A stretch of 64,000 nt of DNA from Prevotella sp. (GTDB taxonomy: Bacteria; Bacteroidota; Bacteroidia; Bacteroidales; Bacteroidaceae). The notes beneath the pieces were generated by a model. It saw only the letters and a list, made by a program, of their open reading frames with translations, ran no database searches and was not told where the DNA came from. Location: assembly GCA_017470345.1 (NCBI GenBank), contig JAFUEP010000044.1:1-64000 (forward strand), given 5' to 3'. Shown here one piece after another: positions 1-64,000 of this stretch (position 1 is its first letter; the number at the start of each line of letters is the position of its first letter). The translations under genes were made by a program, and so were the position numbers.

Positions 1-54
1 CTGCAAGATTGCTACGTTAGACACGTCGCCTCCTACGGCAAAGCGGTGAAATAA
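1..54 (+). CDS. 3' end of an unidentified gene (partial)
   Basis: The first 18 codons of the window in frame 1 are open and end in TAA at 52-54, giving a C-terminal peptide ending YGKAVK. Most of the gene lies outside the window, so no function can be assigned. Codon use looks like the following genes. It is only 26 bp upstream of the next ORF, which suggests co-transcription. Confidence 0.4.
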   Translation: MQDCYVRHVASYGKAVK

Positions 55-80
55 CCATGTAGTTATTTAGAAAGAGGCTG

Positions 81-1256
81 ATGAGACGAATGATGCTGTT
101 GTGGATGGCCTTGACGGCTGTGCTCACGGCGTGGGGACAGACCGCGGGGACGACGACGGTGGTGGCCGACGCCGTGACGCGTGCGCCCATCGCCCACGCC
201 TCGCTCTACGCCAAGGAGCAGGGTCGCTTCCGCTCGGCCATCAGCGGCACCGACGGCGTGGCCCGCGTGGCGTTTGAGTTCCGACGTCTGACCGTCTCGC
301 ACCTGAACTACGAGCCAACCACGGTGCGCCGGCTGAGCGACACCATCTGGATGCAGCCCAAATACAGGAGCACGGCCGAGGTGGTCGTGACGAACAAGGA
401 GCCGGAGTGGATCCGCCGCAAGCTGCGCCAGGTGGTCAGGACGAAGCGGCAGCGCTACTTCTCACGCCAGGACACGCTCGGCTTCAGCTATCGGACGCAG
501 AGCATCAGCACGAACAACCTCTACCGCTACCACCTGACGGGACTGATGGCCATGCGGTCGGAGGAGCAGAAGCGCTACGCCATGGCGGCCGACACGAGCC
601 ACATCACGAGCGCCGACACGACACGGCTGACTGACACGCAGAACCTGCGCCGCATGCTCTACGAGGACTTCGTCGAGGAGCTGGACAACGGATTCATCTC
701 GTCGCACAAATGGGGCGAGAACCCTGATTTCCAGGGACAGACGAAGTCGCAGGTGGAACTGCTCTTCCGCTCGAAGAACCGCACGGACGACCGCGGCCGC
801 ATCGTCATCGACACAGCCCGATGCGTCATCCTCGAGGCCACCCGCCAGACGGGCACCCGCACGAACCGCCACGAGCGCATGTCGGAAGTGCTCTACAGCA
901 TGGCGCAGCTGATGTCGGGCTACAAGGTGACGCAGTGGACGCGCGACTATCGCGTCAGCTACGCCACGCGCCCGGACGGCACCCTCTACCCCACCCGCGT
1001 GGCCTACAAGATGTACTTCGCCAACATCGACGGCGAGCAGACGAAGGCCCAAGAGGCTTACAACGAGCAGATTGGCGGCGGATTCCCCAACATGGAGGCC
1101 ACGCTCACACTTATGCCCGCCACGCAGCTGACTCCCGCCGACGTATGGGAGGAGCTGCCCCCATCATGGTACCTGCGGCTGAGCAGCGACGCTGAGAGCC
1201 GACGCGACGTCGAGCTGTCAGGGCTGCCCGCCACATTCGAGATCTATGATGAATAA
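81..1256 (+). CDS. secreted carboxypeptidase-regulatory-like domain protein
   Basis: 391 aa. A short hydrophobic signal peptide (about residues 1-20, ending near AWGQ) precedes a beta-rich stretch (about 22-95) resembling the CarboxypepD_reg-like/CnaB-type fold used by Bacteroidota at the N-terminus of outer-membrane and periplasmic proteins; it includes a short Ala-rich motif VTRAPIAHASLYA and a VSHLNYEP strand. The remaining ~290 residues are not a family I can name. The protein is probably exported. Its 3' end overlaps the start of the following HAD hydrolase by 11 bp, implying translational coupling. The function is unknown; the domain call rests on pattern similarity and is moderate. Confidence 0.7.
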   Translation: MRRMMLLWMALTAVLTAWGQTAGTTTVVADAVTRAPIAHASLYAKEQGRFRSAISGTDGVARVAFEFRRLTVSHLNYEPTTVRRLSDTIWMQPKYRSTAEVVVTNKEPEWIRRKLRQVVRTKRQRYFSRQDTLGFSYRTQSISTNNLYRYHLTGLMAMRSEEQKRYAMAADTSHITSADTTRLTDTQNLRRMLYEDFVEELDNGFISSHKWGENPDFQGQTKSQVELLFRSKNRTDDRGRIVIDTARCVILEATRQTGTRTNRHERMSEVLYSMAQLMSGYKVTQWTRDYRVSYATRPDGTLYPTRVAYKMYFANIDGEQTKAQEAYNEQIGGGFPNMEATLTLMPATQLTPADVWEELPPSWYLRLSSDAESRRDVELSGLPATFEIYDE

Positions 1257-2037
1257 GAATATCAAAATCATTGCATTCGACGCCGACGACACCCTCTGGG
1301 ACTGCCAGGGACACTTCGAGCGAGTCATGCAGCAGCTCTACGACGAGCTGCTGCCCTGGACCGTCACCCGCGAGGAGGCCGCCCGCCAGCTCTTCGCCAC
1401 CGAGCGCAAGAACATGCCGCTGCTGGGCTTCGGCACCAAGGCCTTCACCCTGTCGATGATCGAGACGGCCCTGCGCGCCAGCCACTACGAGATGACGGCC
1501 GCGAAGGTCAGCGAGATTCAGCAGCTGTGCTACACGCTCAACGAGTTTCCATGCACCCCCCTGCCCGAGGTCAAGGAGACGCTCGAAGAGCTGCGACACT
1601 ATGTGGACAGCCTGAGACAGTCAGCAGATGACGCTCACGCATCAGTCTACGGCACTCATGCGCCAGCCCACCTCTCACCTCTCACTTCTCACTTCTCACT
1701 TCAAAAGCTCGTCTGCTTCACCAAGGGCGAGCTGCTCGACCAGGAGCACAAGCTGGAGCGGTCGGGCCTGAAGGACTACTTCGACGACGTGGTCATCACG
1801 AGCGACAAGACGCAGCGCGAGTTCCGCGACCTCTGCGACCGCTATGCCATCGCCCCGCGCGAGCTCCTCATGGTGGGCAACTCGCTCAAGAGCGACATCG
1901 CGCCGGCCCTGGCCATCGGGGCGTGGGGCGTCTATATCCCCTTCCACGTGACGTGGGAGCTGGAGCACACGGAGCACTTCGACCACGAGCGGATGGTGCA
2001 GATCAGCCACTTCGGCCAGCTGCTCGACATGGTCTGA
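1246..2037 (+). CDS. HAD-superfamily hydrolase
   Basis: 263 aa cytosolic phosphatase-like protein. HAD motif I is FDADDTLWD (nucleophile Asp near residue 12), motif III is around ITSDKTQREF, and motif IV is MVGNSLKSDIAPA followed by GAWGVYIP, so the Rossmannoid core is complete. The substrate cannot be read from the sequence. Between about residues 125 and 150 there is a non-family segment (ADDAHASVYGTHAPAHLSPLTSHFSL) encoded by a TCACTTCTCACTTCTCAC tract; this is the same repeat type found between genes elsewhere in the window, so it is an in-frame repeat insertion in the cap/core region. The gene overlaps the preceding one by 11 bp. Confidence 0.85.
   Translation: MMNKNIKIIAFDADDTLWDCQGHFERVMQQLYDELLPWTVTREEAARQLFATERKNMPLLGFGTKAFTLSMIETALRASHYEMTAAKVSEIQQLCYTLNEFPCTPLPEVKETLEELRHYVDSLRQSADDAHASVYGTHAPAHLSPLTSHFSLQKLVCFTKGELLDQEHKLERSGLKDYFDDVVITSDKTQREFRDLCDRYAIAPRELLMVGNSLKSDIAPALAIGAWGVYIPFHVTWELEHTEHFDHERMVQISHFGQLLDMV
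1668..1702. repeat. intragenic CTCACTTCTCACTT tract (family E type)
   Basis: Four to five degenerate copies of a 7-10 bp unit (CTCACCTCTCACTTCTCAC) sit inside the HAD hydrolase gene and are translated as LSPLTSHFSL. The tract is the complement of the AGTGAAAAGTGAA tracts found between genes in this window. A sister tract lies in tsaB (15080-15110). Confidence 0.65.
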
Positions 2038-2084
2038 CGAAGAAAAAAAGAGGCCGACCTTACGCATATTTCATTTTTTATTAG

Positions 2085-2092
2085 TACCTTTG
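2085..2092 (+). promoter_or_regulatory. -7 box TACCTTTG for mscS
   Basis: TTAGTACCTTTGCA lies 30 bp upstream of the mscS start and matches the Bacteroidota -7 consensus TAnnTTTG. The region upstream is AT-rich and T-rich, as expected for the -33 side. Confidence 0.7.
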
Positions 2093-2121
2093 CACGCGAA
2101 ATTTCAACCAAGCCAGACAAT

Positions 2122-2976
2122 ATGATAGACAAGATCTTCTCGCCCGAGACCTACAGCATGCTGGGTCAGTGGGCCTTCGGGTTCGTCAAGAACCTCATCG
2201 TGGCCATCGTGGTCTACTACATCGGCAGCTTCCTCATCAAGTGGACCACACGCCTGATCACCAAGCTGCTCGAGCGGGCCAACGTCGAGCGCACGCTCTA
2301 CACCTTCCTGACAAGCATCGTCCGCGTCGTGCTCTGGTTCTGCCTCATCATCGTCATCATCTCCGTCCTCGGCATCGAGACGTCGTCGTTCATCGCCCTC
2401 TTTGCATCGGCCGGCGTGGCCATCGGCATGGCCCTGAGCGGCACGCTGCAGAATTTCGCCGGCGGCGTGATGATCCTGCTGTTCAAGCCCTTCCGCGTGG
2501 GCGACTATATCGAGGCGCAGGGCTATGCCGGCACGGTGAAGGAGATCCAGATCTTCAACACCATCATCCGCACGCTCGACGCACAGACCATCATCATCCC
2601 CAACGGCGGACTGTCGACGGGCTCGATGAAGAACTACTCGACGGAGCCTTATCGCCGCGTCGACCTCGACTTCCAGTTTGCCTACGGGGCCGACCTGAAC
2701 GAGGTGAAGGCGGCCATCGGAAAGATCCAGGCCGCCTCGCCGCTCATCCTGCAGGGACCGGTCAGCGACAGCGACGTCGTCAGCGCACCCTGGATCGGAC
2801 TGACGAAGCTGGGCGACAGCGGCTGCGTGGCCACGACGCGCCAGTGGTGCAAGTCGGCCGACTACTGGACCGTCGCCGGCTATATGAACGAGACAGTCTA
2901 CCAGACGCTGAAGGACGGCGGCTTCATGTTCCCCTTCAACCGCATGGACGTCAATATCGTGAATAGTGATAAGTGA
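2122..2976 (+). CDS. mscS: small-conductance mechanosensitive channel (MscS family)
   Basis: 284 aa, the usual length for a short MscS. There are three membrane segments (about residues 15-40, 60-85 and 90-115); the third is the pore helix with the Gly/Ala pattern [20 protein letters not shown] followed by the conserved [13 protein letters not shown] entry to the beta domain, then the cytoplasmic vestibule. The role is release of solutes through the inner membrane under hypo-osmotic stress. The last codons (NSDK and stop) lie in a GTGAATAGTGATAAGTGA tract of the family E repeat type, so the repeat appears to supply the C-terminus. Confidence 0.93.
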
Positions 2977-2988
2977 ATAGTGAAAACA
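2961..2988. repeat. GTGAATAGTGATAAGTGAATAGTGAA tract (family E type)
   Basis: Degenerate repeats of GTGAATAGTGA span the end of mscS and the 17 bp before the metG ATG. They encode the last residues and the stop of mscS and create a spurious GTG start for metG. Confidence 0.6.
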
Positions 2989-2993
2989 GATTA

Positions 2994-5099
2994 ATGGAAC
3001 AGAAAAAACAGTACAAGCGCTACACCGTGACGTCGGCACTGCCCTACGCCAACGGTGGCGTTCACATCGGACACCTGGCCGGCGTCTACGTGCCGGCCGA
3101 CATTTATGTGCGTTATCTCAGAGCCAAGAAACGCGAGGTGATGTTCATCGGCGGATCGGATGAGCACGGCGTGCCCATCACCATCCGCGCCCGCAAGGAG
3201 GGCATCACGCCGCAGGACGTCGTCAACCGCTACCACGCGATGATCCGCGACTCGTTCGACGAGTTCGGCATCTCGTTCGACGTCTATTCGCGCACGACGA
3301 GCAAGACGCACCACCAGTTTGCCGCAGAATTCTTCCGCAAGCTCTACGATGAGGGCAAGCTGACCGAGGAGACGACGACACAGCTCTACGACGAGGAGGC
3401 CAAGCAGTTCCTGGCCGACCGCTACGTCACGGGCGAGTGCCCCCACTGCCACAACCAGGGGGCCTATGGCGACCAGTGCGAGAAGTGCGGCCGCGACCTG
3501 AGCCCCACGGAGCTGATCAACCCGAAGTCGACCATCTCGGGCTCGACGCCCGTGCTCCGCGAGACGAAGAACTGGTATCTGCCCCTGAACGAATATCAGG
3601 AGTGGCTGAAGCAATGGATTCTGGAGGAGCACAAGGAGTGGCGCCCGAACGTCTACGGACAGTGCAAGTCGTGGCTCGACATGGACCTGCAGCCCCGCGC
3701 CATGACGCGCGACCTCGACTGGGGCATCCCCGTGCCCGTGGAGGGCGCCGAGGGCAAGGTGCTCTACGTCTGGTTCGACGCCCCCATCGGCTACGTGTCG
3801 AACACGAAGGAGCTCTGCGAGCGCGACCCCGAGCGCTGGGGCTCGTGGCAGAAGTGGTGGCAGGACGACGACACGCGCCTCATCCACTTCATCGGCAAGG
3901 ACAACATCGTCTTCCACTGCATCATCTTCCCCGTCATGATGAAGGCCCACGGCGGCTATATCATGCCTGACAACGTGCCGGCCAACGAGTTCCTCAACCT
4001 CGAGAACGACAAGATCTCGACGTCGCGCAACTGGGCCGTCTGGCTGCACGAGTATCTGGTCGACTTCCCCGGCAAGCAGGACGTGCTGCGCTATGTGCTG
4101 ACGGCCAATGCGCCTGAGACGAAGGACAACAACTTCACGTGGAAGGACTTCCAGGACCGCAACAACAACGAGCTGGTGGCCGTCTACGGCAATTTCGTCA
4201 ACCGTGCCCTGCAGCTGACGCAGAAGTACTGGGAGGGCATCGTCCCTGAGCGTGGCGAACTGCTGGACGTCGACCGCAAGGCCATTGAGGAGTTCAAGGA
4301 CGTGAAGGAGAAGATCGAGTCGCTGCTGGAGCAGTTCAAGTTCCGCGATGCCCAGTTCGAGGCCATGAACCTGGCCCGCATCGGCAACCGCTACATCACG
4401 GAGTGCGAGCCGTGGAAGGAATGGAAAGCCTCCCCCGACCCCTCCGAGGGAGGGGAGTGGCTGCACGGTGAAAAGCGCGTACAGACCATCCTGAATGTCT
4501 GCTTGCAGATCGTGGCCAACCTCTCGATCGCCTTCGGACCGTTCCTGCCCTTCTCGTCGAACCGCCTGCGCTCGCTCATCAACACTAACGACCTCGACTG
4601 GGAGCAGCTCGGATCGGTCGACCTGCTGCCCGCCGGCCACCTGCTGAACGAGCCGCAGCTGCTGTTCGAGAAGATCGACGACGAGACCATCCAGAAGCAG
4701 CTGGACAAGCTGGAGGCTACGAAGAAGGCCAACGAGATGGCTACCCACAAGGCTGCTCCGATCAAGGACAACGTGGACTTCGAGACCTTCGAGAAGCTCG
4801 ACATCCGCGTCGGCCTGGTGAAGCAGTGCCAGCGGGTGCCGAAGTCGAAGAAGCTGCTGCAGTTCACCATCGACGACGGCAGCGGACAGGACCGCACCAT
4901 CTGCTCGGGCATCGCCGCCTTCTACGAGAATCCTGAGGAGCTCGTCGGCCGCCGCATCCTCTTCGTGGCCAACTTCGCCCCGCGCAAGATGATGGGCATC
5001 GAGAGCCAGGGCATGATCCTCTCGGCCGTCGACGCCGACGAGACGCTCAGCGTCGTCACCACGACGAAGGACGTCAAGCCTGGCAGCCAGGTGGGATAA
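2994..5099 (+). CDS. metG: methionyl-tRNA synthetase
   Basis: About 701 aa. It attaches Met to tRNA(Met). Class I signature HIGH is at residues 24-27, the zinc knuckle [18 protein letters not shown] lies near 145-165, the KMSKS loop is present as KISTS near 340, and the anticodon-binding domain follows. The last ~105 residues form the EMAP/Trbp tRNA-binding domain ([19 protein letters not shown]), as in the longer bacterial MetG. I chose ATG 2994; an in-frame GTG at 2973 lies in repeat sequence and overlaps mscS. An in-frame family A palindrome at 4427-4465 adds about 12 residues ([14 protein letters not shown]) after the conserved EPWK in the anticodon-binding domain. Confidence 0.97.
4427..4465 (+). 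repeat. family A palindromic element inside metG
   Basis: The sequence begins AGCCTCCCCCGACCCCTC, has a 7-bp stem (CCCCTCC/GGAGGGG) and outer AGCC/GGCT ends. It is translated in frame as [11 protein letters not shown]. Near-identical copies are at 11575-11615, 11623-11663, 12231-12270 and, inverted, 12691-12731. Confidence 0.85.
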
Positions 5100-5122
5100 G
5101 ATAAGCTACAGAATAAAAATAA

Positions 5123-5166
5123 GAAGAGAGCCTGGAGGCAACCGCCTACCCGGCTCTCTTCTTTTG
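5123..5166. terminator. bidirectional terminator between metG and the flippase gene
   Basis: A 10-bp perfect stem GAAGAGAGCC/GGCTCTCTTC (5123-5132 and 5152-5161) is followed by TTTT on the plus strand and flanked by A-rich sequence on the other side. It lies between two convergent genes. Confidence 0.75.
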
Positions 5167-6600
5167 CAGTATCGCCTTCAACTGGGTGATGCATTCCCTC
5201 AGCACCTGAGCCCTCAGCAGATAAAGGCTGAGCACATAGCAGGCCGCAGCCACCACGATCTTGGCTGTCAGCACGAGCCAATCGCCATGCAGCAACGAGG
5301 CGACGGCCCCTGCCACCAGCATACTCACGGCTGCGACGAGGCAGAAGGGAACAATATCGCTCAACGTGCGCCAGAAACCGAGGCGGATCAGTCGTCTGAC
5401 AAACGACCACCACACCACGACCCACAGGACATTGACGACCGTATAGGCACAGACCATCTGCCGGACGCCGAAACGGCTGCATATCAGCCCAACGGCCAGC
5501 TGCAGCACCCCGTAGGCTATGGTGACCCGGAGACAAATGTCCGACCGCCCCTTGCTGACAATCAGGTTGTACATCAGGTTCTGGATCGGCAGGAAGGCGC
5601 TGCCGATGCAGATGACCTGCATCAGCGAGGCGCTCGCGCTCCACTTGTCGGTGATGGCGATCACGATGAGCTCGGGGGCGATCAGCGACAGGCCGAACAT
5701 GCAGGGCATGGCCACAAAAGCCGTGAACCGCAGCATCTTACGGAAGACGCGCAGCTGGCGAGCCTCGTCGTCCTCCACCTGGCGCAGCACGGGCTGGGCG
5801 ACGCCGTTGATCATGCCTTGCAAGCTGTTGTAGCCCATATAGCTCCACTTGTTGGCCTGATTGTAATAGCCCACTTCGCGCTCGTGGTAGTATCGGCCCA
5901 TGATGACCGTGAGGATGTTGTTGTTGATCTGAGTGACCAGATTCGACGCCAGCATCTTCACACTGAAGCCGAACATGCTGCGCAAGGGTTTGAAATCGAC
6001 AGGAAGGGAGGGATTCCAGCCGGAGCAGACCCAACGGCCTGCCGAGACGCCGACGATATAGACCAGGGTCTGGGTGGCCAAGCCCCAGTAGGCCATGCCG
6101 CTATAGGCCATGCTGACGCCTACGACGCCCGAGACGGCCAGACTGATCATCTGGACCATGACATTCTGCTTGACCCGCAGGCGCTTGATGAGCATCGCAT
6201 TATGAGCGACGCCCACGCTGGAGAAGAAAACGCTCAGAAAGGAATAGCGGCCCAGGCTGGTCAGCGCGGGCTGATGGAAGAAGGCGGCAATCAGCGGGGC
6301 ACAAAGGAACAACAGCAGATAGAGGCCCGCCCCCATGGCGAGATTGAACCAGAAGACGGCATTATAATCCTCATGGCGGATCTTCTCGCGGTTGACGAGG
6401 GCTGACGTGAAACCGCTCTCCTGAATGGCCCCGGCCACATTGGAGAAGATGAGCAGCACCCCCACCATGCCATAGTCGTCGGCCGAGAGCTTTCGCGCCA
6501 GGATGATGCCCAGCAGCAGATTAAGCCCCTGGATGACCATGTTGCTGAGTCCGCCCCAGAAAATGCCCTTTGCCGTCTTTTCTTTCAGTGTCTCTGCCAT
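5146..6600 (-). CDS. polysaccharide flippase (Wzx/MOP family)
   Basis: 484 aa integral membrane protein with 12-14 predicted helices. The N-terminus (KEKTAKGIFWGGLSNMVIQ, then ILARKLSADDYGMVG) is typical of Wzx/WzxC-like polysaccharide transporters of the MOP superfamily, which flip lipid-linked repeat units across the inner membrane. It is the last gene of a minus-strand run with an LPS-type protein, an asparagine-synthase-like protein and a cytidylyltransferase, which supports a role in surface-glycan export. The substrate is unknown. The gene ends at the bidirectional terminator. Confidence 0.88.
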   Translation of the reverse strand: MAETLKEKTAKGIFWGGLSNMVIQGLNLLLGIILARKLSADDYGMVGVLLIFSNVAGAIQESGFTSALVNREKIRHEDYNAVFWFNLAMGAGLYLLLFLCAPLIAAFFHQPALTSLGRYSFLSVFFSSVGVAHNAMLIKRLRVKQNVMVQMISLAVSGVVGVSMAYSGMAYWGLATQTLVYIVGVSAGRWVCSGWNPSLPVDFKPLRSMFGFSVKMLASNLVTQINNNILTVIMGRYYHEREVGYYNQANKWSYMGYNSLQGMINGVAQPVLRQVEDDEARQLRVFRKMLRFTAFVAMPCMFGLSLIAPELIVIAITDKWSASASLMQVICIGSAFLPIQNLMYNLIVSKGRSDICLRVTIAYGVLQLAVGLICSRFGVRQMVCAYTVVNVLWVVVWWSFVRRLIRLGFWRTLSDIVPFCLVAAVSMLVAGAVASLLHGDWLVLTAKIVVAAACYVLSLYLLRAQVLRECITQLKAILQKKRAG

Positions 6601-6607
6601 GCAGTCC

Positions 6608-7534
6608 TCATTTGAAATATTTCAGCCAGTGGTTCACCTCGTAATGCTGGGTCGTCGCGACAAGCGACTCGTCGGATGCGAAGGGGCTCTCGACGAACTG
6701 CCGCAGCGTGTCGAAGGAGTCCTTGCCAAGGATGAATACATTCTCGGGCCGATAGATGTCGTAATCGGCCACGCAGACATTCTCGGTGAGAAGCTTCTTG
6801 CCGAAGAACAGCGCCTCGACCGGCCGGCGCGTCAGTCCGGCCTGGCCTTCCTGCATCAGGTCGACGATGCAGCGGCTCTCCATCACGTGGCTCAGATATT
6901 GCCGATAGGTGATCATGTCGTCAGGCGGCACGACGATGAACAGGCAGCGGAAGCCCATTGACTCCAGCTGCGCCTTCAGGCGGGTCAGCCGCTCGAGCCG
7001 GTCTTTCTGCACACCGCAGAAGAAGAAGTCGTACTTCACGGCCGTCTCCGTCTTTTCCGGATAGCGGAAGAACTGCTCCGTGTAGGTCATCCCATAGCGG
7101 GCGGCCTCCTCCGGGTCGAAGGTCATCAGCCCGTAGCCCATCTTCCGCATCGAGGCCGTCCGGCGGCCGACCTCCTTATCCGGGAAGTAGAAATGCAGGC
7201 AGTTGTTGAAATAATTATAACGACGCACCCCCTTCGGCGTCAGCCATGCAATGGCCTTCAGCGTGTGCAGATTGGTCACCCCGTCGACCAGCAGACGGTC
7301 ATCCGGGTGCAACGTCGGCAACCACGAATAGCCTTTGTAGCCCGTGATCCATTCCACGAGCCGGCCGCTCAGGGGCACCCTGCCGACAAGCAGGAACTTC
7401 AGCACCTTGCGCCAGAACGACTTCGGCTGCCGTGTGAAGTCAGGACGGAGCACCAGGTCGCTCTCCGGGCTGACGCCTTCGAAGATATACTCGGGTGCAC
7501 CGCTCAGGGTTCTCGGATAATAGAGATGGCTCAT
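6608..7534 (-). CDS. putative polysaccharide-biosynthesis protein, family not recognised
   Basis: 308 aa, soluble, with no signal peptide. I do not recognise a family with certainty. The C-terminal half (DFFFCGVQKDRLERLTRLKAQ, then MQEGQAGLTRRPVEALFFGKKLLTEN) resembles the nucleotide-sugar half of GT-B glycosyltransferases such as CgeB-like proteins, in which an EALF-like motif and KKLLT follow each other. Its start overlaps the upstream asparagine-synthase-like gene by 4 bp (ATGA) and it ends 7 bp before the flippase gene, so it belongs to the same glycan operon. Confidence 0.6.
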   Translation of the reverse strand: MSHLYYPRTLSGAPEYIFEGVSPESDLVLRPDFTRQPKSFWRKVLKFLLVGRVPLSGRLVEWITGYKGYSWLPTLHPDDRLLVDGVTNLHTLKAIAWLTPKGVRRYNYFNNCLHFYFPDKEVGRRTASMRKMGYGLMTFDPEEAARYGMTYTEQFFRYPEKTETAVKYDFFFCGVQKDRLERLTRLKAQLESMGFRCLFIVVPPDDMITYRQYLSHVMESRCIVDLMQEGQAGLTRRPVEALFFGKKLLTENVCVADYDIYRPENVFILGKDSFDTLRQFVESPFASDESLVATTQHYEVNHWLKYFK

Positions 7535-8577
7535 GCCGACAGACTGTTAAGGAACTGCTCCGCACACCACAGCTGCCATTTCTGGTTGCCCGTGAGCTGC
7601 TGCATGGGGATGTCGCGGCGGAACTCCGGGCGCGTAGGCCCTGCCCAGTCGCGGAAGACCGCATCGACGGGCCGCGGCATGGGAATCTTGAAAGGTATCT
7701 CCAGTTCAGGATACTTCAAGGCATAGAGTCCACGCACGAGATACTTCGGCTCACCGCTACGGACGCGCTGCATATCGAGCGGATCGGCCATCACCAGGCA
7801 GGCATAAGGATCATAATAGGGCATCCAGGCGGCTCCGAAGGCATTCAGGTAGGAGCCGCTGCTCTCCACGGCGAACACCTCGTCCATGAAGCGCATCACG
7901 TCGATGCCGTCGCCGCCCTGCCGATAGCGTTCGAACAGCTCGGCCTGGCTGACGGGATGGGTGAGCACCAGTGCCGGGTCGAGGAAGGTGTAGCGCTTCA
8001 CGAAGGCATCGAAGGTCCATTGCGGCGAGATGAGCTTGTCCATGCCGCCGAAGATGAGGTCGGCACTCTCGCCGACGATCATCAGCTGCACGCCGTCGGC
8101 CTTGGCCAGCATCGCCGCCTTGTAGATCTGCGGCTCTATCGAGTGGACAGGCGCAAACTTATGCCGCATGACGATGGGAGCATACTGCTCATAGTCGGCC
8201 ATCGTGATGTCGATGAGATGGTGGTGCAGCTGCCACTTCGCGCTGTAGCGCTTGGCCCGCTCCACGTCGGCGTCGAACTCGCCCGAGGCGGAGTTGAACG
8301 TATAGGCATGGCTGCCCGGCCGCAGGTAGGCCGCAAGGTTGGCACTGTCCATGCCGCCCGAGAGCAGGATGCCGATGTTGTCGTACTTGTCGTAGAGGCG
8401 GTCGAACTGCTTCCGGATCTCGCGGTCAATGTCCTCCGAGGTCTTGACCGGGATACGCTTGTCGTCGTCCAGCGGCAGGAAATTCTTGTGCTGGAAGCCC
8501 TCGGCGAAGTCCACGCCGTCCTTCCAGATGTAGCGGAAGGCGATGTAGGAGCTGAGGCAAAAGTCCTTGTCTGTCAT
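7531..8577 (-). CDS. asparagine-synthase-like PP-loop protein without glutaminase domain
   Basis: 348 aa. The PP-loop ATP pyrophosphatase motif SGGMDS is near residue 95 (GILLSGGMDSANLAAYL), and GESADLIFGG matches the second AsnB synthetase motif. The N-terminal Ntn glutaminase domain of AsnB is absent: the protein starts directly with a ~90-residue lead-in and has no Cys2. Such truncated proteins occur in surface-polysaccharide clusters, where an amide/amine ligase role is presumed; the substrate is unknown. It is 7 bp downstream of the cytidylyltransferase gene and overlaps the next gene by 4 bp. Confidence 0.75.
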   Translation of the reverse strand: MTDKDFCLSSYIAFRYIWKDGVDFAEGFQHKNFLPLDDDKRIPVKTSEDIDREIRKQFDRLYDKYDNIGILLSGGMDSANLAAYLRPGSHAYTFNSASGEFDADVERAKRYSAKWQLHHHLIDITMADYEQYAPIVMRHKFAPVHSIEPQIYKAAMLAKADGVQLMIVGESADLIFGGMDKLISPQWTFDAFVKRYTFLDPALVLTHPVSQAELFERYRQGGDGIDVMRFMDEVFAVESSGSYLNAFGAAWMPYYDPYACLVMADPLDMQRVRSGEPKYLVRGLYALKYPELEIPFKIPMPRPVDAVFRDWAGPTRPEFRRDIPMQQLTGNQKWQLWCAEQFLNSLSA

Positions 8578-8584
8578 AGCGTTG

Positions 8585-9019
8585 TTATTTTACGTCGGTT
8601 AAGTCATGTTTCCTGACGGCATTCAGGGCCTCGTTAATCTTCGTCGACGAGATGCCCTTGGTGTAGGGGAAGTAGACAATCTTGATGCCGGCCTCGGCGA
8701 ACTCCTGCTCATACTGCTGCCACTTCTCCGTGCCGTACCAGTCGTCGCCCACGAAGAGGAACTGCGCGCCGAGCTTCTTGCAGGCCGTCAGCTTGTCCAT
8801 GTCGTACTGCGGCACGGCGGCGTCGACATACTTGATGCTGCGCACGATCTCGATGCGGTCCTCAAAGGGTATCATGGCCTGCTTGCCCTTGTAGGCCACG
8901 AGCTCGTCGACGGTGACGCCGACGATGAGCTTGTCGCACATGCCCTTGGCATTTTTCAACAGATTGAGGTGCCCGATGTGAAAAAGATCGTAGACACCCG
9001 TCGTATATCCTATCGTCAT
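8585..9019 (-). CDS. tagD: glycerol-3-phosphate cytidylyltransferase-like (TagD family)
   Basis: 144 aa, the length of TagD/CTP:phosphoalcohol cytidylyltransferases. The nucleotidyltransferase motif is GVYDLFHIGHLNLL (near residues 8-21) and the C-terminal signature is GISSTKI. The reaction is expected to be CTP plus a phosphoalcohol (glycerol-3-phosphate or phosphocholine) giving a CDP-alcohol. It heads the minus-strand glycan operon and is divergent from licD, which codes for a transferase family that uses CDP-activated phosphoalcohols. The pair therefore suggests phosphoalcohol decoration of a surface glycan. Which alcohol is used cannot be told from sequence alone. Confidence 0.85.
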   Translation of the reverse strand: MTIGYTTGVYDLFHIGHLNLLKNAKGMCDKLIVGVTVDELVAYKGKQAMIPFEDRIEIVRSIKYVDAAVPQYDMDKLTACKKLGAQFLFVGDDWYGTEKWQQYEQEFAEAGIKIVYFPYTKGISSTKINEALNAVRKHDLTDVK

Positions 9020-9044
9020 AGTTTTATTTGTAATAATTATGTTG

Positions 9045-9052
9045 CAAAGGTA
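9045..9052 (-). promoter_or_regulatory. -7 box TACCTTTG for the tagD operon
   Basis: On the minus strand TTTACCTTTGCAAC lies about 26 bp upstream of the tagD ATG and matches TAnnTTTG. It is divergent from the licD promoter within a 110-bp AT-rich intergenic region. Confidence 0.7.
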
Positions 9053-9095
9053 AACATAAAATTTGATAATCCTTTGGTTTTTGGGAAAAAATTAC

Positions 9096-9103
9096 TAACT
9101 TTG
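9096..9103 (+). promoter_or_regulatory. -7 box TAACTTTG for licD
   Basis: TTACTAACTTTGCAAC lies 26 bp upstream of the licD ATG. The two divergent -7 boxes are about 45 bp apart, so the two glycan operons could be co-regulated. Confidence 0.7.
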
Positions 9104-9129
9104 CAACACTTTAAAACCTCAAAGCTGAG

Positions 9130-9942
9130 ATGGAAGATAAAACCACGTTTAATGCGCAGGAACTGAAAGCCCGCTTCAACCCCGAGGGCTCCCCTCTGCG
9201 CCGGCAGCAGATGGTGATGCTCGGGATGATGGCCGAGCTCGACCGCATCTGCCGTAAACACGACATCCCATATTTCCTCTACGGCGGCACGCTGCTCGGT
9301 GCCATCCGCCACAACGGCTTCATCCCCTGGGACGACGACCTCGACGTAGGACTGCTCCACAAGGACTACGTGCGGCTGATGAAGGTGCTGCCGGATGAGC
9401 TGCCCCCCCACATCGCCCTGCAGAGCAACGACACCGACCCGAACTATTTCTACTTCTACGCCAAGCTGCGCGACCGCCGGTCGTTCGTCGACGAAGCCAA
9501 CTACGACTGCGTGTTCCGCGAGCGCGGCATCTTCATCGACATCTTTCCCTTCGAGCGGGTGCAGCCCTGGGCCCAGCGGCTGGCCCACCCCCTGCAGGGC
9601 CACACGTTCAAGATGTTCCGCAAGGCCCGCGACCCCCGCAAGGTGATGTGGAAGATCAGGCTCATCACGTGGGTGAACCGCCACGCGACGTTCCCCCTCC
9701 TGCGCCTCGTCAGCCGGCTCACGGGCGGCAAGACGCTGACCTACGACTACGGCATCCCCTTCCATATCGTCTACGACGAGGCCGACATCTTCCCCCTGAC
9801 GACGCACGACTTCGAGGGCATCCAGCTCTCCGTGCCGGGCAACAGCCACCACATGCTGCAGACGCAGTTTGGCGACTACATGCAGCTGCCCGACCTCGAC
9901 AAGCTACAACATCATGCCAACAACCTTGAATTCTATGACTAA
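9130..9942 (+). CDS. licD: LicD family phosphotransferase
   Basis: 270 aa. Family signatures FLYGGTLLGAIRHNGFIPWD and DDLDVGLL (the metal/nucleotide-binding acidic pair) are in the first 80 residues. LicD proteins transfer phosphocholine or other phosphoalcohols from a CDP carrier to LPS or teichoic acid sugars. The neighbouring divergent TagD-like cytidylyltransferase could make the donor. The protein is cytosolic or inner-face. The gene overlaps the downstream glycosyltransferase by 8 bp. Confidence 0.9.
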   Translation: MEDKTTFNAQELKARFNPEGSPLRRQQMVMLGMMAELDRICRKHDIPYFLYGGTLLGAIRHNGFIPWDDDLDVGLLHKDYVRLMKVLPDELPPHIALQSNDTDPNYFYFYAKLRDRRSFVDEANYDCVFRERGIFIDIFPFERVQPWAQRLAHPLQGHTFKMFRKARDPRKVMWKIRLITWVNRHATFPLLRLVSRLTGGKTLTYDYGIPFHIVYDEADIFPLTTHDFEGIQLSVPGNSHHMLQTQFGDYMQLPDLDKLQHHANNLEFYD

Positions 9943-10963
9943 ACATCCCGCAAAGACCGACGTGGCGGTGCTGATGCTCTTCTTCACCCGCACCGACCCA
10001 TTCCAGAAAGTGTTCGACGAGGTGCGCCGGGCACGCCCCTCGAAGTTGTTCCTCTTCCAGGACGGGCCGCGCGGCGAGCGCGACATGGCGGGCATCGAGG
10101 CCTGCCGACAGATTGTGAGCGACGACGAGATCGACTGGGAGTGCGAGGTGCACCGCAACTATCAGGAGCGCAACCTGGGCTGCGACCCCGCCGAATACGT
10201 GTCGCAGAAATGGGCCTTCTCGATGGTCGACAAGTGCATCGTGCTCGAAGACGACGACGTGCCGTCGCAGTCGTTCTTCCCCTTCTGCAAGGAGATGCTC
10301 GACCGCTATGAGCACGACGAGCGCATCACGATGATTGCCGGGTTCAACACCGACGAGGTGACGCCCGACTGCCCCTACGACTACCTCTTCACCTCCGTGT
10401 TCTCCATCTGGGGATGGGCGTCGTGGCGGCGCGTTATCGACCGCTGGGAGGGCGACTACCGATTCCTGGACGACGCCTACAGCATGAGGCAGCTCGAGGC
10501 ACTGGTGCGCCAGCGCGACTACCGCCGCGACGCCATCGCCATGTTCCGCAACCATCGCGCCACGGGCAAGGAGTACTACGAGAGCATCTTCTGGGCCGAC
10601 ATGCTGCTCCACTCGGGGCTGGCCATCCTGCCGTCGAAGAACCTCATCAACAACATGGGGGCTTCGGCCGACTCGACCCACTTCGGCGGTTCGCTCTACA
10701 CGATGCCCCGCGGCCTGCGCCGCATCTTCACGATGAAGCGCCACGAGCTGCAGTTCCCCCTGCGCCATCCGAAATATGTCATTGAGGATGTCGACTACAA
10801 GGAGCGGTTCTATAAGACTTACGCATGGAACCACCCCCTGACGAAGATCGGCTACTCGCTGGAGGAGCTGTGGCTCAACCTGCGCGAGGGCAACTTCAGC
10901 TACATCGGCAAGTCGGTCAAGCGGCGGCTAAGGAAATGGATGGGAACGGACCGGCACAAATAA
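9935..10963 (+). CDS. GT-A type glycosyltransferase
   Basis: About 342 aa. I chose ATG 9935 (MTKHPAKTDVAVLML) because the longer 5' reading frame (from 9869) runs inside licD. The N-terminal fold LMLFFTRTDPFQKVFDEV and the acidic DxD-type motif VLEDDDVPS near residue 103 are as in GT-A/GNT-I-like transferases, and FSIWGWASWRRV and NNMGASADSTHFGG are typical of Bacteroidota proteins of this group. It probably adds a sugar to the same glycan as the neighbouring cluster. Donor and acceptor are unknown. Confidence 0.8.
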   Translation: MTKHPAKTDVAVLMLFFTRTDPFQKVFDEVRRARPSKLFLFQDGPRGERDMAGIEACRQIVSDDEIDWECEVHRNYQERNLGCDPAEYVSQKWAFSMVDKCIVLEDDDVPSQSFFPFCKEMLDRYEHDERITMIAGFNTDEVTPDCPYDYLFTSVFSIWGWASWRRVIDRWEGDYRFLDDAYSMRQLEALVRQRDYRRDAIAMFRNHRATGKEYYESIFWADMLLHSGLAILPSKNLINNMGASADSTHFGGSLYTMPRGLRRIFTMKRHELQFPLRHPKYVIEDVDYKERFYKTYAWNHPLTKIGYSLEELWLNLREGNFSYIGKSVKRRLRKWMGTDRHK

Positions 10964-11009
10964 GGGCACTCTCCCCCACTCTGCCTCAGCAAAAGGAAAG
11001 CGACGGGGG

Positions 11010-11678
11010 CTAAGTATACAGACGGCGTACCAGAGGAGCAATGGCCTCGGGTACGCTGTTTTTGATGCTCTGTCCCTGACGCACCCGCTGACGGATCTCG
11101 GTGCTCGAGATGTCGAGCAGCGGGGTGTCGACGACGGTGACGGTGGGCGGCAGGGCCGTGCGGTCGATGTCGCTGCCACGGCGGGGATAGACGACGATGT
11201 GGTAGCGGCTGACGATGTCGTCAGCACGATACCACTGCGGGAAGCGCTCCCAGTTGTCGCCACCTATTAATAATATAAAGGTGTGTTGCGGATAGTCCTC
11301 GTGCAGCCGTTGCAGCGTGTGCCATGTGTAGCTGGGACGCGGCAGGTGCAGCTCGTAGTCGCTGGCGCAGATGCCCTCCTCGCCATACAGCGCGATGCGG
11401 GCCATCTGGTAACGCAGGCGGTCGTCGAGCAGGTCATCGCGCCCCTGCTTCAGCGGGTTCTGCGGCGACACCATCAGCCACACCTCGTCGAGCCCTGCCA
11501 GCCGGCGTAGCTCGCGGGCCAGGGCGATATGGCCCACATGGATGGGGTTGAAGCTTCCCCCGAAGAGGCCGATGAGCCTCCCCCGACCCCTCCGAGGGAG
11601 GGGAGGGGCTGGCGCGATGACGGGCCTCCCCCGACCCCTCCGAGGGAGGGGAGTGGCTGGCGCATTGTGGTTATTCAC
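11010..11678 (-). CDS. nadD: nicotinate-nucleotide adenylyltransferase with repeat-encoded N-terminus
   Basis: 222 aa versus about 190 normally. It converts nicotinate mononucleotide and ATP to NaAD in NAD synthesis. The catalytic motif IGLFGGSFNPIHVGH is near residues 34-48, and SSTEIRQRVRQG is the C-terminal ISST-type motif. In ordinary NadD the GLFGG motif is at residue 3-6. Here it follows about 34 residues encoded by two tandem family A repeats ([11 protein letters not shown] and [11 protein letters not shown]). The only in-frame start I find is a GTG at 11678, overlapping the gmk stop by 8 bp. The repeats appear to have replaced the original start region. Confidence 0.93.
   Translation of the reverse strand: MNNHNAPATPLPRRGRGRPVIAPAPPLPRRGRGRLIGLFGGSFNPIHVGHIALARELRRLAGLDEVWLMVSPQNPLKQGRDDLLDDRLRYQMARIALYGEEGICASDYELHLPRPSYTWHTLQRLHEDYPQHTFILLIGGDNWERFPQWYRADDIVSRYHIVVYPRRGSDIDRTALPPTVTVVDTPLLDISSTEIRQRVRQGQSIKNSVPEAIAPLVRRLYT
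11575..11615 (+). repeat. family A palindromic element, copy 1 in the nadD start region
   Basis: 41 bp, AGCCTCCCCCGACCCCTC at the left end and GGGGCTGGCGC at the right. It is translated on the minus strand in nadD as [11 protein letters not shown]. Same orientation as the second copy 8 bp away. Confidence 0.85.
11623..11663 (+). repeat. family A palindromic element, copy 2 in the nadD start region
   Basis: 41 bp, differing from the adjacent copy at a few positions (GGCCTCCC at the start, GAGTGGCTGGCGC at the end). It is translated in nadD as [13 protein letters not shown] immediately after the GTG start. Confidence 0.85.
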
Positions 11679-12675
11679 TTAGAAAGGTTTTTATGAGTGC
11701 GAGGGTTTCTCGCTTGGCCTGCTCCAGGTCGTCGTTGACGACGATGTGGTCGAACTGGGGGGCGAAGGTGAGCTCGTAGGAGGCCTTGGCCAGCCGGGCC
11801 TCGATGGCCTCGGGGGTGTCAGTGCCGCGGCCCTCGAGGCGGCGGCGCAGCTCCTCAATCGAGGGAGGCTGGATGAAGAGGCTCAGGGCCCGCTCGCCGT
11901 AGAACCGCTTGATATTGACGCCACCCTTGACGTCGACGTCGAAGACGACGTTCTGCCCCTGCGCCAGCTGCCGTTCCACCTGTGCCTTCAGCGTGCCGTA
12001 GAAGCGGTCCTCATAGACCTCCTCATACTCGAGGAACTCATCGTGCTCGATCTTCTGGCGAAACTCCTCAGGCGTGAGGAAGAAATACTCCACGCCGTCC
12101 TGCTCCGTGCCGCGCGGCGGGCGCGAGGTGCACGAAATGGAGAAATAGAGCCGCAACTCCGGGTGCTCCTGCATGAGCCAGTTGACGATGGTCGACTTGC
12201 CACTGCCGGAGGGGGCAGAGAAGATGACCAAGCCTCCTCCGACCCCTCCGAAGGAGGGGAGTGGCTGCGCACTGCCTGTGCTATTAATAGTGGGTTGATT
12301 ATCCATTACTTCTTGTATTCTTTTCATAACATATTCTGTGTTTCCTATCACCTCGTCATTGGTAAACCTTAATACTGCAAAACCGTGTTGATTCAGATAA
12401 ATAGTCCTTTCTTGGTCTGACAATGACTGATTCCCAACAAAGTGGTAGCCTCCGTCAACTTCAATCACCAAGCGCTTTGGCAGACAAACAAAGTCCGGGA
12501 TATAATCTCCTATGGGATGTTGTCTGCGGAATCTGTAACCGAACTGTTTCCCTCGCAACAATTCCCATAAAGCCGACTCTGCGGGTGTCATATATCGTCG
12601 ATGGTCTTTAGAAAACCTTCTTAGAATATCATAAGTGATACCTGCCGTCTCATACCCAAAACACTGTTTCTTCAT
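11671..12675 (-). CDS. gmk: DUF559 endonuclease-like domain fused to guanylate kinase
   Basis: 334 aa in one frame. Residues about 1-125 are a complete DUF559 domain (PD-(D/E)XK-like): MTPAESALWELLRGKQFGYR, FRRQHPIGDYIPDFVCL, then VIEVDGGYHF and GFAVLRFTNDEVI. Residues about 136-148 (QPLPSFGGVGGG) are a family A repeat. From residue 149 a full guanylate kinase follows: P-loop SAPSGSGKST, SCTSRPPRGTE, DVDVKGG; it phosphorylates GMP to GDP and is essential. Normal Gmk starts right at this point. An internal ATG near 12306 could give Gmk alone with a short lead. The DUF559 part is clearly lower in GC than its neighbours. The gene follows yicC and overlaps nadD. Confidence 0.92.
   Translation of the reverse strand: MKKQCFGYETAGITYDILRRFSKDHRRYMTPAESALWELLRGKQFGYRFRRQHPIGDYIPDFVCLPKRLVIEVDGGYHFVGNQSLSDQERTIYLNQHGFAVLRFTNDEVIGNTEYVMKRIQEVMDNQPTINSTGSAQPLPSFGGVGGGLVIFSAPSGSGKSTIVNWLMQEHPELRLYFSISCTSRPPRGTEQDGVEYFFLTPEEFRQKIEHDEFLEYEEVYEDRFYGTLKAQVERQLAQGQNVVFDVDVKGGVNIKRFYGERALSLFIQPPSIEELRRRLEGRGTDTPEAIEARLAKASYELTFAPQFDHIVVNDDLEQAKRETLALIKTFLSE
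12231..12270 (+). repeat. family A element at the DUF559/gmk junction
   Basis: 40 bp, stem CCCCTCC-GAA-GGAGGGG. It is translated on the minus strand as QPLPSFGGVGGG, a third reading frame compared with metG and nadD copies. Confidence 0.85.
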
Positions 12676-12690
12676 ATGACACCATCTATC

Positions 12691-12731
12691 GCGCCAGCCC
12701 CTCCCCTCCTTCGGAGGGGTCGGGGGAGGCT
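12691..12731 (-). repeat. family A element between yicC and the DUF559 gene (inverted)
   Basis: 41 bp starting GCGCCAGCCCCTCCCCTC. It is the inverted partner of 12231-12270 and is non-coding here, 15 bp upstream of the DUF559-gmk ATG. Confidence 0.85.
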
Positions 12732-12735
12732 CCCA

Positions 12736-13611
12736 TCACAGTGCATTCAGCACCTGCTCCTTGATCTGCTCCAGCTCGTCCTTCATCTGGACGACGATGT
12801 TCTGCATCTCGGCCAGGTTCGACTTCGAGCCTGTGGTGTTGATCTCGCGGCCCATCTCCTGGGCGATGAATCCGAGCTTCTTGCCCTGTCCGTGGCCGTC
12901 GCGCATGGTCTCGCGGAAGTACTTCAGGTGGTTCGTCAGCCGCTGCTTCTCCTCGCTGATGTCGAGCTTCTCGATGTAGTAGATGAGCTCCTGCTCCAGG
13001 CGGTTCTTGTCGTATTCGACGCCAGGGATCTGCTGCAGTCCGTCGACGATGCGCTGGCGGATCTTCTCCACCCGCGCCTTCTCGTAGGGCTCGATCTCGG
13101 CCAGCAGGCGCTCGATGTTGTCGACCTTCTCGTTGAACTTCTTCTCCAGGGCGGCACCCTCCTGGCGGCGGAAGCCGACGAGCGCCTCGATGGCCTCGAC
13201 GACGGCCTGGCGGGCGGCAGCCCACTCCTCGTCGGTCAGCACCTCGACCTCGGTCTTCGCCAGCACGTCGGGCATGCGGGTCAGCGTGTACATCCAGTCC
13301 TGGGGCTCAGGGATGCCGATGCGCCCGGCCACGCCCTTGAGCTGACGGTAGTAGTTCTCCACGAGGGCGGCGTTGACGGGCGTCGCCTCGACGCCTGCAT
13401 CGCGCTCGATCCAGAGCGAGAAGTCGACCTTGCCACGCTCCAGCGCCGTGGCAATCATCTGCCGGATCTCCATCTCCTTCTCGCGATAGAGCGGTGCGAT
13501 GCGCGTCTGCAGGTCGAGCTGCTTTGAGTTGAGCGACTTGATCTCCGCGCTGATCTTCTTATCCTTAAAGGCTACGACGGCCTTGCCGTAGCCAGTCATT
13601 GACTGTATCAT
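12736..13611 (-). CDS. yicC: YicC family protein
   Basis: 291 aa, full length for YicC/YloC. N-terminus MIQSMTGYGKA is the family signature, and the C-terminus has QEMGREINTTGSKSN followed by VVQMKDELEQIKEQVLN, also diagnostic. Members have been reported as endoribonucleases; the cellular role in Bacteroidota is not settled. It overlaps the nitroreductase stop by 4 bp and precedes gmk, an association common in many bacteria (yicC-gmk). Its stop is 4 bp from the inverted family A repeat. Confidence 0.95.
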   Translation of the reverse strand: MIQSMTGYGKAVVAFKDKKISAEIKSLNSKQLDLQTRIAPLYREKEMEIRQMIATALERGKVDFSLWIERDAGVEATPVNAALVENYYRQLKGVAGRIGIPEPQDWMYTLTRMPDVLAKTEVEVLTDEEWAAARQAVVEAIEALVGFRRQEGAALEKKFNEKVDNIERLLAEIEPYEKARVEKIRQRIVDGLQQIPGVEYDKNRLEQELIYYIEKLDISEEKQRLTNHLKYFRETMRDGHGQGKKLGFIAQEMGREINTTGSKSNLAEMQNIVVQMKDELEQIKEQVLNAL

Positions 13612-14237
13612 TTCGATGCTCCGTATTTATTATATGACACGTTCTCGGGTTTCCACTTGTCCTTAGGCTCAGGCTGCTCGTCGGGATAGCCGATGACGAC
13701 GGTGGCCAGCGGCACGATGTTCTCGGGCAGCGAGAGCAGCCGCTGCGTCTCCTTGTAGCGGTTGTCCATGGGCCACTGGCCTGTCCAGACGGCACCCAGG
13801 CCCATGGCGTGGGCGGCGAGCAGCAGGTTCTCCGTGGCGGCCGAGCAGTCCTGGATCCAGTATTCCTGGCCCTTGCCCTGCATAGCCTTGCTGAGGTCGC
13901 CGCAGACGACGATGAGCAGGGGCGACTGGCCGGCCTGGCGCGACAGCTGCGAGATGAGCTGGCGGTCGGTGACGACGACGAAGTGCCACGGCTGCTTGTT
14001 GACGGCCGACGGGGCGGCCATGGCGGCCCGCAGCATCTTCTCCACGCAGCAGGGCTTCACCTCCTGGTCCTTATACTTGCGCACGCTGGTGCGCGTCATG
14101 ATGGCGTCGAGGGCACCCATCTTGCCGCAGCACTCCATCTTCTGTTCTCCCTCGCCCTTCTTGCAGCAATCCTGTGCCAGGGCCATCCCCGTGCTCATCC
14201 CGAGCGCCAGGGCTAATGTCATGACGATTCTTTTCAT
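13608..14237 (-). CDS. exported nitroreductase family protein
   Basis: 209 aa. A signal peptide (residues about 1-21, LALGMSTGMALAQ) is followed by a Cys-rich stretch CCKKGEGEQKMECCGKMG (possibly metal binding or a lipid-free linker), then the FMN-dependent nitroreductase fold: RTSVRKYKDQ, AAPSAVNKQPWHFVVV and GLGAVWTG. A nitroreductase behind a signal peptide is uncommon, since FMN enzymes are usually cytosolic; in Bacteroidota several such exported forms are annotated. First gene of the operon leading into yicC-gmk-nadD. Confidence 0.85.
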   Translation of the reverse strand: MKRIVMTLALALGMSTGMALAQDCCKKGEGEQKMECCGKMGALDAIMTRTSVRKYKDQEVKPCCVEKMLRAAMAAPSAVNKQPWHFVVVTDRQLISQLSRQAGQSPLLIVVCGDLSKAMQGKGQEYWIQDCSAATENLLLAAHAMGLGAVWTGQWPMDNRYKETQRLLSLPENIVPLATVVIGYPDEQPEPKDKWKPENVSYNKYGASK

Positions 14238-14262
14238 TCCAAGGTTATTCTTTTAACGGTTA

Positions 14263-14270
14263 CAAAGGTA
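14263..14270 (-). promoter_or_regulatory. -7 box TACCTTTG for the nitroreductase-yicC-gmk-nadD operon
   Basis: On the minus strand TTCGTACCTTTGTAACC lies about 26 bp upstream of the ATG at 14237. Confidence 0.7.
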
Positions 14271-14334
14271 CGAAAAATAATAATTACTGCCAAAAGGCTT
14301 AGCATTTTTTCACACGAACCACGGCCGCATTTCT

Positions 14335-14600
14335 ATTCTTCAAATCAGAGAAACGGCAGCCTACGGCTGGAAATTTTTCAAAATTACTTCAAAATTATTC
14401 ATCTTGCCCATTTAGGTTTGTCATTTTGTTCAATTTTGTTTTTAATTTTGAAAAATTTCCCGCCGAAGGCGGTTCGGTTCGCTGAATAAATACAGGCCGC
14501 CGACTATTTTCAAGGCTTGAAAATATATTTTCGTGACTTGGATTTATATTTTCACGACTTGAAGATTTATTTTCAAGCCTTGAAAATAGTTTTGCGAGGC
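14335..14600. repeat. intergenic nested inverted repeats
   Basis: This stretch between two divergent operons holds no ORF. Two nested palindromic structures are visible: GAAATTTTTCAAAATTA (about 14366) pairs with TTTTGAAAAATTTCC (about 14446), with outer GCAGCCTACGGC and CCGCCGAAGGCGG hairpins, and further right TATTTTCAAGGCTTGAAAATA (about 14502) is repeated near 14571, with TTTTCGTGAC/TTTTCACGAC between. They could be terminators or repeat elements. Confidence 0.5.
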
Positions 14601-14665
14601 GTTTCCCGGGCCTTGTCCCAAGAGTTAATTTGTGAAAAAGCGACGGAAGTTATGAAAAAAAGTAG

Positions 14666-14673
14666 TACCTTTG
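14666..14673 (+). promoter_or_regulatory. -7 box TACCTTTG for the tsaB operon
   Basis: AGTAGTACCTTTGCAG lies 33 bp upstream of the tsaB ATG; the leader is A-rich (AATTAAGGAGAAAAAGAC). Confidence 0.75.
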
Positions 14674-14706
14674 CAGTCTTAAATATATAATTAAGGAGAA
14701 AAAGAC

Positions 14707-15471
14707 ATGTCGTGCATACTGCATATTGAGACCAGCACCGCGGTCTGCTCGGTGGCCGTGAGCGAGGATTCGCACGTCATCTTCCACCAGGAAGACCACA
14801 GCGACCGCAAGGGCAGCAGCGCCGAGCGGCTCGGCCCGATGGTCGACGAGGCCCTCTCGTTCACCGACAACCACGCCATACCGTTCGACGCTGTCGCCGT
14901 CAGCTGCGGCCCGGGCTCCTACACGGGCCTGCGCATCGGCACGTCGATGGCCAAGGGCCTCTGCTACGGGCGCGAGCTGAAGCTCATCGCCGTGCCCACG
15001 CTCGAGCTGCTCTGCGTGCCCGTGCTGCTGAGGGAGGCGATGGACGTGAAGACGTGCCACACCGACGCCGACGGCAACTTCTCGCTTCTCACCTCTCACC
15101 TCCCACTTGAAGACGACGCCCTGCTCGTCCCGATGATCGACGCGCGCCGCATGGAGGTCTATGCCGCCGTCTACGACCGCGCGCTGCACACGGTGCGCGA
15201 GGTGGGGGCCGACGTGGTCACGGGCGAGACCTACCGCGAGTGGCTCGACCAGCGGCCCGTCTACTTCTTCGGCAACGGTGCCGCGAAGTGCATGCCCGTC
15301 ATCAACCACCCCAACGCCCGCCTCATCGAAGGCATCGAGCCACTGGCGCGCTGGATGCAGCCCCTGGCCGAGCGCCGCCTGCTGAACGGCCAGACGGAGG
15401 ACGTCGCCTACTTCGAGCCTTTCTACCTGAAGGACTTCGTGGCGAAGGTCGCACGCAACCCACTAAGTTAA
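14707..15471 (+). CDS. tsaB: tRNA threonylcarbamoyladenosine biosynthesis protein TsaB
   Basis: 254 aa. TsaB is the partner of TsaD and TsaE in forming t6A37 on ANN-decoding tRNAs. It has the ASKHA fold start ILHIETSTAVCSVAV, the Gly-rich motif CGPGSYTGLRIGTSMAKGL near residue 70, and ARRMEVYAA near 155. A segment near residue 120-135 (GNFSLLTSHLPLED) is encoded by a TCTCACCTCTCACCTCCC tract and is not a family feature; it is another in-frame family E insertion. First gene of a core run with DUF4290, murA and rimM, 10 bp before the next start. Confidence 0.93.
   Translation: MSCILHIETSTAVCSVAVSEDSHVIFHQEDHSDRKGSSAERLGPMVDEALSFTDNHAIPFDAVAVSCGPGSYTGLRIGTSMAKGLCYGRELKLIAVPTLELLCVPVLLREAMDVKTCHTDADGNFSLLTSHLPLEDDALLVPMIDARRMEVYAAVYDRALHTVREVGADVVTGETYREWLDQRPVYFFGNGAAKCMPVINHPNARLIEGIEPLARWMQPLAERRLLNGQTEDVAYFEPFYLKDFVAKVARNPLS
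15080..15112. repeat. intragenic TCTCACCTCTCACC tract in tsaB
   Basis: CTTCTCACCTCTCACCTCCC is translated as LLTSHLPL. The same nucleotide unit and almost the same peptide (PLTSHFSL) occur in the HAD hydrolase gene at 1668-1702. Confidence 0.6.
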
Positions 15472-15481
15472 AAGCTATTAC

Positions 15482-16096
15482 ATGGAAGAAATGAACATAC
15501 AAGGATTAGACTACAACACCCGTCGTGAGGCGCTGCTGATGCCCGAATACGGACGCGAGATCCAGAAGATGGTCGACGTGGCCGTCGCTCTGCCCGACCG
15601 CGACGAGCGGCTGCGCTGCGCCAAGACCATCGTCAAGCTGATGGAGACCAAGGTGCCGCAGATACGCGAGAACACCGACTACCAGCAGACGCTCTGGGAC
15701 CACCTCTACCTGATGAGCCACAAGCAGCTCGACATCGACTGGCCCTACGACGTCAGCAGTGCCGAGAAGATCCTCTCGAAGCCCGAGCCCATGCCCCTGC
15801 CGCAGAACCGCATCCCCCTGCGCCACTACGGACAGCTGGTGCGCGAGCTGTGGGACAAGCTGAAGACCATGCCGGCCGGCGAGGAGCGCGACGAGCTGGC
15901 CCGTCTGACGGCTAACCAGATGAAGCGCGACCTCGTGCAGTGGGGCCACGGCTCAATCGACGACGAGAAGGTGGCCGACGACCTGGCCCGCTTCACTGAC
16001 GGCGTCATCCAGCTCGACCTCGGCTCGTTCAGCTTCGAGCGCTTCGTGCCCGACGCCGAGCCCATGGGCAAACGCAACGGCAAGAAAAAGAAATAG
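15482..16096 (+). CDS. DUF4290 domain-containing protein
   Basis: 204 aa, full-length match to the Bacteroidota-specific DUF4290 pattern: LDYNTRREALLMPEYGREIQ at the start, TLWDHLYLMSHKQLDIDWPY and NRIPLRHYG in the middle, and a Lys-rich end GKRNGKKKK. Soluble, function unknown. It sits between tsaB and murA with gaps of 10 and 12 bp; the tight arrangement with murA and rimM is seen across the phylum and hints at a link to envelope or translation. Confidence 0.92.
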   Translation: MEEMNIQGLDYNTRREALLMPEYGREIQKMVDVAVALPDRDERLRCAKTIVKLMETKVPQIRENTDYQQTLWDHLYLMSHKQLDIDWPYDVSSAEKILSKPEPMPLPQNRIPLRHYGQLVRELWDKLKTMPAGEERDELARLTANQMKRDLVQWGHGSIDDEKVADDLARFTDGVIQLDLGSFSFERFVPDAEPMGKRNGKKKK

Positions 16097-16108
16097 ACTA
16101 CTATCGGC

Positions 16109-17581
16109 ATGGCATCATTCATCATCGAAGGCGGCCATCCGCTGAGCGGCACCATCACCCCGCAGGGCGCCAAGAACGAGGCCCTGCAGGTCATCTGTGC
16201 CACGCTGCTGACCGATGAGCCCGTCACCATCTCGAACATCCCTGACATCCGCGACGTCAATAACCTCATCCAGCTGCTCAAGGATATGGGGGTTAAAGTA
16301 ACGGCCCCCTCCAACCTCCCCCAACTGGGGGAGGCTACAGCCGCTGAAGTCTCTGGGGCAGCAGCCTCCCCCAGTTGGGGGAGGTTGGAGGGGGCCCTCA
16401 CCTTTGATGCCTCATCGCTCAACCTCGACTATCTGGAGAGCAACGAGTTCGTAGAGAAGTGCTCCCACCTGCGCGGCTCGGTGATGATGATCGGACCGCT
16501 GCTGGCCCGCTTCGGACGCGCCATCGTGGCCAAGCCCGGCGGCGACAAGATCGGACGCCGGCGCCTCGACACCCACTTCCTCGGCTTCGAGCGACTGGGC
16601 GCGCAGTTCAGCCACGTCGCTGAGCGCGGCGTCTACCAGATCTCGGCCAGCCGGCTGCGCGGCACCTACATGCTGCTCGACGAGGCCTCCGTCACGGGCA
16701 CGGCCAACATCATTATGGCCGCCGTACTGGCACAGGGCACCACCACTATATATAATGCAGCCTGCGAGCCATACGTCCAGCAGCTCTGCCGCATGCTCAC
16801 CCGCATGGGCGCCCACATCGAGGGCATCGGCTCCAACCTGCTGACCATCAAGGGCGTCGACCGTCTCGGCGGCACCACTCACCGTCTGCTGCCCGACATG
16901 ATCGAGGTGGGCTCCTTCATCGGCATGGCCGCCATCATCGGCGACGGCATCCGCATCAAGGACGTCTCGCTCAGCGACCTCGGCATCATCCCCGACACGT
17001 TCCGCCGCATGGGCATCCGCATCAAGGTGGAGGGCGACGACCTCGTCATCCCCCACATGCGCCACTACGAGATACAGTCGTTCATCGACGGCACCATCAT
17101 GACCCTGGCCGACGCTCCCTGGCCCGGCCTGACGCCCGACCTCATCTCGGTGCTCATCACCGTGGCCACGCAGGCGCGCGGCTCGGTGCTGTTCCACCAG
17201 AAGATGTTCGAGAGCCGACTCTTCTTCGTCGACAAGCTCATTGACATGGGCGCACAGATCATCCTCTGCGACCCCCACCGCGCCGTCGTCGTCGGCCACG
17301 ACCGCAAGCTGCAGCTCCGCGCCGGACGCATGTCGAGCCCCGACATCCGCGCCGGCATCGCCCTGCTCATCGCGGCCCTCAGCGCCCGTGGCACCAGTCG
17401 CATCGACAACATCGAGCAGATCGACCGCGGCTATGAGCACATCGAGCAGCGACTCAATGCCCTGGGGGCAAGGATCACGCGCTTAGCCCCCCCTACGGCC
17501 CCCGAGGGGGCTTCAATAGACCCGGCGTCTGCCAACAAAACTAATGTAGCCCCCTCGGGGGCAGAAGGGGGGGCCAGATGA
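16109..17581 (+). CDS. murA: UDP-N-acetylglucosamine 1-carboxyvinyltransferase (fosfomycin-insensitive type)
   Basis: 490 aa versus about 430 usual. It transfers enolpyruvate from PEP to UDP-GlcNAc, the first step of peptidoglycan synthesis. Family landmarks: PQGAKNEALQ (KN catalytic Lys near residue 20), GPLLARFG, and IDRGYEHIEQRL. The active-site loop reads PGGDKIGRRRLDTHF, with Asp146 where E. coli has Cys115; the Cys-to-Asp change is known to give fosfomycin insensitivity. Two in-frame palindromic insertions account for the extra length: family B (about residues 66-97) and family C as a ~30-residue C-terminal tail. It overlaps rimM by 4 bp. Confidence 0.96.
   Translation: MASFIIEGGHPLSGTITPQGAKNEALQVICATLLTDEPVTISNIPDIRDVNNLIQLLKDMGVKVTAPSNLPQLGEATAAEVSGAAASPSWGRLEGALTFDASSLNLDYLESNEFVEKCSHLRGSVMMIGPLLARFGRAIVAKPGGDKIGRRRLDTHFLGFERLGAQFSHVAERGVYQISASRLRGTYMLLDEASVTGTANIIMAAVLAQGTTTIYNAACEPYVQQLCRMLTRMGAHIEGIGSNLLTIKGVDRLGGTTHRLLPDMIEVGSFIGMAAIIGDGIRIKDVSLSDLGIIPDTFRRMGIRIKVEGDDLVIPHMRHYEIQSFIDGTIMTLADAPWPGLTPDLISVLITVATQARGSVLFHQKMFESRLFFVDKLIDMGAQIILCDPHRAVVVGHDRKLQLRAGRMSSPDIRAGIALLIAALSARGTSRIDNIEQIDRGYEHIEQRLNALGARITRLAPPTAPEGASIDPASANKTNVAPSGAEGGAR
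16303..16396 (+). repeat. family B in-frame inverted-repeat element in murA
   Basis: 94 bp. The left arm starts GGCCCCCTCCAACCTCCC, the right arm is its reverse complement (34 bp each), and each arm is itself palindromic around CCCCCAACTGGGGG; the central spacer is about 26 bp. It is translated as PSNLPQLGEATAAEVS plus GAAASPSWGRLEG. Copies with the same reading frame and spacer lie in the MacB permease (33132-33225) and cca (40420-40512). Confidence 0.9.
17484..17575 (+). repeat. family C in-frame inverted-repeat element at the murA 3' end
   Basis: 92 bp with arms AGCCCCCCCTACGGCCCC (17484-17511) and the inverted partner (17548-17575), each carrying CCCCCGAGGGGG, around a 36-bp spacer. It encodes LAPPTAPEGASIDPAS and VAPSGAEGGA, after the point where MurA normally stops. 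Confidence 0.85.
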
Positions 17582-18090
17582 TACGGCCCGACGAAGTCTA
17601 TCGCATCGGCCGCCTCGGCAAGCCCCACGGCGTCAAAGGCGAGTTGTCGTTCCAGTTCGACGACGACGTCTTCGACCGCGCCGACGCCGACTACCTCATC
17701 CTGGAGGTCGACGGCATCCTCGTGCCCTTCTTCATCGAGGAATATCGCTTCCGCTCCGACACCACCGCCATCCTCAAGCTCGAGGACGTCGACACGCAGG
17801 AGCGGGCCCGCGAGCTGACCAACTGCGACGTCTACTTCCCCCGCGCCCTCACCCCGCACGACGACGAGGAGGAGCTCCGCTGGAGCTTCTTCGTCGGCTT
17901 CGACCTCATCGACGCCGCCACCGGCCGCCCCGTCGGCCGCATCGTCCACGTCGACGACCAGACCGCCAACATCCTCTTCGAACTCGAGGACGGCCGCCTC
18001 ATCCCCGCCGCCGAGGACCTCATCACCGACGTCGACCACGACCAAAAGACGATCACCATCGCCCTGCCCGAAGGGCTCCTCGAGCTGTAA
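17578..18090 (+). CDS. rimM: ribosome maturation factor RimM
   Basis: 170 aa, normal length. RimM binds the 30S subunit through S19 and assists 16S rRNA processing. The N-terminal RimM domain begins YRIGRLGKPHGVKGELSF; the PRC-barrel half has VGFDLIDAATGRPVGRI and the end LIPAAEDLITDVDHDQKTI followed by LPEGLLEL. The ATG overlaps the murA stop (ATGA). Confidence 0.95.
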   Translation: MIRPDEVYRIGRLGKPHGVKGELSFQFDDDVFDRADADYLILEVDGILVPFFIEEYRFRSDTTAILKLEDVDTQERARELTNCDVYFPRALTPHDDEEELRWSFFVGFDLIDAATGRPVGRIVHVDDQTANILFELEDGRLIPAAEDLITDVDHDQKTITIALPEGLLEL

Positions 18091-18116
18091 TCTCATAGAA
18101 GAAATTTTTATCGTTT

Positions 18117-19313
18117 ATGTTTTGCAAAAAATGTGGTAAAGAGATTCCCTCTGATTCAAATTTTTGTCCTTATTGTGGAACCTATTTATGCGAAAGCAGC
18201 ATAAAGACTAAATTATTTCAATTGTTTGGTAAAAAGCCAAACAAAACATTACTATATACATATGCTATATGGGGACTATTCCATTTCTCCTTATTCTTTT
18301 TCTCATTTCCAACAATCAAAAGAGAAGCATTTTTTCCTTTTGAAGGAAATCTACATTCATATGACATCTCTGAATTATTTTTCTATATAATATTAACTCC
18401 TGTACTTTTGGGGGTGGGTAAGAAACTTCTATCAGTTGTTTTTACAAAGAAGAAAATACAATTCTTTTATAACTGGCTTTGTAAACATAGGTACATATTA
18501 TTATCTATTTACTCAGTTTGGGCCATCATTCATATATTATTATATATATTTACTAAAGATACTTTTGGGGATAAAGAAGATTTCTATCCCTTCTACAATT
18601 ATTATGGAGAGGGAATTTCTATTGCCTTAAATTATATAGAAAATTACGATTCTTCAGAATTGCTTTTCTACACCTGTTTATTACCATCAATTCTTTTCTT
18701 CATATTGTATTTCTTTTTTTCAAAAGAAAGAATTGGGTCTATCAGGAAAGAAAAGTCTTATATTAAAACTGAGGATAATTGTATAAATGAATCCAAGTAC
18801 AAGTTTGATATTGAAAATACGAATATAAACAAATCATTATCAAATTGCACTGACTTTTCGAATCAAGCAGGAACAGAACCTCATAAACTTATTTTCAAAT
18901 GGCTATTATTTGATATCCTTTCATATGGCGGTTTTTTATTCTTATCTGTCATTGTATGGGTCTTATGGCTGCTTTCTTCTTTCGGTCCATCATTTTCCAC
19001 TTCAGGCGGGGCATTTTTTAACGGGTGCATTATCATTATGTTAATTATTATATTGACAGACATTTTCTTTTTTTCATTTACATTATATAAACACAGGAAA
19101 ACTACTCATTGGTATTATTTCATATTGTCATTTTTCATATTAGAAATTCTTATCATTTGTTCCTGTTACAAAATACACGAAAATGGAATTTTTGAATTCT
19201 TGGATTACACTTTAAAAGCCGCATATTATTTATCAATAACAAACTTTATAGTATTATTGTGTTTTTTATTGTCCATATATTTTTTAAATACAAGCAAAAA
19301 CCATGAAATATAA
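18117..19313 (+). CDS. AT-rich zinc-ribbon membrane protein
   Basis: 398 aa. The N-terminus MFCKKCGKEIPSDSNFCPYC is a classic zinc ribbon (two CxxC pairs), followed by about nine hydrophobic segments in the remaining 350 residues. The function is unknown; zinc-ribbon membrane proteins of this shape are often listed as hypothetical. Base composition is very different from both neighbours (roughly one-third GC by eye, against about 60%), with many AAA, ATA and TTT codons, so recent acquisition is likely. It lies 26 bp after rimM, in a core gene run that continues with dxr. Confidence 0.85.
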   Translation: MFCKKCGKEIPSDSNFCPYCGTYLCESSIKTKLFQLFGKKPNKTLLYTYAIWGLFHFSLFFFSFPTIKREAFFPFEGNLHSYDISELFFYIILTPVLLGVGKKLLSVVFTKKKIQFFYNWLCKHRYILLSIYSVWAIIHILLYIFTKDTFGDKEDFYPFYNYYGEGISIALNYIENYDSSELLFYTCLLPSILFFILYFFFSKERIGSIRKEKSYIKTEDNCINESKYKFDIENTNINKSLSNCTDFSNQAGTEPHKLIFKWLLFDILSYGGFLFLSVIVWVLWLLSSFGPSFSTSGGAFFNGCIIIMLIIILTDIFFFSFTLYKHRKTTHWYYFILSFFILEILIICSCYKIHENGIFEFLDYTLKAAYYLSITNFIVLLCFLLSIYFLNTSKNHEI

Positions 19314-19345
19314 TGAAAAAAGAATGATGATTCATTTATTTTTTG

Positions 19346-19353
19346 TACTTTTG
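19346..19353 (+). promoter_or_regulatory. -7 box TACTTTTG for dxr
   Basis: TTTGTACTTTTGCGTTC lies 24 bp upstream of the dxr ATG, giving dxr its own promoter downstream of the AT-rich gene. Confidence 0.65.
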
Positions 19354-19377
19354 CGTTCGATTTGATAAAAGCCCAAA

Positions 19378-20562
19378 ATGGAAAGAAAGAAACAGATTGC
19401 CATCCTCGGCTCCACAGGCAGCATCGGCACGCAGGCCCTTGAGGTCATCAGCGAGCACAGCGACCGCTATGAGGTATACTGCCTGACAGCTAACAACAAG
19501 GTGGAGCTGCTGGCCAAGCAGGCCCATCAATATCATCCCGCCGCCATTGTCATCGCCAATGCGGAGCGACGCGACGAGCTTGTGCGGCTCATGGACGACA
19601 TGCCTGACGTGAAGGTCTATGCCGGCGCCCGCGCGCTGGACGAGATAGTCGAGGCCGAGCCCATCGACATGGTGCTCACCGCCATGGTGGGCTTCGCCGG
19701 ACTGTCGCCTACCATCCATGCCATCCGAGCCCATAAGGCCATCGCCTTGGCCAACAAGGAGACGCTGGTCGTGGCGGGCGAGCTGATCTGCCGGCTGGCC
19801 ATCGAGAACCGCGCCGCCATCCTGCCCGTCGACTCGGAGCACTCGGCCATCTTCCAGAGCCTCGTCGGCGAGGACCGCAACCCGATCGACAAGATCCTGC
19901 TGACGGCCTCCGGCGGGCCCTTCCGCCTGAAGTCGATGGACGAGCTGGCCACGGTGACGAAGGCCGACGCCCTGCGCCACCCCACGTGGGACATGGGGGC
20001 GAAGATCACCATCGACTCGGCCTCGATGATGAACAAGGGCTTCGAGGTGATCGAGGCCAAATGGCTCTTCGGCGTCGAGGCACAGCAGATCCAGGTGCTC
20101 GTCCACCCGCAGTCGATCGTCCACTCGGCCGTGCAGTTCCAGGACGGATCAGTGAAAGCGCAGCTGGGCGTGCCCGACATGCGGCTGCCCATCCAGTATG
20201 CCTTCTCCTACCCCGAGCGCCTGCCCCTCAGCGGCGAACGCCTCGACCTGTTCCGCGCGCAGCACCTCGACTTCTTCGAGCCTGACATGGAGAAGTTCCG
20301 CTGCCTGAAGATGGCTTACGAGGCCATCCGCCGCGGCGGCAACATGCCCTGCATCGTCAACGCGGCCAACGAGATCGTCAACCGCGCCTTCCTCGAGGAC
20401 CGCTGCGGCTTCCTCCAGATGGCCGATGTCATCGCCGAGACCATGCAGCGCGCCACGTTCATCCCCACGCCGACCTACGACGACTACGTCGCGACCGACG
20501 CCGAGGCACGGCGCATCGCAGCGGAACTGCTTCTTAAGGGAAAAGTGAAGAGTGAAAAGTGA
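19378..20562 (+). CDS. dxr: 1-deoxy-D-xylulose 5-phosphate reductoisomerase
   Basis: 394 aa. It makes MEP from DXP with NADPH, the committed step of the MEP isoprenoid pathway. The NADPH motif is ILGSTGSIGTQALEV (residues about 8-22), the metal-binding DSEHSAIFQ is near 158, and SGGPFR and HPTWDMGAKITIDSASMMNKG follow. The last residues KGKVKSEK and the TGA stop are encoded by a family E repeat (from 20534), so the natural C-terminus seems to have been overwritten. Confidence 0.97.
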   Translation: MERKKQIAILGSTGSIGTQALEVISEHSDRYEVYCLTANNKVELLAKQAHQYHPAAIVIANAERRDELVRLMDDMPDVKVYAGARALDEIVEAEPIDMVLTAMVGFAGLSPTIHAIRAHKAIALANKETLVVAGELICRLAIENRAAILPVDSEHSAIFQSLVGEDRNPIDKILLTASGGPFRLKSMDELATVTKADALRHPTWDMGAKITIDSASMMNKGFEVIEAKWLFGVEAQQIQVLVHPQSIVHSAVQFQDGSVKAQLGVPDMRLPIQYAFSYPERLPLSGERLDLFRAQHLDFFEPDMEKFRCLKMAYEAIRRGGNMPCIVNAANEIVNRAFLEDRCGFLQMADVIAETMQRATFIPTPTYDDYVATDAEARRIAAELLLKGKVKSEK

Positions 20563-20710
20563 AAAATTTGCTGCCGCTATCCCCATGTGTTAAATAACAA
20601 TTAAATAATAATAAGTGAATAGAAAAGAAGTGCGGAAGCAAATTCTTGCGTCCCTTCGGTAGCAAGCGACCTAAGGTCGAGCGTTTCACTTTTCACTATT
20701 CACTATTACC
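20534..20710. repeat. family E inverted repeat pair between dxr and rseP
   Basis: The left arm TTAAGGGAAAAGTGAAGA continues to GTGAAAAATTTGCTGCCGC (20534-20577); the right side has CGGTAGCAAG and TTTCACTTTTCACTATTC (20659-20707), i.e. the inverted motif. The left arm is nearly identical to 45664-45707 after folE. No ORF lies between. Confidence 0.7.
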
Positions 20711-20717
20711 TTAGATT

Positions 20718-22094
20718 ATGGAAATATTTCTGATAAGGCTCTTACAGTTCATGCTCGCCATCAGCCTCCTGGTGCTGCTCCACGAGGGCGGTCACTTCTT
20801 TTTCTCGAAGCTGTTCGGCGTGCGCGTTGAGAAATTCTATCTGTTCTTCGACGTCACCGTCGGCAAGTGGACAGGCAAGCTGTTCCACTTCAAGCCCAAG
20901 ACGAGCGACACGGAGTACGGCGTCGGCTGGCTGCCCCTGGGCGGCTATTGCAAGATTGCCGGTATGATCGACGAGAGCTTCGACACCGAGCAGATGAAGC
21001 AGCCCGAACAGCCGTGGGAGTTCCGCTCGAAGCCCGCCTGGCAGCGCCTGCTCATCATGATCGGCGGCGTGCTGGTCAACTTCCTGCTGGCGCTGTTCAT
21101 CTACTCGATGATCCTGTTCCACTGGGGCGAGACCTATGTGCCGCTGTCGCAGATGTCGCAGGGCATGGAGTTCAACCAGGAGGCCAAGGCCCTGGGATTC
21201 CAGGACGGCGACGTGCTGCTCCGTACCGACCGCGGCGAGCTGAAGAAGTTTGGCGCCGACATGTTCCGCCAGCTCTCTGAGGCAAAGACGGTCACCGTCG
21301 TGCGCCAGGGCAAGGAGGTGGAGCTGAGCCTGCCCGGCGACCTCAACCTGCTCGACATGCTCAAGACGGAGCCTATCTTCGCCCGCATCATGATGCCGGC
21401 CGTCGTCGACAGCGTGCTGCCCGACATGCCCGCCGCACAGATCGGACTGCAGCGGGGCGACAGTCTGCTGGCCATCGGCGACAAGAACATCAGCTCGTTC
21501 GGACAGCTGACCGACGAGCTGGCCCGTCTGGGCGACGTGCTGGCCGCAGCCACCACCGTCCAGGACAGCTCGGCTATCCGCTGCGTGCGGCTGGTCTATG
21601 CCCGTGGCGGTCAGCCTGACACACTCGAGGTGGAGCTGACTGAGGACCTCAAGCTGGGCTTCGTGCCCAAGCAGATCTACGAGCCCGTCACGCGCGAATA
21701 TGGTTTCTTCGAGAGCTTCCCGGCCGGCATCAGGTACGGCTGGCACGTGCTGGCCTCCTACGTCGACGACTTGAAGTATGTCTTCACGGCCGACGGCGCC
21801 AAGTCGCTCGGCGGCTTCGGAGCCATCGGCAGCCTCTTCCCCTCAACGTGGGACTGGCACCGCTTCTGGGAGATGACGGCCTTCCTGTCGATCATCCTGG
21901 CCTTCATGAACATTCTGCCCATCCCGGCCCTCGACGGCGGCCACGTGCTGTTCCTCCTCTATGAGATGATCACGCGCCGCAAGCCCTCCGAGAAGTTCAT
22001 GATCCGCGCCGAGTACGTCGGCTTCGGCATCGTCATCCTGCTCATGGTCGTGGCCAACCTCAACGACATCCTGCGCTGGCTGGGCTATATGTAG
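20718..22094 (+). CDS. rseP: RseP-type site-2 zinc metalloprotease
   Basis: 458 aa inner-membrane protease that cleaves within the membrane, classically anti-sigma factors. The zinc motif HEGGH is at residues 22-26 (LLVLLHEGGHFFFSKLFGV) and the second metal site is PIPALDGGHVLFLLYE near 405. The middle part has the two PDZ-like domains (ALGFQDGDVLLR; PAAQIGLQRGDSLLAIGDK). Four membrane segments are apparent. It follows dxr, as in many Bacteroidota. Its last ~250 bp are overlapped in antisense by the acyltransferase reading frame. Confidence 0.95.
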   Translation: MEIFLIRLLQFMLAISLLVLLHEGGHFFFSKLFGVRVEKFYLFFDVTVGKWTGKLFHFKPKTSDTEYGVGWLPLGGYCKIAGMIDESFDTEQMKQPEQPWEFRSKPAWQRLLIMIGGVLVNFLLALFIYSMILFHWGETYVPLSQMSQGMEFNQEAKALGFQDGDVLLRTDRGELKKFGADMFRQLSEAKTVTVVRQGKEVELSLPGDLNLLDMLKTEPIFARIMMPAVVDSVLPDMPAAQIGLQRGDSLLAIGDKNISSFGQLTDELARLGDVLAAATTVQDSSAIRCVRLVYARGGQPDTLEVELTEDLKLGFVPKQIYEPVTREYGFFESFPAGIRYGWHVLASYVDDLKYVFTADGAKSLGGFGAIGSLFPSTWDWHRFWEMTAFLSIILAFMNILPIPALDGGHVLFLLYEMITRRKPSEKFMIRAEYVGFGIVILLMVVANLNDILRWLGYM

Positions 22095-23048
22095 CCCTCG
22101 TCCGTTCTCTGTCCGCACATAGAAATAGCGGGAAGCCCCGGTCTGACTCATCAACCAGTCGATCGCGAGGCTTCCCGCTATGCATATGATCAGTGACACC
22201 AGCCAGAAAGCGAGCCCCGAGGGATCGAAGGCGAGGAACGGCTGAAGCAGTCGGCAGGGGAAGGTGAAGACGGGCGAGAAGAGAAACAGCGGCATGGTGT
22301 GGCGACCTAAGAACGTCAGCAGGCGGCGGAGGCCCTTGCCGATATGCCGATAGACAAAGAACGTCCAGTTCATCACGAGGAAGACCATCAGCATGCCTCC
22401 CGTCGTGTCCATCTGCAGGTGGCGAGGCTGGGCTGCCAACAAGGCGAACGGCAACACGGCGACTGCCGAATGACGGAACATGTCGCCGAATCGCACGCCC
22501 GACTGACGGATGGCCGCCCCCAGGAGGAAATAGACGGCACAGCCGAACGACATCAGGCCCAGCACGCCCAGCAACTGAAAGACGGCAACCAGCAGGATGA
22601 GCCGCGAGACGGTCTTCATCGGCACCAGACGGAACACGGCTACATAGGCGCTGCCACAGAGGATGAGCGTCTGAAGATACCAATAGGGTCCGAGCGGATG
22701 GAGGAGCAGCTTATCGAGAAACACGCTCACGGTCAGCTCATCGACATGCTCCCTGACGGGCAGCAGCGAAGCCATCACGACGTAGGCGCCCTCCATCACG
22801 AGATAGGGCACGGCATAGCCCAGCATCGTCCGGGCAAAACGCCTCCACGGTTTAGAGATGTTCATCAGATACCCCGACATCAGGAGGAAGGCGGGCATGT
22901 GGAATGTATAGACGACTCGTTTGGCATAGGGATAGGAGTCGCCTATATAGACCAGATGGAAACTAATCACGAGGATGATGAGTAGTCCTTTCAAGAAATC
23001 GAACTCAGTCGTGCGTGAGCGACTGACCGTCATATTCTGCAGCATCAT
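21843..23048 (-). CDS. acyltransferase family membrane protein, reading frame running into rseP
   Basis: Acyltransferase-3-like integral protein (OafA/NodX type), start chosen at MMLQN because the weak -7 box TTCCTTTG lies at 23075-23082. N-terminus RTTEFDFLKGLLIILVISFHL and PYAKRVVYTFHMPAFLLMSGYL fit the family; about ten membrane helices follow to about 22130. No stop occurs at the natural end; the frame continues about 270 bp antisense to rseP, giving a strongly acidic, His-rich tail (DHEQDDDAEADVLGADHE) that is unlikely to be a domain. It probably O-acetylates a surface glycan or peptidoglycan. Confidence 0.8.
   Translation of the reverse strand: MMLQNMTVSRSRTTEFDFLKGLLIILVISFHLVYIGDSYPYAKRVVYTFHMPAFLLMSGYLMNISKPWRRFARTMLGYAVPYLVMEGAYVVMASLLPVREHVDELTVSVFLDKLLLHPLGPYWYLQTLILCGSAYVAVFRLVPMKTVSRLILLVAVFQLLGVLGLMSFGCAVYFLLGAAIRQSGVRFGDMFRHSAVAVLPFALLAAQPRHLQMDTTGGMLMVFLVMNWTFFVYRHIGKGLRRLLTFLGRHTMPLFLFSPVFTFPCRLLQPFLAFDPSGLAFWLVSLIICIAGSLAIDWLMSQTGASRYFYVRTENGRGLHIAQPAQDVVEVGHDHEQDDDAEADVLGADHELLGGLAARDHLIEEEQHVAAVEGRDGQNVHEGQDDRQEGRHLPEAVPVPR
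22125..22181. repeat. 13-bp inverted repeat near the end of rseP
   Basis: ATAGCGGGAAGCC (22125-22137) and GGCTTCCCGCTAT (22169-22181) are perfect inverted copies 31 bp apart, starting 30 bp after the rseP stop and inside the acyltransferase coding region. It could form a hairpin at the end of rseP transcripts, but there is no T-run. Confidence 0.55.
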
Positions 23049-23179
23049 TCTAACACCGTAACGTTTTGATGCTGCAAAGGAAAGCATTTAGCGTCGACGG
23101 AGCAAGTCTTGCGATTCACACCTTGTACACAAGGCCGTACACAAATGATACACCTCGCGAAATAAAGCCTAAATGAGGA

Positions 23180-24349
23180 TCAGACCTCTCTCCTACGAGT
23201 TATCAAGAAACGGAGCAGGCCATACAGGCAGGCCACCAGGACATAGACCATCAGCAGCTGCAGAAGGGACAGCTGCAGATGGTCTATGCTGGCGTAAGGC
23301 AGGGCCGACAACCAGCCTAAGGCCTTGTTCAGCGCGCCCACCAGCCAGGCCAGGGCCACGCCAACGGGCGGCACGAGCAATGTCAGCAGTGCTCCGTAGA
23401 GGATGAGCGTGGCCGCGGGGATGACCACGAAATTGGACAAGAGAAAATAGGTGGAGAACCGATGGAAATAGAAGGCGATGAGGGGCCCGACGCCCAGCTG
23501 GGCCGCGACGGAGACGGCGCTGAGACGATAGACCCAGCGCAGGAGCGGATGGCGCATGAGATAGTCAAACGACACCAGGCGGTCGAACAGCGGCATGAAC
23601 AGCAGGATGGCGAGGACGGAGAGGAACGACATCTGAAAGCCGACGTCGAACAGCATCCGGCAGTCCAGGAGCAGGAGCACGATGGCCGTGAAACTCAGCA
23701 CGTTGAGCGGCGACCGACCGCGGTCGCCGATGGAGAAGAGCGCATACAGGGTCAGCATCGTCGCCGCGCGGACCACGCTGGTGGACAGCCCTGTGAGCAG
23801 GGCGAAGGCCCAGATGCTCAGGATGATGACGACCTGCGTGACGGCATAGCCCCGTCGCCCCAGCATCAGCACGCTGAGCAGCATGTAGATGATGCCGAGG
23901 TGGAGTCCGCTGAGGGCCAGCACATGCGACGCGCCAGTGATGCTGTAGGTCTCGCGCAGGTCGGACGTCAGGGCCGACTTGTCGCCCAGCGTCATCGCGG
24001 CCAGCACGGCATACTGTGCCTCGTCGCCCGTCACGGCACGATAGCGGCTGAGCAACACCTCGCGCTGCTGGAGAAACCACTCGCCGAGGGGACCGGCCCG
24101 ACGCTCGTCGGCGTCGCTGCTGCTCCAGTTCCATGAGGCCATGCCCAGCACGAAGACACCCGCGCAGATGAGCAGCGACTGCAACAGCGGCCGGTGGCGG
24201 GCCAGCAGCGCCGCCCCGACGACGGCCGCCAGCAGCAGGACGGTCCAGAGCAGCGGACACGTGAAAGCCCGTCCGACGACAATGCCGCCGACGAGTGCCA
24301 CGGCAATGCGCAGGAGCGGTGCCGGAGCGGTCAGATTAGGTCGCATCAT
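23180..24349 (-). CDS. ComEC/Rec2 family membrane protein (short form)
   Basis: About 389 aa from the ATG at 24349. The competence core is clear: SLTGASHVLALSGLHLGI-type motif (here YSITGASHVLALSGLHLG), GLSTSVVRAATMLTLY and DVGFQMSFLSVLAI. The metallo-beta-lactamase domain present in long ComEC is missing and the OB-like N-terminal part is reduced. ComEC forms the inner-membrane channel for transformation DNA. The start is debatable because the -7 box TACTTTTG is at 24354-24361, so the transcript would be almost leaderless from this ATG. Confidence 0.85.
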   Translation of the reverse strand: MMRPNLTAPAPLLRIAVALVGGIVVGRAFTCPLLWTVLLLAAVVGAALLARHRPLLQSLLICAGVFVLGMASWNWSSSDADERRAGPLGEWFLQQREVLLSRYRAVTGDEAQYAVLAAMTLGDKSALTSDLRETYSITGASHVLALSGLHLGIIYMLLSVLMLGRRGYAVTQVVIILSIWAFALLTGLSTSVVRAATMLTLYALFSIGDRGRSPLNVLSFTAIVLLLLDCRMLFDVGFQMSFLSVLAILLFMPLFDRLVSFDYLMRHPLLRWVYRLSAVSVAAQLGVGPLIAFYFHRFSTYFLLSNFVVIPAATLILYGALLTLLVPPVGVALAWLVGALNKALGWLSALPYASIDHLQLSLLQLLMVYVLVACLYGLLRFLITRRREV

Positions 24350-24353
24350 AGTG

Positions 24354-24361
24354 CAAAAGTA
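24354..24361 (-). promoter_or_regulatory. -7 box TACTTTTG for the comEC-like gene
   Basis: On the minus strand TGTACTTTTGCACTATG lies immediately upstream of the annotated ATG, leaving only a few bases of leader. Confidence 0.55.
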
Positions 24362-24426
24362 CACATTTTTTTCGTTCCCCCAAAGAATTTTAACGTTCAA
24401 AGTTTCTTATATATGATTTATTTGTG

Positions 24427-24434
24427 TAACTTTG
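24427..24434 (+). promoter_or_regulatory. -7 box TAACTTTG for the GH53 gene
   Basis: TTTGTGTAACTTTGCCCC lies 27 bp upstream of the ATG at 24462. Confidence 0.7.
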
Positions 24435-24461
24435 CCCCCACAAACTAACGATCTACGAGAA

Positions 24462-25700
24462 ATGAAACGATTCATGACGGCACTGTTGGCGGCCTGCATG
24501 GCTCTTGCTATGCATGCCCAGTCGTTCTATCTCTGCGATGAAGGCCGCACATCCACCTCAACCCAACTGACTTTTTCACAAGACGGCACGACCGTCAACG
24601 GCATGGCAACGGCCAGCGTCGACAGCATCACGATGCACGTGCCGGAACTGCGGTTCGTCGGGGGCGACATCTCGCTGCTGCCCACCTACGAGGCACATGG
24701 GGCCGGCTATAAGGACCACGGCGGAAAGACCATCAGCGACGTGATCGACTTCCTGAAGACAGAGGGATGGAACGCCATGCGCGTCCGGCTGTTCGTCGAC
24801 CCCTCGAAGGCCACCGCGGCAGAGAAGGGCCAGGGCGTCCGTCAGGACCTCGACTATGTGGTCAGCCTCGGCCGGCGCATCAAGGCGGCCGGACTGCTGC
24901 TGATGCTCGACTTCCACTACAGCGACACGTGGGCCGACCCCTCGAAGCAGTGGACACCCGACAGCTGGCTCGGCCTGGACGATGCGGCCCTGGCGCAGAA
25001 GATCTACGCCTACACCCGCGAGTGCCTTGAGGCGATGAACGCCGCCGGCGCGTCGCCCGACTTCATCCAGACGGGCAACGAGATCAGCTACGGCATGTTG
25101 TGGGGAAAGCGTGACACGCAGGACAACCGCTGCTACATGGGCAGCGACGCCGGCTGGGACCGCTTCGCCACGCTGCTGAAACAGGCGGGACGGGCCTGCC
25201 GCGAGGTGTGCCCGCAGGCCAAGATCGTGCTCCACACGGAGCGGGTCAAGCAGGCGAGCGTGCTCAGCAACTTCTACAACCAGATGAGGCAGCGGGGCGT
25301 CGACTACGACATCATCGGACTGTCCTACTACCCCTACTACCACGGCACGCTCAGCACACTCAACATGGCCCTGAGCCAACTGGAGACGAGCTTCCCCGAG
25401 AAGCATATCATGATCGTCGAGACGGGCCACAGCTACAAATACAAGGTGGGCGACGACGACACGGCCTACGCCCTGACCGACGCCGGACAGAAGCAGTTCA
25501 CCGACGAACTGATCCAGACGCTGAAGCGCCACAAGCAGGTGAACGGCCTCTTCTGGTGGTTCCCCGAGGCCAACGAGTACGGGCTCGACTGGTCGACGAA
25601 GCGCGTCACCGACAACTGGTACAACGCCTCGCTCTTTGACAACGCCACCGGCCACGCAACCAGCGCGCTTTCTGCGCTCAGGAACTTCATTGCCGACTAA
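24462..25700 (+). CDS. secreted arabinogalactan endo-beta-1,4-galactanase (GH53)
   Basis: About 412 aa from ATG 24462, chosen because it follows the promoter and opens the signal peptide MKRFMTALLAACMALAMHAQ. The GH53 TIM barrel is recognisable: YKDHGGKTISDVIDFLKTEG, NAMRVRLFVDPS, LMLDFHYSDTWADPSKQ, the acid/base in TGNEISYGMLWG (Glu near 207) and the nucleophile in IVETGHSY (Glu near 320). It hydrolyses beta-1,4-galactan side chains of pectin. The region between signal and barrel (about 20-75) has a small beta strand set. It is followed by another secreted protein gene; no SusCD pair is seen. Confidence 0.93.
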   Translation: MKRFMTALLAACMALAMHAQSFYLCDEGRTSTSTQLTFSQDGTTVNGMATASVDSITMHVPELRFVGGDISLLPTYEAHGAGYKDHGGKTISDVIDFLKTEGWNAMRVRLFVDPSKATAAEKGQGVRQDLDYVVSLGRRIKAAGLLLMLDFHYSDTWADPSKQWTPDSWLGLDDAALAQKIYAYTRECLEAMNAAGASPDFIQTGNEISYGMLWGKRDTQDNRCYMGSDAGWDRFATLLKQAGRACREVCPQAKIVLHTERVKQASVLSNFYNQMRQRGVDYDIIGLSYYPYYHGTLSTLNMALSQLETSFPEKHIMIVETGHSYKYKVGDDDTAYALTDAGQKQFTDELIQTLKRHKQVNGLFWWFPEANEYGLDWSTKRVTDNWYNASLFDNATGHATSALSALRNFIAD

Positions 25701-25766
25701 GCAGCCGAAACCTCATTACTACTAGATAGACACAACTTTATTACTAACTAAATAACTAACAGTAAG

Positions 25767-28454
25767 ATGAAAAGATTCTTTACACTTGCATCATTAGCAC
25801 TCGTCCTCGGCGCAGGACAGGCTGATGCCCAGAACCTGAGGAAGACATGGGACTTCCGCGAGGGTTTCAGTGCCAAGACCGTCAACGCCCTGAAGGGCGA
25901 CCAGGAGGAGTTTGGCGACACGAAGTACTGGCGCAACTATGAGAGCGACGCCACCAAGGCCGACGAAGCCCACTACTGGAACGCCAGCGGCGACTTCAAG
26001 AACGGCGACGGCTATGCCTGCACGCACAACGGCGGCAACGAGAAGGTCATCCCCGAGCTGGAGGGCCTGAAGCTCGGCGCTACGGCTGCCAAGAAGTTTG
26101 TCATCACCTACAACGGCACGATGAAGACCGACGAGGAGAAGTATGCCGATGCTCCCGAGCACCGCCATCCCTTCGGCCCGAGCTACATCTGGCTGAACGG
26201 CAAGAACGAGACCTTCTCGTTCCAGGCCGAGGTGAACCAGACCATCAAGATCGGCGTGGAGTCGCACTCCGACTCACAGGATCGCGGTATCAGCCTGACC
26301 GCCTCGACGGGTTCGCTGACCCTCACCGCCGGCAATCCCGTCCCCACCCACTACACGGAGTGCGAATGGGAGCTCACCGGCACTGACGGCGAGGTGGCCA
26401 CAATGACTGTCAAGACGACCAACGGCTGCCACATCTACTACATCATCGTGGGCGAGGGTGACGATCCCAACGCCAACAAGACGAAGGTGGGCTACCTGAC
26501 CTCCGGCGACGCCACGAGCGAGGCCGCCTATCAGACCATCGCCGCCGACGAGAGCTACAACGTGACGGCCCTCGATGCCGCCACCGTCACGGCCGAGCAG
26601 CTGCAGGACTACCATGTGACCGTCGTCAGCCCCGAGCTGGCCGCTGACAATGCTGCCGTCGAGGTGCTCCGCCAGGCTATGCCCTTCGTGCCCGTCGTCA
26701 ACCTCAACGCCGATCTCTATGCTGCATGGGGCTACGGCGAGGCCTATGAGTCAGGCATGAGCATGGCCCTGATCACGAACATCAAGCACGAGCTGTTCGC
26801 CGGCCTGGTGGCCGACGAGGACTATATCGCGCATGAAGTGGAGGGACAGTATATCGTCGACCTGGGTGTCGAGTCGTTCAAGGGTGTCCGTCTGGGCGAC
26901 TACTTCGCCGATGACGCCATCCCCGCCATCGACGGCTCCGACGAGACCGTGGCCGCCATCCACGCTCACAACCCCTATCACAATGCCTACATCTACGTGC
27001 CCTTCGGCACGTCGGCCGCCGCTCAGAAGATTCTCTTCAACGCACTCGAGATGGCCAAGGGCTCGAAGAGCGCCATCGAGCAGGCTCCCGCCCCGAAGAT
27101 CAACCTGGAGTACAAGAACCTGAACACCAACATCACGCTGTCGATGGCTTCGAGCTCGCTGCCCAAGCCGCAGATATTCTACACCCTCGACGGCACTGAG
27201 CCCACCGCCGCAAGCACCCTCTACACGGACGTCATCAACGTCACGGCCGAGACCACCGTCAAGGCTGTGGCCATCGCCGAGGGCTACCTGCTGAGTGACG
27301 TGGCCGAGGCCAAGGCCGAGATCTTCACGCAGCCGGCCATGCCCGTCGTGGCCAAGGACTATCAGGAGGGCAAGACCATGGTGAGCCTCAGCTGCGAGAC
27401 CGAGGGCGTCGACCTGTGGTACAACTTCACCGAGGGCAACGACACGACGAAGTCGATGAAGTACACGGAGCCCATCGTCGTCACCCTGCCGACCAACCTC
27501 ACGGCCTTCGCCGTGGCCGGCGGCCAGGTGTTCTCTGAGATCGTCAGCGACCGCATCGTGGTGAAGGACGTCGTCGTGCGTCAGGACCAGATCGGCGTGT
27601 TCGACGCTAACGCTGACGAGTGGCAGAACGGCGGCGGCAGCACCGTCTACTACTTCTCATGGGGCAAGAACGCCACAACCATCTACGACAGCACGCAGGA
27701 GCCCACCATCGAAGTGGATCCTGAGACGGGCGACGAGATCAGCATCTATCCCGAGCGCGACTATGAGTACTATGTGCCCTCTGAGGAGGCCACGTGGGAA
27801 GTGAAGTCGAAGGGTCAGGTGATGATCTTCCAGGTGCTCACCGTTGGCAAGGATCCGGGCAACGACTCGGGCTACAATCCTGAGACGGCCGGCGACCTCC
27901 TGTCGTATGCCTCGCCCTCGAGCAACGACATCCAGTTCGGTGGCAAGACGAGCGGCGAGCCCTGCACGGGCGCCATCCAGAGCCGCGTGAAGTGGGCCGG
28001 TCCGTTCGACGTGGTCACCATCGTCGGCACGGCTGCCGGCGGCGACAACGTGGGCCGCATGCAGATCCAGGTGTCGAAGGACAGCGTCAACTGGGAGAAC
28101 CTGGGCGACGAGATGGCCACCTCGACCGTGAAGCGTCTGTGGAAGTCGTACACGCGCAGCTACAACGAGTCCGACGAGGTCTACGTCCGCATCATCCAGG
28201 CTGGCGGCGGCTCCAGCGTCCAGATCTACAACATGTTCATCCTGAACGAGGGCGAGAAGTCGGCCGAGCTGAAAGCCCAGTACGACGCTGAGTACCAGGA
28301 GGCCATCCAGAACGGCATCAGCGATGTCAACGTGGCCGCCAAGGTGCTTGAGGGCGTCTACAACCTCAACGGCATGCGCATGCAGAGCATGCAGCCGGGC
28401 CTGAACATCGTCGTCAGCCACGACGGCACGGTGAAGAAGGTGCTCGTGAAGTAA
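25767..28454 (+). CDS. large secreted protein with chitobiase/HEX C-type repeats and a sorting-like tail
   Basis: 895 aa. Signal peptide MKRFFTLASLALVLGAGQADA; then a domain starting KTWDFREGFSAKTVNALKG, which resembles pectate-lyase-associated beta-sandwich modules of Bacteroidota; near residue 455-510 a CHB_HEX_C_1-type module (FYTLDGTEPTAASTLYTD) with a second related one near 530-600. The last ~35 residues (YNLNGMRMQSMQPGLNIVV, then KKVLVK) resemble a type A C-terminal sorting domain used by type IX secretion or a related anchoring tail. The function is unknown; it is probably a surface glycan-associated protein, placed after the GH53 gene and perhaps co-expressed (66-bp gap). Confidence 0.8.
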   Translation: MKRFFTLASLALVLGAGQADAQNLRKTWDFREGFSAKTVNALKGDQEEFGDTKYWRNYESDATKADEAHYWNASGDFKNGDGYACTHNGGNEKVIPELEGLKLGATAAKKFVITYNGTMKTDEEKYADAPEHRHPFGPSYIWLNGKNETFSFQAEVNQTIKIGVESHSDSQDRGISLTASTGSLTLTAGNPVPTHYTECEWELTGTDGEVATMTVKTTNGCHIYYIIVGEGDDPNANKTKVGYLTSGDATSEAAYQTIAADESYNVTALDAATVTAEQLQDYHVTVVSPELAADNAAVEVLRQAMPFVPVVNLNADLYAAWGYGEAYESGMSMALITNIKHELFAGLVADEDYIAHEVEGQYIVDLGVESFKGVRLGDYFADDAIPAIDGSDETVAAIHAHNPYHNAYIYVPFGTSAAAQKILFNALEMAKGSKSAIEQAPAPKINLEYKNLNTNITLSMASSSLPKPQIFYTLDGTEPTAASTLYTDVINVTAETTVKAVAIAEGYLLSDVAEAKAEIFTQPAMPVVAKDYQEGKTMVSLSCETEGVDLWYNFTEGNDTTKSMKYTEPIVVTLPTNLTAFAVAGGQVFSEIVSDRIVVKDVVVRQDQIGVFDANADEWQNGGGSTVYYFSWGKNATTIYDSTQEPTIEVDPETGDEISIYPERDYEYYVPSEEATWEVKSKGQVMIFQVLTVGKDPGNDSGYNPETAGDLLSYASPSSNDIQFGGKTSGEPCTGAIQSRVKWAGPFDVVTIVGTAAGGDNVGRMQIQVSKDSVNWENLGDEMATSTVKRLWKSYTRSYNESDEVYVRIIQAGGGSSVQIYNMFILNEGEKSAELKAQYDAEYQEAIQNGISDVNVAAKVLEGVYNLNGMRMQSMQPGLNIVVSHDGTVKKVLVK

Positions 28455-28470
28455 TTCCATCAACAAGACT

Positions 28471-28573
28471 AAGTGCCGCTTCAACGAACTTGAAGCGGCA
28501 CTTTCATATACGAGAAGCGGCGCTTTCCGAAAGTAATATACCCCTATATTACCTTCGAGAAGCGCCACTTTTT
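28471..28573. terminator. convergent terminator made of family G repeats
   Basis: Hairpin 1 is AAGTGCCGCTTCAA/TTGAAGCGGCACTT (28471-28484, 28490-28503). A second structure with GAGAAGCGGCGCTTT and GAGAAGCGCCACTTTTT surrounds the inner stem TAATATA/TATATTA (28511-28573). They lie between two convergent genes and share the GAAGCGGCACTT motif with 36762-36844 and 51730-51816. Confidence 0.7.
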
Positions 28574-28575
28574 AT

Positions 28576-29895
28576 TCAGAAGCTCAGCTCCTCGCCGCGA
28601 TAGAACTTGAGGAGAGCCGTCTGATAAAGATATTCGTAGCGGGCCTGGGTCAGGTCGCTCTGGGCCTTCAGGAAGTTGTTGCGGGCCTCATTGAACTCCG
28701 TGATGGTGGCCTTGCCCTGCTCATACTTGCCGGTCATCAGCCGGAAGGCCTCCTCGCCGGCCTGACGGGCCGTCTCGCTGCTCTTCAGTTTCTGTTCAGC
28801 AGCCACGGTGTTGTAGTAGGCCTGCTGAATCTCCTTATAGAGCTGCTTCTTCACATTGTCGAGCGCCAGCTGCTGGCTCTCGCGGTCGATGCGTGCCGCG
28901 CGGATCTGGTTGCGCGTCTGGAAACGGTTGAAGATGGGAATGTTCAGGTTCAAGCCCAGATACTGGCTGAAGTTGTTCTGCAGCTGCTTGCCGAAGGCGT
29001 CGGCCTTGAAGCCCGAGGTGGTGTAGTAGTTGGTGCCCAGTCCGGCCGAGAAGCTCAGCGTGGGGTAGAGCCCCGACTTGGCAATCTTCAGACTGTTCTC
29101 CGTGGCCTGCAGGCGCAGCTGCTCGGCCTGCACCTCGGGCTTGACGGCGATGGCGTCGGCAAAGACGACGTCGGCCGCGGCCAGCGTCTCTTCCGGCAGA
29201 CGGGTGGGCACCTGGATGCTGAAGCCCTCGGGCGTCTCCAGCTCAAGGAGCTGAGTGAGGGTCAGCAGGGCCAGCTGGCGGTTGTTGTCGGCCTGGGTGG
29301 CCGTGAGCTGGCTCTGGGCGAGTGTGGCGCGCTGTTGCGAGACGTCGGCCTCGCTGACGCGGCCCACCTCGAGGAGGGCCTCCAGACGGGCCACCTGGGC
29401 CGAGTCGATGCTGATCTGCCGGCGGGCCACACTGCAGATCTCCATGTCGTAGAGAATCTGGACGTAGGCCTGGGCCACCTGCATGCGGATGTCGTTGCGG
29501 GCCTTCTCGAGGTCCTTGGTGGCCGCCTCGAGGTTGAGGCGGTTCAGCTGGATGGTGTTGGGAATCTGGAAGCCGGTGAACAGGGGGACACTGGTGCCGA
29601 GGGAGAACGACGTCGACGATGTGTTGGTGTTCGTGTACGTGTTCTGAGCCGTCAGTCCACGGCCGAAGGAGAAGTTCTGTCCGGCAGAGCCGTTGAGGTC
29701 GGGCAGCCGCGAGTTCTTGGCCGTCGAGAGGCGCAGCTCCTGCTGGCGGCGCTGGTTCTCATACTGTTTGACGGCGATGTTGTGGGCCACGGCGTAGTCG
29801 CAGCACTGTCGCAGCGACCAGGGGGCGGGCTGGGCTTGCAGGGGCTGCGATGACATCGCAGCACACCAGACGAGGGCGGTGAGTATTCTGTTCAT
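28576..29895 (-). CDS. TolC-like outer-membrane efflux protein
   Basis: 439 aa. Signal peptide to about residue 21, then two outer-membrane-efflux repeats of coiled coil: SLRQCCDYAVAHNIAVKQYENQ, PVFNRFQT-type motif LNLNIPIFNRFQTRNQIRAA, and KYEQGKATITEFNEARNNFLKAQSDL. It forms a trimeric channel spanning the outer membrane and periplasm. Last gene of the five-gene MacAB-TolC-like operon, 7 bp after the adaptor gene. Confidence 0.92.
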   Translation of the reverse strand: MNRILTALVWCAAMSSQPLQAQPAPWSLRQCCDYAVAHNIAVKQYENQRRQQELRLSTAKNSRLPDLNGSAGQNFSFGRGLTAQNTYTNTNTSSTSFSLGTSVPLFTGFQIPNTIQLNRLNLEAATKDLEKARNDIRMQVAQAYVQILYDMEICSVARRQISIDSAQVARLEALLEVGRVSEADVSQQRATLAQSQLTATQADNNRQLALLTLTQLLELETPEGFSIQVPTRLPEETLAAADVVFADAIAVKPEVQAEQLRLQATENSLKIAKSGLYPTLSFSAGLGTNYYTTSGFKADAFGKQLQNNFSQYLGLNLNIPIFNRFQTRNQIRAARIDRESQQLALDNVKKQLYKEIQQAYYNTVAAEQKLKSSETARQAGEEAFRLMTGKYEQGKATITEFNEARNNFLKAQSDLTQARYEYLYQTALLKFYRGEELSF

Positions 29896-29902
29896 GGTGA
29901 TC

Positions 29903-31012
29903 TTAGTCGTTGGTTTCGGTAATGATCTGCGGGCCGCGCACCTTCTTGTCCTTGGTGAGCCCCTGCCGGATCTCGATGCTGACGCCGTCGCTCAGGCCCG
30001 TCGTGACGGCGGTGCGGGTGTAGGTTCTCTTGCCGACGGTGTCGGCCAGCACGTAGACGAAGGTGGAGTCGCCGCTGAACTCGATGGCGCTCTCGGGCAC
30101 GCTGAGCACCCCGCGGGCCTCGTCGAGCACGATCTCGGCATTGGCCGAATAGCCCGAGCGGATGTTGCCCTCGGAGGGCACGGCGACGGCGGCCTTGATC
30201 TCAAACTGGTTGGCACCGTTGCTCTCGGTGGCCTTGGGCGAGATGTATTCCAGCGTGGCGTCGAACTGCAGGTTCTGGAGGGCGCCGATGGTGATCTTCA
30301 TCGGCACGCCGATCTGCAGGCGTCCCACCTCCGTCTCGTCGATGTTGCCGCGGAAGATGAGGTCGCGCATGTTGGCCACGGTGGCGATGGTCGTGCCGTC
30401 GTTGAACGTGTTGGAGTTGATGACCGAGTTGCCCACCTTGACGGGGATGTCGAGGATGACGCCCGCGATGGTCGAGCGGATGAGCGTCGACGAGGCGGAG
30501 GCGTTCGAGCGAGACACACCGTCGCGCACCACCTGCAGGGCATCGTCGGCCGCGGCCTTCTCCTCCTGCGCCTGGCGCAGCTGCTGGCGGGTTTTCTCGA
30601 ACTCCTCGTCGCTGACCAGCTTCTGTTCGTGGAGCGAGAGCTGGCGGGCGTAGTCCTTCTCCGCCTGCTGCAGGTTGATGGCCGACAGTCGGACGCGGCT
30701 CTCGGCCGAGGAGAGCTGTCCCATGTCGGGGATGACTTTCACGCGGGCGATGACCTCCCCTGCGGTGACCGTCTGTCCGGGCTCCTTCATCAGTTCGGTG
30801 ATGATGCCCGAGATCTGCGGTTTCACGTTCACCTCGTTGCGGGGCTCAATCTTGCCCGTGAGGACGGTTGTCATGCGGATGTCCTTCTTCTCAGGCGTGA
30901 ACTCCTGATAGGTCACCTCCTTGGGGCGGCTCTTCTGCCAGAGGAACACGAAGGTCCCGATGAAGATCAGGGCAATCAATGCCGCGATAAACACTTTCAA
31001 ATACTTCTTCAT
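29903..31012 (-). CDS. macA: MacA-like periplasmic adaptor (HlyD/RND family)
   Basis: 369 aa. A membrane anchor is at residues 5-25 (KVFIAALIALIFIGTFVFLW), the biotinyl-lipoyl half-motif is GIITELMKEPGQTVTAGEVIARV, a coiled-coil hairpin runs about 95-160, and the second lipoyl half and beta-barrel follow (SSTLIRSTIAGVILDIPVKVGNSV). It links the inner-membrane ABC transporter to TolC. The context (two MacB-like permeases plus a separate ATPase) fits a macrolide/peptide-type exporter. Confidence 0.92.
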   Translation of the reverse strand: MKKYLKVFIAALIALIFIGTFVFLWQKSRPKEVTYQEFTPEKKDIRMTTVLTGKIEPRNEVNVKPQISGIITELMKEPGQTVTAGEVIARVKVIPDMGQLSSAESRVRLSAINLQQAEKDYARQLSLHEQKLVSDEEFEKTRQQLRQAQEEKAAADDALQVVRDGVSRSNASASSTLIRSTIAGVILDIPVKVGNSVINSNTFNDGTTIATVANMRDLIFRGNIDETEVGRLQIGVPMKITIGALQNLQFDATLEYISPKATESNGANQFEIKAAVAVPSEGNIRSGYSANAEIVLDEARGVLSVPESAIEFSGDSTFVYVLADTVGKRTYTRTAVTTGLSDGVSIEIRQGLTKDKKVRGPQIITETND

Positions 31013-31127
31013 GATTTATTTCCTTTTTCTTCGTTATTCCGTTTTCTTTTCGTTTTCTCGTTATTTCGTTATTTCGATATTCCGAAATTCCGTTATAACG
31101 TTATTTCGTTATTTCGAGATTTCAATT
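31013..31127. repeat. degenerate CGTTATTTCG tract
   Basis: The gap between the adaptor and permease genes holds no ORF but repeats of TCGTTATTTCGTTATTTC, ATTCCGAAATTCCG and CGTTATAACG. It is AT-rich and partly palindromic, of the same general style as 38663-38911. Confidence 0.5.
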
Positions 31128-32375
31128 TTATTCATCCCTCATGGCATCGACGGGCTTGATGCTCATGGCGCGGGCAGCGGGGGCCAGTCCGGCCAGGACG
31201 CCCATCAGGGCGATGACGACGGCGGCGAGGAGGGCCGTCCAGAAGTCGACCTGGAAGTGGGCGGCGACGATGCCGTCCTCGGTGTTGCCCAGTTCGAGCA
31301 TCTGCAGGATCATGACGGCAAAGAGGATGCCGCTCATGCCGGCCACGAGGGTGAGCACGATGCTCTCGGAGATGATCTGCGAGAGGATCATGCGCGGGGT
31401 GGCACCGATAGCGCGCCGTATGCCGATCTCGGTGGTGCGCTCGCGGACGGTGACCATCATGATGTTCGAGACGCCGATGGCACCGGCCAGGAGCGTGCCC
31501 AGTCCGACGAGCCAGATGAGGAAGTTGACACCGCGGAAGAGCGAGTCGAGCAACTGGAACAGCACCTCGGTGTTGAACACCATGATGCCCTGCTCGTCGG
31601 TCGGGTCGACGGTATGGGCGCGCCCGATGGTCTCGCGGATGCGGGGCGCCAGCTCCGACATCACCACGCCGGGCCGCCCCGTCAGGGCCATCATGTCGAC
31701 CGACGTGCCGCGGTTATAGGTCTGTTGCATCAGGGTGATGGGCAGGAGCATCGTCGTGCCGGCCTCCGAGCCGAACGACATGCCGCCCGTCGTGTTGTAG
31801 TCGACACCCACGACCTGATAGTAGATGGAGTCGACGCGGATGAACTTGCCGCAGGGATCGCCCCCGCCGGGGAAGAGTTCCTTGTAGGTCTTCTTGCCGA
31901 TGACGCAGACCTTGCGGCGCTGCGCGATGTCCATGTCGTTGAGGTAGCGGCCGTAGTAGATCTTGGGCTCGTTGACCTTCTGATAGTCGGCCTCGACCCC
32001 GTTGACGCCGACCGTCGACTTGCGGTCGCCGAAGTAGGCCGTGCCACCGTTGGAGAACAGCACGGGCGAGACGACATCAAGCTCGGGGATGCGCTGCCGC
32101 AGGCGTCCGACGTCCTTATAGTCCATGTGCCAATAGCGGCCCTTGCGGAAGCCCTTGTAGGCCTTGGTCGTCGACTGTGCCCACACCATGGCGGAGTTGG
32201 TGGCAAAGCCCTCGAAGTTGCTGTTCAGCAGTTCCTTCAGTCCCTGACCGCCGCCGATGAGGGCCACGAGCATGAAGACGCCCCAGAAGACGCCGAAGCC
32301 CGTGAGGAAACTCCTTGACTTGTTGCGGGTCAGGGTGTCGAGGATTTCGCGGTAGTTGTCGATATCTATACGCAT
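31128..32375 (-). CDS. MacB-like ABC transporter permease (second)
   Basis: 415 aa. FtsX/MacB topology: one helix near residue 20-45 (SFLTGFGVFWGVFMLVALIGGG), a large periplasmic domain (about 55-280), then three helices with GVSNIMMVTVRERTTEIGIRRAIGATP between the first two, the permease signature. The separate ATPase is encoded two genes upstream. It forms a pair with the other permease of the operon, probably a heterodimer. Confidence 0.92.
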   Translation of the reverse strand: MRIDIDNYREILDTLTRNKSRSFLTGFGVFWGVFMLVALIGGGQGLKELLNSNFEGFATNSAMVWAQSTTKAYKGFRKGRYWHMDYKDVGRLRQRIPELDVVSPVLFSNGGTAYFGDRKSTVGVNGVEADYQKVNEPKIYYGRYLNDMDIAQRRKVCVIGKKTYKELFPGGGDPCGKFIRVDSIYYQVVGVDYNTTGGMSFGSEAGTTMLLPITLMQQTYNRGTSVDMMALTGRPGVVMSELAPRIRETIGRAHTVDPTDEQGIMVFNTEVLFQLLDSLFRGVNFLIWLVGLGTLLAGAIGVSNIMMVTVRERTTEIGIRRAIGATPRMILSQIISESIVLTLVAGMSGILFAVMILQMLELGNTEDGIVAAHFQVDFWTALLAAVVIALMGVLAGLAPAARAMSIKPVDAMRDE

Positions 32376-32402
32376 TTTTGACTTCAGGCTTTTGACTACA
32401 GA

Positions 32403-33716
32403 CTATTCTGCTCTTAGGGCTTCAATGGGACGTATGCGGGCGGCCTTCATGGCGGGGATGAGACCGGCGATGGTGCCGGCGATGATCATGACGAGGGTGG
32501 CCTCGATGCAGACGTCGATGCCGACGGTGGGGTCGACGAACATCGTGGCCTTGAAGAGACCGGCGTCCACCTTGGTGTGGCCCAGCGTGGCGTCCATGTA
32601 TTCGTTGGCAGCAATGCCGAGGAGCATGCCGACGTAGCCGAAGATGGTGGTGATGATGATGCTCTCGGTGATGATGAGCTTGAGGATGCTCCACGGCCGG
32701 GCCCCGATGGCCTTGCGGATGCCGAACTCATGGGTGCGCTCGCGGACGGTGATGAGCATGATGTTAGAGACGCCGACGATGCCACTCAGAAGCGTGAACA
32801 GGCCGACGATCCAGAGGGCCATGCGGATGATGCCGATGCCCTTCTGCATCTGCATCGACTGCGTGTAGCGGTTCCAGAGCCAGAAGGCATCCTCGTCGTC
32901 GGGCGCCACCTGATGGTTGGCCCCGAGGCGCTGCGTGTAGCTGTGCTCGAACTGCTCGTTCTGCTGCTCGGTCTCCAGTCCGTGGAAGGTGAACTCGATG
33001 CGCCCGGCGTCGTCGCCCTTGCCGTACATCGTCTTCAGCGTGGTGTAAGGGATGAAGGCGTCGGCCGAACCGTTCTCGCGCTCCTTATAGATGCCGACGA
33101 CACGGAAGGCGAAAGCCCCCACCTTGACGTAGGCCCCCACCAACCTCCCCCCATTGGGGGAGGCTGCTGCGCCCGATGCTTCAGCGCTGGAAGCCTCCCC
33201 CAATGGGGGGAGGTTGGAGGGGGCCAGCTCCTTAGCCTGATTATTACCCAGGACGATGACCTTACGCTCCTCGCGCATGTCGATCTCGTTGATGAAGCGG
33301 CCATGGAGCATCTCCGTCTTCTCGATCTGGAAGTGGTTGGGATAGACGCCCACCAGCGAGGTGGAGAGATACTGCTGTCCGTAGGAGACGGTCTGTCCAT
33401 ACTGCGAGAGGACGGCCCCGACGTGGTCGACGGTCTGGGGGAAGTCGGTGCGCGTGGCGGCGATGTCGCGGTCCTTCAGCGGCAGGTAGCGGCCCTCCTG
33501 CAGCCCCTTATAGGGCTTCGTGGTCATTCCGCCGAACACCATCATCGAGTTCGACAGGAAGCGGTCCGACTGCTTCATCTGCGCGTTGATCAGTCCGTTG
33601 CCGGCACCCAGCAGGACGATGAGCATGAAGATGCCCCAGGCCACGGCAAATCCCGTCAGGCCCGTGCGCAGCTTGTTGCGGCGCGCCGTCTGCCATATCT
33701 CATTCAATAACTCCAT
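32403..33716 (-). CDS. MacB-like ABC transporter permease (first), with in-frame family B insertion
   Basis: 437 aa. Same topology as its neighbour: LTGFAVAWGIFMLIVLLGAG near the N-terminus, periplasmic domain, then GVSNIMLITVRERTHEFGIRKAIGARP and two more helices. Within the periplasmic domain, after NNQAKEL, about 31 residues (PSNLPPLGEASSAEASG and AAASPNGGRLVG) come from a family B palindromic element; the host sequence resumes at YVKVGAFAFRVVG. The ATG overlaps the ATPase gene by 17 bp. Confidence 0.92.
   Translation of the reverse strand: MELLNEIWQTARRNKLRTGLTGFAVAWGIFMLIVLLGAGNGLINAQMKQSDRFLSNSMMVFGGMTTKPYKGLQEGRYLPLKDRDIAATRTDFPQTVDHVGAVLSQYGQTVSYGQQYLSTSLVGVYPNHFQIEKTEMLHGRFINEIDMREERKVIVLGNNQAKELAPSNLPPLGEASSAEASGAAASPNGGRLVGAYVKVGAFAFRVVGIYKERENGSADAFIPYTTLKTMYGKGDDAGRIEFTFHGLETEQQNEQFEHSYTQRLGANHQVAPDDEDAFWLWNRYTQSMQMQKGIGIIRMALWIVGLFTLLSGIVGVSNIMLITVRERTHEFGIRKAIGARPWSILKLIITESIIITTIFGYVGMLLGIAANEYMDATLGHTKVDAGLFKATMFVDPTVGIDVCIEATLVMIIAGTIAGLIPAMKAARIRPIEALRAE
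33132..33225 (-). repeat. family B in-frame inverted-repeat element in the MacB permease
   Basis: 94 bp, exactly the length of the murA copy. Arms GGCCCCCACCAACCTCCC... and the inverted partner, with the palindrome CCCCCATTGGGGG in each; the spacer reads GCGCTGAAGC-like in the sense of the gene, matching CCGCTGAAG in murA. Confidence 0.88.
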
Positions 33717-34359
33717 CCTTGATGCGTATGATGCGGTTCGTCTTCTCAGCCACCGTCGGGTCGTGGGTGACGATGACCTGCGTGATGTGCTCCTCGGCGT
33801 TGAGCTCCTTCAGCAACTGCATCACCTCGACCGACGTCTTCGAGTCGAGGGCGCCCGTGGGCTCGTCGGCGAGGATGAGCTTGGGGCGCGTGATGAGGGC
33901 GCGGGCGATGGCTACGCGCTGCTTCTGTCCGCCGCTGAGCTCATTGGGATAATGGTCGGCCCAGTCGAGCAGTCCCAGCCGCTCGAGGTAGTCGAGGGCC
34001 AGCTGGTGGCGCTTGCGTCGCGCGACGCCCTGATAGAACAGCGGCAGCTCTACGTTCTCGACGGCCGTCTTGAATCCGATGAGGTTGAACGACTGGAAGA
34101 TGAAGCCGATCATGCGGTTGCGGTATTCGGCGGCGCGGCGCTCCGAGAGGTCCTTGATCAGCACCCCGGCGAGCTCATAGCGCCCCGAGTCGTAGTTGTC
34201 GAGGATGCCCAGGATGTTGAGCAGCGTCGACTTGCCCGAGCCGGAGGCGCCCATGATCGAGACGAACTCACCCTCCCGGATGTCGAGGGTGATGCCCTTG
34301 AGCACGTGGAGCGGCTGAGCGCCGAAGTAGGTCTTGTTGACGTCTTCTAAGTGTATCAT
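33700..34359 (-). CDS. MacB/LolD-type ABC transporter ATPase
   Basis: About 219 aa from ATG 34359 (MIHLEDVNKTYFG), chosen because the -7 box is at 34386-34393. Walker A GASGSGKSTLLN, signature LSGGQKQRVAIARAL, Walker B LILADEPTGALDSKT and the H-loop VIVTHD are all present. It powers the two MacB-like permeases downstream. First gene of the operon ATPase-permease-permease-MacA-TolC. Confidence 0.94.
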   Translation of the reverse strand: MIHLEDVNKTYFGAQPLHVLKGITLDIREGEFVSIMGASGSGKSTLLNILGILDNYDSGRYELAGVLIKDLSERRAAEYRNRMIGFIFQSFNLIGFKTAVENVELPLFYQGVARRKRHQLALDYLERLGLLDWADHYPNELSGGQKQRVAIARALITRPKLILADEPTGALDSKTSVEVMQLLKELNAEEHITQVIVTHDPTVAEKTNRIIRIKDGVIE

Positions 34360-34385
34360 CGCGTTTGCTTTTGCCTGTTTGACGG

Positions 34386-34393
34386 CAAAGTTA
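34386..34393 (-). promoter_or_regulatory. -7 box TAACTTTG for the macrolide-type efflux operon
   Basis: On the minus strand ATGTGTAACTTTGCCG lies about 27 bp upstream of the ATPase start. Confidence 0.7.
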
Positions 34394-34471
34394 CACATAA
34401 AGTTGCAGCATCACGCCCTTTTCTCCGAAGAAATAAGGAATATAAGATTAATTTGTCTAATTTTTAGACAA

Positions 34472-34831
34472 TCAGCGGTTCAGGTGCTGCCACTTGCCGA
34501 CGATGCTCTCGATGCCAAGGCCGAGGAGCTGCATCTGGCGGAACAGCTCGGGGAGGGTGCGGTCGAGGAACTGCTCGCGGCGCTCGCGGAGGATCTGCTC
34601 GCGGGCCCCGGGCGTGACGTAATAGCCCAGTCCGCGCTTGTTATAGATGATGTTCTCGCGGGCCAGCTGCTCGTAGGCCTTGACGGCCGTGTTCGTGTTC
34701 ACCTCGAGCATGACGGCATACTCGCGCACCGAGGGGATGCGGTCGTCGTCCTTATACGTGCCTGCCAGGATCTCGTCGCAGAGGCGGTCGGCCATCTGCA
34801 GGAAGATGGCCTTGTCATTCGTGAAGGTCAT
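34472..34831 (-). CDS. GntR family regulator, YtrA subfamily
   Basis: 119 aa. Winged HTH about residues 10-75 (IFLQMADRLCDEILAGTYKDD, RIPSVREYAVMLEVNTNTAVKAYEQL), followed by only a short helical tail, the defining size of YtrA-type GntR regulators, which sense no large ligand domain and control linked ABC transporters. It is the last gene of the operon it probably represses, overlapping the permease stop by 4 bp. The likely operator is at 36550-36571. Confidence 0.9.
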   Translation of the reverse strand: MTFTNDKAIFLQMADRLCDEILAGTYKDDDRIPSVREYAVMLEVNTNTAVKAYEQLARENIIYNKRGLGYYVTPGAREQILRERREQFLDRTLPELFRQMQLLGLGIESIVGKWQHLNR

Positions 34832-35595
34832 AGGCTGAGGTATTTACGGGTGATGAGCTGCCAGCGGCAGAACGAGCGGTAGGCCAGCCAGATGAAGAGG
34901 ACGATGCAGACGGCGGCGACGACGAGGATGCCCCACAGCAACTGCTCTTGAGGGAGATATCTCAGGACATTCTCAAGCAACCACAGATAGACCGCCAGGC
35001 CGCCGCCGAGGACAACCGCCGTGATGACGACGGCATTACGCCGCACCAGCGTGCTGCCAAGAAGACAGAAGGCATGGATGGCCGTGAAAACCAGGAAGAT
35101 GTCGGCATTCGACAGAAGGTTTGTCATCCGCTGATGGTCGCTGACATAGACGACGTCGGTCAGGCTCAGCAGACAGCCGACGCCCGAGATGGCCTCATGG
35201 CCCAGCACATAGTGGTAGGCATAGTGCAGGCCGTCGGCCACGACGAACGTCAGGACGCCGGCGAGGGTGAAGACCAGGAGCCAGACCCAGCGGGCGAGGA
35301 ACTTCTCGAGGTTCGTGGCGGGCAGCAGCATCAGGGCCGCGCGCCCCTGATTCGACTCCTCGGCCCGGAAGAGCGTGGCGGCGGAGACCATGATGAAGAT
35401 GATGGTGGCGATGGTGCTCATGGCCAGGGTCTGATTAACGACAGACATCATCATCACATTGTTGAGGTTAGCCATGATAAACATAAAGAGGTAGCACAGC
35501 AACATGCCGACCACGCCGTTGATCATCGTGCGGCGCGAGGTGACAAAGGTGTAGCGCAGCATGTGCGCAAAGCGTTGGGGATTGAAGTTTTTCAT
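34828..35595 (-). CDS. ABC-2 type membrane protein of the YtrA-controlled operon
   Basis: 255 aa with six hydrophobic helices (for example TMINGVVGMLLCYLFMFIMAN and TIIFIMVSAATLF). LPATNLEKFLARW is a motif frequent in Bacteroidota ABC-2 permeases. It would form the transmembrane part of the transporter with the ATPase encoded immediately upstream (4-bp overlap). Substrate unknown; YtrA systems generally answer envelope stress. Confidence 0.82.
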   Translation of the reverse strand: MKNFNPQRFAHMLRYTFVTSRRTMINGVVGMLLCYLFMFIMANLNNVMMMSVVNQTLAMSTIATIIFIMVSAATLFRAEESNQGRAALMLLPATNLEKFLARWVWLLVFTLAGVLTFVVADGLHYAYHYVLGHEAISGVGCLLSLTDVVYVSDHQRMTNLLSNADIFLVFTAIHAFCLLGSTLVRRNAVVITAVVLGGGLAVYLWLLENVLRYLPQEQLLWGILVVAAVCIVLFIWLAYRSFCRWQLITRKYLSL

Positions 35596-36521
35596 TTGAG
35601 GAGTCCTTTCGTTACGGCGTTAAACAAGAGTTCGAGGTTGAGGGGCGTCTCCGGGTCGCACTCGCGGCGGCGGGTGATGACGGCGTTGCCCTGGAGGGTG
35701 GGCTCGGCGTAGAGGACGTCATTGTCGGCGTTAACGGCGGCAATGCCGCCGTTAACCGGACGGGAGGTGCCGTTCAACGGACGGGAGGCGCCGGCGGGCT
35801 GGAGGGTGAAGGCGTAGCGGTCGGTGAGGCCCTGGACGGAGGCGTTGAGCAGCAGACCGCGGTCGGAGAGAATGAGCAGGTGGTCGAGCAGGGGCTCCAC
35901 GTCGTGCACCTGGTGGGTGGAGATGATGAGCGTCTGGTCGTCAGCCATGTTGCGGGCCACGATGCGGCGGAACTGCGACTTCGAGGGGATGTCGAGGCCG
36001 TTGGTGGGCTCGTCCATGAGCAGCAGGGGCGTGCGGGCGGCGAGGGCGATGCTCATGTAGACCTTCTTCTTCTGGCCCATCGACAGGGCGTTGAGACGGA
36101 GCGACAGCGGCAGCTCGAAGTCGTCGAGACAGCCCTGCAGCACCTCACGGCTGAAGCGGGGATAGAAGGGCGCGACGAGGCGGACATAGGCCTCGAGCGT
36201 CATGGCGGGCAGGTCGAACTCCTCGGTCACGACGAAGAGGTCGCGGAGCATGCCGGCCTCGCGGCGGTGGGCAGGGGAGGCCGCAGCGGGGCCGTCGGGC
36301 GCAGCGGCTCCCGTCCTGTCAATTGCGACAGTGTCGCAATTCACCGAACCGGACTGCGGGCGGAGCAGACCGGCGATGAGGTAGAGCAGGGTCGACTTGC
36401 CCGTGCCGTTCTTGCCGAGCAGTCCGTAGATGCGGTTCTCACTGAGCCGGAGCGAGAAGTCGCTGAAGACGGGCACTGACTGGCCCGGATAGCGGAAGGT
36501 GATGTTCTGAATGTCAATCAT
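35592..36521 (-). CDS. ABC transporter ATPase with two in-frame palindromic inserts
   Basis: 309 aa. Walker A GLLGKNGTGKSTLLYLIAGLL, signature-like LSMGQKKKVYMSIALA, Walker B PLLLMDEPTNGLD, and H-loop IISTHQ are intact. Two segments do not belong to the family: after residue 60, VNCDTVAIDRTGAAAPDGPA (around palindrome 36321-36341), and near 255, PAGASRPLNGTSRPVNGG and IAAVNA (around palindrome 35730-35756). The conserved MLRDLFVVTEEFDLP and DNDVLYAEPTLQ flank them. First gene of the YtrA-like operon. Confidence 0.9.
   Translation of the reverse strand: MIDIQNITFRYPGQSVPVFSDFSLRLSENRIYGLLGKNGTGKSTLLYLIAGLLRPQSGSVNCDTVAIDRTGAAAPDGPAAASPAHRREAGMLRDLFVVTEEFDLPAMTLEAYVRLVAPFYPRFSREVLQGCLDDFELPLSLRLNALSMGQKKKVYMSIALAARTPLLLMDEPTNGLDIPSKSQFRRIVARNMADDQTLIISTHQVHDVEPLLDHLLILSDRGLLLNASVQGLTDRYAFTLQPAGASRPLNGTSRPVNGGIAAVNADNDVLYAEPTLQGNAVITRRRECDPETPLNLELLFNAVTKGLLK
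35730..35790. repeat. intragenic palindrome GTTAACGGCGGC/GCCGCCGTTAAC with tandem CGGACGGGAGG
   Basis: A perfect 12-bp inverted repeat with a 3-nt loop (35730-35756) is followed by two copies of ACGGGAGGYGCCG. It lies inside the ATPase coding region without breaking the frame. Confidence 0.7.
36321..36341. repeat. intragenic palindrome AATTGCGAC/GTCGCAATT
   Basis: A perfect 9-bp inverted repeat with a 3-nt loop inside the ATPase gene; the adjoining sequence (GGGCCGTCGGGCGCAGCG) is also non-family. Frame is maintained. Confidence 0.65.
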
Positions 36522-36549
36522 ATCATTATTATATTTAAAGAGATTTTTG

Positions 36550-36571
36550 GTGTACTACCTTAATAGTACAC
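36550..36571. promoter_or_regulatory. candidate YtrA/GntR operator
   Basis: GTGTACTA-6 bp-TAGTACAC is a perfect 8-bp inverted repeat. It starts just downstream of the -7 box TACTTTTG (36574-36581, minus strand), so it covers the predicted transcription start. Its GT..ACTA/TAGT..AC form fits the YtrA-type operators known from other phyla. Confidence 0.75.
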
Positions 36572-36573
36572 TG

Positions 36574-36581
36574 CAAAAGTA
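36574..36581 (-). promoter_or_regulatory. -7 box TACTTTTG for the YtrA-like operon
   Basis: On the minus strand GTCATACTTTTGCAGTG, about 52 bp upstream of the ATPase ATG, with the operator immediately downstream. Confidence 0.7.
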
Positions 36582-36881
36582 TGACTTTTCTGGCAATCCA
36601 CCAAACAATTGAAGGAAAAACATCAAAATTTAACTATAATTTAACACTTGGAATGAAAGACGAGAATAAGCGCACAATAATATTTTGTAAAGTAATTTGA
36701 CAATGCGTTGCGACAATTTCACAATCTATTCATTTTCAGTACCTTGCGAATTCGTTAAACAAGAAGCGGTGCTTTTCAATCAAAGAAGCGGTGCTTTTCG
36801 CATCAAAAAGCGGCACTTCTCTGCCCGAGAAGTGCCGCTTTTTTGAAGAAAGTTCGCGAAATGTAAAATAAAGTGACAATA
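36582..36881. other. intergenic region with family G repeats, no gene seen
   Basis: About 300 bp, AT-rich in the left half. From 36762 to 36844 it holds GAAGCGGTGCTTTTC twice and then the hairpin AAGCGGCACTTCTC/GAGAAGTGCCGCTT followed by TTTTTT; the hairpin can terminate transcription from the left or the right (the ABC exporter gene ends at 36882). Confidence 0.6.
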
Positions 36882-38639
36882 TTACCTGTTTCCTAGATCA
36901 ATCACCTGATCACAATAGCCGACGACAGCCTCGCGGTGGGTGACGAAGATGACCGTGCGCTGCTGGTCGCTGAGCAGGTTGTGGAGCAGCGTGCGCTCCG
37001 TGTCGGCATCCAGCGCCGAGGTCGCCTCGTCGAGGAGCATGATACTGCCGGGGCGGAGCAGGGCACGGGCGATGGCGATGCGCTGCGCCTGCCCTTCGGA
37101 GAGTCCCCCACCCTGCTCGGCGAAGACCGTGTCGAGCCCCTGCGGCAAGTCGAAGACAAAGTCGGCGCACGCCATGCGCAGCGCCGCCACCATCTCGTCG
37201 TCGGTCGCCTCGGGATTGCCGAGAAGCAGGTTGTCGCGCAGCGTCCCGCTGAGCAGCGTGTTGCCCTGCGGCACGTAGACGAAGTTGCAGCGGTGGAGGG
37301 GGGAGAGGGGGGTAGAGTGTAGAGTGTAGAGTGTAGAGTTTGCTACCGCTGCAGAATCATCCTGCTGGGCGGCAGCAAACTCTACACTCTGCACTCTACG
37401 TTCTACACTCGAGTACAACGATATTTCCCCCTCCTGCGGCCTGATCAACGCCAGCAGGAGGCGGATGAGGGTGGTCTTGCCCGAGCCGGTCTGTCCGAGG
37501 ATGGCGGTGCACGTGCCGGGACGGAAGTCGTAGTTGGCGTCGGTGAGTGTGGCCTCCTGTCCCTCAGCACCATAGTTGAAGCTGACGTGACTGAAGCGGA
37601 TGCCACAGGGCGCGGGCAGCATCTGCGGCTCGCCCTGCTCCTCCTCGGGGATCTCCTCGAGCTCCATGAGGCGCTCGGCAGCGGTGAAGACACCGACGAA
37701 GGCCGGCGCCAGGCGCGTCAGGTCGCGTGCCGGCCCCTGGATGCGATAGACGAGCTGCAGGAAGGCCGTCATGCCGCCGAAGGTCAGTGTGCCGCGGCTC
37801 AGTCGGAGGGCGCCCCAGAGGAAGGCGACGAGGTAGCCGACGGAGAACCCCGTGTTGAGCACGAGGTGACTCAGCACACTGAAGGCCGTGCGCTCCTTGA
37901 CGCGCGAGCGGAGCTCAGCCTGCGAAGAGTCGAGGCGGTCGAGCATCTGTTCGTCGGCCTCCATCGTCTTGACGAGCATACGGTGCTGCATCGTCTCGGT
38001 CAGGATGCTCTGGATATGACTGTCGGTCTGGCGGACGCTACGGCTCAGACGGCGCATCTGCGACACGTAGTAGCGGCTGAGGACGAGGAAGACGGGCAGG
38101 ATGCCGACGGTGACGACGGCCAGCCACGTGTCCATCTGCATCAGATAGCAGAAGGCGCCGACGAACATGAGCAGCGTGGAGACGACCGACGGCAGCGTCT
38201 CGGTGAGGAAGTCGACCACCTGACGGACGTCCTGCTCGAGGCGGTTGATGACGTCGCCCGAGTGCATCGCCTCGCGGCCGCGCCACTCCGACCGCAACAG
38301 CCGGGCCAGCATCTGCTGCTGCATGCGGTTCTGGGCCCTGACGCCAAGGATGTTCTTGATCCAGACGCGCGAGATGCCCACGGCGAACTCGCAGAGGATG
38401 ATAAGGGCCATCACGCCCACGGCTCCGTAGAGACTGCCCTCGCGCACCCCCTGGGCGATGTCCATGGCGCGCTGCATGGCCCACACCGTCAGCAGCGACA
38501 GCACGACGCCGAGGATGCCGACCGTGGCGTTCAGCCCGGCCTGCAGACGGTTGCCGCGCCAGGCTGCCCACAGCCAACGGGCAATCTGGCCGGCCTTATA
38601 CTTGCTCTCATGTCGCCGCAACAGCTCTTTCCAGTTCAT
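36882..38639 (-). CDS. ABC exporter (fused membrane and ATPase domains) with in-frame family F insert
   Basis: 585 aa. Six-helix exporter domain (about 25-310) and an ATPase domain (about 345-585): Walker A ILGQTGSGKTTLIRLLLALI, Q-loop FVYVPQGNTLLSGTLRDNLL, signature LSEGQAQRIAIARAL and Walker B SIMLLDEATSALDADT. Between Walker A and the Q-loop 33 residues (VERRVQSVEFAAAQQDDSA and AVANSTLYTLHS) come from a 99-bp palindromic repeat. The natural sequence would read GEISLY...PLSPLHRC. Substrate unknown; lipid or drug export is possible. Confidence 0.92.
   Translation of the reverse strand: MNWKELLRRHESKYKAGQIARWLWAAWRGNRLQAGLNATVGILGVVLSLLTVWAMQRAMDIAQGVREGSLYGAVGVMALIILCEFAVGISRVWIKNILGVRAQNRMQQQMLARLLRSEWRGREAMHSGDVINRLEQDVRQVVDFLTETLPSVVSTLLMFVGAFCYLMQMDTWLAVVTVGILPVFLVLSRYYVSQMRRLSRSVRQTDSHIQSILTETMQHRMLVKTMEADEQMLDRLDSSQAELRSRVKERTAFSVLSHLVLNTGFSVGYLVAFLWGALRLSRGTLTFGGMTAFLQLVYRIQGPARDLTRLAPAFVGVFTAAERLMELEEIPEEEQGEPQMLPAPCGIRFSHVSFNYGAEGQEATLTDANYDFRPGTCTAILGQTGSGKTTLIRLLLALIRPQEGEISLYSSVERRVQSVEFAAAQQDDSAAVANSTLYTLHSTPLSPLHRCNFVYVPQGNTLLSGTLRDNLLLGNPEATDDEMVAALRMACADFVFDLPQGLDTVFAEQGGGLSEGQAQRIAIARALLRPGSIMLLDEATSALDADTERTLLHNLLSDQQRTVIFVTHREAVVGYCDQVIDLGNR
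37312..37410. repeat. family F in-frame inverted-repeat element (99 bp)
   Basis: Left arm of four GTAGAGTGTAGAGT units ending TTTGCTACCGCTGCAG, right arm GGCAGCAAACTCTACACT plus TGCACTCTACGTTCTACAC. It is exactly 33 codons. The TTTGCTACCGC core is shared with the family E elements after dxr and folE. Confidence 0.85.
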
Positions 38640-38662
38640 ATTCCTTTCTTTTTTACTCGAAT

Positions 38663-38911
38663 GTTTTTATAACAACGAATTAAGACGAATTACACGAATT
38701 GACACGAATTATTATTTATTTCACTAATTATTATTTATTTCACTAATTAATTTTTATTTCACGAATTAATTTCTATTTCACGAATCATTCGTTTAATTCG
38801 TTGTCGAATAAATTCGTTTAATTCGTCTTAATTCGTTGTTTAAAAAATTCGTTTAATTCGTTTTAATTCGTTGTCGAAAAAATTCGTTCAATTCGTTTTA
38901 ATTCGTTGTTA
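38663..38911. repeat. degenerate AATTCGT/ACGAATT tandem array
   Basis: About 250 bp between the exporter and nadK genes hold many copies of ACGAATTA (left part) and TTCGTTTAATTCGTT (right part), with TTATTTATTTCACTAATTA units between. The left and right halves are roughly inverted. No ORF, no CRISPR-like constant repeat with unique spacers. Confidence 0.65.
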
Positions 38912-38927
38912 GAATAGGTCCGTTGTC

Positions 38928-39791
38928 TCAGGTACGGCCGTCGGCGCCCCACATCATCTTCTCGCGCAGCGTGGAGAAATAGCGTGTCCCGGGACGTTTG
39001 ACGATGCGCGCCACATAGTCGGCGCGGCCGACACGCAGTGTGGTGCCCTCGGGCAGCGAGTGGCTGCGACCGTCGACGGCGACGAGGAACGAGTGGCTGC
39101 GGCTGTGGACCGTCAGCTCGACAGAGGCCGTGTCGGGCATGACGATGGGCCGGATGTTGAGTGAGTGCGGCGCCACGGCCGTCATGACCATGACGCCCGT
39201 CTGCGGCACGATGATGGGACCGCCGTTAGAGAGCGAGTAGGCCGTGGAGCCCGTCGGCGTCGAGACGATGAGACCATCGGCCTGATAGGTCGTCAGGTAT
39301 TCGCCGTCGATGCGGGCCTCGACGGCAATCATCGAGGCCGAGTCGCGCTTCAGGATGGCCACGTCGTTCAGGGCGTGGAGCGGTCCGCCGGGCAGGAGAA
39401 CGCACAGCAGGGCACGGCTGTCGATGGAGTAGTCGCCGCTGTAGAGGCTGTCGACCAGCGTCTCCACCTCCCCGGGACTGACGTCTGCCAGGAAGCCCAG
39501 CCGACCCATGTTGACGCCGACGATGGGCGTCTGGCGGCGTCCGATGCGGCTGGCCGTCCTGAGCAGCGTGCCGTCGCCACCTAACGACAGGGCAAAGTCA
39601 GCCTCGAAGTCGTCGCCCTCGAAGGGCGTCAGACGCCCGTCGGCGGTCAGGCCCGACCGTCGCAGGAAGTCGAAGTAGTCGCGGTCGGCCGTCACCCGCG
39701 CCCCCCTCTGGAAGAGGGCCTGCAGCAACCGTCCGGCCACCGCGGGGCCTTCCTGGCTGTAGACATTGCCGAAGAGTGCGAAACGTAACAT
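38928..39791 (-). CDS. nadK: NAD kinase
   Basis: About 287 aa from MLRFALFGN. It phosphorylates NAD to NADP. The GGDGT motif is in LSLGGDGTLLRTASRIG and the NE/D-type motif is present as LNDVAILKRDSASM; YQADGLIVSTPTGSTAYSLSNGGP is the diagnostic C-terminal stretch. The upstream 30 bp (AACAATGAATAATGTACAATGAA) are a family E-like tract, so the ORF start upstream (39800) is not preferred. It follows cca on the same strand. Confidence 0.95.
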   Translation of the reverse strand: MLRFALFGNVYSQEGPAVAGRLLQALFQRGARVTADRDYFDFLRRSGLTADGRLTPFEGDDFEADFALSLGGDGTLLRTASRIGRRQTPIVGVNMGRLGFLADVSPGEVETLVDSLYSGDYSIDSRALLCVLLPGGPLHALNDVAILKRDSASMIAVEARIDGEYLTTYQADGLIVSTPTGSTAYSLSNGGPIIVPQTGVMVMTAVAPHSLNIRPIVMPDTASVELTVHSRSHSFLVAVDGRSHSLPEGTTLRVGRADYVARIVKRPGTRYFSTLREKMMWGADGRT

Positions 39792-39821
39792 CATGAACAA
39801 TGAATAATGTACAATGAACTA

Positions 39822-41336
39822 TTAACTTTGGGCTACGGGGGTGAGGCCCATGGAACGGGCCTTCTCCATAAGCAGGGCCATGAGCGGCTCGCGCTCGTTC
39901 TCGACGCGGTTGTCGAGCACGGCGTCCTTCAGGCATTGCTTCAGCGTGCCCACCTCGCGCGAGGGCTTCAGTCCGAACAGCGCCATGATCTCGTTGCCGT
40001 CGATGCAGGGCTGCAGCAGTCGCTTGTAATCCTTCTCGACGAGGTCGGCCAGCTTCTCGCGCACCATGCGGAAGTTCTCGAGAAACACCTTCTTCTTCAC
40101 CTCATTCTTCGACGTGATGTCGGCCTCGCAGAGCGTCATCAGGTCGTCGATGTCGTCGCCCGCGTCGTTGAGCAGGCGCCGCACGGCCGAGTCGGTCACC
40201 TCGTTGTCGGCGATGGCCTGCGGCCGCATGTGCAGGTCTACGAGCTTCTCGACGTAGCGCATCTCCTGTCCCATGGGCAGTTTGAGGCGTCGGAAGATCT
40301 GGGGCACCATCTTCGCCCCTATATAATTATGGTTATGGAAGGTCCAGCCCACCAGCGGGTCCCATCGCTTCGTCTTCGTCTTGCCGATGTCGTGGAGCAG
40401 GGCGGCCCAGCGGAGCCAAGGCCCCTCCATCCTCCCCCCACTGGGGGAGGCTGCTGCGCCATGTACCTCAGCGGAAGAAGCCTCCCCCAGTGGGGGGAGG
40501 TTGGAGGGGGCCGCGACATTCTCCAGCACCTCCAGCGTGTGATAGAAGTTGTTCTTGTGGGCCCGGCCGTTCTTCTGCTCCACGATGTCGAGGGCCGCGA
40601 GCTCGGGCAGGATGATGCCGAGCAGGCCGGAGCGCTGCAGGTCGACGAAGCCCTTGCTGGGATGTGGGGCCATGATGATCTTGTTGAGCTCCACCTCAAT
40701 GCGCTCGCCGCTGACAATCTTGATGCGGTCGGCCATGCGCTCGAGGGCCTCGAAGGTCTCGGGCTCGATCTGGAAGTTGAGCTGCGTGGCGAAACGGATG
40801 CAGCGCATCATGCGCAGCGGGTCGTCGCTGAACGTTACCTCGGGGTCGAGGGGCGTGGCGATGATGCCGTCCTCGAGGTCGGCCAGTCCGTTGAAGGGGT
40901 CGACGAGCTCGCCGAAGCGCCCCTCGTTGAGGCAGATGGCCATCGCGTTGATGGTGAAGTCGCGCCGGTTCTGGTCGTCCTCCAGCGTGCCGTCCTCGAC
41001 GATGGGCTTGCGCGAGTCGTGGCTGTAGCTCTCGCGGCGGGCACCGACGAATTCCACTTCGAGGTCGCCCATCTTCACTTGTGCCGTGCCGAAATTCTTA
41101 AACACGCTCAGGTGGGCCCTCCGCCCGAGCTGATCCTTCAGCCGCCTGGCCACTTCGATGCCGCTGCCCACGACCACCACGTCGATGTCATTGCTGGGGC
41201 GCTCGAGGAAGATGTCGCGCACATAACCGCCCACCACGTAGCACTCCACACCCAGCTCGTCGGCCACGCGTCCTATCTGGTGAAAAATTGGCTTGTCAAG
41301 AATGACTGCCAGTTCGTCGTCAGTATATAATTTCAT
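39822..41336 (-). CDS. cca: CCA tRNA nucleotidyltransferase with in-frame family B insertion
   Basis: About 504 aa from MKLYTDDELAV, chosen by the -7 box at 41361-41368. It adds or repairs the tRNA 3'-CCA end. Head domain motif CYVVGGYVRDIFLERPSNDIDVV, then RRDFTINAMAI and LRMMRCIRFA, then an HD domain with LLHDIGKTKT. Directly before the HD motif, after LEVLENVA, about 30 residues (PSNLPPLGEASSAEVHG and AAASPSGGRMEG) come from a family B element. The natural sequence resumes at WLRWAALLHD. Confidence 0.95.
   Translation of the reverse strand: MKLYTDDELAVILDKPIFHQIGRVADELGVECYVVGGYVRDIFLERPSNDIDVVVVGSGIEVARRLKDQLGRRAHLSVFKNFGTAQVKMGDLEVEFVGARRESYSHDSRKPIVEDGTLEDDQNRRDFTINAMAICLNEGRFGELVDPFNGLADLEDGIIATPLDPEVTFSDDPLRMMRCIRFATQLNFQIEPETFEALERMADRIKIVSGERIEVELNKIIMAPHPSKGFVDLQRSGLLGIILPELAALDIVEQKNGRAHKNNFYHTLEVLENVAAPSNLPPLGEASSAEVHGAAASPSGGRMEGPWLRWAALLHDIGKTKTKRWDPLVGWTFHNHNYIGAKMVPQIFRRLKLPMGQEMRYVEKLVDLHMRPQAIADNEVTDSAVRRLLNDAGDDIDDLMTLCEADITSKNEVKKKVFLENFRMVREKLADLVEKDYKRLLQPCIDGNEIMALFGLKPSREVGTLKQCLKDAVLDNRVENEREPLMALLMEKARSMGLTPVAQS
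40420..40512 (-). repeat. family B in-frame inverted-repeat element in cca
   Basis: 93 bp. Arms GGCCCCTCCATCCTCCCC... and partner; spacer in gene sense reads CCGCTGAGGT, close to CCGCTGAAG in murA. Same peptide frame as in murA and the MacB permease. Confidence 0.88.
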
Positions 41337-41360
41337 CCAAGATAAATCAATTACAGGCCA

Positions 41361-41368
41361 CAAAGGTA
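41361..41368 (-). promoter_or_regulatory. -7 box TACCTTTG for cca-nadK
   Basis: On the minus strand TATTTTGTACCTTTGTGG lies 25 bp upstream of the cca ATG. Confidence 0.7.
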
Positions 41369-41412
41369 CAAAATAAATCAGAATATTCGGCCGACTATTC
41401 ACATTTATTTTG

Positions 41413-41420
41413 TAATTTTG
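41413..41420 (+). promoter_or_regulatory. -7 box TAATTTTG for the small lipoprotein gene
   Basis: TTTTGTAATTTTGCAAGC lies 10 bp upstream of the ATG at 41430, so the leader is very short. It is divergent from the cca promoter. Confidence 0.55.
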
Positions 41421-41429
41421 CAAGCGGAT

Positions 41430-41780
41430 ATGAAACAAATGATACTATCACTCGCCGTCGTGGCCGTGATAACGGCCTGCGGCAACCACTCACGACGTGA
41501 CGAGATCGAGGCCCGACGGGCAGCACTCACGCACAAGCAGGACTCCGCCTTGGCCGAAGCGCAACAGCGGCTGGCGGAGGTCGACAGCGCCCTGGAAGCG
41601 GTCAGACGCGACCATGACGCCCAGCACCAGTGGGTCATGGAGCACGCCACGAAGCTCGACGGGCGGTCGCCCGAGGTGGTGCGGCTGAACCAGTTGCGCG
41701 CCCGCCGCGACTCGCTCCAGGCCGAATGGCAGACGTTAGGAGCCAAGATTAAGTACATCCGCATGCAGAAAACGAAATAA
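41430..41780 (+). CDS. small coiled-coil lipoprotein
   Basis: 116 aa from MKQMILSLAVVAVITACGN: signal peptide with lipobox ITAC/G (Cys17). The mature part is largely one predicted coiled coil (RRDEIEARRAALTHKQDSAL, LAEVDSALEAVRRDHDAQ, then LNQLRARRDSLQAEWQTL). I do not recognise a named family; small coiled-coil lipoproteins of this type can tether the outer membrane. Function unknown. Confidence 0.75.
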   Translation: MKQMILSLAVVAVITACGNHSRRDEIEARRAALTHKQDSALAEAQQRLAEVDSALEAVRRDHDAQHQWVMEHATKLDGRSPEVVRLNQLRARRDSLQAEWQTLGAKIKYIRMQKTK

Positions 41781-41816
41781 TTCTTAATTCGTCGCGCGTA
41801 ATTCATAATTATTTCG

Positions 41817-41824
41817 TACCTTTG
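41817..41824 (+). promoter_or_regulatory. -7 box TACCTTTG for the DUF1599-tpiA run
   Basis: TTTCGTACCTTTGCAGCC lies about 10 bp upstream of the ATG at 41834. Confidence 0.65.
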
Positions 41825-41833
41825 CAGCCAGTT

Positions 41834-42385
41834 ATGGACAAATTCGAAAAGACCAACGCTCAGTTTGAGGAAGCCATCGGCGAATGTCGCGGGCTGTTCG
41901 AGAAGAAACTGCACGACTACCGCGCATCGTGGCGCATCCTGAGGCCGTCGTCGCTGACCGACCAGCTCTTCATCAAGGCCAAGCGCATCCGCTCGCTCGA
42001 GATCAAGAAGGAGTCGCTCGTCGGCGAGGGCATCAGGCCCGAGTTCGTCGGACTCATCAACTACGGCATCGTGGGGCTCATCCAGCTGGAGCTAGGTTTT
42101 GCCGATTCGGTCGACATCGACAACCGCCAGGCCATGACGCTCTACGACCGCTATGCCCACGAGGCTCTGGAGCTGATGAAGCGCAAGAACCACGACTACG
42201 ACGAGGCGTGGCGCGGCATGCGCGTCAGTTCGTACACCGACCTGATCCTGACCAAGATCGAGCGGATTAAGGAGATTGAGAACCTGAGCGGCGAGACGCT
42301 CGTCAGCGAGGGCATCGACGCCAACCTGATGGACATCATCAACTACTCGGTGTTCGCCCTCATCAAACTGAATAAAGAAGCATGA
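41834..42385 (+). CDS. DUF1599 domain protein (two repeats)
   Basis: 183 aa from MDKFEKTNAQFEEA. It contains two similar halves: LFEKKLHDYRASWRILRPSS with QLFIKAKRIRSLE, then LMKRKNHDYDEAWRGMRVSS with LILTKIERIKEIE. Each half ends in NYG/NYS and an L-rich helix (INYGIVGLIQLEL; INYSVFALIKLNK). This is the DUF1599 signature (a domain also seen in nucleotide-modification contexts). Molecular function unknown. It overlaps the next gene by 4 bp. Confidence 0.88.
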   Translation: MDKFEKTNAQFEEAIGECRGLFEKKLHDYRASWRILRPSSLTDQLFIKAKRIRSLEIKKESLVGEGIRPEFVGLINYGIVGLIQLELGFADSVDIDNRQAMTLYDRYAHEALELMKRKNHDYDEAWRGMRVSSYTDLILTKIERIKEIENLSGETLVSEGIDANLMDIINYSVFALIKLNKEA

Positions 42386-43575
42386 AGAAAGTCTGCGTCA
42401 ACATCTGTCGCCTGTTGCTGGCCGTCGTCCTGATTTTCTCAGGATTCGTCAAGGCTTTCGACCCGATGGGCACACAGTATAAGATTGACGACTACCTCAC
42501 GGCGATGCACCTCGGCCAGATGTTGCCCGACATCGCCAGTCTGCTGGTGGCCGTGGCGTTGGCTGCCCTGGAGTTCTCGCTGGGCGTGTTCATGCTCTTC
42601 GCTATCCAGCGCCGGCTGACATCGCGGCTGGTGCTCGTCATCATGCTCGTCATGACGCCGCTGACGCTATGGCTCGCACTGGCCGACCCGATCCACGACT
42701 GCGGATGCTTCGGCGACGCCGTGGTGCTCACCAACTGGCAGACGTTCTGGAAGAATGTCGTGCTGCTCGCGGCCGCCGTCATCGTCGCCCTGTGGCCCAA
42801 ACAGATGTTCCGCTTCGTCAGCGAGTCGAACCAGTGGATCGTGATCAACTACACCATCCTCTTCGTCCTGGCCATCGCGGGCTGGAGCCTCTACGACCTG
42901 CCACAGCTCGACTTCCGCCCCTACAAGGTGGGCACCGACCTGCGCGACGGATGGCAACGCACCTGGGAAGGCGAGGACCTGCCCTACGCCGACCTCTTTC
43001 TGGAGCGCACCGACACGGGCGAGGACGTCACCGAGACGGTGCTGACGGACGAGGGCTACACCTTCCTGCTCGTGTCGCCTCATCTCGAGCAGGCCAACGA
43101 CGCCCACTTCGACCAGATCAACGAGATCTACGAATACAGCGAGGTCTTCCACTATCCGTTCTACTGTCTGACAGCGAGCGGACCGAAGGGCATCAACCGA
43201 TGGCAGGAGATGACGGGAGCAGAATATCCCTTCTGCCAGACCGACGAGATCGTGCTGAAGACCATCATACGCTCGAACCCCGGACTGCTGCTCCTGAAGG
43301 ACGGCGTCATCATCCAGAAATGGAGTCACAACAGGCTGCCGACCGTCCTCTCGATGATCTCCGACCCGCTCGACCGCCTCAGCATCGGACAACAGCCTGA
43401 CGACACGGCGGCCCGCCGCATCGCCCGACTGCTGCTCTGGTTTGTGCTGCCCCTGGCCCTGCTCGTTGTGGCCGACCGCACCTGGGCCTGGACCAGATGG
43501 CTGCGCCGTCGTCCCAAGAAGACTCAACAACAAGAAGAATCGAATCATAATAATAACCCACAACAAAACAATTAA
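42382..43575 (+). CDS. DoxX-like membrane protein (BT_3928-like family)
   Basis: 397 aa. Four N-terminal helices of the DoxX/MauE type ([20 protein letters not shown] start; the redox-like motif [11 protein letters not shown] after helix 3), a further helix near 150-170, a soluble segment with a thioredoxin-like fold ([34 protein letters not shown]), and a last helix at 345-365. The C-terminus is Gln/Asn-rich. In Bacteroidota this protein often precedes tpiA, as here (7 bp). A role in redox handling of the envelope is conjectural. Confidence 0.85.
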
Positions 43576-43582
43576 GGTAAAA

Positions 43583-44344
43583 ATGAGAAAGAAAATTGTA
43601 GCAGGTAACTGGAAGATGAACATGAATCTCCAGGATGGTATCGCTCTGGCAAAGGAGCTCAACGAGACACTCAAGGCCGACAAGCCCAACTGCGGCGTCG
43701 TCATCTGCACCCCGTTCATTCACCTCGCTTCGATCGCACAGTTCCTTGACCAGGACATCATCGGACTGGGAGCCGAGAACTGCGCCGACAAGGAGAAGGG
43801 TGCCTTCACGGGTGAGGTGAGCGCCGAGATGGTGAAGTCGACCGGTGCACAGTATGTCATTCTGGGTCACTCCGAGCGCCGCGAATACTACAAGGAGACG
43901 CCCGAGATCCTGCGCGAGAAGGTGCTGCTGGCACAGAAGAACGGCCTGAAGGTCATCTTCTGCATCGGCGAGAGCCTGGCTGAGCGCGAGGCCGGCAAGC
44001 AGAACGAGGTGGTGAAGGCTGAGCTCGAGGGCAGCGTCTTCAACCTCCCCGAGGAGGACTTCCGCAAGATCGTCATCGCCTACGAGCCCATCTGGGCCAT
44101 TGGTACGGGCAAGACCGCCACGGCTGAACAGGCTGAGGAGATCCACGCCTACATCCGTTCGATCATCGCCGAGAAGTACGGTCAGGCCGTAGCCGACGAC
44201 ACCACCATCCTCTACGGCGGTTCGTGCAAGGCTTCGAATGCTCCCGAGCTGTTCGCCAAGCCCGACATCGACGGCGGCCTCATCGGCGGCGCCTCGCTGA
44301 AGTGTGCTGACTTCAAGGGCATCATCGACGCCTGGAAGAAGTAA
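43583..44344 (+). CDS. tpiA: triosephosphate isomerase
   Basis: 253 aa, from ATG 43583 ([13 protein letters not shown]), the canonical start; the longer upstream frame lies in the preceding gene. It interconverts DHAP and G3P. The Lys of GNWKMN, the catalytic His in VILGHSERR, and the catalytic Glu in [14 protein letters not shown] are all present, as is the loop [10 protein letters not shown]. The codon use suggests high expression. Confidence 0.98.
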
Positions 44345-44398
44345 GGAAGTGAAAAGTGAATAATTAAAAGTGAACAGAGAATAGTTAATAGTGACGAC
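44345..44398. repeat. GTGAAAAGTGAATAATT tract between tpiA and the SPOR gene
   Basis: Repeats of AGTGAAAAGTGAATAA and AGTGAACAGAGAATAG. The inverse (CTATTCACTGTTCACT) is found about 90 bp further on inside the signal-peptide codons of the next gene, so the two form an inverted pair across its start. Confidence 0.55.
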
Positions 44399-45070
44399 AT
44401 GACAATGAAGAATAGAACCAAATGCAAGACGAATGCCCTGTGGCAGAGCAGATGGATAGTGCTGTTTTCGCTATTCGCTATTCACTGTTCACTCTACGTC
44501 AGTTTCGCAGGGGCACAGACCTTCACCCAGCGCATCCAACAGACGGCGAAAGGTGAAGGCACCGTGACCATCCACCAGTCAAAGGAGATCGACGACCTGG
44601 TCAACGCACCCGTCAGTCCGACGAAGAAGACCGAGGCTGCGCCCCAACAGAAACAACAGGAGAAGCAGGAGAAACAGGAGAAACAGCAGGAGAAGCAGAC
44701 CGATAAGTCCGCGGCTCAGAACAACAACACGACTCCTGCCAACACCGCCTCATCAGCACCAGAGAAAGACACACTCGAAGTAGCTCAGACGATCCCACAC
44801 CGCACACGCAAGGTGATGGGCTATCGCGTACAGGCCTTTGCCGGCGGCAACACACGCTCCGACCGCCAGAAGGCTGAACAGACGGCCAATGCCATCCGCA
44901 CGCTCTTCCCGACTGAAGCCGTCTACACCCATTTCTACAACCCCAGATGGATCTGCCGCGTGGGCAACTATCCCACCTACGAGGAGGCCCGCCGCATGCT
45001 CAAGGAGCTGCGCAGCCTGGGCTACAGCTCAGCCACCATCGTCAAAGGAAAGATCACCGTTCCCTATTAA
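44399..45070 (+). CDS. SPOR domain-containing exported protein
   Basis: 223 aa. The membrane anchor or signal peptide is residues about 18-40 (WIVLFSLFAIHCSLYVSFAG), whose codons contain the repeat CGCTATTCGCTATTCACT. A low-complexity Gln/Lys/Glu-rich linker (KQQEKQEKQEKQQEKQ) follows, then a SPOR domain at about 140-223 (GYRVQAFAGGNTRSDRQKAE, TKICRVGNYPTYEEARRML-like). SPOR domains bind denuded septal glycans. It lies between tpiA and folE with short gaps, probably co-transcribed. Confidence 0.88.
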   Translation: MTMKNRTKCKTNALWQSRWIVLFSLFAIHCSLYVSFAGAQTFTQRIQQTAKGEGTVTIHQSKEIDDLVNAPVSPTKKTEAAPQQKQQEKQEKQEKQQEKQTDKSAAQNNNTTPANTASSAPEKDTLEVAQTIPHRTRKVMGYRVQAFAGGNTRSDRQKAEQTANAIRTLFPTEAVYTHFYNPRWICRVGNYPTYEEARRMLKELRSLGYSSATIVKGKITVPY

Positions 45071-45088
45071 GAATTACACCGTATCAGC

Positions 45089-45667
45089 ATGACACCCAAC
45101 CTTGAAGTTACCCCAATCACTGAAGAACTGGCACAACACTATCACCGCGTCCTCGAACTGCTCGGCGAAGACCCCACCCGCGAAGGACTGCTCAAGACAC
45201 CCATGCGCGTGGCCAAAGCCATGCAGGTGCTCACACGCGGCTACGACGAGGATGCCCACGCGGTGCTCCTCGGCGCCCTGTTCAAGGAAGACTACAACCA
45301 CATGGTCATCGTCAAGGACATCGACTTCTTCTCGCTCTGCGAGCACCACATGCTGCCCTTCTATGGCAAGGTGCACGTGGCCTACATCCCCAACGGCTAC
45401 ATCACCGGCCTCAGCAAGATAGCCCGCGTGGTCGACATCTTCAGCCACCGCCTGCAGGTGCAGGAGCGCATGACGATGCAGATACGCCAGTGCATCGACG
45501 AGACCCTCCATCCCTTGGGCGTCATGGTCGTCGTCGAGGCTAAGCACATGTGCATGCAGATGCGCGGTGTGGAGAAGCAGAACAGCATCACCACGACCAG
45601 CGAATTCAGCGGTGCCTTCAATCAGGCCAAGACGCGCCAGGAATTCATGAACCTCATATCACATTAA
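45089..45667 (+). CDS. folE: GTP cyclohydrolase I
   Basis: 192 aa. First step of tetrahydrofolate synthesis (GTP to dihydroneopterin triphosphate). Zinc ligands in [18 protein letters not shown] and KHMCMQMRG, and the substrate-binding stretch [20 protein letters not shown], are conserved. The TAA stop is part of a family E repeat that begins TTAAGGGAAAAGTGAAG. Confidence 0.97.
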
Positions 45668-45707
45668 GGGAAAAGTGAAGAGTGAAAAGTGAAAAATTTG
45701 CTACCGC
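45664..45707. repeat. family E element after folE
   Basis: TTAAGGGAAAAGTGAAGA through GTGAAAAATTTGCTACCGC, nearly identical over 44 bp to the element at the dxr 3' end (20534-20577). The first TAA is the folE stop. Confidence 0.75.
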
Positions 45708-45720
45708 CTGACAGGGGGAG

Positions 45721-45800
45721 CAAATGAAAGGTGTAAGATGAAAGATATGATTAGTTCTTCTGCCTGAGGAACTAATCATATCTTTCACCTTTCATTTATA
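45721..45800. terminator. convergent terminator between folE and aqpZ
   Basis: A 17-bp perfect stem AAAGATATGATTAGTTC/GAACTAATCATATCTTT (45741-45757, 45769-45785); AAATGAAAGGTG continues the left arm after a 7-bp interruption and CACCTTTCATTT continues the right arm. Confidence 0.75.
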
Positions 45801-45813
45801 ATCTTAAAAAGAC

Positions 45814-46497
45814 TTACTTCTCGTCCTTGCAGGGATGGATGCACTTCCAGATACCGGCAGCGCAGGCGCCACCCACCAGCGGACCGACGATGAAGACCCA
45901 GAGCTCGCTCAGAGCCTGACCACCCTGGAACAGGGCGGGGCCGATGCTGCGGGCAGGGTTGACCGACGTGCCCGTGAAGTGGATGCCGACAAGGTGGATC
46001 AGGATCAGGCTCAGACCGATGGCCAGACCAGCGAAGTTGTTGGTGGCACCGTTGGTCTTCGACGTGGCACCAAGCACCACGAGCACGAACAGAGCCGTCA
46101 GCACAATCTCAACGATGAGACCGTTGGTCACACCATACGAGCAGGCATTGGCACCCGTCGACGTTGTGATGACAGCGCCCTCGCCGGCCGTCGAGACGAT
46201 CAGAGCCAGACAGGCAGCAGCCAAGATGGCACCGATGACCTGGAACAGCATGTACATGCCACAGTCCTTGGCATTCATACGACCCGTCAGGAAGCAGCCC
46301 AGCGTGATGGCCGGATTGATGTGGCACCCGCTAATGCCGCCAATGGTGTAGGCCATGGCCACCACCGAGAGACCGAATGCAATGGCCGTGCCGACGATTG
46401 AGGCCGTGTCAGATCCGCAACCCAGGGCGACGGCTGCGCCGCAACCCAAGAACGTAAGTACGAACGTACCTACCATTTCTGCTAAATACTTTTTCAT
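45814..46497 (-). CDS. aqpZ: aquaporin (MIP family, AqpZ-like)
   Basis: 227 aa from MKKYLAEMVGTFVLTFLGCG. Six helices and the two NPA boxes GCHINPAITLG and GTSVNPARSIGPAL identify a MIP channel; the selectivity-filter residues around IHLVGIHFTGTSVNPARS resemble AqpZ. It passes water across the inner membrane. I preferred the start at 46497, 65 nt downstream of the -7 box TATATTTG at 46568-46575. Confidence 0.94.
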   Translation of the reverse strand: MKKYLAEMVGTFVLTFLGCGAAVALGCGSDTASIVGTAIAFGLSVVAMAYTIGGISGCHINPAITLGCFLTGRMNAKDCGMYMLFQVIGAILAAACLALIVSTAGEGAVITTSTGANACSYGVTNGLIVEIVLTALFVLVVLGATSKTNGATNNFAGLAIGLSLILIHLVGIHFTGTSVNPARSIGPALFQGGQALSELWVFIVGPLVGGACAAGIWKCIHPCKDEK

Positions 46498-46567
46498 AAC
46501 GCTTTGTTTTGTTTTTTGTAAATAATATAAAGTTAAGTTATACGACTGTTCCCTTTTATTTCGATGG

Positions 46568-46575
46568 CAAATATA
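46568..46575 (-). promoter_or_regulatory. -7 box TATATTTG for aqpZ
   Basis: On the minus strand TTGTATATTTGCCATC. The predicted transcript has a leader of about 65 nt. Confidence 0.55.
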
Positions 46576-46651
46576 CAAAAAAAATCAATACCGACCATCA
46601 TTTTCGGCGAGAAAAGTTTCATTTTATTACAAAAAACATCATTTCGAGACA

Positions 46652-46716
46652 CAAAAAAAGGGTCACCGCCGTGACCCAACCTTTGTTAACCTTAAATCTA
46701 ATACTATGAAAAACAC
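46652..46716 (-). ncRNA. candidate small RNA or attenuated leader upstream of aqpZ
   Basis: On the minus strand a strong -7 box (CGTACCTTTGCATCG, at 46721-46728) is followed after about 40 nt by a 7-bp hairpin GGGTCAC-4 nt-GTGACCC (46660-46677) and seven T (46653-46659). This predicts a ~64-nt transcript that stops 80 bp before the aqpZ promoter. The internal sequence TAGTATTAGATTTAAGG has no ORF. I have a vague recollection of similar segments in other Bacteroidales, but cannot confirm a family. Confidence 0.5.
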
Positions 46717-46842
46717 GATGCAAAGGTACGACCTTTTCTTACAATCCGCAAGTTTTATCATCTTTTTTATTACGATTCGGCCGAATTATTGATATAAATC
46801 AAGTATTCTATTCATTTTCTTGGCCATTTGGGAAAATATACG

Positions 46843-46850
46843 TAACTTTG
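46843..46850 (+). promoter_or_regulatory. -7 box TAACTTTG for the YqiA-like gene
   Basis: ATACGTAACTTTGCCGCC lies about 10 bp upstream of the ATG at 46860. Confidence 0.65.
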
Positions 46851-46859
46851 CCGCCACTT

Positions 46860-47978
46860 ATGGAGAATCAATACGTCAAGCAATTCCCCGAGCTCATGAA
46901 GGGGAAAACGATCATGTACGTCCATGGCTTCGGGTCGAGTGGACAGTCAGGCACGGTGACCCGCATGCGCACGGTGTTTCCCTCGGCACGCGTCGTGGCC
47001 CCCGACCTGCCCGTCCATCCCGCCGAGGCCCTCAGCCTGCTTCGCCAGCTCTGTCAGGACGAGCAGCCCGACCTCATCATCGGCACGTCCATGGGCGGCA
47101 TGTACACCGAGCAGCTGCGCGGCTTCGACCGCATCTGCATCAACCCCGCCCTGCAGATTGCCGACACGATGCAGGCCCACGGCATGACCGGCACGCAGAC
47201 CTTCCAGAATCCCCGTCAGGACGGTGTGCAGACCTTCTATGTCGACAAGGCCCTCGTGAAAGAATACCGCCAGGTGTCAGAGCAGCGGTTCGAGGCCCTC
47301 GACGACGACGACCGCCACCGCGTCTACGGCCTCTTCGGCGACCAGGACACGACGGTCGACACGTTCGACCTGTTCCACGAGCACTACCCGCAGGCCATCC
47401 GTTTCCACGGCGAGCACCGCATGGACGACCACTCGTTCATGCACGCCGTCGTGCCCGTCATCCGCTGGATCGACGACCGTCAGGAGGGTCGCGAGCGCCC
47501 TATTATATATATAGGTATAGAGGCGGGGCTGCCGGCCCAGACAACAGCCCACCCGACCGCCCACCCCCTACCCCTCCCAAAGGGAGGGGAGAGTCAGTCA
47601 GTTCTGCCGGCCCCGTCGTTCCAGAAAGCCGTGCGCTTCCTCATCGAGCGCTATCAGGTCTATTTCGTCTGTCCGGCCCCCTCGCCCCATCCTACACAAT
47701 CTAACCAATCCCCCCTCCCTTGGGGAGGGGAAGGGGGTGGGTTCCTCCCCTCGGGAGGGGAAGGGGGTGGGCTCCTCCCCTGGCTCTACGAATACGTCAA
47801 CGTGCCGGCCTGGGGCCACACCATATTCACCAACCAGCGCCACCTGCTCTACGGCGACTACCTCATCGAGCGCCAGGACTCCCACTCCGAGCTGGCCACG
47901 CGGCTGGCATTCGGCAGCGACCAGTTCAAGACGTGGGACGACGTCATCGACTACTTCGCCCTGCTCGGCGGACAATGA
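46860..47978 (+). CDS. YqiA-like alpha/beta hydrolase with repeat-derived inserts
   Basis: About 372 aa versus roughly 200-300 in relatives. Alpha/beta-hydrolase start TIMYVHGFGSSGQSGTV, nucleophile elbow GTSMGGMYTEQL (Ser), and an acid/His region (GDQDTTVDTFD, HRMDDHSFM) fit the YqiA/YcfP esterase group. The second half (FQKAVRFLIERYQVYF, LYEYVNVPAWGHTIFTNQR, GSDQFKTWDDVIDYFA) is a separate domain found in Bacteroidota forms. Between them, family D palindromic repeats add HPLPLPKGGES and SPLPWGGEGGGFLPSGGE. Frame is maintained. Substrate unknown. Confidence 0.8.
   Translation: MENQYVKQFPELMKGKTIMYVHGFGSSGQSGTVTRMRTVFPSARVVAPDLPVHPAEALSLLRQLCQDEQPDLIIGTSMGGMYTEQLRGFDRICINPALQIADTMQAHGMTGTQTFQNPRQDGVQTFYVDKALVKEYRQVSEQRFEALDDDDRHRVYGLFGDQDTTVDTFDLFHEHYPQAIRFHGEHRMDDHSFMHAVVPVIRWIDDRQEGRERPIIYIGIEAGLPAQTTAHPTAHPLPLPKGGESQSVLPAPSFQKAVRFLIERYQVYFVCPAPSPHPTQSNQSPLPWGGEGGGFLPSGGEGGGLLPWLYEYVNVPAWGHTIFTNQRHLLYGDYLIERQDSHSELATRLAFGSDQFKTWDDVIDYFALLGGQ
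47560..47775 (+). repeat. family D palindromic elements in the YqiA-like gene
   Basis: The left element CCACCCCCTACCCCTCCC (47560-47592) has stem CCCCTCCC/GGGAGGGG. Two tandem elements in inverted orientation follow at 47708-47742 (GGGGAGGGGAAGGGGGTG) and 47743-47773. The ~115 bp between left and right copies include host codons (SFQKAVRFLIERYQ). Confidence 0.75.
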
Positions 47979-47997
47979 ATCCGCCGCTATGACGACT

Positions 47998-48042
47998 AAA
48001 AAAAGGCGGGAGCCCCTGTACTTGGGGCTCCCGCTTTTTTTT
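47998..48042. terminator. strong bidirectional terminator
   Basis: A perfect 11-bp stem GCGGGAGCCCC/GGGGCTCCCGC (48006-48016, 48024-48034) flanked by A7 on the left and T8 on the right, between convergent genes. Confidence 0.9.
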
Positions 48043-48061
48043 GTTGATCGCTCAGTCGTGA

Positions 48062-51000
48062 TCACTTCATGACCTTCATCGTGCGGCTGGTGCCGTCGGC
48101 ATAGTTGATGCGGACGATGCCGGCACCCTTGGCGCGGCTGCTCAGCTGGCGACCGCTGAGGTCGAAGTACTGTACGCTGCTGACCGTGCGGCCCTGACCG
48201 CCGACGGTCTGGATGGCCGTTGCGTCACCGCCCGTCGTGACTGGCACGCGGATGGCGTTGCACACCTCGCCCGTCGCCGTGTTGACGATCAGAGCGACGA
48301 CCGACAGCTGGTTGACATCCTGGATGATGGGCTCAAACGACGTGTTCATGGCATAGTCGAGCTCGAAGCTGTAGGCATGGCTCACGGGAGCATCGGCCTG
48401 CAGCACGGTGGGCAGGCTCTCGAAGATGCCGCCGAGCTCCGACTGCATGACGACCACATCGTTGAACACCAGGCCCTTGATGCTGCTCTCACCGCTGGTG
48501 AACTCAGCCAACTCCTCCTCGGCATCCATGCCGGCATAGTAGTTCTGCTGGGTCCAGTCGCTGCCCTCGCCCGTCAGTCCGTCCTCGACGAGGATATACT
48601 CCAGAGCGAACTGGGCGTCGTCAGCGTCGAAGGGGAAGACGACGCTGGCCTCGACGTCGACCGTGTTGGCCTCCTCGTTCAGCGTGGCTGCAGCCGAGAT
48701 GTCGGCCATGCCGAACATCGAGTTACGCCAGTCGAGCACGTCAGTGACGTGGAATCCCTCCTCCTCAAGACCGTTGAAGGGATCGACCTCGATGCCGCGG
48801 TCCACCCATGCCGAGGGGAATCCGGCCACCTCAGAGGGATAGTAGCTGGTGATCTCCATCGGGTCGCCGTTGTGATAGCTCACGCAGACATAGTCGTTGG
48901 GATAGAGCTCCTTGAGCAGCTCCAGGGCGACGAAGCCGCGGGTGCACCAACCGCACCACGTGCCGGTGTACTCCTCGAGCAGGGCGCGGTGCTTAGGCAT
49001 CGAGTTGACCACGACGATGTCGGTCGAAGCCGGAGCTGCCTCCTCCTCATTGTCGACGCCGTTCACCTTGACCACCTTCACGCCCAGCTCATACGTGCCG
49101 GCGTTGTTGACGATGGGCAGCGAGAGCGTGTACGTATAGGTCAGGCCGAAGAAGCCCTTGACGGGGCTCTCGGGCGTGATGTGCTGACGCTGTGTCAGTC
49201 CGTTGAAGTCGTACTCGACGTCGAGCGACTTGATGCCCTCAGAGCCGTGGTTGACGAAGTCGATGGTGGCCGTAGCCTGTTCACCAGCCTTCACGTAGAC
49301 CGTCTGTCCGTCGACGGGAGCGACGGCGTTCAGCTTCACCTGGCTGCCGCCCAGCGTGACGTTGATGCAGGCCGAGCCGCCGACTATTTCAGAGAAGTCG
49401 AGCCACTTCATGATGCCGCCCGTCGAGTGGACAAAGAGTCCGCTGGGCTTCACCTCGCTGACGATAGTGATGGGCATGTTGCGCTCAGAGTAAGCCGACT
49501 CAGAGAGGTCGAACGAGTAACCCACGTAGACGCCCTCCTCAGGAATGATGTAAGGCTTGGGCAGGGTGACGGTGACGTCGCCCGTGCGTGTAGGCATGTC
49601 AACGGGCACGCTGACCAGGTCAGGCACGTTCTGGCCGTCCTCGACGCGCAGCTGGCTCGACAGCCACACCTTGAGGTTCGACAGTCCGGCGATGGTGCGC
49701 AGGTTGAAGGTGACGCTCTCGATGTAGGAGCCGACGATGGCGGCATCCTCCACCTTCATGGCCACGTCGTAGGTCTGCGGCTTCCAATCGCCGAAGGTCA
49801 CGCGGCTCTCATTGCCCGTGTAGGCACCATAGCTGATGCTGCCGCCCACATCCGACGGGTCGACCTCAGGATAGTCGGGCGTGGCAGCGTCGGGCTGTAT
49901 CTCGGAGCCCGTGCCCCAGACGTCGGTCCAGGTGATCTCCGAGCGATGCTCCTCGCCGCCGCCGCGATAGACGGTCTGCACGCCGATGGCCTCGAAGCCG
50001 ATGACATACAGGTAGAGCTCCTGCAGCGTGCCCTGGGCATAGATGTCCCACTCCTCCGTGAAGCCATAGGGAATCTCGGTCATATCGTCATCGATATACA
50101 TATAGTCGTGGGTGCTCAGCGTGAGCGGCTTCTCCTCGCCGTTGACGCGTGTCCAGATGATATACGAGAGCTTGTCGGGCTTGATGTAGTTGCCGTCCAC
50201 GTCGTTCGGCACGATGGTCACGTCGAGATAGCTCCAGCCGTAGCCGTAGGTATAGTAGTCATAGCCCAACTCGGTGTAGTCGACCGACGTGGGAGCCATC
50301 GGCGTGGCGGCCACCTCGACGAAGGGCTTGATCACGCAGTTCTCGTAGCAGATGACATAGCTGACCTCGCTCACGCCGGCGTTGACCATGAACATAGAGC
50401 CCTCCGAAAGGGTCTTCGTGGCGGCGTCGTAGTTGAAGACGATGTCGGCGTCGCTGACGAAGTAATAGGTCTCGTCGTAGTCGCCCCACTCGGGATCCTC
50501 GACGTGGGTGGTCTCAGACGTGGCCGAGATGAGATACTGCAGACTGATATTCTCGAAGTCGGGGCCCAGGTACTGGCCGCTCTTGAACGTGGCCTTGTCG
50601 CCTGCGATGGTGCCCTTCACCCAAGCCTCGGGCATGGCCGGATAGAGGCCCTGCACGTAGATGTCGTTGCCCACGAAGCCCACGTTGGCGATGGTGCCCT
50701 CGAAGCCGTCGGCCAGAATGACATACTCCTCGGTCTCCAGGTCAGCGGGTGCGCTGACGGGCTCCTCGTCAGCTACGGTCATGGTGAAGTTCCAGTCGCC
50801 GTAGCCTGTCCAGACGCCGTCCGGCTCAGCTAGTCCGATGATCATGTCGCCCGTGGCATAGTCGCCGCTGGTGAGGCTGATCTCGCCCGTGGCAGCGTCG
50901 TAGTCCATCGTCACCGTGGTCTCGCCCTTGACGCCGACATAGGTCTGCTCGGCTGCATCATACTGCATCGCCATGGCATAGTAGTTCTCGTCGTCGCCCA

Positions 51001-51526
51001 TGGGATAGATGTTCTGCGGCAGCGTGAACGAGATCTTCGAACCGCTGAGCGTGCCCTCGAGCCATCCCGGGCAGGACACCTGCGAGATGATGTACTTCAT
51101 GTAGACCTTGCCACCGTCGGCAAAGACCACCTCAGCCAGCTTGCCGACGGCCGGGTTCTCGTACACACCGAACAAGGAGTTGAAGAAGCTGTCGCCGTTG
51201 CGCTCATACAGCTGATAGCGGCCCTCAGGCTGGTCCGTGATGGGGGCGCCGACGCGGGCGGGAGCCTTGGCCACCTTCTGCCACGGCATGCTCAGGCGTC
51301 CGGCCTGGGCGCTGCGGGCAGCGTTGTCACGCATCATACGGCCCATGTCGGCCGTCAGCCGTCCGCGCTGCTGCTGCAGGTTGGGGCGCTGCTGGTTCTT
51401 ACTGGCGGCGAGCTGCGTCTGCCCAGGCTTCTGGGGCAGCTTCACCACACGCTTAGGCCCTGCTTGGGCCACTGTTGCCGTTGCCACGAACAGGGCAACG
51501 AGCATCATCATGGTAAATTTCTTCAT
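48062..51526 (-). CDS. large Omp28-like secreted protein, fusion form
   Basis: 1154 aa from MKKFTMMMLVALFVATATVAQ (signal peptide); the -7 box TATTTTTG at 51566-51573 supports this start. The N-terminal ~530 residues (LPQNIYPMGDDENYYAMA, AWVKGTIAGDKATFKSGQYL, IQTVYRGGGEEHRSEITW) match the separate protein at 55778-57523. The C-terminal ~600 residues carry the Omp28/thioredoxin-like module with EEYTGTWCGWCTRGFVALE and match the separate protein at 53896-55758. The tail QYFDLSGRQLSSRAKGAG is a C-terminal sorting-like motif. The function of Omp28-type proteins is unknown. Confidence 0.85.
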   Translation of the reverse strand: MKKFTMMMLVALFVATATVAQAGPKRVVKLPQKPGQTQLAASKNQQRPNLQQQRGRLTADMGRMMRDNAARSAQAGRLSMPWQKVAKAPARVGAPITDQPEGRYQLYERNGDSFFNSLFGVYENPAVGKLAEVVFADGGKVYMKYIISQVSCPGWLEGTLSGSKISFTLPQNIYPMGDDENYYAMAMQYDAAEQTYVGVKGETTVTMDYDAATGEISLTSGDYATGDMIIGLAEPDGVWTGYGDWNFTMTVADEEPVSAPADLETEEYVILADGFEGTIANVGFVGNDIYVQGLYPAMPEAWVKGTIAGDKATFKSGQYLGPDFENISLQYLISATSETTHVEDPEWGDYDETYYFVSDADIVFNYDAATKTLSEGSMFMVNAGVSEVSYVICYENCVIKPFVEVAATPMAPTSVDYTELGYDYYTYGYGWSYLDVTIVPNDVDGNYIKPDKLSYIIWTRVNGEEKPLTLSTHDYMYIDDDMTEIPYGFTEEWDIYAQGTLQELYLYVIGFEAIGVQTVYRGGGEEHRSEITWTDVWGTGSEIQPDAATPDYPEVDPSDVGGSISYGAYTGNESRVTFGDWKPQTYDVAMKVEDAAIVGSYIESVTFNLRTIAGLSNLKVWLSSQLRVEDGQNVPDLVSVPVDMPTRTGDVTVTLPKPYIIPEEGVYVGYSFDLSESAYSERNMPITIVSEVKPSGLFVHSTGGIMKWLDFSEIVGGSACINVTLGGSQVKLNAVAPVDGQTVYVKAGEQATATIDFVNHGSEGIKSLDVEYDFNGLTQRQHITPESPVKGFFGLTYTYTLSLPIVNNAGTYELGVKVVKVNGVDNEEEAAPASTDIVVVNSMPKHRALLEEYTGTWCGWCTRGFVALELLKELYPNDYVCVSYHNGDPMEITSYYPSEVAGFPSAWVDRGIEVDPFNGLEEEGFHVTDVLDWRNSMFGMADISAAATLNEEANTVDVEASVVFPFDADDAQFALEYILVEDGLTGEGSDWTQQNYYAGMDAEEELAEFTSGESSIKGLVFNDVVVMQSELGGIFESLPTVLQADAPVSHAYSFELDYAMNTSFEPIIQDVNQLSVVALIVNTATGEVCNAIRVPVTTGGDATAIQTVGGQGRTVSSVQYFDLSGRQLSSRAKGAGIVRINYADGTSRTMKVMK

Positions 51527-51964
51527 AAGCAAATCGTTTTTTAAAAAAAAGAATATTTCCGAGTGCAAAAATAACGATTTATTATTGAAACAACAAATTT
51601 CTTTGCACTTTTTTACCACAAAATTCTTCGGTTGACATAAATCAAGGTCAGCATCCTTAATAAAGGTGAAGTCCAAACACCGACAGCGACATGAAGGTAT
51701 CCGGATTCAGAATTTTCTTTACACTGCAAAAAGAAGTGCCGCTTCTCAGCCCGAAAAGCGGCACTTCTCGCATCAAAAAGCGGCACTTCTCGAGGCGAAA
51801 AGCACCGCTTCTTTTTTCACGATTTTACATTATGCTCATTTTCAGGTAATTACGTAATGTTTTAGAAAATTACGAATTTCTTTTACATTTCAACCTGATT
51901 TTTCTTCATAAAAGCCGATGACGGCATGATTAAAGATACAGACCCCTCCCCTTGCGGGGACGAC
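51527..51964. other. intergenic region with promoter and family G repeats
   Basis: 438 bp without a gene. The -7 box for the large fusion gene is at 51566-51573. From 51730 to 51816 GAAGTGCCGCTTCTC, GAAAAGCGGCACTTCTCG (twice) and GAAAAGCACCGCTTCTTTTTT make up a family G cluster that can act as a terminator for the lipoprotein gene on its right. A short CCCCTTGCGGGG hairpin follows at about 51947. Confidence 0.6.
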
Positions 51965-52453
51965 TCATTTTACGACCTCAAACTCTGCGGAAGCGGTCAC
52001 CCAGCGATGATCGTCGTAAGCCCTGAAATATGACACGGCCTTGTATCGCCCCACCTTATAAATATATTTATAGGTTTCAAAACTGAAGCACCATATCTCT
52101 TTTTGGTGGGGATCAACACCCGATGCTACACTCACCCTTAAAGGAGTACTATACTTCTTCTTGGTCTGCAAAGGAATCCATTTGCCCTCAGACCAAATGA
52201 AGATTTCATTGTGGTCATGCTGGCACCATGTATCAGTCCTATTGACATACGTAACAAAGACGAGACCTTCCCTGTCATTTACCGGGAATTTCTTTGTCCT
52301 CGGGCTGATGGTCATCTGCATCTCTTCCAAAAGCGTATCAGCCACCTCTTCTGCTTTGGCCATCTCTTGCCCGGCAGGCATCTCATTCGTTTGGCTAAAA
52401 GAACAGGACGAAAAGACAAAAAGCAGTATCAATGCAACAAAAACTGTCATCAT
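51965..52453 (-). CDS. small AT-rich lipoprotein, family unknown
   Basis: 162 aa. Signal peptide with lipobox FSSC (Cys17, LLFVFSSCSFSQ). The mature domain (KFPVNDREGLVFVTYVNRTD, TWCQHDHNEIFIWSEGKWIP, RVSVASGVDPHQKEIWCFSF) appears all-beta, perhaps Ig-like; I cannot name a family. It follows the trypsin-like protease gene by 12 bp on the same strand and shares its lower GC, so the two were probably acquired together and may work together. Confidence 0.7.
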   Translation of the reverse strand: MMTVFVALILLFVFSSCSFSQTNEMPAGQEMAKAEEVADTLLEEMQMTISPRTKKFPVNDREGLVFVTYVNRTDTWCQHDHNEIFIWSEGKWIPLQTKKKYSTPLRVSVASGVDPHQKEIWCFSFETYKYIYKVGRYKAVSYFRAYDDHRWVTASAEFEVVK

Positions 52454-52465
52454 AAAAAGGAAATA

Positions 52466-53779
52466 TTAATATCTTTCTAATCCAAATACATTTAGAATAT
52501 TATCTGCCTTTGAAAAAACAGAGATATGCCTATTATTTACAGAATCACAATAGCTTGCAGAATGGACACCTACCGTAGCCCTGACTCCTGTTAAAGAATA
52601 ATAAGTATAAACGATACCACCACTATCACCAAAATCAGAATAATATGTAGCAGCCATCATATCGTGAACATGGATAGTATTGCTTTGTGAAATAGTCAAC
52701 ACACCAGAATAACACGTCGATAGCACCACACCTGTTGTTCTTCCAGTTCTATATCCTCTTTTATTAATAATAGTCCCAACACCAGGCACAATGACATCTG
52801 TTGAAAGGGTTACAACGAGAGTATCTGGTGGGTTTATCATAGACATATCAAACTCCATTATATTAAGTGGGTGAAAAGCTATGCGCTGAAGGGACGGCCG
52901 TGGATTTTCATCCACTTCCACAAAAGCGGCATCCATACTTCCCGCTACTTGTTTGGGATAAGCAATACCTATGTAATAACTATGATAGAATGCAGAGTCA
53001 GAAAGTAAATGACCTGCCGTTACCATTCCAACAGTAGAAGTATCATTAACAAAGCGTGCCCTAAAAGCCATGGACCCATATGTTGATTCTCCTATCTTCC
53101 TCGATATAAAGCCGCCAGGCTTCAAATCCATATCACCTGTCATATCTATAGGATTAGGCATAGGTCCACTATCAAGCATCATATGGACTTTCACATATAC
53201 GACAGCTGGAAAATCGATTACTGATGATCGTAATTCATCAATAAGCGAAGCATCATCGTTCACTAACCCTACAACAATACGATTATTTCTGTCATCAATA
53301 TAATACATTTTTAAATTCTTTTGGATATTCGGTGGTAAAAGTTCTATTTGTTCGTCCAAATAATGCATAAAGTCTAATAGTTCTTGATAAGAATATTTAC
53401 AGTCTTTATAATCCACGATCTTATCATTCCTAAGAATCTTTCCTATCGTGTCCCTTCCTATGCCGTTTTTTAAAAGAATTACCAGTCGACCTTCCTCTGT
53501 TATGTAAGCACCTCCATAATAATTTGGATATCTTTTAGAAAACTTGTACTCCTTATCATCTCGTCCTATTCTTTTTAGCAAATAGGTATACAACTCATTT
53601 GCCAGGATTTGACGACTTGCATCTCCATCTTTAATCTTAGCATTACAGGCATCACTCATTTTTTCCATTTGTACATCCATCCCACTTTCTACGTGAATCG
53701 GATCTATTATATCGTCGCATGCCAGTATCAACATAATAAAAATCATTAACAATATACCATAATTGATAGATTTCATCAT
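52466..53779 (-). CDS. AT-rich trypsin-like serine protease lipoprotein
   Basis: 437 aa. Signal peptide with lipobox LILAC (Cys21). A helical pro-region (about 30-190) precedes a chymotrypsin-fold domain with the catalytic triad signature: VTAGHLL (His, near 255), DAAFVEV (Asp, near 290) and DFGDSGGIVYTYY (Ser, near 390). The pattern suits the alpha-lytic/streptogrisin-type S1 proteases, whose pro-region is needed for folding. The base composition is far lower in GC than neighbours, and it interrupts the two Omp28-like loci; transfer is likely. Confidence 0.8.
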   Translation of the reverse strand: MMKSINYGILLMIFIMLILACDDIIDPIHVESGMDVQMEKMSDACNAKIKDGDASRQILANELYTYLLKRIGRDDKEYKFSKRYPNYYGGAYITEEGRLVILLKNGIGRDTIGKILRNDKIVDYKDCKYSYQELLDFMHYLDEQIELLPPNIQKNLKMYYIDDRNNRIVVGLVNDDASLIDELRSSVIDFPAVVYVKVHMMLDSGPMPNPIDMTGDMDLKPGGFISRKIGESTYGSMAFRARFVNDTSTVGMVTAGHLLSDSAFYHSYYIGIAYPKQVAGSMDAAFVEVDENPRPSLQRIAFHPLNIMEFDMSMINPPDTLVVTLSTDVIVPGVGTIINKRGYRTGRTTGVVLSTCYSGVLTISQSNTIHVHDMMAATYYSDFGDSGGIVYTYYSLTGVRATVGVHSASYCDSVNNRHISVFSKADNILNVFGLERY

Positions 53780-53895
53780 CTTTTCACTTTTATTATTTCT
53801 TCAAAAAAATTTCATTTAATATAAGAAGAGACGGAGACGACAGTAAGCATGACTCTGCCTGCCGGCGTTCCGCCTCTTCACATGAAAGAAAAGAA

Positions 53896-55758
53896 TTACA
53901 TTCGGATCTTCGACGTGCGCACCTGGCCGTTGGCAGTCGTCTCAGCCTTGATGTAGAGACTGCCCTGGCGAGGCATCACCACGCGGCGGCCCTGCAGGTC
54001 GTAGTAGTCGACGTGGCTGACGGTCTCATCCTGCGTGAGGGCCGGACGGGCGATGCCCGTCGTCACCGACGACAGGCCGGCCATGGCCTTGTTGGCATTG
54101 ACGATCGAGCCGTCGCGGGTGTCGATGACGAGGGCGATGACACGCAGCTGCTGCTTGTCCTGCACGATGTTCTGGCCCGACGTGTTCACGACGTCCTGCA
54201 TGCGGAACGCGTAGCTGTACTGCTGGGCCACGTCGGCCACGATGGGAGCCGTGAGCGAGCCCTCGATGCCGGCGATGCCCGACCGGGCGACGATGACATC
54301 ATTGAAGACGAGGCCCTTGATGCTGCGGCTGCCCTGCGTGAACTGGTCCATCGACTCCGGCCAGCCCTCCTCGCCGGCGTAGTAGTTCGACTGGGTCCAG
54401 CCGCTCTCCGTGCCGGTCATGCCGTCCTGCGTGAGCACGAAGCCGAGCTCGTAGGGGCAGTCGGCCCGCTCGACGGGGAAGGTGACGTAGGCCGTGGCCT
54501 TGAGCGTCTCATCGTCGGTCCACTCGCTCTCCACCTCCACGGCAGCGGGGGCGAAGACGCTGCAGGCCTGCAGCCAGGCCTGGTCGATGCCAAACGTGCC
54601 GTACTGGCTGTTGCCGCAGAAGGCGTCGGTCTGCCCCTTACGGTCGAGCCAGCAGTCGGGGAATCCGTTGACGTCGCTGGGGAACTGCGAGGTGATCTCC
54701 ATCGGGTCGCCATTGTGATAGCTGATGCCGATGAAGTCGTCAGGATAGAGGCGGTTCATCTCCTCCAGGCCCACGAAGCCGCGGGGGCAGTAGCCGCACC
54801 ACGTGCCGGTGTACTCCTCGACGACGGAGCGGTGCTTGGGCAGCGTGTTGTAGACGTTGCAGACGCCGCTGACCGAGGGATAGGCATCCTCGTTAGCCTC
54901 ACCGTTCACCTTCGTGATGGTGATCGTATAGGGATAGGCCCCCTTCTCGCTCAAGGCCGGCAGTTCGAAGGGCACCGTGGTAAAGCGACCATAGATGTTC
55001 TTCACGTAGACACTCTGCTGGTTGGTAAACGTCTGGCCGTCGATCTCAAGGGTGTACTCCACGTTGCGGATGCCCTTGTTGCCGTGGTTGACCAGCTCGA
55101 ACTCGTCCCACCACGACTGGCCCGTCTTGATGTTCACTTCGGGAGCCCAGACGGCCGAGGCGGCATTCTGCATCACGCCGTCGCCGGCGAGCACCACCTG
55201 CATGGCCAGCTGGCCGGCGTTGGGATAGAGCGAGCGCCAGGCTGTGCGGTAGACCTTGGTGGTGTGGATATAGAAGCCATCGGGCGAGGTGTACTGCGTC
55301 GTCTTGACCGGTCGGGCAGCCTCGTCGGTGGCCTTGGCCACATCGAACGAATAGCCGACGTAGACGCCCTCGGCAGTGATCGTGTAAGGCTCGTCGAAGA
55401 CCACCTCGACGTCGGTCGTGGAGATCTCGAACGCCTGCTTGCAGATGTCAGGCTCGCCGGCCTTCGACGACTTGACGGCCGGCAGCGCCTTGGTCAGCCA
55501 GGCATGGGCATTGCTCAGCTGCTCGGTCTGGGCGAAGCTGATGCGCACGGCCTTCACCTGGAGGCCCACCAGGGCCGGGTCGGCCAGCCGGAGGGCCACG
55601 TCGTAGGTCTCGGCGTTCTTGCCGCCCGTGCCGTAGTCTAGTTCATGATCGCCCAGACAGTAGACAATCTCGTTGTCGGCCTGCTGGGCGAAGGCAGTGC
55701 CCTGGACGCCAAGGGCCAGGGCAGCTGCCATCGAGAGAAAATATCTTGGAAAAATCAT
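53896..55758 (-). CDS. Omp28-like thioredoxin-fold secreted protein
   Basis: 620 aa. Signal peptide (LSMAAALALGVQGTAFAQ). An N-terminal lectin-like beta domain (TYDVALRLADPALVGLQVKA; TAEGVYVGYSFD), then the Omp28 module with EEYTGTWCGYCPRGFVGLEE (CxxC) and SYHNGDPMEITSQFPSDVNG. C-terminal motif DYYDLQGRRVVMPRQGS suggests a surface-sorting tail. It corresponds to the C-terminal half of the 1154-aa protein at 48062-51526. It is 19 bp downstream of the gene for the matching N-terminal half. Confidence 0.85.
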   Translation of the reverse strand: MIFPRYFLSMAAALALGVQGTAFAQQADNEIVYCLGDHELDYGTGGKNAETYDVALRLADPALVGLQVKAVRISFAQTEQLSNAHAWLTKALPAVKSSKAGEPDICKQAFEISTTDVEVVFDEPYTITAEGVYVGYSFDVAKATDEAARPVKTTQYTSPDGFYIHTTKVYRTAWRSLYPNAGQLAMQVVLAGDGVMQNAASAVWAPEVNIKTGQSWWDEFELVNHGNKGIRNVEYTLEIDGQTFTNQQSVYVKNIYGRFTTVPFELPALSEKGAYPYTITITKVNGEANEDAYPSVSGVCNVYNTLPKHRSVVEEYTGTWCGYCPRGFVGLEEMNRLYPDDFIGISYHNGDPMEITSQFPSDVNGFPDCWLDRKGQTDAFCGNSQYGTFGIDQAWLQACSVFAPAAVEVESEWTDDETLKATAYVTFPVERADCPYELGFVLTQDGMTGTESGWTQSNYYAGEEGWPESMDQFTQGSRSIKGLVFNDVIVARSGIAGIEGSLTAPIVADVAQQYSYAFRMQDVVNTSGQNIVQDKQQLRVIALVIDTRDGSIVNANKAMAGLSSVTTGIARPALTQDETVSHVDYYDLQGRRVVMPRQGSLYIKAETTANGQVRTSKIRM

Positions 55759-55777
55759 GTTGGCAGTGTTTGGGGTT

Positions 55778-57523
55778 TCACTTGCGGACTACCTTTACCA
55801 TCCTTCCGTCGCGGTTCATAAGCAGCAGACCGCGGGCACCGGCCTTGACACTACGGCCCTGCAGGTCGAAGACGCGGCTGGCGTCGGAGCGAAGCTCCGT
55901 GATGCCACGGACGCCGACGGTGATATTCTCGTAAGGCTCGACGGTGGTCTCGCCCGTGTTCACGTTGTACCAGACGATGTTGGAGCGCATCTCGACGCCG
56001 CTGCCACGGTAGATGGTCTGCAGACCGACGTTCTCGGCGGGCTGGAAGAACAGCAGCAGGTAGTTGGAGCGGATGCCGTAGACGCTCGTGCCGTAGGGGA
56101 TCTCCTCGAGGTCCTCCTCGAGGTCCTCATACTCTGCGGTCTCGAAGATGAAGGGCTCGTTGTCGACATAGACCATGTACGACAGCTTTTCGGGCAGCAG
56201 ATACTCGCCGTTGACACCGGTGGCGTTGATGTAGAAGTCCAGCTCGGCACTCTCATAGCTCTCGTCATATTCCCACCAGTAGTCAATCTCGGGATCGGCA
56301 GGCACGGCGGGCGTCTCGACGAAGTACTTGATGTTGATCTCGTTGAAGTAGGCGGCGTAGTAGATGGCGTCGCGCTTGCCGTCGATGTAGATGGCGGCGG
56401 TGGTGCTCATCTCACGGGTCTCGGCGTTGTAGTCGAAGACGGTCTGGTCGGTGATGGTGCCGTAGTCATAGTAGGAGGGATTCTCGGGGTCGGATTCGTC
56501 GAGGAGCGTCTCCACCGTGGCGGTGTGGGCCCACTCGAAGGTGCCGTAGTACTCATCGTAGCCCAGATACTGCTGGTTGTCGACCACCACCTTGTCGCCC
56601 TCGATGCGGCCTTTCACCCAGCCCGGCGTGCGGGTGTAGAGCTTCAGGTAGACGGCGTCGTCCTCGAAGGCCACGTCGATCATCTGCGAGTTCAGGCTGT
56701 TCACGTTCTTATAGGTCACGATCATCTGCTCGATGGTGGCATCGGCTGACGGCTCGAAGTACTTCTCGTCGTTGATCTTGGTCGACAGGTTCCAGTAGTA
56801 CTCGTTGTTGGTGTAGTAGCCGCTCTCGTAGTCATCGCCCTCCTCGGCCTCGTACCAATAGACCGAGCCATAGATATAAGGAGGCACGTCGCCAGCCTCG
56901 GCCTTCATCTCGTCGATGCTCTCGAGCACACCGTTGCCCTTGTAGAGCAGCTTGATGTCGGGATTGTCGGCAACGTGGATGTTCTCGGCCTCGGTGGCCT
57001 CGTCGTACTCGTAGGCAATGCGGGCGATCTCGTACTCATGGACGCCGCCATAGAAGTCCTCGTAGTAGCCCGTGGGCTGCTGGCGGATGACGACGGTGTC
57101 GCCCTCGGCCCGCTCGGCCTTCACCCAGTAGTAGACATCGAGACCGGCATTGGGCGTCAGGCCCTGAATATATATGTTGCCGTCGGTGCCCTCGATGACG
57201 GTCATCTTGCCGGCGTCGGTCGTGGCGTCGCTCCAGCCGTAGAGCCAGTTGTAGAACAGACCGCTGTAGCTGGCGAAGAGCTCATAGGCCGTGCCCTCGG
57301 GCTGTGCTTCGATGCCGGCGCGGCGCGGGGCCTTAGCCGTGGCGGCCGGTTTCTGTCCCATCATCATCTGATGGCGCTGCTGAGCGGTCATGTCGCGCTT
57401 TGCGACACGCTGGTTCATCTGGATGCCCTGCGGGGCGGTGAGCTGACTGCGCAGGCTGCCCTGTGCAAATGTCAATGTCGTAGCCATAAGGGCCACCAGA
57501 GTGACAAGTGTAAATTTTTTCAT
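55778..57523 (-). CDS. secreted beta-repeat protein, partner of the Omp28-like protein
   Basis: 581 aa from MKKFTLVTLVALMATTLTFA (signal peptide). The mature region has three or more similar ~60-residue beta units with the pattern Y.QGL/YLKLYTRTPGWVKGRIEGD...QYLGYD; the end has a RVFDLQGRSVKAGARG sorting-like motif. It corresponds to the N-terminal half of the large fusion protein downstream. Function unknown. The gene lies downstream of a TPR-AraC regulator, and its -7 box sits in a perfect palindrome (57561-57586). Confidence 0.8.
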   Translation of the reverse strand: MKKFTLVTLVALMATTLTFAQGSLRSQLTAPQGIQMNQRVAKRDMTAQQRHQMMMGQKPAATAKAPRRAGIEAQPEGTAYELFASYSGLFYNWLYGWSDATTDAGKMTVIEGTDGNIYIQGLTPNAGLDVYYWVKAERAEGDTVVIRQQPTGYYEDFYGGVHEYEIARIAYEYDEATEAENIHVADNPDIKLLYKGNGVLESIDEMKAEAGDVPPYIYGSVYWYEAEEGDDYESGYYTNNEYYWNLSTKINDEKYFEPSADATIEQMIVTYKNVNSLNSQMIDVAFEDDAVYLKLYTRTPGWVKGRIEGDKVVVDNQQYLGYDEYYGTFEWAHTATVETLLDESDPENPSYYDYGTITDQTVFDYNAETREMSTTAAIYIDGKRDAIYYAAYFNEINIKYFVETPAVPADPEIDYWWEYDESYESAELDFYINATGVNGEYLLPEKLSYMVYVDNEPFIFETAEYEDLEEDLEEIPYGTSVYGIRSNYLLLFFQPAENVGLQTIYRGSGVEMRSNIVWYNVNTGETTVEPYENITVGVRGITELRSDASRVFDLQGRSVKAGARGLLLMNRDGRMVKVVRK

Positions 57524-57560
57524 ACGCTTTTCAGTTAAATTAAAACATAAATACACAAAA

Positions 57561-57586
57561 AAGATACCGCAAAGGTACGGTATCTT
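57561..57586. promoter_or_regulatory. promoter with palindromic operator around the -7 box
   Basis: AAGATACCG-CAAAGGTA-CGGTATCTT: two perfect 9-bp inverted arms with the minus-strand -7 box TACCTTTG (57570-57577) filling the loop. A dimeric regulator bound here would block the promoter. The nearest regulator gene is the TPR-AraC protein 70 bp upstream. Confidence 0.7.
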
Positions 57587-57656
57587 CACTAATTATTCGG
57601 GAAAAGCGTCGTGGAAGAATGAACGAAATCATTATTTCGTTCAAAAAACGGCGGTT

Positions 57657-59306
57657 TCATCGCATTTCCTCGTCCTGTTTCTGGCGGGCTATGCGCTGAT
57701 ATTCCGACGGCTGGAGCCCCGTCTGGCGGCGGAAGACGGCTGCGAAGTTGCTCCGGCTGCGATAGCCCAGGCTCAAGGCGATGGCTTCGATGGTGTAGCC
57801 CCCGAAGCGTTCGTCGTCGGAGAGTCGTCGGCAGGCCTCGCGCACACGATACTCGCCGAGCAGCTGGTTGAAGTTGCGGCCATAGCACTCGTTGATGACC
57901 TGCGAGATGCGCTCCTTCGACTCGCCCGTGAGCTCGGCCAGCCGCTGCAGCGAGAAGTCGGGCGCACAGATGGTGTCGGTCTGCCGCATGACCTCATCGA
58001 TGCGGCTGACGAGCAGGCTCTTGTCGTCGGCCGTCAGCCGGCTGCGCTGGTATTTGGGCTCCACGCCGACGGGTTGACGGAGCAGTTGTTCGTTCTTCAT
58101 GAAGAGCTGCTCGTTCTTCTGCCGCAGCGACCGGTTCTTTCTCTGGACCACCAGCAGGAACAAGCCCAACAGCATGGCCACCGCCACGGCCCCGACGGCA
58201 ACAACCAGGTTGGTGCGCCGCCAGTATTCGCTGTTCATCATCTGCTCATTACTCTTCTCAAGGTCGAGCAGGAAGCGCTCCTCGCCCATCGTGCCGACAT
58301 TCGACATGAGGTCGAACGAGTCAGCCATCTGGCGGTAGGCGAGCTCGGCCTCGCGGGCCTGCCCCTCCTGTCCGCTGCGGCGCAGGAATTCGGCCAGTGT
58401 GCGCTGGCGCAGCACCATCGCGTCCCACATCTCCAGCTGGCGGGCCCGGGCGATCTGGCGGCGCAGCGTGGCGACGGCTTCGTCGTAGCGACGGTCCAAG
58501 GCCAGCACACGAGTCTGATAGTAGCGCGCCATGAGTTCATACCGGTCTGACTGCATGCTGGATGTGTCGATGGCAGCCACGGCGCTGTCGAGAGCGACGA
58601 GTGCGGCTGCGGGCTGACGGTGAGCCAGCTGGTCGACAGCCGTGCACACCCAGTTGGTGTAGCCGACCATTGGCACGCTGTCAGGCACCCCCAGAGCCCG
58701 GTAGCGGCGCATGTCGTCGGACAACATTCCGGCGGAGTCGTTCTCCATGACCAGACTCACCAAGGCGTTGAAAGCCCCGATGAGCAGGTCCCAGGCCTCG
58801 CGGTCGGCTGCGGAGTCGATAGCCTTGCGGAATTTCGAGACGGCCTCGCGCCCGTCGATGTCGCCACGGTTCTTGGCCTGCTGCTCGTTTTCGAGATTGG
58901 CCAGTCCGAGATAGATGTAAGGCAGATAGCGGCTGTCGTTCTGCTGGGCCAGGTCGAGCGAGCGCAGCATATAGGCATAGGCCTTGCGATAGTCGTAATA
59001 GTGGAACATGTAGATATAGCCGGAGTTGAAGAGCGACAGCACACAGTCGTCCATCGCCTCAGCTGGGGGCGTCTGGCCGGCATAGCGGGCATTCACGATG
59101 CTATAGCACACCATGGCACTGTCGGGCTGGTCCAGTTCCTTCAGGTAGCGGGTGCCCAAGGTGGTCAGCTGGTGGGTGGCGAGACGGCTGCAATACTGAT
59201 GGAAAGGATTCTTCGGCTCGGAAGCAACGGCGATGCCGACGACAGTCAGCATGAAGATGACAGCCAACAGCCGAATAATCCTATTGTGTTGCACAAGCCT
59301 ATACAT
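57657..59306 (-). CDS. membrane-anchored TPR-AraC type regulator
   Basis: 549 aa from MYRLVQHNRIIRLL. A signal/anchor helix is at about 8-28, then a TPR-like array (about 60-370; SGYIYMFHYYDYRKAYAYML, LARYYQTRVLALDRRYDEA), a second membrane helix (LVVAVGAVAVAMLLGLFLLV, near 385), a short coiled coil, and a C-terminal AraC/XylS HTH (FSLQRLAELTGESKERISQV, YTIEAIALSLGYRSRSNFAA). This is the Bacteroidota sensor-regulator plan with a periplasmic sensing part and cytosolic DNA-binding part. It probably controls the adjacent secreted-protein operon. Confidence 0.88.
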   Translation of the reverse strand: MYRLVQHNRIIRLLAVIFMLTVVGIAVASEPKNPFHQYCSRLATHQLTTLGTRYLKELDQPDSAMVCYSIVNARYAGQTPPAEAMDDCVLSLFNSGYIYMFHYYDYRKAYAYMLRSLDLAQQNDSRYLPYIYLGLANLENEQQAKNRGDIDGREAVSKFRKAIDSAADREAWDLLIGAFNALVSLVMENDSAGMLSDDMRRYRALGVPDSVPMVGYTNWVCTAVDQLAHRQPAAALVALDSAVAAIDTSSMQSDRYELMARYYQTRVLALDRRYDEAVATLRRQIARARQLEMWDAMVLRQRTLAEFLRRSGQEGQAREAELAYRQMADSFDLMSNVGTMGEERFLLDLEKSNEQMMNSEYWRRTNLVVAVGAVAVAMLLGLFLLVVQRKNRSLRQKNEQLFMKNEQLLRQPVGVEPKYQRSRLTADDKSLLVSRIDEVMRQTDTICAPDFSLQRLAELTGESKERISQVINECYGRNFNQLLGEYRVREACRRLSDDERFGGYTIEAIALSLGYRSRSNFAAVFRRQTGLQPSEYQRIARQKQDEEMR

Positions 59307-59382
59307 ATCTATTATATTATTCAACTTTGCTTGCTGGGAGTGAGGGGGAACACTCCCTTTCACTTCTTTTCACTCCAAAAGG

Positions 59383-62300
59383 TCACGGCAGCATCACGGC
59401 ACCGAGCTGGCGCTTGCCGTCCATGAGGATGCGCAGGGGACGCTCGAAGCGGACGTGGCGCACGTGCTCGGTCTCCTCGACGGCCGGCATCCGGTCGAGC
59501 ACGTCCTTCTGATAGATACCGTCGCCGGTGTAGGTGTTGATGGTGAAGTAGCCGACGCCGAACGACGTGAGGTTCTGGAAGAAGTGGGTGCCCTGCGAGG
59601 GGTCGACATGATAGTTCTTCAGCCCGGTCTCGACGATGACGCGCGAGGCGGAGATGTGGGGCCACTTCACGGGGATGCCCAGCCAGGGGTCGGAGGAGCC
59701 CCAACGGCCCGGGCCGATGAGGACATAGCCCTCGCCCCGCTCCAGGAAGCGGCGGTTGATCTGTTCTATCTCGCAGGCTATCTGCGGGTTGGCGGCCGCC
59801 GTGAAGTCCTCGCCGGCCTTGACGTAGACCACGTCGCAGACGTCGTCGCCGATGCCGTGGCCCAGTGAGGTCTGTGAGCGCAGCAGGCACTGTTCGGCCG
59901 GCAGGGCCGAGATGTCCTCGTCGAGCATCTGCTTCGAGTCGACGATGGGACGTATCTGGAGCAGGTAGAGCCGGCCCTGGCGGTTGGCGTCGAGCTTGCA
60001 GGCGAACTCTATCTCGACGGGACGCTTCATCTCGTCGGCCCCTAAATGCTGCACCAGCCGGAGCAGTTCGGGAAGGGGGAAGATGCCCTGCTGGAGCACG
60101 CCGACGAAGGAGATGACCTTGCGCCCGCCTTCATAGTAGCCGGGCCGGATGAGCTGGTCGACGGGGTCGTAGGTCGAACTGATATACTGCAGCGAACCGT
60201 CCTGCTCGGCCTGCCTGACGCGCAGGTTGAGGATATTGAAACCGTCGTCGACCTTGAAGTCGGTGCCCACGCGACTCATGTCGAGGGCATAGAAGCGGGT
60301 CTGCGTGTCGCGCAGGGCCAGCTCCATCTCGCTCATCTGCAGGATCTGGTTGGGATGGTAGGGCGAGAAGCGCAGCGTCTGGCCGCCGTCGACGATATAC
60401 TTGCCCAGTCCGAGGGCGAGCGATACGATGCCCTCCTCGGCCTTCTCGTCGCCGATAGGATAATAGTTGAGCGAGCGCAGCACGCCCGAGAACGTCGGAT
60501 AGAAGCGGTCGCCATATTGCTGGCCGACGACCTCCTGCAGGATGACGGCCATCTTCTCCTGGTCGATGACGTTCTGCGTGGCCGTCATGTAGGCCTTCGA
60601 GTCGCGGTAGTAGACCGAGGCGTAGACGCTCTTGATGGCGGCGGCCAGCATGTGGAGCATGGCCTGGCGGTCGTCGCTGTAGGGGATCATGTAGGTGGAG
60701 TAGATGCCGGCGAAGGGCTGATAGTGGGAGTCCTCGAGCAGCGAGGAGGAGCGCACGGCGATGGGGCTCTTCGTGGCCTCGAAGAAGGTGAGGAAGTCGT
60801 CGATGAGGTCATCGGGCAGCTGTCCCTCGAGGAAGTGTTGCAGGATGACCTCGTCGGGCGCATTGCTCAGGGCGATGCCCCAGAGGTCGTTCTGGTCCAT
60901 GAAGTCGTCGAAGAAGTCGGTGCAGAGCACCACCGTCTTCGGAATCGAGACACTGGCGTTCTCAAACTGGTTGAGCTCAGGATGGCGCTTGATGATGTTG
61001 TCGAGGAAGGCCAGGCCGCGTCCCTTACCGCCGAGCGAGCCGTCGCCGATGCGGGCGAAGTGGGCGAAGCGGTCGAACTTCTTGCGGTCGAAGACGGCGA
61101 CGACGCCGATGTTCTTCATCTTACGATACTGCACGATGGCCTCGAAGATGATGTCGCGGTGGGCGTTGGCATCCTTCAGGCGGTCCCAGGTGATGTGCTT
61201 GAGAAACTGCGACACGGGGAAGATGGCGCGGGCGCAGAGCCAGCGGCTCATGTGGTTGCGGCGGATGTGCCACGTGAACGAGTCGTCGGGGATGTTGTAG
61301 AGGTTGTCCTGCAGCTCCTTCAGCGACCGCACGCGCAGAATCTCCTGCTTCGTCTGCGGGTCGCGGAAGATGAAGTCGCCGAAGCCCATGTGCTCCTCGA
61401 GCAGATGACGCAGGTCGACGTTCATCTTCGACGAGTTCTTGTCGATGAAGTGGAAGTCCTCCTGGCGGGCCCGCTCGCGGTTCTGCGACTCCGAGCTGGT
61501 CAGGATGAGCGGCACGAAGGGGTCGCGCTCACGGATGGCGCGCAACAGCTTCAGTCCAGCCTCAGGATTGCTCTCGGCCGTCTGCTGGCGCACCTCGGCG
61601 GGATTCAGCGACGTCGAGCCGCCTCGCATGGGGAAGCGGGTATCGGAGATGACGCCCTGCACGTTGTCGTGATACTTCTCATAGAACTGCCATGCCTCCT
61701 CGTAGTTGCGGGCCAGCAGCACCTTCGGGCGGCCGCGCTTGCGCTGGGCGGCGGCATGGGGGTTGAGGGCCTCGGTCGAGAAGCGCTTCGACTGGGCCAA
61801 TATATAATTATATAGGTTAGGAAGGATCGAGGAATAGAAGCGGATGGAGTCCTCGACGAGCAGGATGACCTGCACGCCCGCCTCCTCGATGTCGTGGTCG
61901 AGGTTCATGCGGTCCTCGATGAGCTTGATGATCGAGAGGATGAGGTTAGTGTTGCCCAGCCAGCAGAAGATGGCATCGAAGATGGAGAGGTCCTCGTCCT
62001 GCATGCGCCTCGTGATGCCATGCGAGAAGGGCGTCAGCACGACGCAGGGCACGTCGGGGTTGAGAGCCTTCACCTCGCGGGCCACGGCAAAGGCGTCGTT
62101 GTCGGCCGTGCCGGGCATACAGATGACGAGGTCGATCGAGGTGGTCTGCAGCACGTGGTGGGCCTCCTCGATGGTCGAGACCTGTGTGAACGTGGGCGGA
62201 TAGCGCAGTCCCAGCTCGGTGTACTCGTCGAAAATCTTCTCGTCCACACGTCCGTCGTCCTCCAGCATGAAGGCGTCGTAAGGATTAGCCACAATCAGCA

Positions 62301-62385
62301 CGTTGAAGATGCGCCGCGTCATCAGATTGACGAACGAGACGTCCTTCAGCAGGAAATTATTGAACTCCTGGGGGATATTAGCCAT
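59383..62385 (-). CDS. response-regulator-linked PEP/pyruvate dikinase N-domain protein
   Basis: 1000 aa. Residues about 28-150 are a receiver-like fold lacking a clear phospho-Asp (VICMPGTAD). Residues about 175-335 are a better receiver: LLVEDSIRFY acidic pair, SDTRFP with the acceptor Asp, LTSSES and FIDKNS. From about 445 a PPDK_N ATP-grasp domain follows (GDGSLGGKGRGLAFLDNI, IAVRSSSLLEDSHYQPFAGI, RPVEIEFACKLD, LYLLQIRPI). The His-carrying swivel domain and the PEP-binding barrel of PEP synthase are not present. It may be a regulatory nucleotide-binding enzyme; the reaction is unknown. Confidence 0.85.
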   Translation of the reverse strand: MANIPQEFNNFLLKDVSFVNLMTRRIFNVLIVANPYDAFMLEDDGRVDEKIFDEYTELGLRYPPTFTQVSTIEEAHHVLQTTSIDLVICMPGTADNDAFAVAREVKALNPDVPCVVLTPFSHGITRRMQDEDLSIFDAIFCWLGNTNLILSIIKLIEDRMNLDHDIEEAGVQVILLVEDSIRFYSSILPNLYNYILAQSKRFSTEALNPHAAAQRKRGRPKVLLARNYEEAWQFYEKYHDNVQGVISDTRFPMRGGSTSLNPAEVRQQTAESNPEAGLKLLRAIRERDPFVPLILTSSESQNRERARQEDFHFIDKNSSKMNVDLRHLLEEHMGFGDFIFRDPQTKQEILRVRSLKELQDNLYNIPDDSFTWHIRRNHMSRWLCARAIFPVSQFLKHITWDRLKDANAHRDIIFEAIVQYRKMKNIGVVAVFDRKKFDRFAHFARIGDGSLGGKGRGLAFLDNIIKRHPELNQFENASVSIPKTVVLCTDFFDDFMDQNDLWGIALSNAPDEVILQHFLEGQLPDDLIDDFLTFFEATKSPIAVRSSSLLEDSHYQPFAGIYSTYMIPYSDDRQAMLHMLAAAIKSVYASVYYRDSKAYMTATQNVIDQEKMAVILQEVVGQQYGDRFYPTFSGVLRSLNYYPIGDEKAEEGIVSLALGLGKYIVDGGQTLRFSPYHPNQILQMSEMELALRDTQTRFYALDMSRVGTDFKVDDGFNILNLRVRQAEQDGSLQYISSTYDPVDQLIRPGYYEGGRKVISFVGVLQQGIFPLPELLRLVQHLGADEMKRPVEIEFACKLDANRQGRLYLLQIRPIVDSKQMLDEDISALPAEQCLLRSQTSLGHGIGDDVCDVVYVKAGEDFTAAANPQIACEIEQINRRFLERGEGYVLIGPGRWGSSDPWLGIPVKWPHISASRVIVETGLKNYHVDPSQGTHFFQNLTSFGVGYFTINTYTGDGIYQKDVLDRMPAVEETEHVRHVRFERPLRILMDGKRQLGAVMLP

Positions 62386-62622
62386 TGTTGATCTCAGTTT
62401 AAACAGGGCTGCGAGGCGTGCCCGCTTTCCCTTTTAATAATTGTTCATGCGACTTTCGCCGCACACTACTCGCAAAAACTCTTAATTAGCCAAGCTTCGT
62501 ATCTCTTTAGGCACTGCATTCGAGAGAGAGCGTGTTTCGTGTCTTATCCCGCCCATCTATTAATTTAAAGGGACAATTACTTATAGGATTTCTCGTCGCA
62601 ATCTCGAATGCGAATATACGTC
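62386..62622. other. intergenic region, nothing recognised
   Basis: 237 bp between two minus-strand genes. I see no ORF, tRNA or convincing -7 box. The sequence is of mixed composition, with runs such as TTAATTTAAAGGGACAATTA and ATTCGAGAGAGAGCG. Confidence 0.4.
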
Positions 62623-63966
62623 TTACGGGACGATTTTACCCAGGATGATATTCACCAAGACTGTCACATCAGCATTTGTCACTGAACCGTCACCATCCAC
62701 ATCGGCATTTCCAATTCTCAATTGTCCGTTTATATTATCGGTTTTGCGGAGAATAATGTTCATCAAAGCCGTAACGTCAACTACCGAAAGTCGTCCGTCA
62801 CCGTTCACGTCGCCAGGAATAGTACTAGGCATCACATCGCTCAACGTGGCTTCGCTCCCGTAGTAGGTCAGACGGAAGTTATCCCAGATGGCCCAGAGAG
62901 TAGTGTTATTCTCCAGCCTGGCTCCCAGGGTGAGAGTGCCAGCATCGGTGAGTTCGATGTACATAGGCTCTGCCTCGTACAGCCCTTGGCGGAAAGACTC
63001 TCCGGCGGCTGTCATCGATTCTTCTGTACCAGACCGCTCAGGGAATGCTGTTGTCGCGTCGTTGATGTAGAAATATGGCAGATGGTCATAATCGGAGCCG
63101 TCCTGCCTGTAGAATCCCTGGGCTGTGAGTTTGTAGACGCCCTTGGGTGCATCCGCGATGACTTGCGACAGGTCGAATGTGCTGTGCCATGACTCGGCGC
63201 AGGCATTGGGGTGTGTCTCGTCGGCACCGCCACCGATGTCGTAGTTCCACGTGTTGCTTATCGTCCATGCGCTCCATGTATCACGGCGGTTGCGTCCGAA
63301 GCCGGGATCTTTGATCAGGAACGTCGCGTCGACTGGGGACTCCACGGTGGCTGCAGCGAGGGTGGCCTGCTCCTCGGCGAGCATGTCCTGTTCAGAAATT
63401 ACCTCCCACAGCGCGTTCTCGCTGTCGGCTCCCAGACCATTGGTGAGGACGGAGGTTGTGCCGTCATAGCCGATGTAGCTGCCCTCGTCGATGGCAAAGG
63501 TGTAGTACTCTCCTTTTGGAGTGATAGTCACGCTGGCAGGCTGGCTGTCCATGAAGAGGTTCGCTCCGAGGTAATAGTCGGTGCCACCGTTGGACACCAA
63601 GCTCTCTATGGTGTACCTGCCGTCGTTGAGACGGGCGAGGGTCACATAGACGTGCTCGTCGACGAGCGAGGCCTGCGTGCCCCACTTGTTGTCGGCACCC
63701 CAGTACTGCCCAGTGGCAACGTTCCGCAGGTAGTAGATGCCGTCGGCCAGGTCGGCCTCGGGATCCGGCTCGTCGACTTGTCCGGTAGCCGACACCTGCT
63801 TTCTCTTGCGGTTGCCAAGTTGGTCATACGTATAGGTAACGGATGTTCCGTTGGGGAACACCACCTTTGTCAGCCTATTCAGCTTGTCGTAGGCATAGGT
63901 TGTCTGGGCGAGTGCCGGCAGTGTTACCAGAAGGCAAGACAAAGTATAGAATAATCTTTGTTTCAT
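62623..63966 (-). CDS. secreted YD-repeat protein with dockerin-like C-terminus
   Basis: 447 aa. Signal peptide LFYTLSCLLVTLPALAQ, then immediately two YD/RHS-type repeats (TYAYDKLNRLTKVVFPNGTS; VTYTYDQLGNRKRK). The middle (about 75-375) resembles a lectin-like and carbohydrate-binding beta region (GIYYLRNVATGQYWGADNKW; FYRQDGSDYDHLPYFYIND). The end has two EF-hand-like dockerin type I repeats: DVNGDGRLSVVDVTALMNII and DVDGDGSVTNADVTVLVNII. It lacks the long RHS shell and any toxin tip. It could be a cell-surface protein attached via its dockerin, or a remnant of a larger RHS gene. Confidence 0.8.
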   Translation of the reverse strand: MKQRLFYTLSCLLVTLPALAQTTYAYDKLNRLTKVVFPNGTSVTYTYDQLGNRKRKQVSATGQVDEPDPEADLADGIYYLRNVATGQYWGADNKWGTQASLVDEHVYVTLARLNDGRYTIESLVSNGGTDYYLGANLFMDSQPASVTITPKGEYYTFAIDEGSYIGYDGTTSVLTNGLGADSENALWEVISEQDMLAEEQATLAAATVESPVDATFLIKDPGFGRNRRDTWSAWTISNTWNYDIGGGADETHPNACAESWHSTFDLSQVIADAPKGVYKLTAQGFYRQDGSDYDHLPYFYINDATTAFPERSGTEESMTAAGESFRQGLYEAEPMYIELTDAGTLTLGARLENNTTLWAIWDNFRLTYYGSEATLSDVMPSTIPGDVNGDGRLSVVDVTALMNIILRKTDNINGQLRIGNADVDGDGSVTNADVTVLVNIILGKIVP

Positions 63967-64000
63967 ATCGGGTAATAAGCTTAATTTACAGGTCCCATCG

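Follow-up and report, generated by a model that had tools for sequence, protein, structure and literature searches.

The DUF559-guanylate kinase cassette

The window, by which we mean the whole 64,000-nucleotide stretch of Prevotella sp. DNA that was analysed, carries a DUF559 nuclease gene between two inverted copies of a palindrome (family A), joined in one reading frame to guanylate kinase (Gmk) and bordered by yicC (Table 1). Over the 37 nt that align, the two arms (12231-12267 and 12695-12731) show 95% complementarity, and 427 nt separate them. GC content is 0.42 within 12301-12700, compared with 0.62-0.68 in intervals without the cassette. The open reading frame yields Pfam matches to both DUF559 (PF04480; 5.5e-32) and guanylate kinase (2.8e-42), and its PF04480 score is 110.3 bits, the curated cut-off being 20.6. 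Between the two domains, the family A palindrome is translated as a linker that reads QPLPSFGGVGGG. The left palindrome replaces the usual gmk start, and 4 bp separate the end of the right arm from the yicC stop. These results bear out the original prediction on three points: inverted family A repeats enclosing a DUF559 frame of low GC, a 334-aa in-frame fusion, and ends located at the Gmk start and next to the yicC stop. An internal ATG at about 12306 on the minus strand lies a short way upstream of the left palindrome and might allow Gmk to be translated on its own as well.

Three other identities of the cassette were considered and rejected. Rfam at its gathering threshold gave no match at the cassette, which leaves no known RNA family for it. 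PADLOC gave only weak matches to defence systems, one of which bears the name homing endonuclease. An intein was dismissed because neither the window fusion nor 24 further fusions contained a protein-splicing (Hint) Pfam match at E 0.001.

Table 1. Positions of the cassette, its neighbours and related palindromes in the window.
Feature	Position	Strand	Remarks
Left arm, palindrome family A	12231-12270	+	C-rich tail, 2 nt, hairpin CCCCTCC-GAA-GGAGGGG; minus-strand translation QPLPSFGGVGGG
Right arm, inverted copy of palindrome A	12691-12731	-	4 bp from yicC stop
DUF559 nuclease domain (PF04480)	12304-12621	-	Profile match and fold comparison
DUF559-linker-guanylate kinase, one ORF, 334 aa	11671-12675	-	
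Guanylate kinase part	11674-12231	-	Abuts left arm, without usual start codon
yicC	12736-13611	-	Upstream neighbour, one border of insertion site
Palindrome A copy without gene	11571-11615	+	In frame, N-terminus of nadD (11010-11678, minus strand)
Second palindrome A copy	11619-11663	+	In frame, N-terminus of nadD
Further palindrome A copy	4427-4463	+	
Gene-less inverted pair (REPIN-like), C45 family	17486-17574		Family frames the DUF559 gene on contig C45
Gene-less inverted pair, fourth C/G-rich palindrome family	16295-16404		
Gene-less inverted pair, fourth C/G-rich family	33132-33225		
Gene-less inverted pair, fourth C/G-rich family	40422-40509		

Several further elements were found elsewhere in the window. 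Rfam matched the FopS sRNA of Bacteroidetes (RF04319; 79.1 bits) at 46650-46716 on the minus strand. A 22-nt repeat around AAGCGGCACTT forms arrays at 28471-28526, 36764-36841 and 51756-51811, with copies in both direct and inverted order. Tandem repeats of 35 nt around TTTAATTCGTTGT occupy 38664-38707 and 38792-38910, with an inverted copy close by, and a repeat of 8-nt period (TTTCGTTA type) extends over 31040-31129. A AAGTGAAGAGTGAAAAGTG-type repeat occurs as two 44-nt copies with 98% identity (20534-20577 and 45664-45707).

Palindromes with and without a nuclease gene

The window belongs to a MAG (G000) of 2.67 Mb in 68 contigs, which is 61.55% complete. Its three DUF559 genes each lie between inverted palindromes of a different family, namely family A in the window, GCCCCC-GA-GGGGGC on contig C45, and CCCCCTCTAAGATTAGAGGGGG, or family T, on contig C68. 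The core pattern of family A, with at most one mismatch, matched 23 times in this genome, and the reversed control did not match at all. Solo A palindromes are present in frame not only in nadD (Table 1) but also in P-type ATPase and EamA transporter genes. Arms of the fourth family, which forms gene-less pairs in the window, were found at none of the three DUF559 genes of this MAG; since the MAG is incomplete, a DUF559 gene of that family may lie in the missing part.

Family T illustrates the gene-less pairs best. In G000, 28 of its 32 copies form 14 inverted pairs, 13 of them spaced 93-94 bp and one 80 bp. Two of these pairs, on C31 and at C47:75098, are identical in their surroundings over 1600 bp, and hence the 14 pairs represent 13 distinct sites. 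The start of C31 (G000:C31:1-1600) is an exact repeat of part of C47, which reflects either a duplication or redundant assembly. The T pairs of G000 are much alike and contain the spacer in either orientation. Around many of them lies a longer inverted repeat, formed by TGGTGATAAATGCCCGA and its complement, of which there are two variants. None of 100 genomes contained a T target palindrome without interruption. Pairs of another family, U, occur in several genomes; their palindromes were kept, while the five spacers that we read differ. The C-rich tails point outward in the A pair, the window cassette and the T pairs, and inward in the U pairs, the U cassettes and the T cassettes.

Single palindromes were also seen in direct tandem arrays with a spacing of about 44 or 57 bp (G016:C1:294763-295139, G016:C1:371608-371942 and positions 614-837 of locus L278).

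Inverted arms at DUF559 genes

We searched for PF04480 in 119 genomes of the genus and the order, including the window's own, and obtained 130 matches in 61 genomes. The main set consists of 84 near-full-length matches; 15 more near-full-length matches, one of them too close to a contig end, and six divergent ones were tested as well, and the remainder are fragments or weak matches. For each locus, 250 bp on one side was aligned to the reverse complement of the other side, with a cut-off score of 18. Inverted arms were detected at 61 of the 84 main loci and at 8 of the 14 near-full-length loci that had first been left out (69/98 in total), with scores below the cut-off in the other 23 and 6. 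In contrast, of 1240 random intervals taken from these loci, only 3 reached the cut-off, which excludes chance. None of the six divergent matches (L298-L303) had arms at the cut-off; these lie in frames of about 970-1125 aa and probably represent a different, non-mobile use of the domain.

A second set was formed by named organisms, using the best 80 of 529 matches to a Prevotella-like query, of which one lacked a flank. Among the resulting 79 loci from these best 80 of 529, arms were found at 57 and fell below the cut-off at 22; the corresponding counts were 3 of 321 for other ORFs and 5 of 1782 for intervals. Five named loci share DUF559 DNA with the main set; without these and without repeats, 53 of 72 loci from the best 80 of 529 had arms. 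Hence, such repeats are far commoner at DUF559 genes than at other ORFs or random intervals, as the original prediction would have it, and the association extends to DUF559 genes elsewhere.

The arms share a common design. Hairpin stems of at least 5 bp (median 8) were present in 60 of 61 arms, and the 5' arm is C-rich. Reading by eye revealed a C-run tail 5' of the hairpin in 46 of the 61; several of the other 15 have a G-run 3' of the hairpin, and hence the same design on the opposite strand. C-rich hairpins occurred on both flanks of 66 of the 84 main loci, on one flank of 16, and on at least one of 82, versus 1, 55 and 56, respectively, of 930 in the comparison set.

Pairing of nuclease lineages and palindrome families

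Arms and nucleases diverge together. For 64 cassettes from the main set, a Mantel test of protein distance against arm similarity gave r = -0.50, a value reached in 0 of 2000 permutations. Cassettes with distant proteins within one genome have arms about as unlike as those from different genomes. Outside the main set, a locus on G023:C49 (L287) has a protein nearest the C45 type and arms of the C45 type. Such co-divergence could result from co-inheritance of neighbouring DNA, and therefore copies away from the cassette matter.

Among 100 genomes of the genus, family T was present in only three (32 copies in G000, 5 in G062 and 1 in G040), and G000 and G062 carry the two T-framed DUF559 genes. 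Family U was present in 15. The genomes with an intact U-framed nuclease contain 17 (G058), 11 (G031), 11 (G043) and 3 (G039) U copies, and G028 contains two, one beside a broken DUF559 gene whose two pieces (86% and 78% identity) are nearest the U type. U copies without a match to a U-type nuclease were found in G055 (18), G071 (5), G035 (2) and seven other genomes (1 each). DUF559 had been searched in 72 of the 100 genomes; for these, the hypergeometric probability calculated by hand was about 0.001 for T (2/2 among 3 positives), and for U it was about 1e-4 (5/5 among 13, G028 included).

We also counted one generic palindrome pattern, leaving out six genomes with DUF559 fragments or weak matches. 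The median count was 8 in 40 genomes with DUF559 versus 0 in 26 without (p = 1.6e-6, uncorrected for phylogeny), and five or more palindromes were present in 25 of the 40 versus 1 of the 26. Y1_Tnp genes were present in 63 of the 100 genomes. In genomes with DUF559 the median was 7.5 with Y1_Tnp (n = 26) and 8 without it (n = 14); in genomes lacking DUF559 it was 0 both with (n = 15) and without Y1_Tnp (n = 11). Hence, counts of this one generic pattern track DUF559 and not Y1_Tnp.

Host genes and the gmk site

DUF559 genes were often part of larger coding sequences: 34 of the 84 sit in ORFs of at least 175 aa, and the host part was recognised in 31 of these 34 (25 by Pfam, and six Gmk by their start motif). 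Recurrent hosts are Gmk (8), IspF (5), RNase H (4), LeuRS (3, two of which are cut by the locus end) and an AAA-domain helicase-like protein (2). Single cases are an ABC ATPase, DegT aminotransferase, NAD epimerase, GAF, SpoU methylase, DprA, PAD, an amino-acid kinase and, weakly, GNAT. Together with the solo copies in nadD, cassettes in Gmk, LeuRS, IspF and DprA agree with the earlier proposal of small in-frame elements that sometimes carry their own gene.

The gmk gene was present in 93 of the 100 genomes of the genus, and 8 of these 93 have an in-frame DUF559-Gmk fusion (28 of the 100 genomes were judged by frame length alone), so that the fusion is not conserved in all relatives. Decayed DUF559 remains at gmk in G012 and G055. 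Of 30 gmk loci that were read, 21 have the cassette-free yicC-gmk junction foreseen for strains lacking the cassette, in which the yicC stop is followed by gmk after 17-209 nt; seven contain a cassette, and in two yicC was not matched by the search pattern. In a Gmk tree built from 30 sequences, without G009, the fusions are scattered, and in the tree of the main set 7 of the 8 fused DUF559 domains group in a single clade, with a support of only 0.55. The pattern fits repeated gain, loss or homing alike.

Relationships of the nuclease and signs of movement

The nearest sequence and fold matches of DUF559 are 3hrl, I-Bth0305I and Vsr, in agreement with the earlier assignment to Vsr-related PD-(D/E)XK-like nucleases. 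Its catalytic domain is homologous to PD-(D/E)XK and Vsr/EDxHD nucleases, and acidic and His residues are conserved; cleavage is predicted. The window protein and the 24 further fusions match PF04480 and have no Y1_Tnp match (PF01797) at E 0.001. Estimates of dS were obtained for 9 of 20 close pairs, in which dN/dS was 0.05-0.18, and the nuclease is under purifying selection.

Cassettes occupy different sites in different genomes. G084 and G097 each have two DUF559 copies in one contig, with main homology blocks of about 670 bp (88%) and 620 bp (84%), respectively. These blocks are approximately of cassette size, and shorter additional matches include palindromes and repeated pieces. In three species of Deinococcus, the hpa operon on plasmids (L167, L250, L253) carries a cassette at three places. 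The cassette of D. proteolyticus adjoins hpaB, and that of strain NW-56 lies between an oxidoreductase gene and hpaE, which overlap in D. proteolyticus. Neither a target-site duplication nor a base-exact empty site was found in the gmk loci that were read or, for the T target, in the 100 genomes.

DUF559 loci outside the Bacteroidota

From 47 phage and plasmid-collection records, 18 non-Bacteroidota loci were chosen for variety. Seven have arms (four Deinococcus, Pseudanabaena, Sphingomonas and Qipengyuania), versus none of 57 other ORFs in the same loci. The 11 loci below the cut-off are from N. gonorrhoeae, Picosynechococcus, Synechocystis (two), Azospirillum, E. coli, Photobacterium, Sinorhizobium, Methylobacterium, Sutcliffiella and a phage contig. 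For N. gonorrhoeae, the arm score was 18.0 when flanks of 400 bp were used and 10.0 when they were 300 bp. Picosynechococcus and Neisseria nevertheless have hairpins of this design near DUF559, below the cut-off.

The DUF559 gene of E. coli K-12 is ycjD, located between fabI and sapF, and its product was placed among the PD-(D/E)XK nucleases in 2005 (PMC1189080, consulted in part). In K-12, the space between ycjD and fabI holds two repeats that we take to be BoxC, and one of these overlaps ycjD at its 3' end. The name and family size of BoxC are given in the section consulted of PMC2267715. A strict pattern of C-tail and C/G-rich hairpin matched 11 times in one 4.9 Mb E. coli record, twice beside ycjD. 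The repeats are on one side only, and inverted arms around ycjD were not detected (score 10.0). At least 80% of the fabI-ycjD-sapF stretch was covered in 3334 of the 5375 genomes with any match. Three other genomes that we inspected have efflux genes in the fabI-sapF interval, as described in the part consulted of PMC12817139. In E. coli, this interval is occupied either by ycjD and two BoxC-type repeats or by efflux genes of the eef type.

A probable mobile system of nuclease and palindromes

We consider it likely that the cassette is a copy of a mobile element that consists of a Vsr/EDxHD-type nuclease, DUF559, and its cognate hairpin palindrome. The underlying observation is confirmed as real and general. 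It is also wider than first proposed, comprising several DUF559 lineages and palindrome families, abundant gene-less pairs, many host genes and other phyla. The original prediction went further and regarded the repeats as mobile ends recognised by the DUF559 protein. The association with arms, the pairing by lineage and the dispersed copies all favour this view, and from them we infer, with good support, that DUF559 recognises and moves the repeats.

In such a system, the nuclease would bind its own palindrome, in which two bases stand between the C-rich tail and a C/G-rich hairpin, and would cut or nick at or beside it. Recombination or repair might then carry copies of the palindromes, with or without the gene, to new sites. 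Since the translated palindromes form flexible Pro/Gly-rich linkers, insertions that keep the frame would be tolerated, and at an essential gene such as gmk the survival of the element would be tied to the host gene. The logic of REPIN/RAYT would thus be run by an unrelated enzyme, and the RAYT/REP-like logic of the original prediction is recognisable in the gene-less inverted pairs and in the nuclease between cognate palindromes. Binding, cutting and transposition by DUF559 are what we infer from these patterns. Several observations count against the mechanism: arms are below the cut-off at 23 of 84, 6 of 14 and 22 of 79 loci and at all six divergent matches; outside the Bacteroidota, 7 of 18 loci have them; neither a target-site duplication nor a base-exact empty site turned up; family U is abundant in G055 and present in G071, which have no U-type nuclease among their matches; and the T pairs are oriented oppositely to the T cassettes.

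A rather unlikely explanation is homing, in which the nuclease would cut cassette-free alleles at one fixed site, for example gmk, and recombination would copy the cassette in, as in an intein but without splicing. The palindromes would then be linkers or boundaries and not the mobile unit. The homology of DUF559 to the homing endonuclease I-Bth0305I is consistent with homing, as are the recurrent hosts (Gmk 8, IspF 5, RNase H 4) and the scattered Gmk fusions whose DUF559 domains nevertheless fall, with one exception, in the weakly supported clade (0.55). However, homing leaves unexplained the gene-less pairs and solo cognate palindromes, which number up to tens per genome, and the insertion into so varied a set of genes.

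We give still less credence to the view that the palindromes are moved by a RAYT-like Y1 transposase or by host repair, with DUF559 as cargo or as a defence or repair nuclease. Y1_Tnp genes are common in the genus (63/100), and a role in very-short-patch repair has been proposed for a Caulobacter DUF559 protein (PMC12907096, consulted in part). However, the arms pair with the nuclease lineage. Moreover, for the one generic pattern that was counted, genomes with DUF559 and without Y1_Tnp had a median of 8 palindromes (n = 14), whereas those with Y1_Tnp and without DUF559 had a median of 0 (n = 15), which leaves Y1_Tnp unsupported as the mobiliser.

It seems very improbable that the hairpins merely regulate or terminate the DUF559 gene and were spread by ordinary recombination, without a role in movement. 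Hairpins are common at gene ends, and some of ours directly follow stop codons, but they also lie in frame inside coding genes, flank the DUF559 gene on both sides, and recur as similar inverted pairs at 13 distinct places in one genome. Finally, an assembly artefact or chance in a low-quality MAG, suggested by the 61.55% completeness, the 68 contigs and the exact 1600-bp repeat of C47 at the start of C31, is refuted by arms at two of the three DUF559 genes of G016, a genome in one contig, in named isolates such as Capnocytophaga bilenii (L183) and Flavobacterium hercynium (L232), and in complete Deinococcus plasmids.

The best reading of these data is a REPIN/RAYT-like system of mobile palindromes with a Vsr/EDxHD-type nuclease, which would extend to Deinococcota, Cyanobacteria and Alphaproteobacteria as well. 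E. coli YcjD and BoxC are perhaps a member of it. We see about as much reason to accept as to doubt a broader proposition, namely that DUF559 proteins are the dedicated nucleases of mobile C/G-rich palindromes across phyla, including BoxC with YcjD and the hairpins of cyanobacteria, Deinococcus and Neisseria, and that this class plants its nuclease gene in frame, without splicing, inside essential proteins.

Short palindromic repeats occur in numerous bacterial genomes and, to our knowledge, many of them have no known mobilising enzyme. If our reading is true, a nuclease paired with palindromes in several phyla would form a second enzyme class beside RAYT, and an unexplained kind of bacterial mobile DNA would be accounted for. 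A widespread domain of unknown function with a solved structure (3hrl) would gain a function, the in-frame palindromic linkers and added nuclease domains in housekeeping enzymes such as Gmk and LeuRS would be explained, and selfish DNA would have a way of tying itself to essential genes. The ycjD-BoxC pair would make the system testable in a laboratory strain.

Comparison with known systems

Our literature search covered open full text, and within it we found neither a description of DUF559 with palindromes nor a link between ycjD and BoxC. Several known systems resemble parts of what we observed.

Selfish spread is known for EDxHD homing endonucleases. Among these, I-Bth0305I, whose home is a phage group I intron and which its PDB entry describes as a mobile intron protein, has a catalytic domain homologous to DUF559. 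In contrast to I-Bth0305I, DUF559 was seen with neither intron nor intein; its gene is flanked by palindromes and in many cases is translated as part of a host protein. Vsr and the DUF559-containing protein VsrA of Caulobacter differ by their repair role, which for VsrA has been proposed, and the main text of the VsrA paper mentions no palindromes (PMC12907096).

BoxC of E. coli has the same design as the DUF559 arms, a C-tail followed by a C/G-rich hairpin, but it lies on one side of ycjD and does not enclose the gene between inverted arms. Rickettsia palindromic elements (RPE), which we compared by description, are likewise palindromic elements in frame in coding genes. Many in-frame insertions are reported for them, and they are about 150 bp long with a short ORF (PMC10969869); the part of this description that was consulted mentions no nuclease, whereas DUF559 cassettes carry one. 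RPEs end in CGTC, and according to the portion consulted of a 2013 survey, CGTC repeats are apparently without a dedicated transposase (PMC3733652).

REPIN/RAYT shares with the DUF559 system short hairpin palindromes, dispersed gene-less inverted pairs, lineage-specific families and a nuclease gene between its own palindromes, here at 61 of 84 loci and at 57 of 79 from the best 80 of 529 matches. However, the REPIN/RAYT enzyme is of the HUH/Y1 type and its hairpin has the foot GTAG, whereas DUF559 is of the Vsr/EDxHD type in the PD-(D/E)XK fold group and its arms have a C-rich tail and about 2 nt. Because the enzyme is not HUH and the GTAG tag is absent, the DUF559 system is not a member of REPIN/RAYT. 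Moreover, unlike in REPIN/RAYT, the gene-bearing copy is often itself inserted in frame in host genes.
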